From NCBI GenBank assembly GCA_016783675.1, contig JADHWE010000021.1, positions 1 to 35,963 on the forward strand: a stretch of 35,963 nucleotides of DNA. The letters are read 5' to 3'. Numbering within the stretch: the first letter of the stretch is position 1; the number at the start of each line of letters is the position of its first letter. The position numbers and the translations under genes were made by a program. The notes under the pieces are model-generated. The model worked only from the letters and a program-made list of their open reading frames with translations. It did not search any database and was not told the origin of the DNA. This document shows, piece by piece, positions 1 to 35,963 of the stretch. The stretch comes from Kiritimatiellia bacterium (GTDB lineage: Bacteria > Verrucomicrobiota > Kiritimatiellia > UBA8416 > JABMPJ01).

Positions 1-138
1 TCATTCGCGCCTTTTCGCACACTTGGAAATTGGATTTGAGTGTTGGCTGTTGGATATTGAGAAGCACCTCGACATCCCGCCATGGAATGCGATTTCATAA
101 AACAGACTTGGCCAGGCATCAACATTTGAACGATACCA

Positions 139-229
139 AGAGATTAGGGCGAAAGATTAAGGCGAAAGATTAGGGGTAAGAGGGCGAGTCCCCTTGATCT
201 TTCGCCCTAATCTTTCACCTTAATCTTCT
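139..229. repeat. Long imperfect inverted repeat (hairpin) at operon end
   Basis: The left arm (about 139-176) contains two tandem copies of GCGAAAGATTA separated by a few bases. The right arm (about 190-229) is its reverse complement with only a few mismatches, leaving a loop of about 13 nt. The element lies downstream of the last minus-strand gene of the lipid operon, so it could act as a 3' processing or termination structure, although no U-run follows it on either strand. It may equally be a dispersed intergenic repeat. Confidence 0.6.
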
Positions 230-265
230 CCCTCTGTTGTGATCTTTGCGTTCCTTCGCGGTTCC

Positions 266-1654
266 TTAGTCCTCTCGAGACGCAACGAAGCTGTGCGCCT
301 CGCTCACCAGCGTCTCCAAATCCTTATTCCCCTCCAATCGACACACGCGGCAGCGCGACTCAAGTACTTCGCAGACGAGGCGATAGGCGGATTGGAGCTT
401 GGTCAATTTCGCCACGTCTTCATGCGCCTGCACCTTCTCGCCACGCGACGTGATGCGCGTCATGCTGACATCCGGATCCACATCCAGGAAGATAACCGCA
501 TCCGGCAGGTGCAAGTGATTCAGGTTCAGCCGGCTCATCAGGCGCAGCTCGGGAAACTGCGCGAAGATCGGGTCTTTCTGCAATCCGCCATCCCTGCCAC
601 ACAGAATATCAAGCGCCTTGGCGCAGACATCCGCATTGAAGTACTCCTCGTGATAGAGGATTGCCCATCCGGCCATGTTGAGGAGCGGTGCGCCATCCAT
701 GAAGATGGCGTCCGGGCGGTACCAGCGTTCCACCTGGGACAGGAGCTGGTCACGCAACAGCAGTTCGGCCAGCTTCGGGACCTTGTAGTGAGCCAGATCC
801 TTGGTCGCCTTAGCCTGGCGACTCATCCATTTGCGCACCTGCTCGGTCACGAGCGGCTGCGCATCACGGAGAGTCCCGTCTTTGAACAGCTCGAGATTGT
901 CGCCGATGAAACAACTCTCGCCCTGGGAGGCGCCGGCCAGTCGCTTGGAGACTGTACTCTTGCCGGAGCCGTCGATACCGATCACGGCCACGCAATAAGG
1001 GCGATGCGGCCCCTCCGTGCGCCGTTGCCGCAGCGCCTGCTCTTCGTCGGCCAACGCCTTGAGGTGGTCGTGCAGGCGGTCGGCAATGTCGTGGCTCTCG
1101 CCCTGCAGACGCTGGGGAGGTCCGACCGTGACATGGTTCCAGAGTGGCAGCGGAAATGCCACTTCCCTGGGAAAGGCACGCTCCGGCCCCTCCAGGTAGA
1201 CCGGTATGACTGGCACATCGGAGTTCTTGCGGGCAAGCAGACCGATCCCCGCGTGGAACTCCTCCAGCTTCCCAGGTTCGCCACGCGTGCCTTCCGGAAA
1301 GATGATAAGGCTGTGGCCGGCATCGAGCCGCTTCTGCATCTCCTTGATGGCCCCCAGCCCGCTCTCGCCGCGCGTCACCCATACGGGTTGCATGAGAAAC
1401 TGAACGGCCTTGAACAGAATCTTGGGCTTCTCGAAATAGTCGCGCGCGGCGACGGGGTGCGTCCTGGTGATTTGCCCGGCAGGCAGGGCGGCGAACAGCA
1501 GAAAGATATCGAGATGGCTGTTGTGGTTGGCGATGATGACAAAGCGGTCGAGCCCCTCGATGTTCTCCCGCCCCACGACATTCACGCCGAAGAGCAGCCG
1601 CATCAGGGGGCGTACCAGGAACAGGTGAACCGCCATGCGCACGGCATTTACCAC
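266..1654 (-). CDS. 1-acylglycerol-3-phosphate acyltransferase (PlsC family) fused to P-loop kinase-like domain
   Basis: 462 aa. Residues about 1-200 are a PlsC-type acyltransferase: NHNSHLD at 43-49 supplies the HX4D catalytic pair (H44, D49) and FPEGTRG at 119-125 is the substrate-binding motif. Such enzymes acylate lysophosphatidate at the cytoplasmic membrane. Residues about 218-462 form a second domain opening with a Walker A loop, GIDGSGKST (226-234), similar to thymidylate and related nucleotide kinases. A later VIFLDVDP segment fits that fold. A standalone PlsC is about 240 aa, so this is a true two-domain fusion; the kinase substrate is unknown. The start is GTG at 1654, overlapping the stop of the upstream CdsA-like gene by 7 nt, which implies translational coupling. 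An alternative ATG lies six codons downstream. The domain calls are firm; the combined role is not. Confidence 0.85.
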   Translation of the reverse strand: MVNAVRMAVHLFLVRPLMRLLFGVNVVGRENIEGLDRFVIIANHNSHLDIFLLFAALPAGQITRTHPVAARDYFEKPKILFKAVQFLMQPVWVTRGESGLGAIKEMQKRLDAGHSLIIFPEGTRGEPGKLEEFHAGIGLLARKNSDVPVIPVYLEGPERAFPREVAFPLPLWNHVTVGPPQRLQGESHDIADRLHDHLKALADEEQALRQRRTEGPHRPYCVAVIGIDGSGKSTVSKRLAGASQGESCFIGDNLELFKDGTLRDAQPLVTEQVRKWMSRQAKATKDLAHYKVPKLAELLLRDQLLSQVERWYRPDAIFMDGAPLLNMAGWAILYHEEYFNADVCAKALDILCGRDGGLQKDPIFAQFPELRLMSRLNLNHLHLPDAVIFLDVDPDVSMTRITSRGEKVQAHEDVAKLTKLQSAYRLVCEVLESRCRVCRLEGNKDLETLVSEAHSFVASRED

Positions 1655-2505
1655 AGTTCATCACCCCATTTCAGGAACCAGCGCAGGTAGTGGAACGTGA
1701 TGGGAACCGTGAAGAGATAGCACTTCAACGCCTCGATCAGGCGGCCGCGCCCCGGCTGAAGCCGATCCGCCCGGATCCCAAGATCACCCTCGATCTGCTT
1801 GAGGGTGAAACGCCCTAGGCAGACAAGCACGGGAATCAGTATCCCCACACCCACACAATGTACGGCAGGTATGCCGGTCCATCCGGCCAGTCCGGCAAAC
1901 AGCGCAACCGACGCAAGGATCTGCACCAGCAGCGACACGATCACGTTTCGTCGCTGCAGAAGCTGGGCAATGACACCGGCCACGGCTACCGTCGCCACCA
2001 TCAGCATGGCAATCCGCGTTGAGAAAAACATCAAGTAGGCGAGGTGCCCGATGCAGAAGACATAGAAGAAGAGGCCGAAGTCCAACGCGCCCACGGAAAA
2101 CACGATGCCCTCCGAACGGCCGCCCAGCGCGACGAAGAACGGCATGAGGAGAAACGCATAGACCGGAATCGAGACGATAAAGAACCCGTACCAGTTGATC
2201 TGGATCAGGTAGAACATGAACGGAATGGAGAGATAGCAGACCAGGATCCCCCAGCGATCCTGCAGGCGGATATCAACCAGCGACAGGTATTCGCGCAGCG
2301 CGCAGAAACTCAAAACCGCCAGGATCCATAGCGCCACGCCAAAGGAAAACCACTCGGCCACCGCAATCGCCAGAAAAATCCCCCACAGCGGCCGAGCCAG
2401 GTCCAGCATGGTCCAGCGCCCCCGGCTCAAAGCCGCAACACCCCACACCACGGACAGCGCGAGAAGACCGATTAACGAAAAGATCGATGGACTCTGATCC
2501 AGCAT
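1648..2505 (-). CDS. CdsA-like integral membrane protein, probably catalytically inactive
   Basis: 285 aa, almost entirely hydrophobic, with about eight predicted membrane segments. The C-terminus (about 233-275) aligns by eye with the phosphatidate cytidylyltransferase signature: a Lys-rich lead, GDLGIRAD, then PGRGRLIEALK at 251-261, and a closing VPITFHYLRWF. In active CdsA enzymes the equivalent stretch is PGHGG-x-x-DR-x-D. Here HGG is RGR, the DR pair is EA and the last Asp is Lys. The upstream Asn-Asp motif of the family is also not visible (AGVIAQ around 176-181). I infer a divergent or inactive paralogue. The gene sits 23 nt after an alpha/beta hydrolase gene and overlaps the PlsC-kinase gene, which supports a lipid role. 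The start is ATG 2505 with only a weak ribosome site. Confidence 0.7.
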   Translation of the reverse strand: MLDQSPSIFSLIGLLALSVVWGVAALSRGRWTMLDLARPLWGIFLAIAVAEWFSFGVALWILAVLSFCALREYLSLVDIRLQDRWGILVCYLSIPFMFYLIQINWYGFFIVSIPVYAFLLMPFFVALGGRSEGIVFSVGALDFGLFFYVFCIGHLAYLMFFSTRIAMLMVATVAVAGVIAQLLQRRNVIVSLLVQILASVALFAGLAGWTGIPAVHCVGVGILIPVLVCLGRFTLKQIEGDLGIRADRLQPGRGRLIEALKCYLFTVPITFHYLRWFLKWGDELW

Positions 2506-2528
2506 AACACACCCGCTCTAGCTGAACC

Positions 2529-3407
2529 TCACTCTGCCCCGACAGGGAGGTATTTGTCTACCCACTTCTTGAATAGGGATCGGTAGGCCAAGTCGCTATC
2601 CATCCCGCCCTCGTTGTGGCCACCCGCCAGTGTCACGAACTCTTTTGGCTCATTCGCCACTTCATAGAGGCGTTGGCCGTGAGCGAAGGGGATCGTGATG
2701 TCGTCGGGGCCGTGCGCGATCAGCACGGGGCACTGGACGGAACGGATGGTGGTCTCATTGTCGTAACGGTGACGGCAGAGGATACGTACGGGCAAGTAGG
2801 GAAACATGCGCTGGCCCATGTCCATCGTGGAGGTGAAGCTCGATTCCACGACCAGTAGTGCGGGCGTGTGTTGCGCCGCCAGCGAAACGGCTACGCCGCC
2901 ACCCAGTGAGCGGCCGAAGATGATGATGCGTTCCGGAGGAATTCCCAACTCAGCTGTGAGATACGTCCACGCGGCCTCCGCATCCAGAATGGTGCCCTTC
3001 TCGGTGGGATTGCCGGTGCTGCGGCCGTAACCGTGGTAATCGATGATCAGTACGTTCAGTCCCAGATCGTGAAACGTCTGGATCGACCCGAGGCGGCCGG
3101 AGATGTTGCCGGCGTTGCCGTGACAGAACAGCAGGACGGGAGCATTGTCTTCGTCTGCGGACGGGATATACCATCCGGCGATGGTCTCGCCGTCATCCGT
3201 GCTGAGAGAGACATCACGGAAGGCGAGATTGATGTGGGAGGGGTCGAGGTCGACCACCTTTTCGGGATAGTAGATGTAACCGGACTGCCGGAAGTAGACC
3301 AACAGCATCAGTCCAACATAGACGGCCAACGCTATCCGGATTACGGAAAACAGCAGATCCATTGTTTTCGACCTCTTTCGCATTCCTGAAGACTCACGCC
3401 GCGACAT
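2529..3407 (-). CDS. Membrane-anchored alpha/beta hydrolase (Bem46/ABHD13-like)
   Basis: Up to 292 aa. One N-terminal membrane segment (about 17-38) is followed by an alpha/beta-hydrolase fold. HGNAGN (96-101) forms the oxyanion-hole region, GRSLGG (165-170) carries the nucleophile Ser167, HGPDD (232-236) the acid and H264 the base. Family members are serine esterases or acylhydrolases; the substrate cannot be told, but the neighbours (CdsA-like and PlsC) suggest lipids. The longest start at 3407 lies 17 nt after the preceding stop with a GA-rich stretch upstream. An internal ATG at 3362, giving 277 aa and starting right at the anchor, has a clear AGAGG nine bases upstream and may be the true start. 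It is the first lipid-related gene of the minus-strand run. Confidence 0.85.
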   Translation of the reverse strand: MSRRESSGMRKRSKTMDLLFSVIRIALAVYVGLMLLVYFRQSGYIYYPEKVVDLDPSHINLAFRDVSLSTDDGETIAGWYIPSADEDNAPVLLFCHGNAGNISGRLGSIQTFHDLGLNVLIIDYHGYGRSTGNPTEKGTILDAEAAWTYLTAELGIPPERIIIFGRSLGGGVAVSLAAQHTPALLVVESSFTSTMDMGQRMFPYLPVRILCRHRYDNETTIRSVQCPVLIAHGPDDITIPFAHGQRLYEVANEPKEFVTLAGGHNEGGMDSDLAYRSLFKKWVDKYLPVGAE

Positions 3408-3423
3408 CCGGACTCACCCTCAC

Positions 3424-4437
3424 CTACAGACGGAAGCCAATCTGTCCCCCAACGATCAGGGAGAACTCATCGGGATCGGTCGCAATGCTTTCGTCAAAAT
3501 CCACGTCCATATAGATGGAACCCAGCATGAAGCCGAGCCGACCGTATTCGCCTAGCCCGACACCGATCTCCATCCGGGCCACGCTGACCAGGTCCACGTA
3601 GTCGGAGCTCGTCCCACCCACCAGCAGCTCAAGGGCGAAGTGGGACGGGTTTGCGTCAGCGGTGTCCCACTGCCAGTGGATGTGCGGTCCGCCCATGACG
3701 TAGCCGCCATCGGCTCGCACGGCAGGCGTCATGTCGTCGAACTCGATATCGATATCGGCGTAGCCCGCCTCGATAGTCAGCCCGGCATGCGCATCGCGCG
3801 CCTCGAAACCGGTCGACAGTTTCGCCCCCACCAGGAATCCGTTCTCATCGCCCCCCGTGACCCATGACGTATGCAGCCCAAGGTTCCACCAATACTCCTG
3901 CTCACCCGGATGCGCGATGAGATGGTAGATGTAGTCGGCCGTGTAGACCACGAACGCCGCTACTACGACAACCCCGATCAGGACATAGAGGACAATATCG
4001 GCATCCCCCCCACCCCAGTCCGCATGCGTGAGGTCAAAGAAGAGACTCCCATGGACATCGGTGTGATGGTGTGTTCGCTGCGGCCGTTCGTAGTAGACGC
4101 CGGGCTGGGCGCTCTGCGGCGGCGCAGCCTGCTTGACAGCGTTGGACAGGACGTTTGCCGCTGCGTTGCTCGTGACGTTCGTCGCGACGGGTTGCAGCAG
4201 CGGCACCCCGTTCGTATGCGACACGATCACGTAGCCGGATGTCTGGTCCATGACGACCTGCAGCATCTCCGGGGTCACCTGAACAAACCGGGCATCGGGA
4301 TACTGCTCCTTCAGCTCGTCCAGCGTCAGGTATTCACTCTCGGGCTGGCCGGCGAGGGCATAGGGTAACAGGATCGTCCCTGTAAAGACGACGACCAGGA
4401 ACAGTGACAGACAGCGTATCGTACGGGGCGTGGTCAT
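3424..4437 (-). CDS. Unknown exported protein with internal membrane segment
   Basis: 337 aa, not recognised. Residues 1-29 look like a Sec signal peptide ending near ALAG. A low-complexity Asn/Ala/Val linker (about 84-105) and a His-rich patch (about 121-127) follow. A strongly hydrophobic single segment lies at about 148-172. The C-terminal half (about 185-337) has alternating aromatic and polar strands with many Gly and ends GGQIGFRL, as in small outer-membrane beta-barrels. A membrane helix inside such a protein is odd: it may be a lipid-facing anchor or the start of a second exported domain. The gene is 16 nt upstream of the hydrolase gene and 44 nt downstream of the macrodomain gene on the same strand. 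The function is unknown. Confidence 0.7.
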   Translation of the reverse strand: MTTPRTIRCLSLFLVVVFTGTILLPYALAGQPESEYLTLDELKEQYPDARFVQVTPEMLQVVMDQTSGYVIVSHTNGVPLLQPVATNVTSNAAANVLSNAVKQAAPPQSAQPGVYYERPQRTHHHTDVHGSLFFDLTHADWGGGDADIVLYVLIGVVVVAAFVVYTADYIYHLIAHPGEQEYWWNLGLHTSWVTGGDENGFLVGAKLSTGFEARDAHAGLTIEAGYADIDIEFDDMTPAVRADGGYVMGGPHIHWQWDTADANPSHFALELLVGGTSSDYVDLVSVARMEIGVGLGEYGRLGFMLGSIYMDVDFDESIATDPDEFSLIVGGQIGFRL

Positions 4438-4481
4438 AACTGTCAGCGACTATAGAAACGCACTCGAAGATCGTCGAGAGC

Positions 4482-4988
4482 CTAATTGCCTTCAGCCAGC
4501 GCTGATTCGTATTCGGCCCGATCGCTATTGCTGAAGCAGACAAACGTGACCTTTTCGATCTCGTCGTGGTCAGCGAGAAAGGCCTTCACCGTTGTGGTGG
4601 CGATGCGGCAGGCCCGGTCGATCGGGAAGCGATAGACGCCGGTGCTGATGGAAGGAAACGCGATGGTCTTCAGGCCATTCTCAACAGCCAGCTGCAGGCT
4701 ATTGCGGTAACAGTCGGCAAGCAACTCCGGCTCCCCTCGCCCACCACCACGCCATACCGGCCCAACCGTGTGGATGACATGTTTGGCGGACAGGTTATAT
4801 CCCGGCGTGATCTTGGCATTGCCGGTCTTGCATCCCCCCAATGTTGCACACTTGGCGAGCAGCTTGGGGCCCGCCGCCCGGTGAATAGCCCCATCCACCC
4901 CACCGCCGCCCAGCAAACTCGTATTGGCCGCGTTGACGATCGCATCGACATCAAGGGTTGTTATGTCGGTTTGTATCACCTCAATCAT
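4482..4988 (-). CDS. Macrodomain O-acetyl-ADP-ribose deacetylase (YmdB-like)
   Basis: 168 aa from ATG 4988, close to the usual length of about 175. It opens with [21 protein letters not shown], the classic macrodomain start, then [15 protein letters not shown], and later [11 protein letters not shown], the phosphate-binding loop. These residues form the ADP-ribose pocket; the Asn of NAAN and the Asp of GVDGAI are the catalytic residues in YmdB-like enzymes. The expected activity is removal of acetyl from O-acetyl-ADP-ribose or of ADP-ribose from proteins in the cytoplasm. The frame extends upstream to an ATG at 5030, but that extension has no family match and no ribosome site; GGAAGGG lies upstream of 4988. 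The gene follows the PAS gene by 42 nt and probably shares its transcript. Confidence 0.92.
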
Positions 4989-5030
4989 GACGGTGCCGGC
5001 CCTTCCAAGTCGCGCGCCAGATCCCGCCAT

Positions 5031-5570
5031 TCAGAGACAGGCACTGCAGGCTGATGTCGGCTGGACGGACTTGTCGCGAACGGGTTCAACCCCCAGGAAC
5101 ACAATACTCCCTCGCTTCTCGGTTGAGATAAGGAAACACTGCGACCGATCGGGCAGATGCGGGTTAAGGTGAGCACGTACGGCATGGTGCGGTTTGCCCG
5201 TCACCATCGTATCCATGACCGTCATGCGAATGGCACACCCTTTGCAGTGCTCGGTCCGGCCGCACCCCCCGGGCAATCGGGCGTACTCGCACTCGAAGAC
5301 ATCTCCTCCAAGACGCGATTCAATCTGGAGCGGAGTCTTGTGAAGCATCTCGCAAGCATCATTATTTGCCAACACAATGCGGCCGTCCGGTGCGACCACA
5401 ACAACGGGCATCGAAAACCCCTTCAGGTAACGGTCGAGTGATACCCCACACTGCGCAAGAAAATGCTGTTCGCACCCCAGGCACAGAGTCCGGGTGTCGA
5501 TGCCCGGCCGTACGGCGTCACGCGACGCGCGCCCCATCTCCCGGCTACACAACACACATGCTTTCTGCAT
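5031..5570 (-). CDS. Cys-rich PAS-domain protein (putative redox or ligand sensor)
   Basis: 179 aa from ATG 5570, which has AGGGAG seven bases upstream; a GTG at 5591 is in frame but less likely. Two CxxC motifs (CVLC and CLGC) flank a short N-terminal region. A PAS core follows (about 53-160) with the typical PVVVVAPDGRIVLANNDA strand-turn. The Cys-dense segment CEYARLPGGCGRTEHCKGC within the PAS is a recurring feature of a bacterial PAS subgroup that probably binds a metal or Fe-S centre. There is no output domain such as a histidine kinase or HTH, so signalling must pass through a partner. It is the first gene of the minus-strand run that continues into the macrodomain gene. Confidence 0.75.
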   Translation of the reverse strand: MQKACVLCSREMGRASRDAVRPGIDTRTLCLGCEQHFLAQCGVSLDRYLKGFSMPVVVVAPDGRIVLANNDACEMLHKTPLQIESRLGGDVFECEYARLPGGCGRTEHCKGCAIRMTVMDTMVTGKPHHAVRAHLNPHLPDRSQCFLISTEKRGSIVFLGVEPVRDKSVQPTSACSACL

Positions 5571-5666
5571 GATGCACTCCCTACCAACCACAGGTCAGTC
5601 TCTCTCGCTTCAGGATTATCATAACTCCCTGCCACCAAGATTGTCCAGAGTCCTCTCCTCCAATCA

Positions 5667-5684
5667 GCGGCGAAGAATCGCCGC
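5667..5684. repeat. Small intergenic hairpin
   Basis: GCGGCG (5667-5672) and CGCCGC (5679-5684) form a 6-bp stem with a 6-nt loop in the 5571-5819 gap between the divergent PAS and Mut7-C genes. It is not followed by a T-run and is in a divergent region, so it is not a terminator. Nothing else clear is seen in this gap. Confidence 0.4.
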
Positions 5685-5819
5685 AGATGTCGGGTGCCAG
5701 GTGTCAGGCAAGTCGATCGTTTCGGGGCACTTCCAGCGCTGACGAGAACAGACTTTCGTATGGACCGGGGCAGGTATGCCCCATAGTATCGACTCGACAG
5801 GCAAGGCAAGGACGTCGTC

Positions 5820-6590
5820 GTGTGCGAAATTCATGCACAGTTTCGATTCTACGAGGAGTTAAACGACTTCCTCCCGACTGACCAGCGCAAGCAGACCATC
5901 GACTATCACATCGATGGGCATCCCGGCATCAAGGACCCCATCGAGGCACTCGGCGTGCCGCACTCCGAGGTGGAGCTGATCGTCGTGAACGGGGAATCGG
6001 TCGGTTTCGACTACCAGCTCCAGGACGGCGATCGTGTGGCGGTCTATCCCGTTTTCGAAGCACTCGATGTCTCCCCTCTTGTACGGCTCCGGGATCGCTC
6101 CCTGCGTGAGACGCGTTTCATCCTGGATGTGCACCTGGGGAAGCTTGCCCGTTACCTTCGTCTGCTCGGCTTCGACTCGCTCTACCGCAACGACTACGAC
6201 GATCCCGAGATCATCGCCACGGCAATAGCCGAACACCGCATCATCCTCACGCGTGACCGGCGCCTCCTATTCAACAGCACAGTGACCCACGGCTACTTCA
6301 TCCGCGCCACCGAAGCCGTCCAACAGACCCGCGAAGTCCTGCAACGCCTCGACCTGGCCAACAGCATCCACCCCTTCCAACGCTGCATCGCCTGCAACGG
6401 TCTCCTGGAACCCGTACCCAAGGCAACCATCCTCAACCGCCTCCCACCCCGCACGCAGCGCGACTACGAAGAGTTCAGTCAATGCACGGCATGCAAACGC
6501 GTCTACTGGAAAGGCTCCCACTACGACCATATGACCCAACGCATCCACGAGCTGGCATGCCACGAGAAATGGGCGGTTTCGCAGCCTTGA
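5820..6590 (+). CDS. Mut7-C RNase domain protein with N-terminal ubiquitin-like domain
   Basis: 256 aa. Residues about 1-80 match the ThiS/MoaD-like Mut7-C ubiquitin fold (VELIVVNGESVGFDYQLQDG and DRVAVYPVF). Residues about 98-250 are the Mut7-C PIN-like RNase: FILDVHLGKLARYLRLLGFD (100-119) with acidic D103, then ILTRDRRLL with D146. A zinc ribbon made of RCIAC and QCTAC follows. The family is the bacterial form of the C-terminal part of animal Mut-7; an RNase role is predicted from fold and not proven. The start is GTG 5820 with AAGGA seven bases upstream. The length matches the bacterial two-domain form. The gene stands alone, divergent from the PAS gene. Confidence 0.9.
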   Translation: MCEIHAQFRFYEELNDFLPTDQRKQTIDYHIDGHPGIKDPIEALGVPHSEVELIVVNGESVGFDYQLQDGDRVAVYPVFEALDVSPLVRLRDRSLRETRFILDVHLGKLARYLRLLGFDSLYRNDYDDPEIIATAIAEHRIILTRDRRLLFNSTVTHGYFIRATEAVQQTREVLQRLDLANSIHPFQRCIACNGLLEPVPKATILNRLPPRTQRDYEEFSQCTACKRVYWKGSHYDHMTQRIHELACHEKWAVSQP

Positions 6591-6700
6591 TTCTTGGTTG
6601 CCCTACCGGCGACTCAAACCACGTCGATGGTTAGCACAGGCAAAACCCGTGGAACAGGGCTCAGCGCACATTCCCGTCGACAACCGCACCACCCCACTGC

Positions 6701-6726
6701 GGTAATTGCTCCTTAACCGGCCAATG
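6701..6726 (+). repeat. Left inverted repeat of AbiE cassette
   Basis: This 26-bp sequence, core ATTGCTCCTTAACCGGCC, is matched in reverse complement at 9169-9194 with 25 of 26 bases identical and 22 consecutive identical. The two copies enclose the AbiEi/AbiEii genes and a third ORF. No obvious target-site duplication is seen in the bases flanking the pair. Confidence 0.85.
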
Positions 6727-6742
6727 GGCGAGATATTCTTGC

Positions 6743-6837
6743 GTTACGGAATCCGTTACGGATCTCACCTGTGTGCAGACGGATGGGATTCGGACTTGCA
6801 TTTATTACCGATAACTGCAATATTACGGATCAGTAAT
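6743..6837 (+). promoter_or_regulatory. Repeated TTACSGA operator-like motifs upstream of antitoxin gene
   Basis: Four copies of a TTACSGAT-like motif occur: GTTACGGA (6743-6750), GTTACGGAT (6755-6763), ATTACCGAT (6804-6812) and ATTACGGAT (6822-6830). The last lies in a dyad, ATTAC-N6-GTAAT (6822-6837). ACGGA-N-TCCGT is a second dyad at 6746-6756. The cluster ends 13 bases before the antitoxin start. AbiEi antitoxins are known to repress their own operon by binding promoter repeats, so autoregulatory sites are the natural reading. The 6591-6700 stretch before it shows nothing clear. Confidence 0.55.
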
Positions 6838-6850
6838 AGAGAGGGTTGAC

Positions 6851-7885
6851 GTGAATACGAAGGTAATAGAGACAGGCCAAGACCTCGAGGTCACCGTCAA
6901 AGAGGTGGTCGCGGACTGGGAGAACCCCAAGATCCAGCTTGTACGGCCGGAGGGGCAAGACAGGGGTCTCATCGCCGAAGTGGATGTGGACGGAAAAGTC
7001 CATCGGTTCGGCGTGGACTGCAAGCTACGGCCGGCCGTGAGGGATGTAGAGAAACTGGCGGCGAAGACCGCGAGCGGCATATCTCCCCTTCTGGTGACCG
7101 TGCAGGCTACTCGGCCTCTTGTCGAGCACTGCAAACGGCTTGGTGTGAGCTGCCTGGATCTCAACGGGCGAGTCTGGTTGCGAGCCAAGGGGGTGCTGAT
7201 TGACCGGGAAGCGGCCCGCGGACCGGTGCGGTACCGTACGGCCGAGGTGCCGGCGAATCTGTTCTCGTTGAAGGGGTCACGCCTTGCGCGGGCTCTTCTT
7301 TCTTTTCCCGGGCGGCAATGGCGGCAGAACGAACTATCCGAGTTCACCGGGCTCAGCCAGGGATTGCTGTCCCGGCTGCTGAAGCACGCCGGCAAAGAAG
7401 GCTGGGTCACCGGCAGCCGAGGAGACTGGAGCGTGACGGACGCCGACGGCCTTCTGGACACGTGGAGGGCCGCAGACATCTGGAAGAAGCGCGTGAAGGT
7501 TCGTCAGTACTCCGCGCTGGAGGGTGATCTGACGAAGCTGGCAAATCGGGTTTTGGAGCACGTGACCGGGGAGATCGTGTTTACGCAGTGGTTCGCGGCA
7601 GGGTTAAGGTTCCCATATGCAGACGTGCCGATTGTATCGGCGTACGTGGCTGAGACACCGGACGCCCATCTGGCGGAGGTACTCGGTGTACGAGAGGTCT
7701 CCTCTGGCGGAAAGCTCTGGCTCATTACTCCGAAGGATGTCGGCGCTCTTCAGGCGATCCGACGGGTGGACGATTTCCCGATTGTCTGTGACGTTCAGAT
7801 CTACCTGGACCTGCTTCAGGTCGGCTTGCGGGGGCCTGACCAGGCTGAAGCGCTGCGGTCGTGGGACGGGTTTCGCAAGCCGTGA
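6851..7885 (+). CDS. AbiEi-family type IV antitoxin / transcriptional regulator
   Basis: 344 aa from GTG 6851, with GAGGG five bases upstream. The N-terminal half (about 60-130) contains LGVSCLDLNGRVWLR, a pattern shared by AbiEi-like proteins with a restriction-endonuclease-like fold. A winged helix-turn-helix follows (about 143-198): RLARALLSFPGRQW, then ELSEFTGLSQGLLSRLLKHA and a wing. The C-terminal half resembles the AbiEi antitoxin domain. The gene overlaps the AbiEii-type nucleotidyltransferase gene by the GTGA tetranucleotide, the arrangement expected for an antitoxin-toxin operon. The likely roles are to repress the operon through the upstream repeats and to neutralise the toxin. Family assignment is by motif and context only. 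Confidence 0.75.
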   Translation: MNTKVIETGQDLEVTVKEVVADWENPKIQLVRPEGQDRGLIAEVDVDGKVHRFGVDCKLRPAVRDVEKLAAKTASGISPLLVTVQATRPLVEHCKRLGVSCLDLNGRVWLRAKGVLIDREAARGPVRYRTAEVPANLFSLKGSRLARALLSFPGRQWRQNELSEFTGLSQGLLSRLLKHAGKEGWVTGSRGDWSVTDADGLLDTWRAADIWKKRVKVRQYSALEGDLTKLANRVLEHVTGEIVFTQWFAAGLRFPYADVPIVSAYVAETPDAHLAEVLGVREVSSGGKLWLITPKDVGALQAIRRVDDFPIVCDVQIYLDLLQVGLRGPDQAEALRSWDGFRKP

Positions 7886-8718
7886 AGATGGAGCACTACG
7901 AAGACTATTCGGCTGGGGACACGGCACGTTCCGAATCGGTGCTACTGACCGTATGGGCCGCCCTGCACGACCTCACCGAGGACTTGGTTCTGGTCGGCGG
8001 TCTGGTGCCGCGGTACATCTGCCGTGCTGCAGCTGAGACGCTTCATCCCGTCACGATGGATGTTGACTTGGGCGTGTCGCTGGCGTTGAGCAGTGGAATG
8101 TACGACACGACAAAGACACGGCTGCAAAAGGCCGGGTTTGACTGGAAGGACAAGCGATTCGTCAAGACGATCGGAAAGACACACCTGTTCTTGGACTTTC
8201 TGACTGACAAGCCTAGCGATACAGCGCCAGACAGTGCGATGGTGGATGACATACCGGTCGGCGCAGTGTTCGGGGTAAGTCGTGCATTGAATGTGTATCG
8301 GGAGATTGACGTGTCGGGTAAGGATCTATACGGCGCGAATGTAACGGAACGGGTCAAGGTCTGTGAAGTCGGGCCGTTCATCTGCTTGAAGCTCCAGGCG
8401 TATCACAACCGAGCGCAAAACAAGGATGTGTTCGACTTCGTACACGCGGTTCGCGATTACGACGGGGGAGCAGAGGCGGCCGTTGCCGCGTTCCATGCGG
8501 AGTCGGGGCGAAATCTGGCTTTCGAGCGCGCGATGCACACGCTGACGAACCGGTTTGCGGAGGAAACATCGAAAGGGCCCCTTCAGTACGCTGACTTCTG
8601 CGCCGGCAGTTTGATGGCCGACTCCGCGGCCGACGGGGAGTTTCTCCGGCAGCAGTACGCGAATGAGGCGGTTGACGCAGCACAGGCGTTGCTTCGCAGA
8701 GACGTTGGACGGTCATGA
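7882..8718 (+). CDS. AbiEii-type nucleotidyltransferase toxin
   Basis: 278 aa from GTG 7882, which overlaps the antitoxin stop as GTGA; an ATG at 7888 is the alternative. The N-terminal minimal nucleotidyltransferase core is clear: LVLVGGLVPRYI (GG at 39-40) followed by TMDVDL (58-63), the GG...TxDxD metal-binding motif. A KLQAYHNRAQNKDVFDFVHAV helix matches the downstream KxxAxxxRxxxKDxxD pattern of AbiEii/MNT proteins. Characterised AbiEii and MenT toxins transfer nucleotides, in some cases to tRNA 3' ends, and stop growth during phage attack. All key acidic residues are present, so it is probably active. The gene lies inside the inverted-repeat cassette. Confidence 0.8.
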   Translation: MKMEHYEDYSAGDTARSESVLLTVWAALHDLTEDLVLVGGLVPRYICRAAAETLHPVTMDVDLGVSLALSSGMYDTTKTRLQKAGFDWKDKRFVKTIGKTHLFLDFLTDKPSDTAPDSAMVDDIPVGAVFGVSRALNVYREIDVSGKDLYGANVTERVKVCEVGPFICLKLQAYHNRAQNKDVFDFVHAVRDYDGGAEAAVAAFHAESGRNLAFERAMHTLTNRFAEETSKGPLQYADFCAGSLMADSAADGEFLRQQYANEAVDAAQALLRRDVGRS

Positions 8719-8747
8719 TTTCGAGGCTATGAGCAGGGAGAAACTCG

Positions 8748-9107
8748 ATGGCGCGGCCAGACCAACATATCTTCTATGACACAAACAAGGTGTCGCGCGC
8801 GGAGCAGAACCGCCTGTTGCGCAAGGCGCATTCCATCTGCAGCCACTGGTGGTTCGACAAGTTGGACTGCTCAGAGAGCTGGATGCGACAGAAGGTTGAT
8901 GGCGTCTCCTTCGAGGAGGCCATGGCGCATTTCGGCGAACGATCTCTGATGAATGTGATCCATCGGAGGGGGCATATACCGCTGGACGAGCCCCATTTGG
9001 AGGTCGGGTTTCGATCGATGGAGATGCCTGTCGACTACTTCCTTTGGATCGTCGTGCCTCTCGACCGCGCGGACGAAATCAGGAAGGGTTTGGAGGAGAA
9101 GAACTGA
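8748..9107 (+). CDS. Unknown 119-residue protein in AbiE cassette
   Basis: Not recognised. It is soluble, rich in charged residues and Trp, with no signal peptide or membrane segment. Notable stretches are ICSHWWFDKLDCSESWMRQK and MPVDYFLWIVVPLDRADEIR. A GGGAGAA ribosome site precedes the ATG, and the gene begins 29 nt after the AbiEii stop, so co-transcription is likely. It lies between the toxin gene and the right inverted repeat and so belongs physically to the cassette. It could be an accessory or immunity factor of the AbiE pair or a passenger gene; nothing in the sequence decides this. Confidence 0.65.
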   Translation: MARPDQHIFYDTNKVSRAEQNRLLRKAHSICSHWWFDKLDCSESWMRQKVDGVSFEEAMAHFGERSLMNVIHRRGHIPLDEPHLEVGFRSMEMPVDYFLWIVVPLDRADEIRKGLEEKN

Positions 9108-9168
9108 ACCTGCCGGTCAGCAACAACAATCGAGCAAGATCTAGAACGAGACTAAAGCGATCCGGCCA

Positions 9169-9194
9169 CATTGGCCGGTTAAGGAGCAATCACC
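9169..9194 (-). repeat. Right inverted repeat of AbiE cassette
   Basis: This is the reverse-complement partner of 6701-6726 (25 of 26 identical). Its first bases also pair with the preceding sequence: CCGGCCA (9162-9168) and TGGCCGG (9172-9178) make a perfect 7-bp stem with a 3-nt loop. That hairpin could end the cassette transcript, although only two T residues follow. Confidence 0.85.
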
Positions 9195-9372
9195 CTCGTC
9201 GACCGCTCAACGATACTGACTGAAGAATCCGCACTGGTTGGCGACCCCAAGATTGACTTCGGCCGCGTGATGAAGCATGTGTGTGTGCGCATGTCCGTCC
9301 ACTTGCACGCGTAGCGACTGCTTCTTCTGCCGGCTGCCGATGTCCCGCCTTTCCTCCCGGCGTTCACGTCAA
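9195..9372. other. Non-coding gap between cassette and repeat array
   Basis: Between the cassette edge and the 22-bp phased repeats I see no convincing gene. A 62-codon antisense frame (9179-9367) has no ribosome site and low-complexity composition. A run of alternating GT (about 9280-9289) is the only local feature. Confidence 0.4.
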
Positions 9373-9428
9373 TAGTCTGTACTACACGCTTTGGTAGTCT
9401 GTACTATCCATCGCCATAGTCTGTACTA
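9373..9428. repeat. Three TAGTCTGTACTA repeats at 22-bp spacing
   Basis: The 12-mer TAGTCTGTACTA occurs exactly at 9373-9384, 9395-9406 and 9417-9428. Each copy is a dyad, TAGT-N4-ACTA, and the period is exactly 22 bp, close to two helical turns, so all copies face the same side of the DNA. The 10-bp spacers differ. The array lies 151 bp upstream of the GNAT-cNMP gene and fits a cooperative operator. It is far too short-spaced for CRISPR. Confidence 0.75.
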
Positions 9429-9579
9429 TACCCCTGACACAGACCACCCCGTCTGGCTGCCTATCGGACATAACCTGCGGCGACAGCCCACAAAGTGATT
9501 GTCACCATTCCCCTCAATGGCGTGGTGCCCTTCCCCATGCTTGCATCCAACCAGTCGGGTCGCGTAAGGTGACGCCACC

Positions 9580-11169
9580 ATGGGTGCGTTGCAGATACGA
9601 GATACGACTGAGCATGATGTCGAGGCGGTCAAGGCGTTGTTTGTCGACGCGTATGGGCCCGATTACCCTTTTACCGATTTCTATGACACGGGGTGGCTGA
9701 AAAAGGCTGTGTTCGATGACGACACGATGTTCCTGGTGGCGGAATTGGACGGTAAGGTGCTGGGTACGGTCAGTGTCATGTTCGCCACGGGCGGGCTGAG
9801 TGACCTGATCGGGGAGTTCGGGCGACTGGTGGTTCATCACGAGGCACGCGGGCACCACGCGGGCACCGAACTGCTTCAGACGGCGCTGGATCGGGTGTCG
9901 GATTCGGTGCGCTTCGCCTTCGCGGAGGCGCGCACGGCGCACAGCGGGTCGCAGAAGATTCTTGAGGCGAGCGGTTTTCACGCGGTGGGGTTCGAGCCGC
10001 TGAAATACAAACTGATCGAGCGTGAATCGGTCGTACTCTACGCCACGCATCCGGCCGGACTGGAGGACCTGCGTCGCAACAATCCGCGGGTCATCCCGGA
10101 GATCGCGCCACTGGCGATGCATGTGCTCGAACAGGTGGGCATCACGCCTGATGTGATCGTGAGCGACGCGGACGGCTACCCCACACCGAGACCCCGCGGA
10201 ATCACCAACAAGCGCTTCCTGATCGAGGATCTTTCCGAACGGGGATGGAGCCCCCTCCTCCGCATCGAGCGTGGACGGGTCGAGGGGCGCGAAGTATTCG
10301 GTAATCTCAGCCTGTCGCACGGCTTCTTCAAGATCCGCACACAGAAGACGCGCTACCTCGTGGCGCGTGATGGCGCGGCGATTCTGGGTGGACTCGGTTT
10401 CTCGCACGATCCGATCGACCAGAAGGTCCGCATATTCGAACTGATCGGGTTCGACAACGCCGTCAAGGGAGCGCTGCTGGACGAGGTCGATCGCCTCGCC
10501 CGGGAAGAGCTGGACGCGGCCTACATCGAGGCAGATGTCAGTGCCTACGCACCGGAGCTTCAGCGAACGCTGGAGCGGCTCGGTTTCATGGCGACTGCGT
10601 ACTGTCCTTCCATGGTGTTCAGCGAGGTGGAAAGGCTGGATGTCGTCCGCATGGCCAAGCTCTCGGCGCCCTATTTCCGTGAAGAGATTCCACTTACGGA
10701 TGCGGCGGGTAAGACGCGCGACATTGTTGAGTTTTCAATGCTGGATCGTCGCGAGGGACGCGACATATTCCGCGCCGCGGGCGCGACATCTATCTTCAGC
10801 GGCATTGACGAAGGCGACACGTATCACCTCGCGCGGATTGGGCGGATGCGGGACATCGCGGACGGCGAGCGCTTGATCCAGAAGGGCGAAGCCGGTGACC
10901 GGGTCTTTGTGTTGGTGTCGGGCGAGCTGCGCGTGAGCGTTGGGGACAGGGAGGTCGGACGCATCGCCGCCGGGGAGACGGTCGGCGAGATGTCGCTGCT
11001 GGATGAGAACCCGCGTTCGGCCAACGTGATCGCCGCGGGGGACTGCCGCGTACTGGAGATCCTGGGCACGGATCTACAGGAGCTGATGGCACGTCGCCCG
11101 CGGCTAGGCATGGCGCTCATGCGCAACCTGGCCGTCAACCTATCCGCGAAGTTACGTGGCGCCGATTGA
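9580..11169 (+). CDS. GNAT acetyltransferase fused to cyclic-nucleotide-binding domain
   Basis: 529 aa. Residues 1-150 are a GNAT N-acetyltransferase with motif A, EFGRLVVHHEARGHHAG (79-95), the acetyl-CoA pyrophosphate loop. A second, more divergent GNAT-like region lies at about 250-350. Residues about 400-525 form a cNMP-binding (CAP_ED) beta-roll: LIQKGEAGDRVFVLVSGEL, then the phosphate-binding cassette GETVGEMSLLDENPRSANV with the Arg that contacts the cyclic phosphate. Acetyltransferases gated by cAMP are known in mycobacteria (Pat) with the domains in the opposite order. The target is unknown; ligand-gated acetylation in the cytoplasm is inferred. No strong ribosome site is seen at ATG 9580. 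The gene stands alone before the redox operon. Confidence 0.85.
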   Translation: MGALQIRDTTEHDVEAVKALFVDAYGPDYPFTDFYDTGWLKKAVFDDDTMFLVAELDGKVLGTVSVMFATGGLSDLIGEFGRLVVHHEARGHHAGTELLQTALDRVSDSVRFAFAEARTAHSGSQKILEASGFHAVGFEPLKYKLIERESVVLYATHPAGLEDLRRNNPRVIPEIAPLAMHVLEQVGITPDVIVSDADGYPTPRPRGITNKRFLIEDLSERGWSPLLRIERGRVEGREVFGNLSLSHGFFKIRTQKTRYLVARDGAAILGGLGFSHDPIDQKVRIFELIGFDNAVKGALLDEVDRLAREELDAAYIEADVSAYAPELQRTLERLGFMATAYCPSMVFSEVERLDVVRMAKLSAPYFREEIPLTDAAGKTRDIVEFSMLDRREGRDIFRAAGATSIFSGIDEGDTYHLARIGRMRDIADGERLIQKGEAGDRVFVLVSGELRVSVGDREVGRIAAGETVGEMSLLDENPRSANVIAAGDCRVLEILGTDLQELMARRPRLGMALMRNLAVNLSAKLRGAD

Positions 11170-11270
11170 CGCTGTCAGCATTGACAGACAGGGCGCTGAA
11201 CACTACTCTGCAGACCAGATCTGCATCTGCCCGTATTGGGCAAGAGCTGAGCCGCAAAGGAGCGTGTCCT

Positions 11271-12389
11271 ATGACAGGGAAAAGTGGGTATTCACGTCGC
11301 GACTTTTTCAAGGGAGCCAGTGTGCTGGCCGGCGCTGCCGCGCTGGGTGGCGTAGGCACCTCCACCGCCGGTGCCGCCGTCGCCGCCAAGGCTGCGATTC
11401 CCCGGCGCAAGCTGGGCAAGACCGACCTGGAGCTGCCCGCTGTTTCGATTGGAACCGGAGCCGACAACAGCGACCTGAACGTCATCAAGTATGCCATCTC
11501 GCAGGGGATGAACTTCGTTCACACCTCGACCGGATACAAGAAGGGCGTCGCAATCAAGAATGTAGGAGAAGCGATCAAGGGGCAGCGGGACAAGCTAACC
11601 CTTGCTCTGAAGATCACTTGGGCACCCGACGACGACGCGGCATTGGATGCCGCATTCGAGACGCTGGGTGTAGACAACGTCGACATCGCCTTCTTCAACA
11701 TTCACAAGGCTTCACAGGTAAGCGACCCCAAGTTCCGCAAAGGAGCGGAGCGATGGATAAAGATGGGCAAGTTCCGCTACATCGGGTTGACCTCGCACAA
11801 AGAGACCGCCGCATGCCTGAGCGCGGCACTCGACCAGGGCTTCTACAATGCCCTGATGCCGGCCTATAACATCAGCATGGAAGAGGAATTCCTCCCGATC
11901 TTCGAGCGGGCCGAGAAAGAGGGTGTGGGCGTGGTGCTGATGAAGAGCGGGCGGGGGCTGAACGGCGACGCCTACTATGATGCGGTACCGCAGTACCTGG
12001 CTACGACAGGCATCACCACCATCAACAAGGGTTACGGATCATTTCGGGATGTTCAGAAGCAGATCGAGGCCGCCGGGCAGCCGGCGGACGCCGAGATCGG
12101 GAAACGCGTCCGCGAAGCAGCCGCCGTTGCCATGACGGGTCACTGCCAGATGTGCGGGATCTGCGATCAGGTCTGTCCCCGCGGACTGCCGGTCGCCGAC
12201 GTGGTGCGTTGTTCCGACTACTACATGGAGCACGCGCTCTATGTGGGCACGGCTTTCCAGACCTACGAGGAACTGAAAGACCGTCCGCAGACCGCCATCT
12301 GCGGTGACTGCGACCTCTGTGAGCGGGCCTGTCCCAACGGTGTGCCGGTGATGCATCATATCCGTCGGGCCGAGACCACACTCGCGTAG
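11271..12389 (+). CDS. Tat-exported aldo/keto reductase with C-terminal ferredoxin clusters
   Basis: 372 aa from ATG 11271, with AAAGGAG eight bases upstream; the frame stays open further upstream but that part is not protein-like. SRRDFFKGA (8-16) followed by a hydrophobic Ala/Gly stretch is a twin-arginine signal. The barrel (about 45-285) starts RKLGKTDLELPAVSIGTG, typical of aldo/keto reductases. Tyr89, Lys114 and His145 of the catalytic tetrad are present, but the Asp before them is His84 (VHTSTGYKKG). Two ferredoxin-like Cys sets end the protein: C292-C295-C298-C302 and C344-C347-C350-C354. This type of reductase probably exchanges electrons with Fe-S partners outside the cytoplasmic membrane. 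It is the first gene of a four-gene redox operon. Confidence 0.88.
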   Translation: MTGKSGYSRRDFFKGASVLAGAAALGGVGTSTAGAAVAAKAAIPRRKLGKTDLELPAVSIGTGADNSDLNVIKYAISQGMNFVHTSTGYKKGVAIKNVGEAIKGQRDKLTLALKITWAPDDDAALDAAFETLGVDNVDIAFFNIHKASQVSDPKFRKGAERWIKMGKFRYIGLTSHKETAACLSAALDQGFYNALMPAYNISMEEEFLPIFERAEKEGVGVVLMKSGRGLNGDAYYDAVPQYLATTGITTINKGYGSFRDVQKQIEAAGQPADAEIGKRVREAAAVAMTGHCQMCGICDQVCPRGLPVADVVRCSDYYMEHALYVGTAFQTYEELKDRPQTAICGDCDLCERACPNGVPVMHHIRRAETTLA

Positions 12390-12405
12390 ACACCGGGAGC
12401 GCCGC

Positions 12406-13329
12406 ATGGTTCAACGCCGACTGTTCCTGGCCGCCGGCTGGCTACTGCCATTTGTGCTGGCGGCGCTGTTCATACTGAAGGGGCAACACTACGACCCAGC
12501 CTTCTTCACGCCGCCGGCCGTGCAGGGGCAAGACCTGCCTGTGCCGCTGGAGGTCGGCCACTGGCAACTCGAGGGCGGGCAACTCTTCCCTGCCGACCGC
12601 ATGTTCGAGAAGATCAACGGCAAGGCCGACTACTACCTGCAATACGATGCCGTCGAGCTCTGCAGCGGGGAGTGGATTGCAGGCGATCAGCACTGGGACA
12701 TGTATCTCTACCGCTTCAAGGATGCTGACGGCGCGCGCTATGCCTTCAGCGGTGAACGCCCGGGCAACCCAAGTGAGATTGACGGGATCAAGGGCTACCG
12801 GGTTCCGGGCCAAGTCGCCGTTCTGACGGGAACGTCCTACCTGCAGCTCAACGCCCACAGGGTGGACGCCGACACCGCCCCCGCTGAAACGCTGGCCAGG
12901 GAGCTTGTCGCGTACCTCGGAGAGTCCTCCCCTGTGGCGGACAGTAAGCCGGACCAGTCGCCGGCGACACTGGCCGGTGACGCGCTGATCAAAGACTCGG
13001 AGGGGCTACTGCCTGAAGGCGCCTTCGGGTTCTCCGTGCTCAACGAGGTACAGACAGCCCGGGTTTCTCTGTCCGGTGCAGAAGCGATCTGGTTCAAGGC
13101 ACCGGGCGATATCGAGACACTGATGGCCTATGCGGCAGAGCTGAAACTGTACGGCGGCGCGCACCTGTTTGAGCAAGACGGCGCAACCGGCGGCCTCATG
13201 TTCTCCTCATGGGAGCTTGCCGGTGTCGTGGACGGGGTGCTCTGGGGCGTGCATGCGGCTCCATCTCGCGAAGCGCTATTGGCACACTGGAATGCACTCC
13301 GCTCCGCACTGCAGGGGGACCAACCATGA
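12406..13329 (+). CDS. DUF6599-like exported protein
   Basis: 307 aa. One N-terminal hydrophobic segment (about 5-24) acts as signal anchor; the rest is soluble and presumably periplasmic. Residues about 60-80 contain MFEKINGKADYYLQYDAVEL, the hallmark stretch I associate with DUF6599. Two related halves are possible, since the second half also has a short FGFSVLNEVQTARV start. No cofactor motif is seen. GGGAG precedes the start by a few bases, and the gene lies 16 nt after the reductase and overlaps the DUF362 gene by ATGA. The context points to a structural or electron-transfer accessory in the redox operon. The function is unknown in the family. Confidence 0.75.
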   Translation: MVQRRLFLAAGWLLPFVLAALFILKGQHYDPAFFTPPAVQGQDLPVPLEVGHWQLEGGQLFPADRMFEKINGKADYYLQYDAVELCSGEWIAGDQHWDMYLYRFKDADGARYAFSGERPGNPSEIDGIKGYRVPGQVAVLTGTSYLQLNAHRVDADTAPAETLARELVAYLGESSPVADSKPDQSPATLAGDALIKDSEGLLPEGAFGFSVLNEVQTARVSLSGAEAIWFKAPGDIETLMAYAAELKLYGGAHLFEQDGATGGLMFSSWELAGVVDGVLWGVHAAPSREALLAHWNALRSALQGDQP

Positions 13330-14300
13330 GTGCGAACAAGTCCAACAGGCGGGAATTCATCAAGCGCATGAGTGCGGCAGCCGGGGTGGCAGCCGGCTCC
13401 GGTGTGCTGGCAGCAGCGTTCCACAATCGAAACCTGGTGCCAACGGGCGAACAGGCCAAGACGATCCCGTCATTTGCCGTGCCCGGCACTGGAGGCATAG
13501 TGGCCATCGCCGAGGGCACCGATCATGCCCTGGCTGTGCAGGCCGCCCTGCAGGAGCTTGGCGGAATGACGCGTTTCATCAAGGCGGGCGATCGTGTGCT
13601 TATCAAGCCTAACTGCGCGTTCGATCGACCGGCCCACTTCGGCGCCACCAGTTCGCCGACCGTGACCGGCGAGGTGGTTCGCCAGTGCGTAGCGCTCGGC
13701 GCCGAGGTCCGCGTGATCGACAACCCAATCAACGATCCGGAAGGCTGTTTTGTGAAATCCGGGATCATGGAGGCGGTTCAGGCGGCAGGCGCCGAGGTCT
13801 GGCTGCCCTCCCCCGCGCTCTTCGGACGGGTCAAGGTGGGCACACTCCGCATTCCGGAATGGGAAGCGCTCTACCGGCCTCTCACCTGGGCCGACAAGCT
13901 CATCGGTATTCCCACGGTGAAGACGCACAACCTGTGTGGAGCCACCCTGACGATGAAGAACTGGTATGGTCTTCTCGGCGGAGGGCGCAACCGGCTCCAC
14001 CAGGCCATCCATGACGTCATCGCAGACCTGGCCCAGTTCATCCGCCCCACCCTCGTAGTGTTGGACGGCTCGCGGCTGCTCGTGGCGAACGGACCGACCG
14101 GGGGCAGCCCCTCCGATGTGCGTCCCGGGCACGTTGTCGCCGCCGGTACAGACCAGGTCGCCCTCGACAGCTTTGGCGCCGAGTTACTCGGGTTTGCCCC
14201 AACAGACATTGAGTATATAGGAAAAGCCGCGCAACTTGGGCGGGGTCAGATCGAGCGGAGCAAGCTGAACCTGTTCAAGAAAGTGAGGGCCGTCTCGTGA
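13326..14300 (+). CDS. Tat-exported DUF362 protein
   Basis: 324 aa from ATG 13326, overlapping the preceding stop as ATGA; longer starts in frame are unlikely. NRREFIKRMSAAAGV near the N-terminus is a twin-arginine signal. The body matches DUF362: DRVLIKPNCAFD (about 88-99), SSPTVTGEVVRQC, DNPINDPEG, then IGIPTVKTHNLCGATLTMKNWYG. The C-terminal VVAAGTDQVALDSFGAELLG stretch is also typical. DUF362 proteins are often annotated as Fe-S proteins, but no ferredoxin CxxCxxC set is present here; only scattered Cys residues occur. The gene sits between DUF6599 and the membrane polyferredoxin, overlapping the latter by GTGA, so it is probably a component of the same extracytoplasmic redox system. Confidence 0.85.
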   Translation: MSANKSNRREFIKRMSAAAGVAAGSGVLAAAFHNRNLVPTGEQAKTIPSFAVPGTGGIVAIAEGTDHALAVQAALQELGGMTRFIKAGDRVLIKPNCAFDRPAHFGATSSPTVTGEVVRQCVALGAEVRVIDNPINDPEGCFVKSGIMEAVQAAGAEVWLPSPALFGRVKVGTLRIPEWEALYRPLTWADKLIGIPTVKTHNLCGATLTMKNWYGLLGGGRNRLHQAIHDVIADLAQFIRPTLVVLDGSRLLVANGPTGGSPSDVRPGHVVAAGTDQVALDSFGAELLGFAPTDIEYIGKAAQLGRGQIERSKLNLFKKVRAVS

Positions 14301-15721
14301 GAGCCCTGCGCCGCTTTTACCAGGTATTCTTCTTCGGCCTCTTCGTCGTTGCGTTCGTGCTGACGTCGCAGGGCCGACTCAAGGGCTACCCGGTCACCGT
14401 CTTCCTCGACAGCTCCGCGCTCAACGCTGTCGGCACACTACTCTCCGCAAGAAACATCGCGTATACGATGTGGATCGGCCTGCTTATCCTGGCACTGACG
14501 CCCTTCATCGGGCGGTTCTTCTGTGGCTGGATCTGTCCGCTGGGGACGATCTTTCACTTTGCCTCGCGCGCTCTACGCCCGCGCAAGCTTGCGGCACGCA
14601 TCAGGCAGAATCTGCGCAGCCCGGCACAGCTCGCCAAGTACCTCATCCTGGTCGGCCTGCTCACGGCGGCGTCGTTGGGTTTCATGCAGGTGGGTCTGTT
14701 CGACCCGATTGCGCTCCTGACCCGCACCGCGACAGCACTGGCGTCGCCCGGCATGCGTGCGGGTTGGCTGCTGATCGGCATCTTTGCGACGCTCCTTCTG
14801 TTGAATGCGTGGCGACCGCGCTTCTGGTGCCGCTACATCTGTCCTCTCGGCGCACTGCTCGGGGCGACGGCCAAGCTGATGCCGGGCGGGGTCGTGCGCA
14901 ACGAAGAGACCTGCACAAACTGCGGACTTTGCAGCCGCGACTGCATCGGCGCCTGCAGTCCGGACACTTGCACCCGCATGGCGGAGTGTTTTGTATGCTG
15001 GAACTGTGTCGAAGACTGCCCGGAGGGCGCCTTGAGTTGGAAATGGATGCCCAAGAGGCAGCAACTCGATCTCCAAACCGGAATGTCACGACGCGCCTTC
15101 CTTGGTGCAGCCACCGGCGGGGTCGCCACGGCGGCGGCATTGCAGACGCAGGCCGTGGAGGGATACCCCGCCCGCGTACGTCCGCCCGGGGCCCTGGCCG
15201 AACCGGACTTTCTCGACCGCTGCCTCAAGTGCGGAGAATGCATGAAGGTCTGTCCAACCGGCGTACTGCGTCCGGCCATGTCGGAGGCGGGTGTCTCCGG
15301 GCTGTGGACGCCCGTGATGGATATGGAACGAGGGTACTGTGAGTACAACTGCACCTTGTGCGGCCAGGTCTGTCCCTCGGGCGCGATCCAGCGACTCACC
15401 ATCGCGGAGAAGACCGAGCGCCCGGTCAAAACAGGCACGGCGTTTGTTGATCGCTCGCGCTGCCTGCCGTGGTCATTCGATCGCAACTGCCTGGTCTGCG
15501 AAGAAGTCTGCCCGGTCTCACCCAAGGCAATCCACCAGGACACGGTCGAGGTGGAGATCGACGGCAAGAAGACGGAGCTCCACCGTCCGCGCGTCAATCC
15601 GGAGCGCTGCATCGGCTGCGGCCTCTGCCAGCACGAGTGTCCGGTCAACGACCTCGCGGCGATTCGCGTTACCGCGGCGGGCGAATCACGCGCCCCCAGC
15701 GGCAGCTTCTTCCTGCGCTAG
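14297..15721 (+). CDS. NapH-like membrane ferredoxin fused to NapG-like periplasmic polyferredoxin
   Basis: 474 aa from GTG 14297. Residues 1-190 hold four membrane segments and two CxxxCP motifs, CGWICP (76-81) and CRYICP (178-183), as in NapH/MauN/CcoG quinol-linked proteins. Cys-rich ferredoxin motifs follow (about 206-241). At 263-280 an internal MSRRAFLGAATGG looks exactly like a twin-arginine signal start. After it comes a NapG-like stretch with about four more [4Fe-4S] motifs, including CLKCGECMKVCP, CTLCGQVCP, CLVCEEVCP and CIGCGLCQHECP. In most genomes NapH and NapG are separate genes, so this is a fusion. The predicted role is to take electrons from the quinone pool and pass them to exported partners such as the reductase of this operon. 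Confidence 0.88.
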   Translation: MRALRRFYQVFFFGLFVVAFVLTSQGRLKGYPVTVFLDSSALNAVGTLLSARNIAYTMWIGLLILALTPFIGRFFCGWICPLGTIFHFASRALRPRKLAARIRQNLRSPAQLAKYLILVGLLTAASLGFMQVGLFDPIALLTRTATALASPGMRAGWLLIGIFATLLLLNAWRPRFWCRYICPLGALLGATAKLMPGGVVRNEETCTNCGLCSRDCIGACSPDTCTRMAECFVCWNCVEDCPEGALSWKWMPKRQQLDLQTGMSRRAFLGAATGGVATAAALQTQAVEGYPARVRPPGALAEPDFLDRCLKCGECMKVCPTGVLRPAMSEAGVSGLWTPVMDMERGYCEYNCTLCGQVCPSGAIQRLTIAEKTERPVKTGTAFVDRSRCLPWSFDRNCLVCEEVCPVSPKAIHQDTVEVEIDGKKTELHRPRVNPERCIGCGLCQHECPVNDLAAIRVTAAGESRAPSGSFFLR

Positions 15722-15884
15722 GCGCCGGCAGACTGACTCCCCACGAAGGACATGAAGAAGAGAGACGGAGAAGTGGACAAAGCAACCTACGCGACGGGTG
15801 CCGCCAAGGAACCAGTTGAGGCGTTGGATGAGCACCTCACAGGTACAGATTCTCAATCACTATCGTTGAGCCATCAACGAGATT
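15722..15884. other. Intergenic, no clear gene
   Basis: Between the polyferredoxin stop and the REP element there is one 44-codon frame (ATG 15751) whose ribosome site is too close to the start and whose product matches nothing I know. I treat the stretch as non-coding. No terminator hairpin is evident. Confidence 0.4.
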
Positions 15885-15926
15885 GACTGCTCCGTTGGGG
15901 TGGTGGTTTGGGGCAGGAGATCGATC

Positions 15927-16008
15927 GCCCCGAAGGGGCTTCTTCATCGTAGCCCAGGCCAACGGCCTAGGTGTATTCGGTTTATGTATTCGTGCCCTGA
16001 AAGGGCAC
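15927..16008. repeat. Left REP palindromes
   Basis: Three hairpins: GCCCCGAAGGGGC (15927-15939), CCCAGGCC-AAC-GGCCTAGG (15953-15971, one mismatch), and GTGCCC-TGAAA-GGGCAC (15992-16008). They lie just downstream of the transposase stop. Confidence 0.8.
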
Positions 16009-16027
16009 CTCACTCTTCATCTCACCG

Positions 16028-16480
16028 TCAATCCCATACATACCGTTCGTCGTACGGAATCTCGTATCGGTCGAGGAAGGCCCGCAGCTCATCCTGGAAC
16101 GATTGTGTGCGGTGATGTTCAACCTGGCACTCGATATACGCCTTTACATCCTTCACATGTGTCGGCCCAACTGAGAACATGCCATATCCGCTTTGCCAGT
16201 AGAAACCGCCATAGTCAGGCCCCAGCGTCTTGATGAATTTGGATGATTCCTGTTTCACTTTGCCGATCAGGGCCATCGGCAGCATCTTCTTTCCGATGTC
16301 CGCGAGCATGTGTACGTGGTCATCCGGGCCACCGACGACCACATACGGACAGCCACAATCCCGTGCCAGCGTTGCCAGATAGGCATGGACGCGTGATCGT
16401 ATCGCATCGTCGAGCCAACGCTTTCGTCCTTTGGTCGAGAAGACGGCGTGAATGTAGATCTGACAGAATGATTGGGGCAT
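16028..16480 (-). CDS. REP-associated tyrosine (Y1, HUH) transposase
   Basis: 150 aa from the second ATG (16480), which has GGAGG eight bases upstream and gives the typical MPQSF start; the first ATG (16486) is too close to that site. HAVFSTKGR near the N-terminus, DDHVHML with the metal-binding HUH pair (H55, H57) and the catalytic Tyr115 in KAYIECQVEHH define the Y1 transposase fold. SSKFIKTL, FYWQSGYGMFSVG and the closing DERYVW are signatures of the REP-associated subgroup. It nicks single-stranded REP DNA. All catalytic residues are intact and the frame is open, so it is probably active. Confidence 0.93.
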   Translation of the reverse strand: MPQSFCQIYIHAVFSTKGRKRWLDDAIRSRVHAYLATLARDCGCPYVVVGGPDDHVHMLADIGKKMLPMALIGKVKQESSKFIKTLGPDYGGFYWQSGYGMFSVGPTHVKDVKAYIECQVEHHRTQSFQDELRAFLDRYEIPYDERYVWD

Positions 16481-16516
16481 AGTCATCGCCTCCGTTCGGA
16501 CCGTTGAGATTGATGC

Positions 16517-16652
16517 GCCCTTTCAGGGCACCAATACTCTGTACCTTACCCCAGGCCGTTGGCCTGGGCTACGTTGACATCGGCCCGTTGGGCCGATCGG
16601 ACTATGCTCAAGCGTTACATCTCTGGGCTGGTATCTCCTGCCCCTTCGGGGC
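16517..16652. repeat. Right REP palindromes
   Basis: Four hairpins: GCCC-TTTCA-GGGC (16517-16529), CCCAGGCC-GTT-GGCCTGGG (16550-16568, perfect), ATCGGCCC-GTT-GGGCCGAT (16579-16597, perfect), and GCCCC-TTC-GGGGC (16640-16652). They mirror the left group. A 174-codon plus-strand frame through here (16504-17028) is a by-product of the repeats and overlaps bcp. The stretch 16752-16874 shows no further feature. Confidence 0.8.
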
Positions 16653-16874
16653 GGAGGATCAAAGCACATTTCTCGAGTCCGAACGTGCACTCCTAATCTA
16701 CGAGGCGATGGCGGATTCTCGCGATAAACTAACCACCCCAACGGAGCAGTCTATATCGTGGGTCAGGTCTTTTTCCTGTCCTGCCGGTTGTTCCGTCCCC
16801 ATTCGGCGGGCCTTTTCGGCAGATGGTGCGAAGCCGATTTGTGCACCCGGAGAGGATGAAGCTACTCCCTACCG

Positions 16875-17333
16875 TCAGGATGCCCCCAATGCGTTGGGAA
16901 CAGTATCCTTCGGACTCACCTTGTACCAGGCATTCTCGATGTTGCCCTTGGCGTCGACCAGGAAGGACGAACGGAGGATACCCATGTACTTCTTGCCGTA
17001 CATGGACTTCTCGGTCCAGACGCCATAGGCCTCGGCCACACGGTGATCCGTGTCGCAGAGCAGCGGGAATCCCAAGCCATACTTGTTGTCGAACTTCTTC
17101 TGCGCCGCGGGCTTGTCGGGGCTGATGCCGACCGTGCGAATCCCTGCCGACGCGAAGTCGGCCTGGGCCTCGCTGACCGCGCAGGACTGCACGGTGCATC
17201 CCGGCGTACTGGCCTTGGGATAGAAGTAGATCAACAGCCGCTCGCCTTTGAAGTCGGCCAGCGACACCTTCTGTTCATCCTGATCCATCAGCTCGAACTG
17301 CGGCGCTTTGTCTCCTGCTTTCAGTGTGCTCAT
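16875..17333 (-). CDS. bcp: Thioredoxin-dependent peroxiredoxin, BCP type
   Basis: 152 aa, the usual length. GDKAPQFELMDQDEQKVSL opens the thioredoxin fold. STPGCTVQSC places the peroxidatic Cys at C46 and the resolving Cys at C51, the atypical 2-Cys arrangement of BCP. FYPKASTPGCT and VGISPD complete the active-site environment. It reduces hydrogen peroxide and organic hydroperoxides in the cytoplasm using thioredoxin. The start has AGGAG upstream. It lies 37 nt downstream of the phosphofructokinase gene on the same strand and may be co-transcribed with it. Confidence 0.95.
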   Translation of the reverse strand: MSTLKAGDKAPQFELMDQDEQKVSLADFKGERLLIYFYPKASTPGCTVQSCAVSEAQADFASAGIRTVGISPDKPAAQKKFDNKYGLGFPLLCDTDHRVAEAYGVWTEKSMYGKKYMGILRSSFLVDAKGNIENAWYKVSPKDTVPNALGAS

Positions 17334-17370
17334 CGTGTTCTCCTGTTTTCTTGTTTATCTCACAGACGGG

Positions 17371-18636
17371 TCACACGCGACAGCGCATCGGCACGTAGGC
17401 TGACAGCTTGCGGTCGATGAAGCGCGGTTCAATCCGGGCGAACGCCGGGGCGACTGTGACGGGGCCGTCGCCGATGAGCGGCTGGGCGTACCGGATGAAG
17501 TCGTCGGTTACGTCGATGCCGTCGTCGGTAATCCAAGCCTTGGGCAACGGGCGGAACGAGTTTGCGATCTGCTCCAGAGGGGCGTGCCGGTACTCGGCGC
17601 GATAGCTGTCGCCGGGCGCGCGCAGGATCGTGGCCATGAAGCCGGTGCCCTGCTCCATGGCAACCTCCACGGCGTGACGGCCGACTTCGAGGGCCTCGTC
17701 GCGATCGACCGGGGACTGGTGCGCCGACATGGAGCGCTGTAGAACGCCCGGCACCTGCCAGGTGGCCTGGCCACGTGAGGTGAGCCCATTGTCATTCAGA
17801 TAGCTTGCCACAATCTGCGCCGCACAGGTCTTGCTGGCGCCGTACTCGATGTGCCCGAACCCGTCATGCGCTTCGCCGAGCTCGCCAACGTCGAATCCTT
17901 CGCTCACCACCACGATGCAACGGCCTGTTGCGCGAAGCTGCCGGTTGACGTTCGCGTGCAGAGATTCGAGGGTGTGGTGCGCCTCGGCCATGTAGATCTG
18001 CAGCGGCATCTCGCGTTGCGGGTCGGCCAACCGGGCGGCCGCAGGTATGAATCCCGCCTTGCGTCCCATCGCCTGCAGCACGGAAACACACTCGGAGGGA
18101 CACATCCCGCAGTTCTCCTCGTTGGTGTCGCGGATGATGCCGGCCCAGTAGCGCGCGGTACTGCCGTAGCCGGGCGTGTGGTCGAGCAACTTGAACTCGG
18201 GGTCACCCACATCGTTGTCGATCGTCTTCGGCACGCCGGTGCAAATGACGTCCAGCCCGTGCGCGTGGGCAAGGTCAGACACTTTGTGCGCCGTGTCCAT
18301 CGAGTCGTTCCCACCGATGTAGAAAAAGTAGTCGATATCGTGCGCGCGGAAGACGTCGATGATGCGCGCGAAGTCTTCGTCCTGCTCCGGCGTAAGCTTG
18401 TAGCGACAGGTTCCAATCGCGCCGGAGGCAGGGGTGTGCTTCAGGCGGGAGATCTCGTCCGGATCCTGGGCATAGAGGTCGATGAGCTCTTCGTTGAGGA
18501 CCCCTTCGACACCGTGCCAGGCGGCATAGAGGGTCCTAATGCGACCCGGATAGGCCCGACAGCCCTCGATGACTCCCTGCAGGGACGCATTGATCACCGG
18601 TGACGGGCCGCCGGACTGAGCGACAAGTGCGTTCAT
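17371..18636 (-). CDS. 6-phosphofructokinase, probably pyrophosphate-dependent
   Basis: 421 aa, longer than the roughly 320 aa of bacterial ATP-PfkA and in the range of PPi-dependent forms. AQSGGPSPVINASLQG replaces the GGDxPG of PfkA. IGGNDSMDTA (107-116) corresponds to the GGDGS/GGDDS phosphoryl-donor loop; Asn at 110 and Asp at 111 leave no Gly at the position that favours ATP. PKTIDNDV (136-143) carries the catalytic Asp140. GRKAGFIPAAARL and the later VPGVLQRS segments fit the family. It interconverts fructose 6-phosphate and fructose 1,6-bisphosphate; PPi use would make glycolysis reversible and ATP-saving. GGAGG lies nine bases before the ATG. The start is two bases after the ogt stop, so the genes are coupled. 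Confidence 0.88.
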   Translation of the reverse strand: MNALVAQSGGPSPVINASLQGVIEGCRAYPGRIRTLYAAWHGVEGVLNEELIDLYAQDPDEISRLKHTPASGAIGTCRYKLTPEQDEDFARIIDVFRAHDIDYFFYIGGNDSMDTAHKVSDLAHAHGLDVICTGVPKTIDNDVGDPEFKLLDHTPGYGSTARYWAGIIRDTNEENCGMCPSECVSVLQAMGRKAGFIPAAARLADPQREMPLQIYMAEAHHTLESLHANVNRQLRATGRCIVVVSEGFDVGELGEAHDGFGHIEYGASKTCAAQIVASYLNDNGLTSRGQATWQVPGVLQRSMSAHQSPVDRDEALEVGRHAVEVAMEQGTGFMATILRAPGDSYRAEYRHAPLEQIANSFRPLPKAWITDDGIDVTDDFIRYAQPLIGDGPVTVAPAFARIEPRFIDRKLSAYVPMRCRV

Positions 18637-18638
18637 CT

Positions 18639-19199
18639 CTATCGGCCTCCAAACACTACCTGGGTTTCCGGAGCCTGCCCCCGAGCATCGGGAACCACCC
18701 CTTCAAGCGCGAGCAGGCCGCGCTTCATCTCTGCCCCTCCTCCGTAGGAGCCCAACGAGAGGTCGGCCCGTATGACACGGTGGCATGGGACGATCAACGG
18801 GAACAGATTTGTAGCCATGGCGTTCCCCACAGCCCGGGCGCCGCCGGGACAGCCGACATGGGCGGCAAGACCACCGTACGTGGCCACGCGTCCTCGTGCG
18901 ATGCCGTGGGTCGCCCGCAGGACCTTCTCCCGGAACGTCCCACACAGATCCAGGGCCAACAGGTCGAGTGAGAAGGCTACAGCGCTGCCATCGAGAAAGG
19001 CGGCGATGCGGTCCGCCACCTGGTCGACGTCACGGCATGAGGACGCTGCTACGTGCGGATACAATTTCGCAGCCCGGTTTTCCGCGGAGCTATTCTCAGA
19101 AGCTATCAGCACCCGTGTGATCAGTGGACCATTAGCTTCCCCTGACCAGGCAAGCGCTACAGGGCCGAAAGGCGTTCGGTTGACGGTCTTCACATTCAT
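18639..19199 (-). CDS. ogt: Methylated-DNA--protein-cysteine S-methyltransferase
   Basis: 186 aa from ATG 19199; a TTG at 19241 would add 14 residues with no family match. IVPCHRVI (136-143) contains the acceptor Cys139. FREKVLRATHGIARGRVATYGGLAAHVGCPGGARAVGNAM is the DNA-binding helix-turn-helix region with the Arg finger. The N-terminal TPFGPVALAW is also typical. The enzyme removes methyl from O6-methylguanine by suicidal transfer to its Cys. No strong ribosome site is visible at either start. It shares a transcript with the phosphofructokinase gene, an unusual pairing likely due to chance proximity. Confidence 0.93.
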   Translation of the reverse strand: MNVKTVNRTPFGPVALAWSGEANGPLITRVLIASENSSAENRAAKLYPHVAASSCRDVDQVADRIAAFLDGSAVAFSLDLLALDLCGTFREKVLRATHGIARGRVATYGGLAAHVGCPGGARAVGNAMATNLFPLIVPCHRVIRADLSLGSYGGGAEMKRGLLALEGVVPDARGQAPETQVVFGGR

Positions 19200-19286
19200 A
19201 GCTGACGGACGGAGCGTAGCTGATAGGCAGGCACATCTCAACCCCCTAGGCCAACGCCAGAGAATCCGGCGGGGCCATGCATACCT

Positions 19287-19357
19287 TACGGCTCGCTCGG
19301 AGAGCTCGCCCTGCCTGATCCCGTGTTCGGTAGGGCGAGCTCTCCGAGCGAGCCGTA
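19287..19357. repeat. Perfect 26-bp inverted repeat between ogt and htpG
   Basis: The arms 19287-19312 and 19332-19357 are exact reverse complements (core GGCTCGCTCGGAGAGCTCGC) around a 19-nt spacer. The element sits between divergent genes, so it is not a normal terminator. The GCTCGCTCGGAGAGC style resembles dispersed intergenic repeat elements. It does not match the CIRCE heat-shock operator. Confidence 0.9.
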
Positions 19358-19396
19358 CTCAGATAACATACCACGTCCTTCATCAACCGTTTCCCG

Positions 19397-19426
19397 TTGA
19401 CAGATTCGATGATTTACCGCTTTAAT
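19397..19426 (+). promoter_or_regulatory. Predicted sigma-70 promoter of htpG
   Basis: TTGACA (19397-19402) is followed after 18 bp by TTTAAT (19421-19426). The predicted transcript would start near 19433, about 25 nt before the htpG ATG, which leaves room for the AAGGAG ribosome site. Confidence 0.6.
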
Positions 19427-19458
19427 CCGCCCTTTTCCGAACACAACAAGGAGTTCCC

Positions 19459-21378
19459 ATGGCCAAGAAATCACGTAAGTTCAAGACGGATGTCCAACAG
19501 CTTCTGGACCTCGTTACCCATTCGCTCTACTCGAAGAAGGAGATTTTTCTTCGCGAGCTCATTTCCAACGCATCGGATGCGATCGACCGCGTCCAGTTCG
19601 AGGCCCTGACCAATAAGAAGCTCCTCGGCAAGAAAGAGCAGGACTGGAAGATCAAGATCACGCCCGACAAGGATGCCGGCACGCTCACGATCAGCGACAA
19701 CGGCATCGGCATGACGGTTGAGGAACTCGAGACCAACATCGGTACGATTGCCAACTCCGGCACGCGCCGCTTCCTCGAGGAGCTCCAGAAGAATAAGAAG
19801 ACCGCCAATGCCGAGTTTATCGGCCAGTTCGGCGTCGGATTTTACGCCTCGTTCATGGTGGCCGACAAAGTCACCGTGATCACAAAGCGCGCCGGATCAG
19901 ACGAACCGGCCGTGCGCTGGACCTCCGATGGAGCCGGAACCTATACCATGGAAGATGCCGACAAGGAGGAGCGCGGCACGGACGTCATTCTCCATATGCG
20001 CGAGGATATGGACAACTTCCTGGCTGAATACGAGATCCGCCGCATCGTGACCGAATACTCCGACTACATCAGTTACCCGGTCTCGATGGACATCACCCGC
20101 ACGACCAAGGGCGAGAACGAGGGCGACGAGGAAGTCACCACGACCGAGGAAGAAGCCCTCAACTCGATGAAGGCGATCTGGAAGAAGATGCCGGCCGAGG
20201 TGTCCGAGGAGGAGTACAACGAATTCTACAAGCACGTCAGTCACGACTACACCGACCCGCTCAAGGTGATCCACTACCGCGCCGAGGGTACCGCCGAGTT
20301 CCAGGCCCTGCTCTACCTCCCCGCGCAGGCCCCGATGGATCTGTTCTGGCCGGACGCCAAGCGCGGGCTTCATCTCTACGTGAAGAATGTCTTCATCAAC
20401 GAAGACTGCGAGGAGTTGCTGCCCAGCTACCTGCGCTTCCTCAAGGGCGTGGTCGACAGCAGCGACCTGCCCCTAAACGTCTCACGCGAGATGTTGCAGG
20501 ACGACGTGGTTATCCGGCGCATCCGCAAGAGCCTGGTCACGCGTGTACTCAAGGAGCTGGCCGATCTCAAGAAGCGGACGCCCGAGAAGTTCCAGACCTT
20601 CTACGAGAATTTCGGTGTTGTGATCAAGGAAGGGGTACACCAGGACTTCGAGAACTACGACAAGCTCAAGGAGCTGCTCCTGTTCGCTTCATCCAAGAGC
20701 GAAGAAGGCAAGCCCGTCTCCTTGAAGGATTATGTTGCGCGGATGCCCGAAAAGCAGAAGGAGATCTACTACCTGACGGCCGCCAGCCTGGCCCAGGCCG
20801 CCACTTCACCCCATCTCGAAGCGCTGAGAGACAAGGACTACGAGGTCCTCTTCTTTGTCGACGCCATCGACGAATGGGTGGCCCAGCGGCTCACCGAGTA
20901 CGATGGCAAGAAGCTCAAGGCGATTGACCGCGGCGATATCGACATCCATACCGACGAGGAGAAGGCCGAGAAGGACGAAGCCCTCAAGGGCGATGCCGAG
21001 ACGTACAAGCCGGTGATTGAGGCTATTCAGAAGCATCTCGAGGAGGAAATCCAGGAGGTTAAGCTCTCCACCCGCCTGACCGATTCCGCCTGCTGTCTCG
21101 TGGCTGACGAGATGGGTATGAACGCCAACATGGAACGGATCATGAAGGCCATGAACCAGGAAATGCCGCCGGTCAAGCGCGTACTCGAGCTCAACCCCAA
21201 ACACCCGATCATGCCCAAGCTGCTCGCTGCACTTGAGAAGGACGCCGAGAGCAGTGTGGTGGCCGACTATGCCGAGTTGCTCTACGACCAGGCGCTCCTG
21301 ACCGAGGGCTCCCCCATCAAGGATCCCGCCCACTTCGGCCAGCTCGTCAGCAAGCTGATGGTTGAAGGACTCGGGTAA
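19459..21378 (+). CDS. htpG: Molecular chaperone HtpG (Hsp90)
   Basis: 639 aa, normal for bacterial Hsp90. The N-terminal GHKL ATPase shows [18 protein letters not shown] with the catalytic Glu, DNGIGMT (ATP lid Asp and Gly box), and [13 protein letters not shown]. The middle domain has [10 protein letters not shown] with the ATP-contacting Arg, and the C-terminal dimerisation region has [18 protein letters not shown]. It is a cytosolic homodimeric chaperone for late folding and stress protection. AAGGAG precedes ATG 19459 and a good promoter lies upstream. It is monocistronic; no terminator hairpin is seen after the stop. Confidence 0.98.
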
Positions 21379-21407
21379 CCCCTCCTTCGCTAGCCTCGAT
21401 ATTACAC

Positions 21408-21503
21408 CTACACCACCGGTATGACGAAGAGGGTGAGAAGCGTGGATGTAGTGAGGCCGAACGCCACCACGGTCGCCAGCGGTCGCTGCACATCCGCGCC
21501 GAT
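21408..21503 (-). pseudogene. C-terminal relic of a second CzcA-type RND gene
   Basis: Read on the minus strand, 21503-21408 encodes 31 residues, starting IGADVQRPLATVVAFGL and ending in LFVIPVV before a stop. These align closely with the end of the intact CzcA at 21813-24911 (GSEVQRPLAIVVVFGLATS). Everything upstream of this relic is lost. It is the footprint of a deleted or recombined paralogous efflux gene. The rest of 21379-21563 holds nothing else recognisable. Confidence 0.85.
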
Positions 21504-21563
21504 GCGAGTGCATCCATCCATGCACCCCTTCACTGTGTATGTCTGCGTCCGTCTCCCCAGCGC

Positions 21564-21767
21564 TTAGTGATTGTGGCCGCTATGGTCGTGGCCATCATGG
21601 GGGTCGTGGGCCTTCGGCACGGGTGCGGTTTCCGGCGCCCATTTCTTGGCGCTGCTCTCCTTCGGCGGCACCACCACCGCGGTCTCGGACTCCGCCTTCT
21701 TTCCGCACCCCACGCACAGGCCGGCAATCACCCCCAACACGACAAACACTCCTACTACTTTCCTCAT
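21564..21767 (-). CDS. Small His-rich lipoprotein, probable metal-binding accessory
   Basis: 67 aa. The N-terminal MRKVVGVFVVLGVIAGLCVGCGKK is a lipoprotein-type signal with Cys21 as the likely lipid site, although Cys rather than Leu at -3 is unusual. A Lys/Pro/Glu linker leads to a tail HDPHDGHDHSGHNH with seven His and four Asp, a good zinc, copper or nickel chelator. GAGGAG lies five bases before the ATG. It is the last gene of the czc-type operon, 45 nt after czcA. It may capture or hand over metal at the periplasmic face; no named family is recognised. Confidence 0.75.
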   Translation of the reverse strand: MRKVVGVFVVLGVIAGLCVGCGKKAESETAVVVPPKESSAKKWAPETAPVPKAHDPHDGHDHSGHNH

Positions 21768-21812
21768 CTCTACTCCTCTGTTTTGTGGTTCACTTTCTGC
21801 CCGCAGACGTCC

Positions 21813-24800
21813 CTAGACGAACCTGCGGGGCCATCGTTTCTCAATCCATATATACGCAGCCGGGACAACAAACAGCGTGACGACGGTCGATGTGGCGAGA
21901 CCAAACACAACCACGATCGCCAGCGGACGCTGCACTTCTGAACCGGTGCCCGTTGCGATGATGAGGGGCAACAACCCCAGCGCCGTCGTAACCGTGGTCA
22001 TGAGCACCGGCCTGAACTTCGAACGGCAACCGGAGATCACCGCCGCCACTAACTCCGCCCCATCCCTGCGCAGCCGCTCAAACCGAGAGATCAGCACGAC
22101 CGCGTCGGTCAGTGCGATGCCGAACAGTGCGATGAAGCCGATGGAGGACGGAATGCTGACGTTCTCGCCGAAGGCGACCAGCGCCAGGACACCGCCCACG
22201 AGCGCGAGGGGGACATTCACCATGATCAGCAGGGCCAGTCGCAGGGATCCAAAAAGGCCGTACAGCATGCTGAGCACGAGTACCAGCGTAACCGGGATAA
22301 CGATCGCCAAGCGACGGTTGGCCGCCTGCTGTAGCTCAAACTGTCCACCCCACGCAACCCTGTATCCCGGAGGCAACACGCCGGAGGCATCAACGGCGGC
22401 CTGCGCGTCCCGCACAAACGTGCCGACATCGCGTCCGCGCACGTTGCATGTGACGGAGATATAGCGCTGTGTGTTCTCACGGCTGATCTGCCGCAAGCCT
22501 GTCACGGTCTTGATCTCGGCCAGGCTGCTGAGCGGCACATGCGACCCCGATGGCGTCAGGATCAACAGGTTCCCGAGCGCCTCCCGATTCTCCTGGTAGC
22601 GTTTGTCGAGGCGAACCAGGATGCGGGAAGTCATCTCACCCTCGAAGACATCGCCCACCACATCACCGGTCAGGGCCTGGTGGACCACGGCTTGCACCTC
22701 ATGCTTGTTGAGGCCGTATCGCGCCAGGTGCTGTCCGTTCAGGATCACCTGCAGCTGCGTCTGCCCATCGGTCTGTTCGACACGCAGATCAGCCACACCA
22801 TCGATCTCCGCGACGATATGCTCCACATCCACCGCCAGCGCCTTCAACTCGCTCATATCGTCGCCGAACACCTTCATGACGACCTGCGCCCCCGCGCCGG
22901 CAATGAGACCATCGAGTTCGTGTGCAATCGGCTGGGAGAAGCCGATCGAGACACCGAGGAACCCTTCCAGCCGTTCCTCAAGCAGAGCCACGATCTCCTG
23001 CTGATCGCGGGCTCTACTCCACGGCCGACGCGGCTTCAGCGTAATGGTGATGCAACCGTAGTTGGTGTGATGCATGTGCGGTCCGACTTCACCGTAGCCA
23101 ATATCGGCAATCACATTCTTTACCTCGGGCACCTCGGACACGATGGTCGAGATGTCGGAACACACCTTACTGATCTCATCAAGCGAGACGTTCGGATTCA
23201 TGTAGGCGTAGCAGTTAATCGTGCCTTCCTGAAGGGTCGGAACGAACTCCCTTCCCAACCGCGCGAACCCTACCCCTCCGCCAAGGAGGAGCACAAGCAG
23301 CAGCGCACCGAGGGCAAACGGGTGCTTGATCGTCCGGTTGACCATGACCTCGTAGCGGGCCAGCATGCGGCCCAGGATGCGTCCCGGACCATGGCCGGCA
23401 CGTTTGTGATCGGTGCGGTGGAGCATCCGGAAGAAGATCGGCGCCACCAGGAGCGCGTAGAGCAAGGAGCCACCCAGCGTGGCCACAACCGCAAACGCCA
23501 GCGGCTTGAACATCTTGCCCTCGATCTCACCGAGCGTGAAGATCGGCAGAAAGACAATCGCGATGACAGCCACCGCAAAGACAATTGGCCGCCCGACTTC
23601 CTGCGCCGCCTTCAGAATGGCAGTCTCGCTACCCTGCGCTTGCTTGGGATCGCCCGCGGCGGTCTGGAGCTTCTCAACCATGATGATCGTCGCATCAATG
23701 ATCATCCCGAGCGCAATGGCCATGCCACCAAACGAGATGAGATCACCGGGTGTACCGCTGCGCTCCATGAGAAAGAGACCAAACAGCAAGGCAAACGGCA
23801 GCGAACAAACCATGATCAAGGCATTCCTCAGGTTGCCCAGGAAGAGAAATGCCACAATCGAGACAAGCAACAGACCGAACAGCAGCGCGTTGCGCACGGT
23901 GCGAATACTACCCGCCACGAGATCTGCCTGGTCGTAATAGGAGACGATCTTGACGTCGGGCGGCAAGGTCTGGTTGATCTCATCGATACGACTGCGCAGC
24001 GTGCTGATCACCTCGAACGAGTTGGCACGGTGGAGCTTGTATACGCCACCGACCACCACTTCGCGCTCCCCATCCAGGATGGCCACACCGCGCCGGAAGG
24101 CCTGTCCCAAGCGGACCGTGCCCACGTCGCGGACCAACACCGGCTTCCCGTCCACGCTCTTGACAACGGTGTTGGCGACCTCATCCACCGTACTGACGCG
24201 GCCAAGCGTCCGCACAATCAGTTCCTCACTGCCACGCGTAATGAGCCCGGCTCCAACGTTCGCGTTGTTGACCTCGATCGCCTCGCTGACATCGGAAACC
24301 GTGAGGCCATGCGACAGCAACTTCTCAGGAGAGAGCACCACCTCGTACTGTCGGATGAATCCGCCCTGACTGATGACCTTGGCCACACCGGGCACCGTCT
24401 CAATCCCGCGTTTGACGACCCACTCATGCAGCGTCCGCACCTCGGTGATGTCACGGCTCTCGGCTTCCAGGTAGTAGGCCAGGATCTTCCCCATCCCACT
24501 GGCGACGGGGCCCATCTCAAGCCCATGCGGCATACCGACGCCTTCCGGAATTCCCTCCTCGGCGAGCTTGAGTCGCTCCGAAACGAGCTGCCGGGCGCGA
24601 TAGATGTCGACATCGTCCTCGAAGTAGATGTTGACCGTCGACAGCCCCAGTGAGGAGAGCGAGCGAATCTTCTGCACACCGGGAATACTGCGCATTGCCG
24701 TTTCGGTCGGCCGCGTTATCAGCTGCTCGACCTCTTCCGGCGCCATCCCGTCGACCTCGGCGAATACCTGCACGAGATTCGGGCTGACATCCGGAAAGGC

Positions 24801-24911
24801 GTCTATGGAGAGATTCGAGAGCGACCACACCCCCAGTGCACACACGGCCACGGTGGTTATGAAAGCCAGCAGCTTGTGTTTCAGACCAATATGGATAATC
24901 TTTTCAATCAT
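21813..24911 (-). CDS. CzcA/CusA-type heavy-metal RND efflux pump
   Basis: 1032 aa, the full family length. The protein starts IEKIIHIGLKHKLLAFITTVAV and contains SIDAFPDVSPNLVQV, TAMRSIPGVQKIRSLSSLGLS and the C-terminal EVQRPLAIVVVFGLATSTVVTLFVVPAAY. Two sets of six membrane helices frame periplasmic porter domains. The TM4 motif is GGMAIALGMIIDATIIMVE (395-413) with Asp406, but lacks the leading Asp-Phe-Gly of Zn/Co pumps and is nearer to the Cu/Ag (CusA) type. It exports metal by proton antiport through the CzcB and CzcC partners encoded just upstream. AGGGGA precedes the ATG, 14 nt after czcB. Metal choice is inferred from one motif only. Confidence 0.95.
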   Translation of the reverse strand: MIEKIIHIGLKHKLLAFITTVAVCALGVWSLSNLSIDAFPDVSPNLVQVFAEVDGMAPEEVEQLITRPTETAMRSIPGVQKIRSLSSLGLSTVNIYFEDDVDIYRARQLVSERLKLAEEGIPEGVGMPHGLEMGPVASGMGKILAYYLEAESRDITEVRTLHEWVVKRGIETVPGVAKVISQGGFIRQYEVVLSPEKLLSHGLTVSDVSEAIEVNNANVGAGLITRGSEELIVRTLGRVSTVDEVANTVVKSVDGKPVLVRDVGTVRLGQAFRRGVAILDGEREVVVGGVYKLHRANSFEVISTLRSRIDEINQTLPPDVKIVSYYDQADLVAGSIRTVRNALLFGLLLVSIVAFLFLGNLRNALIMVCSLPFALLFGLFLMERSGTPGDLISFGGMAIALGMIIDATIIMVEKLQTAAGDPKQAQGSETAILKAAQEVGRPIVFAVAVIAIVFLPIFTLGEIEGKMFKPLAFAVVATLGGSLLYALLVAPIFFRMLHRTDHKRAGHGPGRILGRMLARYEVMVNRTIKHPFALGALLLVLLLGGGVGFARLGREFVPTLQEGTINCYAYMNPNVSLDEISKVCSDISTIVSEVPEVKNVIADIGYGEVGPHMHHTNYGCITITLKPRRPWSRARDQQEIVALLEERLEGFLGVSIGFSQPIAHELDGLIAGAGAQVVMKVFGDDMSELKALAVDVEHIVAEIDGVADLRVEQTDGQTQLQVILNGQHLARYGLNKHEVQAVVHQALTGDVVGDVFEGEMTSRILVRLDKRYQENREALGNLLILTPSGSHVPLSSLAEIKTVTGLRQISRENTQRYISVTCNVRGRDVGTFVRDAQAAVDASGVLPPGYRVAWGGQFELQQAANRRLAIVIPVTLVLVLSMLYGLFGSLRLALLIMVNVPLALVGGVLALVAFGENVSIPSSIGFIALFGIALTDAVVLISRFERLRRDGAELVAAVISGCRSKFRPVLMTTVTTALGLLPLIIATGTGSEVQRPLAIVVVFGLATSTVVTLFVVPAAYIWIEKRWPRRFV

Positions 24912-24925
24912 GGTAATCCCCTGAA

Positions 24926-26485
24926 TCAGTGCGCGTGGCCGTGGCCGCCGGACGAACGCCCCGACGTGGCGAGCTCAGCCTTCAGATGGAAAGCGTTCTC
25001 GGACGCGACGGCCTCACCGGGCTGCAGCCCTTCGAGAATCTCGATCTGCTGTCCGTCCGACGCGCCGGTCACTATGTCGCGCAGCTCGAAATCGGAATCG
25101 CCCCAAACGAACAGGCAGGTATGATCATTGACCAGCTGTACGCTGGCCTGCGGAACAACGACCGCTTCTCCTTCAGTCGGCGCACGAATCCCGGCCTCTA
25201 CAAACGTGCCGGGGCGGAAGCGCTCCTCCGAGTTGTCCAGCACGACACGGGCCAAGGCACGGCGCGTATCCGCATCCACGATGGGAGAGACAAACGCTAT
25301 CTCTGATTCGAACTCACCCCCATTCGGCAGACGGATCGTCACGGCATACCCCTTCTCGACCGAAGGAATGGCATCCTGGCTGATCGCGAGATCAACCCAG
25401 ACGCTGGAGAGGTCCGCTACAGTGAACACCTCGGAGGCCGTGTCAATGGACTCGCCCATGACGATGTGCTTCTCGACCAACGTCCCGTCAAAGGGGGCTC
25501 GTAGCGCGTACCACGCAAAACGCGCATCCTTGCCGAGCGTGTCGCCCAGCTTAGGGAGATCGCCCTCTGCGCAGTTCGGGTCGGGACACTGACAGGGCTC
25601 CGACAGGGCCACCTTGGGAATCAGGGCACGCAGGGAGGTAACGACCTCATCATCGGCGCCCTTCAGACGCAGTCGTTTCTCGGCGGCCACAGCATTGAAA
25701 GCGGCCACCTGGCGCTCCTGGGCCGCCTCGGTATACTCAATCATGGTCTCGAAACGTGCCGTATCCATAGTCGCCTGAAAGGCGGCACGCGCCTGCCGCA
25801 GGGCGGTTTCAGCCGCGAGAAGCTCTTGCGCGCTACTGATCTGCTTGGCATGCAGATCGGCCTCCCGCTCATGCGTGGTCCGAGCGGCCAGGTAGGCCGC
25901 GTGGGCAATCAGTAGCTGTCCGCGGTACTGCCCCATCTCGAGGCCGTCCAACTTGCGAATGGCCTCCTCTGCGGCCCCCTCCTTGAGGAGCCGGATTAAT
26001 CTGGCCACATTGCCATGAATCGCTTTGGCACGAGGCAGCAGGAGCTCACAGCACCCCACTTCGGCTTCCATCGCATAGAAGTCCAGCTTGGCTTCGGCCA
26101 GTCCCTCGCTTTCGACCCAGGCGAGTATCTCGCCGGCTTGCACGTGGTCACCCAGCGACTTCGTGACGGCCCGCACCACGCCGGCCGCACGCGGTACGAC
26201 GTGCGCGAAACGATCAGCGTTGACCTTTATCTCACCGGGCACACGGATCTCGCTATGCACGGTGCCTTCAACTGCTCGTGTGATCTTGATACCGAGTCGG
26301 GCAACCTGCTCCTGTGTCACAGCCACGCGCTGCACATGACTATCTTCGCCCCCCGCCGGACTGTTGTGTGCATGCCCCGCATGTGCGTCGACCTCTGCGA
26401 CCGCCCACGCACGGCTTGCGCCACCGACCGATAGGCACATCACAAGGCTTAGAATGGTTGACTGATAGCTGATAACTCTCTTCAT
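24926..26485 (-). CDS. RND efflux periplasmic adaptor (CzcB/CusB family)
   Basis: 519 aa. A signal peptide (1-28) is followed by an N-terminal His-rich stretch, DAHAGHAHNS, and the protein ends SGGHGHAH, so both ends can bind metal. VPGEIKVNADRFAHVVPRAAGVV and GDHVQAGEILAWVES are the lipoyl half-motifs of membrane-fusion proteins. A long coiled-coil hairpin (about 150-270) follows. An unusual CQCPDPNC insertion (about 298-305) adds three Cys, a likely extra metal site. LRAPFDGTLVEKHIVMGESI is the second lipoyl half. It bridges CzcA and CzcC across the periplasm. The ATG overlaps the CzcC stop as ATGA and has GGAGG upstream. Confidence 0.93.
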   Translation of the reverse strand: MKRVISYQSTILSLVMCLSVGGASRAWAVAEVDAHAGHAHNSPAGGEDSHVQRVAVTQEQVARLGIKITRAVEGTVHSEIRVPGEIKVNADRFAHVVPRAAGVVRAVTKSLGDHVQAGEILAWVESEGLAEAKLDFYAMEAEVGCCELLLPRAKAIHGNVARLIRLLKEGAAEEAIRKLDGLEMGQYRGQLLIAHAAYLAARTTHEREADLHAKQISSAQELLAAETALRQARAAFQATMDTARFETMIEYTEAAQERQVAAFNAVAAEKRLRLKGADDEVVTSLRALIPKVALSEPCQCPDPNCAEGDLPKLGDTLGKDARFAWYALRAPFDGTLVEKHIVMGESIDTASEVFTVADLSSVWVDLAISQDAIPSVEKGYAVTIRLPNGGEFESEIAFVSPIVDADTRRALARVVLDNSEERFRPGTFVEAGIRAPTEGEAVVVPQASVQLVNDHTCLFVWGDSDFELRDIVTGASDGQQIEILEGLQPGEAVASENAFHLKAELATSGRSSGGHGHAH

Positions 26486-27873
26486 TTGCTTTCCTCCACG
26501 TTGATCTCTACAAGCGCTTCAATAGGGGTTCCCGTGACCTGCTGTACCGCGGCAACGGCGATATGATAGGACGATAGGGCATCGACCAGCGCGCCCCGGG
26601 CCTCAAACAGTCCCCGTTGTGCGCCGAGCATATCCAGAAAATCGAACTTACCCTCACGGTACCCCTCGTGCGCCGCGTCAAAGGCCTCCTGCATCGCCGG
26701 CACCACCCTGGTGCGCAGAGCCTCCGCCTTGCGCTGCGCCACGGTCAGGGCCGCATGGGCCTCGGCCAGCTCAGCCGACAGGGCCGTCTCGGCCGCACGC
26801 CGCTTTGCGGCCACTGTGGCCAGGTTGTGCTTCGCGGCGGCGATGTTGCCCTGGTTGCGATCGAAAAGTGGAAGGTCGAAGCCCACTTCAAAAGCCAGGG
26901 CCTCTGTCTCGTCCTCCCTGTACTCGACATAGCGAGCGGTCGCTTTGAGGTCCGGCACGCGTTTCGCTTTCTGTGATGCGAGGGACGCCCGGGCGAGTTG
27001 ACCCTCGGACTCCCAACGCGCCATGTCAGGATTCCGCGCCAGCAGTGGACGCAGAGCGGCCAGGTCGGGCACGCGGCCCAACGTTGTATCGAGATGGCCG
27101 TGCGCCGAATCGAACCGGGCGTTGCCGCCCCACAGGGCCGCCAGGCTCATGCGCGCCATCTCCAACGCATTCTCCGCTTCCAGCAACCCTATGTGAGCCA
27201 TCTCCAGCTCTGCCACCGCCTTGGAGCGCTGCAGGGGAGGCTCCTTGCCCGCCTTGACCCGTTCGCCCACGGCATGTGCCGTCTTCTCCGACAGTTCGAC
27301 CATCGAGACGGCGAGAGCATGGCTCTCTTGTGCTGCAAGGACGCCCACGAAACGCTGCGCCGTGGCACTGAATACCTCGAGACGCTTCTGTTCGTACTCC
27401 CAGCCGGCCAGCTCGCCCTCGGCTTCGGCCACGCGCGAGCGGCGGCGACGTTTGCTGCCCAGCTCGATCCATTGCACGAGCGCCACGGAGGTTTCCACGT
27501 TATCAAAACCCATCCCGTCGCGATCGACCTCTTCGACCTCCAGCATTAGCCTGGGATTCCGCAGCAGACCCGCCTGCAACAGGCGCGCCGCCGCCGCGCG
27601 CCCCTCATGTGAGTAGGCCTCCAGGGCCGGGTTGTGCAGCAGCGCCAGGGCCAGAGCCTGCTCCAGTTTGATTACGCCTTCCAAGGCGGTCGGTGTCGCA
27701 CGGATCTCCTCGTGCGCCCCATCCCCCGCCGCCTTGAGCTGTGCCCCCAGCGGTCGCGGCGCAGGTCGCCCGGCATGGCGCGGCGCGGTAGCGCATCCGG
27801 CGCCCAGCGCCAGCACGCCAAGCGGCACCAACAGGTTACGGGTCATTTTGCCTCTATTCATCATCGTCTTCAT
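26482..27873 (-). CDS. TolC-like outer-membrane factor (CzcC/CusC family)
   Basis: 463 aa from ATG 27873, which has AGAGGA five bases upstream; the frame is open to 28038 but that extension is not signal-like. A lipoprotein signal ends LALGAGC. The body is two TolC repeats: KLEQALALALLHNPALEAYSHEG and NPRLMLEVEEVD in the first, GFDLPLFDRNQGNIAAAKHNLA in the second, with long coiled-coil helices between. It forms the outer-membrane channel for the CzcA-CzcB pump. It is the first large gene of the operon and overlaps czcB by 4 nt. Confidence 0.92.
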   Translation of the reverse strand: MKTMMNRGKMTRNLLVPLGVLALGAGCATAPRHAGRPAPRPLGAQLKAAGDGAHEEIRATPTALEGVIKLEQALALALLHNPALEAYSHEGRAAAARLLQAGLLRNPRLMLEVEEVDRDGMGFDNVETSVALVQWIELGSKRRRRSRVAEAEGELAGWEYEQKRLEVFSATAQRFVGVLAAQESHALAVSMVELSEKTAHAVGERVKAGKEPPLQRSKAVAELEMAHIGLLEAENALEMARMSLAALWGGNARFDSAHGHLDTTLGRVPDLAALRPLLARNPDMARWESEGQLARASLASQKAKRVPDLKATARYVEYREDETEALAFEVGFDLPLFDRNQGNIAAAKHNLATVAAKRRAAETALSAELAEAHAALTVAQRKAEALRTRVVPAMQEAFDAAHEGYREGKFDFLDMLGAQRGLFEARGALVDALSSYHIAVAAVQQVTGTPIEALVEINVEESK

Positions 27874-27970
27874 CTCATTCCTCTTACACGACATTATCTG
27901 TCCATCATCTCGGCTCGCTCGCAGGCACAGCGAGACCACGCCTGCAAAACAAGGAAAAGGGAAGGAGGAA

Positions 27971-28414
27971 TCAGATGCGCAGCACGACGGTTCGGCAGAC
28001 GTCGAGTGATGGCGAGGTCCGGGGCGAACCCCAACCATGTAGTCTGGACCGGTCGGCCCATGAAGCGATATCGCCCGAACACAGCTGCGGCGCGGGTAAA
28101 AGGGCTAACGGCGACCGCTGTTCGCGCAGGGTCTTGGACACCTTGACGAGCAAGGGCGCATGTTCCGTACCGAGGTCAACGTCCACGCAAGCGTGACCGC
28201 TGCAATCTGAAGCGGTCAACTCCAGGTCGGCGCAGGCGTGGTCGTCATGTTCCTCAGCGTGCGCAGGCGCGCAGTGCCCGGCGTGCTCCACTTCCAGCGC
28301 GACATGTCCATCCGCGCCGATGCAGAGGACCATGCCGCCCACGCCGGAAACAAGCACCACCATGCTCATCCAGCAGGCCAAGGCAAACCGCATGACTTTG
28401 TGAAGTATTCTCAC
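27971..28414 (-). CDS. Small Cys/His-rich exported protein upstream of czc operon
   Basis: About 147 aa from GTG 28414, giving MRILHKVMRFALACWMSMVVLVS as a clear signal sequence; an ATG at 28393 is the alternative and neither has a strong ribosome site. The mature region starts near LCIGADGHVALEVEHAGHCAPAHAEEHDDHACAD and continues with SDCSGHACVD, a dense set of His, Cys and acidic residues suited to metal binding. The C-terminal half is less ordered and ends VCRTVVLRI. The gene precedes czcC by 97 nt on the same strand. It is probably a periplasmic metal sensor or chaperone of the efflux system, but no named family is certain. Confidence 0.65.
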   Translation of the reverse strand: MRILHKVMRFALACWMSMVVLVSGVGGMVLCIGADGHVALEVEHAGHCAPAHAEEHDDHACADLELTASDCSGHACVDVDLGTEHAPLLVKVSKTLREQRSPLALLPAPQLCSGDIASWADRSRLHGWGSPRTSPSLDVCRTVVLRI

Positions 28415-28593
28415 TGCGCCGGAAAGAATACCACCATCCTCACCTTTCCCGCAACAGCGAAGAACAGAGGACAAAAAGGTGCTGCGGTGTACGTCTTTTA
28501 TGCTCCGCTTGTACGCTGTACATCAAGAAGCACCTCTGGTACGACTGCAACGCAGTGAGGGTCCCAATGGCGATGCATGATCAACAATCAGGA

Positions 28594-28657
28594 GCATCCC
28601 GTAGGGATGCCAGGCTATAGGTGGATAGGCTGTAGGCTAAGCGTCCTCTGGGACGCT
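28594..28657. repeat. REP-like palindromes before truncated radical SAM gene
   Basis: GCATCCC-GTA-GGGATGC (28594-28610) is a perfect 7-bp hairpin. AGCGTCC-N4-GGACGCT (28640-28657) is a second. Both have the short-loop GC-rich style of the REPs around the Y1 transposase but different sequences. The stretch 28415-28593 shows no convincing gene. Confidence 0.65.
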
Positions 28658-28675
28658 TCTGAACGGGAAATAGCC

Positions 28676-28849
28676 ATGCGGGGCGAACACCATCTAGCGG
28701 ATCCAGCGTGGCTGCACACATCGGACAACGATCCGCGCGGCTGGATCGATCCGTGCGGGATCAGGGAAGTGTGGATGCACACCGGCACCGCCTGCAACCT
28801 GCGCTGCCCCGACTGCTTTGCCGGCGGCGCGACCTGCAGCAAGATGTGA
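28676..28849 (+). pseudogene. Truncated radical SAM protein (N-terminal fragment)
   Basis: 57 codons from ATG 28676 to TGA 28849. The fragment starts with ADPAWL and RGWIDPCGIREVWMHTGTAC, and contains CNLRCPDC with C40, C44 and C47, the CX3CX2C [4Fe-4S] motif of radical SAM enzymes. Full enzymes are several hundred residues; the TIM barrel after the cluster loop is absent, and no continuation is seen in other frames. The frame is open upstream through the REP hairpins, but that part is not protein-like. It is a decayed remnant and cannot be active. Confidence 0.8.
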
Positions 28850-28864
28850 TACGGGAGGAGATGA

Positions 28865-29032
28865 GTGAAGAAGAAATACGCAAAGCTGGCAGGTCTTGTC
28901 GTGGTCGTCTCGTTGCTGGGGGTTGATGAAGTGGTGGCTGCGGCACTTCTGATTGGAGAAGTCCTTGGCTCTTGCCACCAACCATTTGTCGGGATACCGT
29001 GTGGCCTTGTTTCCACATCAGCCCAAATCTAA
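28865..29032 (+). CDS. Small putative secreted or membrane peptide
   Basis: 55 aa from GTG 28865. GGAGGAG lies about four bases upstream, a strong ribosome site. The product begins MKKKYAKLAGLVVVVSLLGV, a classic signal-peptide or single-anchor start, and has two Cys in SCHQPFVGIPC that could form a disulfide. It lies just before the sialate esterase gene, whose ribosome site overlaps its stop region. No family is recognised; it could be a small signal-bearing peptide or a chance ORF. Confidence 0.4.
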   Translation: MKKKYAKLAGLVVVVSLLGVDEVVAAALLIGEVLGSCHQPFVGIPCGLVSTSAQI

Positions 29033-29042
29033 GGAGTCACCG

Positions 29043-30659
29043 ATGACCCGCACACGCACCGCTCACCGCCGTCTGTTCAGCCTTGTTCTGGTTGGACTTC
29101 TGATTACGACCGCCGCCATCGCCGCGCCACGACTGCCGGGGTTCTTCACGAACAACATGGTCTTGCAGCGCGAAATCGCGGTACCGGTCTGGGGCTGGGC
29201 CGATCCCGGTGAGGTGGTCACGGTGGCGTTTGGCGGCCAGTCCGTTTCCGCTACGGCCGATGCCAAGGGCAAGTGGATGGCAAAGCTGGCGGCTATGCCG
29301 GCCTCGGGCGAGGGACGCGTGCTGAACGTGTCGTCCCCCGGCAACAACCCCATCACGGTCGCGAATGTTGTGGTTGGCGAAGTGTGGATCTGCTCCGGCC
29401 AGTCGAACATGGAGTGGGCTCTGAACGCGGTAAAGAACAGCAAGGAAGAGATTGCCGCGGCCAACTATCCCCTGATCCGCCACGTGAAGATCGGGCATGT
29501 GACCGCAGACGTTCCACTTGCAGACGTGAAAAGCCAGTGGCAGATCAGTTCCCCGGGTACGGCCGGTGGCTTCACCGCCGTGGGGTACTTCTTTGCACGC
29601 AAGCTGCACGATGAACTGAAGGTACCGATCGGCCTGATCGGATCCAACTGGGGCGGGACCCGGGTGGAACCGTGGACGCCGCCGGTCGGTTTTCGTTCGG
29701 TCCCGGAGTTGGCCGACATTGCGAAGCGTGTTGATGCCACGCTCCCCGGAACGATAGGCGGACAGGCGAGCTATATGCAGTATCTCACAGACGTGGAGAA
29801 CTGGCTACCGAAGGCCAAGACCGCCGTGAACCATGGCGAGAACCCCGCGCCCTGCCCCACCCCGCCGCGCATCGGCGCCAGTCACCAGGATCCCACCCGC
29901 ATCTATAACGCCATGATTCATCCGCTGGTTCCCTATGCCATCCGTGGTGCGATCTGGTACCAGGGCGAATCGAACGGCGGCGAGGGTGTCTCCTACTTCC
30001 ACAAGAAGCAGGCCCTCATCGGCGGCTGGCGCAAGCTGTGGAACCAGGGCGACGACGCCACGGGGCCGGGGCAAGCTTTCCCCTTCTATTTCGTACAGCT
30101 CGCCAACTTCCAGAAGGCCAACGACAATCCTGCCGGCGGTGACGGCTGGGCAAAATTTCGCGAAGCCCAACGCCAGTGCCTCACCATTCCGAACGTCGGC
30201 ATGGCGGTCATTACCGACATAGGCGAGGCCCGCGACATCCATCCTCGCAACAAACAGGATGTCGGGCTCCGCCTCGCGCTCTGGGCGCTCGCCAAGGATT
30301 ACGGACAGAAGGACCTCGTCTATTCGGGGCCGCTCTACAAGAGCCATGCCGTTGAAGGTAGCGCTATCCGCGTTAGGTTCGACAGCGCCGGCAGCGGCCT
30401 GATGGTCGGCAAGAAAGAGGGCCTGTCCCCAACGGCTGAGGATGCCGCGGGCAGTCTCAAGCGCTTCGCCGTCGCCGGTGCCGACAAACAATGGCACTGG
30501 GCCGACGCCGTGATCGATGGTGACAGCGTCGTGGTTTCGAGTCCCGACGTTGCCGCCCCGGTGGCTGTCCGATACGCGTTCAGCATGAACCCGCTCGGCT
30601 GCAACCTCTATAACCGCGAAGGCCTCCCCGCCTCACCGTTCAGGACAGACGACTGGTAG
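29043..30659 (+). CDS. Secreted sialate O-acetylesterase (SGNH fold)
   Basis: 538 aa from ATG 29043, with AAGGAG eight bases upstream. A Sec signal peptide (about 1-28) is followed by PRLPGFFTNNMVLQREIAVPVWGWA, the typical beta-sandwich start. ICSGQSNMEW (116-125) holds the nucleophile Ser121, IGLIGSNWGGTRVEPW is the next block, and GAIWYQGESN another. ITDIGEARDIHPRNK (390-404) carries the catalytic His400. It removes O-acetyl groups from sialic acids or related acetylated glycans in the periplasm or outside. Such esterases are numerous in polysaccharide-degrading PVC and Bacteroidota bacteria. No glycosidase or sulfatase neighbour is present here, so its substrate stays open. Confidence 0.95.
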   Translation: MTRTRTAHRRLFSLVLVGLLITTAAIAAPRLPGFFTNNMVLQREIAVPVWGWADPGEVVTVAFGGQSVSATADAKGKWMAKLAAMPASGEGRVLNVSSPGNNPITVANVVVGEVWICSGQSNMEWALNAVKNSKEEIAAANYPLIRHVKIGHVTADVPLADVKSQWQISSPGTAGGFTAVGYFFARKLHDELKVPIGLIGSNWGGTRVEPWTPPVGFRSVPELADIAKRVDATLPGTIGGQASYMQYLTDVENWLPKAKTAVNHGENPAPCPTPPRIGASHQDPTRIYNAMIHPLVPYAIRGAIWYQGESNGGEGVSYFHKKQALIGGWRKLWNQGDDATGPGQAFPFYFVQLANFQKANDNPAGGDGWAKFREAQRQCLTIPNVGMAVITDIGEARDIHPRNKQDVGLRLALWALAKDYGQKDLVYSGPLYKSHAVEGSAIRVRFDSAGSGLMVGKKEGLSPTAEDAAGSLKRFAVAGADKQWHWADAVIDGDSVVVSSPDVAAPVAVRYAFSMNPLGCNLYNREGLPASPFRTDDW

Positions 30660-30680
30660 GCAATACCGACAGCATGTAGG

Positions 30681-30872
30681 GCCGCACCGCGTGCGGCAAA
30701 GGCTAAGCCGTCGCGAAGCCGCACAACTCGTCCAGCCGTCGGTCCGAGCTCTTGGTCATGCGTGGCAACAACAATCGTGAGGCCATCAGCCGCACCGTTT
30801 ACGGACGGAACCGCTGATCATGGCTGCCTGCGGCAAGCCGCGGACGCAGCTAGAGCATGCCGCCCGGCATGC
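30681..30872. repeat. Hairpins in gap before Qat remnant
   Basis: GCCGCAC-CGC-GTGCGGC (30681-30697) is a perfect 7-bp stem. GCATGCCG-CC-CGGCATGC (30855-30872) is a perfect 8-bp stem that extends outward through AGCT pairs to about 30846-30879. The first could end the esterase transcript. Otherwise 30660-31038 holds no convincing gene; short frames here do not resemble the missing part of QatC. Confidence 0.65.
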
Positions 30873-31038
30873 GAGCTGCTCCGGTTCGCGTTCCCACGCT
30901 CACCGGCTCGCGGCTTCTGCCTTGCCATCCATGGCGTCCCATATGTTCACTGGCGGGGCAAGCGGCTCCGTTCCTTTCAAAAGAACCACCATCAGCCCCG
31001 ACCACCACCCCAAGGAATTCCGAGCCTGAACAAGATAC

Positions 31039-31521
31039 ATGGTGCACCCCGTCTACATGAGCGCCATCCAGGCGATATGGGATGCGGTCGGTATTCCGGC
31101 GCGGCTAGTCTTTCCATACCGGGACCGGACGAAGGGAGAGTTGCTACGTAAGTGCGCCGACCGCAAGAACCTCGCGAGTCTGGTGGGTAGCTCCACGAGT
31201 TGCGGCAAGTTCCAGCGGCACAACCTTACGCACTGCGGGGAATGCATTCCATGTCTTGTGCGGCGCGCCGCCTTCCTCAAAGCCAAGATGCGCGACACAA
31301 CAACCAAGGGCTACCTCCGTGACAAGCTGGCCCATTCCGAGTCCAAGGATGTTGCTGCAGCCGCAGCTTCGTATCTCCGATATCGGGACGAGGGAATCCG
31401 GCGTTTTGCGGGCGGTTCGCTTTCGTTCGCCTCTCACTCCGACCGTGGACAATATGAGAGCGTCGTGGCGGATGGCATGGACGAGCTTGGTGAACTCCTG
31501 TCGAGCCACGGCGTGATATGA
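31039..31521 (+). pseudogene. qatC: 5'-truncated QatC (QueC-like) gene of a Qat defence system
   Basis: 160 codons. The product starts abruptly at VHPVYMSAIQAIWDAVGIP and contains FPYRDRTKGELLRKCAD, SSTSCGKFQRHN and THCGECIPCLVRRAAF. The Cys set C55, C66, C69 and C72 is the QueC-type zinc site. QueC-like QatC proteins are over 400 aa and begin with an ATP-binding PP-loop domain; that domain is missing here, and an in-frame TGA lies four codons upstream of the ATG. No good ribosome site is present. The stop overlaps the qatD start as ATGA, the coupling of an original operon. qatA and qatB are absent. The PP-loop loss must abolish the nucleotide chemistry. Confidence 0.75.
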
Positions 31522-32246
31522 TCGACTTCCACTGTCACCTCGACCTCTATCCAGACGCGCGGAGACTTGCCGCTCGGGTTGCGTCAAGGAATCGCTTCAC
31601 ACTCGTTGTCACCACCGGTCCGCGTGCGTGGCAGGCGACATCCCGAGTATTCGCAGGCCATGAGAGCATCAGGGTTGCACTAGGCTTGCATCCTGAGATA
31701 ACCGAGCAGAAGGTATCCGAGCGCGAGCTGTTGATTTCGTGCGTTTGCCAAACGGAGCTCATTGGGGAAGTCGGGCTGGACGGTTCCGTGCAATACCGTC
31801 ATACGCGAGAGCAGCAGGAAGCCATACTTGAGGCCGTACTGACGGAGAGCGAGCGATGTGGAGGGAAGATCCTCAGCGTTCACTCGCGGAATGCGGCCGG
31901 TCCCGTTCTTGACTACGTTGAGCGCCTCTGCCGGAATAGCGTCCCTGTTCTGCATTGGTTCTCAGGCACGATGGAAGAGACTCGCCGTGCCGTGGCTATG
32001 GGGTGTTGGTTCAGCGTGGGACCGGCGATGCTCCGCGGGGCGAAAGGTCGTAGGATTCTGGAGGAGCTGCCTACCGCCAGAGTCCTGCCGGAGACCGACG
32101 GGCCATTTGCGATGAATGGCTCCTCTCCCTATATGCCTTGGGAGGCAATTTCAATCGCACCTACTGTCGCCGCCACATGGAATGTGACGGCAGAGGAAGT
32201 TCGGCAGCAGTTCCTGAACAACCTTTCTCACCTACTGGACACCTGA
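31518..32246 (+). CDS. qatD: QatD, TatD-like metal-dependent nuclease
   Basis: 242 aa. All TatD metal ligands are present: HCHLD (H5, H7), GEVGLD (E84), SVHSRN (H122), LHWFSG (H146) and ETDGP (D194). TatD proteins are 3'-5' DNases and in Qat anti-phage systems QatD is the predicted effector nuclease. Assignment as QatD rather than housekeeping TatD rests on the ATGA overlap with a QatC-type gene and on the divergent, short sequence. The enzyme looks intact although its partners are lost. Its 3' end overlaps the convergent CDF gene by 15 nt, an unusually tight junction that suggests the CDF side was fused here by recombination. Confidence 0.85.
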   Translation: MIDFHCHLDLYPDARRLAARVASRNRFTLVVTTGPRAWQATSRVFAGHESIRVALGLHPEITEQKVSERELLISCVCQTELIGEVGLDGSVQYRHTREQQEAILEAVLTESERCGGKILSVHSRNAAGPVLDYVERLCRNSVPVLHWFSGTMEETRRAVAMGCWFSVGPAMLRGAKGRRILEELPTARVLPETDGPFAMNGSSPYMPWEAISIAPTVAATWNVTAEEVRQQFLNNLSHLLDT

Positions 32247-33179
32247 CTGTCTGCCCTCGTACTCCGCGACCCGCATCTCCAGCGTGGTTTCTGCGAATCC
32301 GAACCGAGCTTTCAGCTCACGGGACAGCTTCTGCATGGTGGCTTCTGTGTTGCCACTCTCGTTTCCATGCTTCAGAAGTACACCTGCGCTGAGAACGACA
32401 ACGTCCTCGGTGATTGACCAGATCCTGACTCGGTCGAGTTCGGCCACTTCTGGGAACTCGTCGGCAACGAAGAGTTCGACATCGTGGGTGTTGATGTGTG
32501 TGGGTGCGACTTCCATCAGGATGCGTGTCGTGTCTCGGAACAGCCCCCACGCCCACACCAGGATGACACCGGCTATTCCGATGCTGAGGAGCGGGTCGAT
32601 CCACTTCCAGCCTGTAGCGGCCATGATAAGCGCGCCGATTACGATCGCGACGGATGATACTGCATCAGCCATCATGTGAGCCACGGCGCTGCGCACGCTA
32701 ATGTTCTTGCCGTGCCCGTGCAGGAGGACGATGCTCGCCACGTTGACGGCGAGTCCGATCGCTGCGACCAGGAACATCTCACGAGTCAGGATCTCAACCG
32801 GATTCAGGAGACGGGCGATACTCTCGTACGCGATGTAGGCTGTGACGGCAAACAGGAAGAGCGCGTTTGTGTATGCGGCCAGCACCTCGGCCCGTAACAG
32901 GCCGAAGGTACGATGGTGGCATGGCTTAGCCCGCGCAAGCCGTACGGCAAGCGCACTGATCCCGAGCGCGAAAACATGCGTGAACATGTGCCCCGCATCG
33001 CTGAGCAGGGCCAGACTGCCGGAGAGGAACCCACCCACAATCTCCAGGATCATCCCGGCCAGTGTGATGCCGATGGAGATGTACAGCCGTCCCAAGGGGG
33101 CGTGTCGATGCTCCAGCAGTTCAGACATTCCGCCGTGCTCGTGTGTGTAGTTCTCCTTATGATGGTGATGCTTGTCCAT
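32232..33179 (-). CDS. Cation diffusion facilitator (CzcD/ZitB family) with altered metal site
   Basis: 315 aa. The N-terminal MDKHHHHKENYTHEHGG is His-rich. Six membrane helices follow, then a cytosolic ferredoxin-like domain (about 215-305). The TM2 metal motif is SDAGHMFTH: H64 is kept but the usual Asp four residues later is His68. TM5 retains HMMAD (H168, D172). The transport site is thus H-H/H-D rather than H-D/H-D, a substitution also seen in some bacterial CDF subgroups. It exports divalent metal (Zn, Co, Fe or Mn cannot be told) by proton antiport. The gene is 2 nt after the FMN-binding gene in the DtxR-controlled operon. Confidence 0.92.
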   Translation of the reverse strand: MDKHHHHKENYTHEHGGMSELLEHRHAPLGRLYISIGITLAGMILEIVGGFLSGSLALLSDAGHMFTHVFALGISALAVRLARAKPCHHRTFGLLRAEVLAAYTNALFLFAVTAYIAYESIARLLNPVEILTREMFLVAAIGLAVNVASIVLLHGHGKNISVRSAVAHMMADAVSSVAIVIGALIMAATGWKWIDPLLSIGIAGVILVWAWGLFRDTTRILMEVAPTHINTHDVELFVADEFPEVAELDRVRIWSITEDVVVLSAGVLLKHGNESGNTEATMQKLSRELKARFGFAETTLEMRVAEYEGRQSGVQ

Positions 33180-33181
33180 TG

Positions 33182-33706
33182 CTATTCAGCTTTCTTGCTG
33201 TCTCTGCTGCCCGTGAGCGCACTCAGCCGAAGGGCCAATCTCGCCATCTTCTCCACGGCACTTGATGAGATAGTTGCTCCTGTGATGCCATCCACCCGTT
33301 CATTCAGCCTACCTCGATCGTTCAGCCCCGCACCTTCGTACTGCTTCAGGTAACGTTCACTACGAATCGGGCGACCACGCTTCTCTCGGTCCGCAAGAAT
33401 CCGGGCGCTTCGGATTCGCCCCTCAAACACGACGAAACCAGCCTTGATGGGCCCATGCTTCCCGCGCGCCGACATAACCCAGAGAGTACCCTCAGCACCC
33501 GCGTAGTACACGATGCGTTTTGGTGTGCCGTCGCGGCCGAGGATCTCGCGACAGGCTGCTGCCACGGAACCCGTCACGGACAGCGACTGCACAGCAGGCG
33601 TGTTGTCGAACTGCTCCTTGAGGAGGCGCTCCACCGCATCCTCTTTGGCCAGGCCGGCCATTGGTAATGCGAGCAGCAAACCCAACTGGAGAAATCTAGA
33701 AGTCAT
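33182..33706 (-). CDS. Exported FMN-binding domain protein
   Basis: 174 aa from ATG 33706, giving a signal peptide MTSRFLQLGLLLALPMAGLA; longer frames to 33751 are not signal-like. The C-terminal DGITGATISSSAVEKM matches the FMN-binding motif D-G-x-T-G-A-T-x-S of RnfG/NqrC-type domains, where ApbE attaches FMN to a Thr. WVMSARGKHGPIKAGFVVFEGRI belongs to the same domain. A periplasmic electron-transfer or ferric/metal reductase role is likely. It overlaps the porin gene stop by 11 nt and precedes the CDF gene, so it belongs to the metal operon. Confidence 0.85.
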   Translation of the reverse strand: MTSRFLQLGLLLALPMAGLAKEDAVERLLKEQFDNTPAVQSLSVTGSVAAACREILGRDGTPKRIVYYAGAEGTLWVMSARGKHGPIKAGFVVFEGRIRSARILADREKRGRPIRSERYLKQYEGAGLNDRGRLNERVDGITGATISSSAVEKMARLALRLSALTGSRDSKKAE

Positions 33707-34829
33707 AACCGATCCCGAGATTGAACCCATTCTGGTCCTTCCCGTTATCATTGTCCTGCCACTGGTAATCCGCCTTGATCACCACTTGCTCGTGTGGCCA
33801 CCAATTCACACCGGCATCGACCTGTGTCTTGCCTGTGTTTTCGCCGGCCTCTCCTGCTTGGTTGTCCCACTCGCTGTACCTAACGAAGACCCCCACCTCG
33901 TCAATCAGACGATACGACGGCTCGACATACCAGCCATACTGGCGGTCCGCCCCGACCGACTCCGGGCCGCTCCCGTCCAACATCCATTCGCCGTACAGCG
34001 CCCGCAACCCAAGTGCGCCACGCCGAAGCTCAGCGTGGAGTTCCCCAAGCACGCCATCACCGGCTGTGTCGTCGTTGCTCTGGGTCATGTCGGACTGGTA
34101 GACGATCGCACCGCCTACGGTGAAACCAGGTACACGCCAGTTCAGGGCGAGCGTCCCGGCCAGGTCAGAGGCCTCGGCCTTGGCAACCTTTTGCCTTCCC
34201 GAGCGCACGGCATAGTTGCTGTTGCTCGACGTGTTCAGGCCTGAATGCATATAGGCCGCATACTCCCATCCTTCCACAAGCTGGCCATGTATGCCGGCAC
34301 CTGCTTCCCACCAGGTCGTGGGAATGATCTTGTTCTCGATCGGGTTGCGTTCGACCCCGTAGAACGTCGGCGGCTCATGGGTCGGGTTCAAGAACCCGAC
34401 TGGCAGGAGGAATAAGCCGCCCCGAGCGATATGGTTCTCGTTGAGATCGAAATCAATGAACGCCTGCTCCAGTTCTACTTCCCCTGGTGCATCCCCACCC
34501 GATAGGGAGTGCTCGAGCTCCAGCTCAGAACTGAATCGGATTCGGTCACTGAAATCGTAGCCGAAGTAGAGCACGAACCGGTGGAAATCCATCTCTTCCT
34601 TATCGGACGCCCCGCCTTTCCCGGACAGGTTGTTGTAGTGCAGTTCACCATACCCCCCGAGTTGCACCCCCCCGAAGGCGTCGAGGCTGTCACTTGAGCC
34701 GCGCAATTCTGCGACTTCCTGCTCCAGACGTTCGAGCCGTTCGTCAGTGGTCTCAGCCTTCACCTGCGCTACGCTCGCCGCGCCGACTGCGGTCACCATG
34801 ATTGCGATTGCCATTCTCTTTTTGTTCAT
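33696..34829 (-). CDS. Outer-membrane porin with N-terminal coiled coil
   Basis: 377 aa. A signal peptide (1-25) is followed by a short coiled coil TTDERLERLEQEVAELRGSS, then about 16 amphipathic strands. The beta-barrel starts FGGVQLGGYGELHYNNLSG and ends LGIGYDF with the C-terminal Phe needed for outer-membrane insertion. It resembles phosphate-selective porin OprO/OprP-like proteins. Its operon partners (FMN-binding protein, CDF) and the operator just upstream suggest metal-linked control rather than phosphate. The ATG has GGGGC upstream. It is the first gene of the DtxR-controlled operon. Confidence 0.88.
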   Translation of the reverse strand: MNKKRMAIAIMVTAVGAASVAQVKAETTDERLERLEQEVAELRGSSDSLDAFGGVQLGGYGELHYNNLSGKGGASDKEEMDFHRFVLYFGYDFSDRIRFSSELELEHSLSGGDAPGEVELEQAFIDFDLNENHIARGGLFLLPVGFLNPTHEPPTFYGVERNPIENKIIPTTWWEAGAGIHGQLVEGWEYAAYMHSGLNTSSNSNYAVRSGRQKVAKAEASDLAGTLALNWRVPGFTVGGAIVYQSDMTQSNDDTAGDGVLGELHAELRRGALGLRALYGEWMLDGSGPESVGADRQYGWYVEPSYRLIDEVGVFVRYSEWDNQAGEAGENTGKTQVDAGVNWWPHEQVVIKADYQWQDNDNGKDQNGFNLGIGYDF

Positions 34830-34852
34830 ACCGTGCCCCTTTGCTTTGACGT

Positions 34853-34868
34853 GTTAGGTCGCCCTAAC
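34853..34868. promoter_or_regulatory. DtxR/MntR-type operator upstream of porin operon
   Basis: GTTAGG (34853-34858), a 4-bp spacer TCGC and CCTAAC (34863-34868) form a perfect 6+6 dyad 24 bp upstream of the porin start. It differs from the regulator's own operator (35324-35339) only in the spacer. The TTAGG-CCTAA half-sites recall DtxR/IdeR boxes. Confidence 0.85.
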
Positions 34869-34919
34869 TCTCTGCCTAAAACCCTACTCACTCGTTTTTG
34901 CGTAATGATTCCCAGGCCG

Positions 34920-35312
34920 CTATCCGTTGCCGGTGGGCCGTGCGTTCAAATGTCTCAGTCCGGCCAGAAAAGCAGGACTGACGATGTGCTCCAATTGGCA
35001 GGCTTCCTCGGACGCCTGCCTGGCGTCCATTCCCAGAACGGCCACCATGAACTCATGGAGGACAGTCTGACGATCGTCCAACTCTCCGGCAATTCTCCGC
35101 CCCGCCGCGGTCAGTAATATGTCCTTGTGGACGCGCTTGATCAGCGATGCTTCCTTTAAGCGTTCCAGCATCTGCACAACCGATGGTTTACTGACGTCCA
35201 ATAGTCGCGCAATCTCCGAAACATGAGCGTGCCCGTGCTTGCTCTCCAGTTCTCCGATAATCTCTATGTACATCTGCTGCTTGAGCGTGATTCGGTCTAT
35301 CCGTGATTTCAT
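34920..35312 (-). CDS. DtxR/MntR-family metal-dependent regulator
   Basis: 130 aa, short for DtxR and near MntR length. QQMYIEIIGELESKHGHAHVSEIARLLDVSKPSVVQMLERLKEASLIKRV is the N-terminal winged helix, matching MntR's MYIEQIY start. ILLTAAGRRIAGELDDRQTVLHEFM and the EEACQLEHIVSP helix form the dimerisation and metal-binding part; E98/E99-type and His residues are present. It has no SH3-like third domain. It probably represses in the presence of Mn, Fe or Zn. The start at 35312 follows the predicted transcript start by only a few nt, so a leaderless mRNA is possible; an in-frame ATG at 35273 lacks a ribosome site. It is adjacent to the porin operon it likely controls. Confidence 0.88.
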   Translation of the reverse strand: MKSRIDRITLKQQMYIEIIGELESKHGHAHVSEIARLLDVSKPSVVQMLERLKEASLIKRVHKDILLTAAGRRIAGELDDRQTVLHEFMVAVLGMDARQASEEACQLEHIVSPAFLAGLRHLNARPTGNG

Positions 35313-35321
35313 GGGTGCGAG

Positions 35322-35350
35322 AAGTTAGGCGGCCCTAACTCGCATGTCAA
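35322..35350 (-). promoter_or_regulatory. Regulator promoter overlapping its own operator
   Basis: On the minus strand TTGACA (35350-35345), 17 bp and TAACTT (35327-35322) form a good sigma-70 promoter. The dyad AGTTAGG-N4-CCTAACT (35323-35340) covers the spacer and -10, so a bound repressor would block polymerase. The predicted start is about 3 nt from the regulator ATG. This supports autoregulation. Confidence 0.8.
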
Positions 35351-35402
35351 GAACCAACCAGAGCTACCCCAGGTTCCGCGCCCCGAGCTTCTGCCAGACC
35401 GA

Positions 35403-35963
35403 TCACCCTCGGGACTTCAACTTCACTTCCTCGATCCAGCAGAACAGTACGGGGACGACAAGCATCGTCACCACTTCAATTAGCATTCCGCCGAAGGAGG
35501 GGATGGCCATCGGCACCATCACATCGCTTCCGCGGCCTACAGAGGTCAGCACAGGAAGCAGGGCGAGAATCGTGGTCGCTGTTGTCATGAGGCAGGCGCG
35601 GTGGCGGCGTTCTCCGGCTTCGCGCACGGTCTTGCGTAACGCGTCCTTCGTCTTCGGCGCGCGTTCGCGCAGAAGCTGGGTCAAGTACGTGCCCATCACC
35701 ACGCCGTCATCGGTCGCGATTCCGAACAGCGCCAGGAAACCGACCCACACGGCCACACTCAGGTTTATGGTGTGAATCTGGAACAGGCTGCGCATCTCAA
35801 CGCCAAATACGCTGAAGTTCAGGAACCAAGGCTGACCGTAGAACCAAATCAGAAGGAAGCCGCCGCACCAGGCGACAAAGACGCCGGTGAAGATGAGGAA
35901 CGTGGTCGATACAGAGCGGAACTGGAAGTAAATGATCATGAAGATGATGAAGAGCGCGAGAGG
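35403..35963 (-). CDS. RND efflux pump, C-terminal part (cut by window edge)
   Basis: At least 186 residues visible; the frame is open at the right edge of the window, so the gene starts outside. The visible part covers the last membrane helices: IIYFQFRSVSTTFLIFTGVF, then VAVWVGFLALFGIATDDGVVMGTYL (the TM10 region), RRHRACLMTTATTILALLPVL and a final PSFGGMLIEVVTMLVVPVLFCWIEE. This matches the end of CusA/CzcA. The ending is distinct from the intact pump at 21813-24911, so the two are not recent duplicates. The gene lies upstream of the regulator on the same strand and is probably the terminal gene of a second czc/cus operon. Confidence 0.9.
   Translation of the reverse strand, partial: PLALFIIFMIIYFQFRSVSTTFLIFTGVFVAWCGGFLLIWFYGQPWFLNFSVFGVEMRSLFQIHTINLSVAVWVGFLALFGIATDDGVVMGTYLTQLLRERAPKTKDALRKTVREAGERRHRACLMTTATTILALLPVLTSVGRGSDVMVPMAIPSFGGMLIEVVTMLVVPVLFCWIEEVKLKSRG

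Follow-up and report, generated by a model that had tools for sequence, protein, structure and literature searches.

Which protein of a compact four-gene operon carries its active centre, and what chemistry might that centre perform? The operon lies in a stretch of 35,963 nucleotides, here called the window, from a Kiritimatiellia-like metagenome-assembled genome (MAG; 2.6 Mb, 113 contigs, 71.6% complete). It encodes an aldo/keto reductase-fold protein (AKR), a DUF6599 protein, a DUF362 protein and a NapH-NapG fusion (NapHG). An initial annotation had named the first three families and a membrane-periplasm polyferredoxin fusion, and scans with Pfam and NCBIfam models agree with these names. 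It had also described the genes as tightly coupled, and the coordinates of the open reading frames bear this out. All four are on the forward strand, with 16 bp between the AKR and DUF6599 genes, an ATGA overlap between DUF6599 and DUF362 (13326-13329) and a GTGA overlap between DUF362 and NapHG (14297-14300). No promoter-like site was found in the operon region, and terminator-like sites there are not in excess of those in shuffled sequence, so it is plausible that the four genes form one transcript, as predicted. The genes that surround the operon in the window include one for a fusion of a GNAT acetyltransferase and a cyclic-nucleotide-binding domain upstream, an IS200-like transposase gene directly downstream, and genes for an efflux system.

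Table 1. Features of the window, LarA-type sequence of its genome, and operons of the same phylum linked to larB, larC or larE. Positions are those of the window unless a genome is named.
Feature	Position	Strand	Model matches, basis or gene order
AKR, P0001, 372 aa	11271..12389	+	PF00248, Fer4_17, PF10518
His84 at the AKR catalytic-Asp position in P0001	11520..11522	+	alignment with 26 AKR partners
DUF6599 protein, P0002, 307 aa	12406..13329	+	PF20244
DUF362 protein, P0003, 324 aa	13326..14300	+	PF04015, TIGR01409
H201-x9-K211-x13-H225 motif of P0003	13926..14000	+	invariant, 77/77 DUF362 sequences
NapHG, P0004, 474 aa	14297..15721	+	TIGR02163, PRK09476
GNAT acetyltransferase-cyclic-nucleotide-binding domain fusion	9580-11169	+	
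IS200-like Y1 transposase	16028-16486	-	
AcrB-type RND pump and outer membrane efflux protein	21813-28038	-	
LarA N-terminal fragment at contig edge	G000:C51:3-323		
Operon in G111			DUF362-NapHG-LarB-LarC-LarE
Operon in G226			NapHG-LarB-LarC-LarE
Operon in G260	G260:C33 (L147:6745-12138)		LarE-LarB-LarC-AKR-NapHG
Operon in G146			NapHG-LarC-LarE-AKR-AKR-AKR
Operon in G314			LarC-LarE-LarB, then DUF362-NapHG

Conservation of the neighbourhood identifies the core of this gene set. A search of named bacterial genomes, for which aligned sequences of the fusion protein served as the query, gave the best 80 NapHG loci, and the neighbourhoods of these were read. A DUF362 gene lies within 2 kb of NapHG on the same strand at 71 of these 80 loci, a DUF6599 gene at 44 and an AKR gene at 16; all four families occur within 6 kb on one strand at 16 of the 80. 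Among these loci are some from Kiritimatiellota, Planctomycetota, Opitutaceae, Acidobacteriota, Myxococcota, Deltaproteobacteria and Calditrichota. Since this neighbourhood is found again in genomes of many phyla, the grouping is not due to chance. The closest relative with the gene set among named genomes is another Kiritimatiellia MAG (L041), whose NapHG is 90% identical. The AKR gene does not keep one position: the set begins with it in the window and in near relatives of the window, and ends with it in G005, G052 and many others. Thus, the four-family conservation that the initial annotation had offered as a check holds in that the set recurs widely, but the AKR takes part in it at a minority of loci. 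Given the contrast between 71 and 16 loci, NapHG and DUF362 form the core of the module and the AKR is accessory. At a number of acidobacterial NapHG/DUF362 loci (L062, L080, L083, L087, L088, L097 and L108), AmmeMemoRadiSam genes (radical SAM, MEMO-AMMECR1 fusion) are found nearby, and several of these loci also have a gene for a spermidine-synthase-like membrane protein.

One half of this core provides a putative link to quinones. The N-terminal half of NapHG is NapH/MauN-like (TIGR02163 NapH, 4.1e-26 over residues 2-248) and its C-terminal half is NapG/MauM-like (PRK09476 NapG, 5.9e-28 over residues 267-460). Judged by sequence, the former is a membrane quinol/quinone module with CxxxCP motifs and the latter a polyferredoxin; an RR motif lies between them, and the protein has six 4-Cys motifs in total. 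The two halves match both models of the NapGH/MauNM quinol dehydrogenase modules over their length, whereas the fusion of both in one protein, scores below the equivalog cut-offs and an operon devoid of nitrate reductase genes set this system apart. No match to NapA or NapB, the catalytic subunits that define a Nap system, was obtained for the four operon proteins in Pfam and NCBIfam scans. Together with the Tat signals described below, the NapH and NapG halves support the predicted extracytoplasmic, quinone-type electron path that the initial annotation had put forward.

The same annotation had led this path to the exported AKR as the reductase, and this part is not supported. The window's AKR matches Aldo_ket_red (PF00248, 1.2e-8) and Fer4_17, bears an RR-type signal (TAT_signal PF10518, 22.6 bits against a cut-off of 22.7) and has two C-terminal 4-Cys [4Fe-4S] motifs (residues 292-302 and 344-354). 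It thus shares its barrel and 4-Cys motifs with aldo/keto reductases that have a ferredoxin-like C-terminus, but differs from them in its Tat signal and in its catalytic residues. The canonical NAD(P)H-dependent tetrad Asp-Tyr-Lys-His is not present in this protein and its close relatives: Tyr89, Lys114 and His145 are kept, and His84 replaces the Asp. Among 27 aligned AKRs (that of the window and 26 partners from NapHG loci), the catalytic position holds Asp in 20 and His in seven, including the window clade, and three of those seven (L053 at 4428, L065 and L077) also lack the Tyr and Lys. The second 4-Cys motif is absent from many AKR partners. Because some of these proteins lack the Asp and a few also the Tyr and Lys, a canonical NADPH-dependent reductase is not the common denominator of the loci. 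On these losses and on its scarcity near NapHG, we demoted the AKR as the candidate active centre of the operon. The DUF6599 protein (PF20244, 47.2 bits, cut-off 27) has an N-terminal hydrophobic anchor and is the sole match to its family in the window genome.

The other core protein, DUF362, is probably where the active centre resides. It matches PF04015 with 3.7e-41 and 141.8 bits (cut-off 24) and has a Tat signal (TIGR01409, 16.9 bits); the RR motif is present in 74 of 77 aligned DUF362 sequences. An AF2 model built from this 77-sequence alignment (pLDDT 94.5, pTM 0.89) replaced one built from 4 sequences, which had a pLDDT of 67 and gave meaningless Foldseek matches. When the new model was compared with the PDB by Foldseek, the top 15 matches were all members of the LarA family (E 1e-6 to 2e-4, probability 1.00), including the holo forms 5huq, 6c1w and 8ezf, loaded with the nickel-pincer nucleotide (NPN), and the single-catalytic-His structures 9q3j and 9q3k. 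The match that follows these is weaker and to an unrelated protein. The TM-scores are moderate, at 0.40-0.49.

A conserved motif points the same way. His201, Lys211 and His225 are invariant in the 77 aligned DUF362 sequences, and all 12 LarA sequences compared contain H-x9-K-x15-H, in which the H-x9-K spacing is the same. In LarA, His174 is catalytic, Lys184 tethers NPN and His200 binds Ni (PMC12611868), and the three DUF362 residues were paired with these in turn by motif spacing rather than by coordinates. For the second catalytic His of LarA (His108), the 77 DUF362 sequences show no invariant His equivalent, so only one LarA catalytic His, at H201, appears to be kept. Pfam groups DUF362 with LarA in clan CL0471 (PMC11770544). 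By contrast, sequence profiles alone fail to show the relationship: the window's DUF362 matches PF04015 and not the LarA model PF09861, an hhalign comparison of DUF362 with LarA (P 0.044) did not rise above unrelated controls, and PDB sequence searches with the protein and with the DUF362 profile returned no LarA chain. The link therefore rests on structure, motif and genomic context. DUF362 also differs from the LarA superfamily in its length (324 aa against ~430 aa), its predicted export by Tat and its electron-transfer partner.

The genomic context ties the module to the NPN biosynthesis genes larB, larC and larE. At seven acidobacterial loci the genes share a strand and the order LarE-LarC-LarB-NapHG-DUF6599-DUF362-DUF362, the number of DUF362 genes ranging from one to three, and representative LarE, LarC and LarB genes of these loci are NCBIfam equivalog matches. 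All three genes of this pathway lie in or beside the operon at L089, L090, L095, L096, L098, L105 and L116, and the set does so in whole or part at L145-L149; at a Glassbacteria locus (L058), LarE is directly downstream. Five further lar-linked operons from four families of the window's phylum were located via the coordinates of whole-genome searches (Table 1). LarC-NapHG pairs within 2.5 kb were observed four times in 68 genomes, against ~0.1 expected.

The distribution of these genes among genomes is consistent with this linkage. Over 289 genomes, the phylogeny-uncorrected odds ratio for association with LarC is 10.4 for DUF362 and 5.9 for LarA. Among LarA-negative genomes, DUF362 is present in 43 of the 55 that have LarC and in 11 of the 77 that do not (12 have LarC only and 66 neither; odds ratio 21.5, likewise uncorrected for phylogeny). 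The 43 genomes with both represent 23 genera and 16 families. The occurrence of LarC in 44 of 54 carriers was set aside as support; LarC is found in ~80% of the class anyway, and we therefore rely on adjacency and on the LarA-negative genomes. Members of genus g75 (e.g. G132, L150 and L151) combine LarC-LarE-LarB with DUF362-NapHG, and no LarA match was found in any listed member, which makes this genus a natural test case.

The window genome itself presents a less complete picture. No larB, larC or larE gene lies in or beside its four-gene operon, and no LarB or LarC match above the cut-off was found in the 71.6% of the genome that is represented, although LarE is present. Genomes of the same genus have LarB and LarE in four of four cases and LarC in all three searched for it. 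LarB adjoins LarC in G002 (at L140), so the loss of a single contig from the assembly would account for the absence of both. The window genome also has LarA-type sequences, namely an N-terminal fragment at a contig edge (Table 1) and a divergent LarA-like protein elsewhere (L143), and NPN in this genus therefore need not serve DUF362 alone.

We consider it reasonably likely that the four genes together specify an exported redox module in which DUF362 is a Tat-exported NPN protein with net redox activity, NapHG couples it to the quinone pool, and the AKR and DUF6599 are accessory. DUF362 would be loaded with NPN in the cytoplasm and then exported in folded form by Tat. It would exchange electrons, in one direction or the other, with the quinone pool via the NapHG chain of [4Fe-4S] clusters, and would carry out net hydride or electron chemistry on a substrate outside the cytoplasm, such as an alpha-hydroxy acid or a sugar-derived alcohol and the corresponding oxo form. 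The AKR-fold Fe-S protein and DUF6599 may assist in docking, electron relay or substrate handling. We infer net redox chemistry rather than racemization because DUF362 keeps one LarA catalytic His and has a dedicated electron partner. For exported DUF362 proteins in general, we suggest more tentatively, at somewhat less than even chances, that they are net redox enzymes in which NPN relays hydride or electrons between a substrate outside the cytoplasm and the quinone pool of the membrane.

Some observations weigh against the NPN-redox reading of DUF362. The sequence-level link to LarA is absent and the TM-scores are moderate; the window MAG is without LarB and LarC matches and has its own LarA-type genes as possible users of NPN; and there are the 11 LarA-negative genomes with DUF362 and no LarC, as well as the G260 operon, which joins lar genes to AKR and NapHG in a genome where neither DUF362 nor LarA was detected. 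This operon and that of G146, both of which pair AKR with NapHG and have no adjacent DUF362, would also suit the scheme of the initial annotation, whereby quinol electrons pass via NapHG to the Tat-exported AKR as terminal reductase, with DUF362 and DUF6599 as helpers. The two [4Fe-4S] motifs of the AKR could accept such electrons, and AKR partners recur in several phyla. However, an AKR is missing near most NapHG-DUF362 pairs, and the catalytic-residue replacements and the many partners without a second Fe-S motif make this scheme unlikely.

The G260 and G146 operons could also indicate that the NPN made by linked larBCE genes is used by the exported AKR or by some other protein, DUF362 binding a different ligand. 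We regard this as very improbable: the G260 genome is only 90% complete, it is DUF362, not the AKR, that combines the LarA fold with the H/K/H motif, and DUF362 lies within larBCE operons in two phyla. That same fold evidence would be compatible with DUF362 as an exported LarA-like racemase or epimerase, with NapHG holding NPN or a neighbouring Fe-S centre in the reduced state (reductive reactivation) and no net redox turnover, and the LarA-family reactions named in PMC12611868 and PMC11770544 are all isomerizations. A six-cluster polyferredoxin would be elaborate for reactivation alone, however, and the missing invariant counterpart of His108 also speaks against a racemase, which we consider quite unlikely.

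No known family fits the whole operon; features that define the LarA, Nap and canonical AKR systems are missing from it. Its parts come from known superfamilies, and their combination is without a known counterpart as far as the open-licence literature shows. In open-licence papers, we found none that names DUF6599, no function given for DUF362 and, in work on NPN in cyanobacteria or Akkermansia, no function for this gene set. The statement in the initial annotation that the set has no described function stands within that literature, and an earlier mention elsewhere is possible. About 15% of surveyed genomes have larBCE but lack larA, and further NPN-using proteins are therefore expected (PMC11796402). 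The widespread exported DUF362 family is a named candidate NPN user for such LarA-less genomes and may answer the question of which proteins use the cofactor, a question made directly testable by operons in which larBCE, DUF362 and NapHG are adjacent. If DUF362 is a net redox enzyme, it would represent non-isomerization NPN chemistry and would explain why many NPN-making genomes are without LarA. The operon would then define a new respiratory or electron-sink module in many uncultured phyla.
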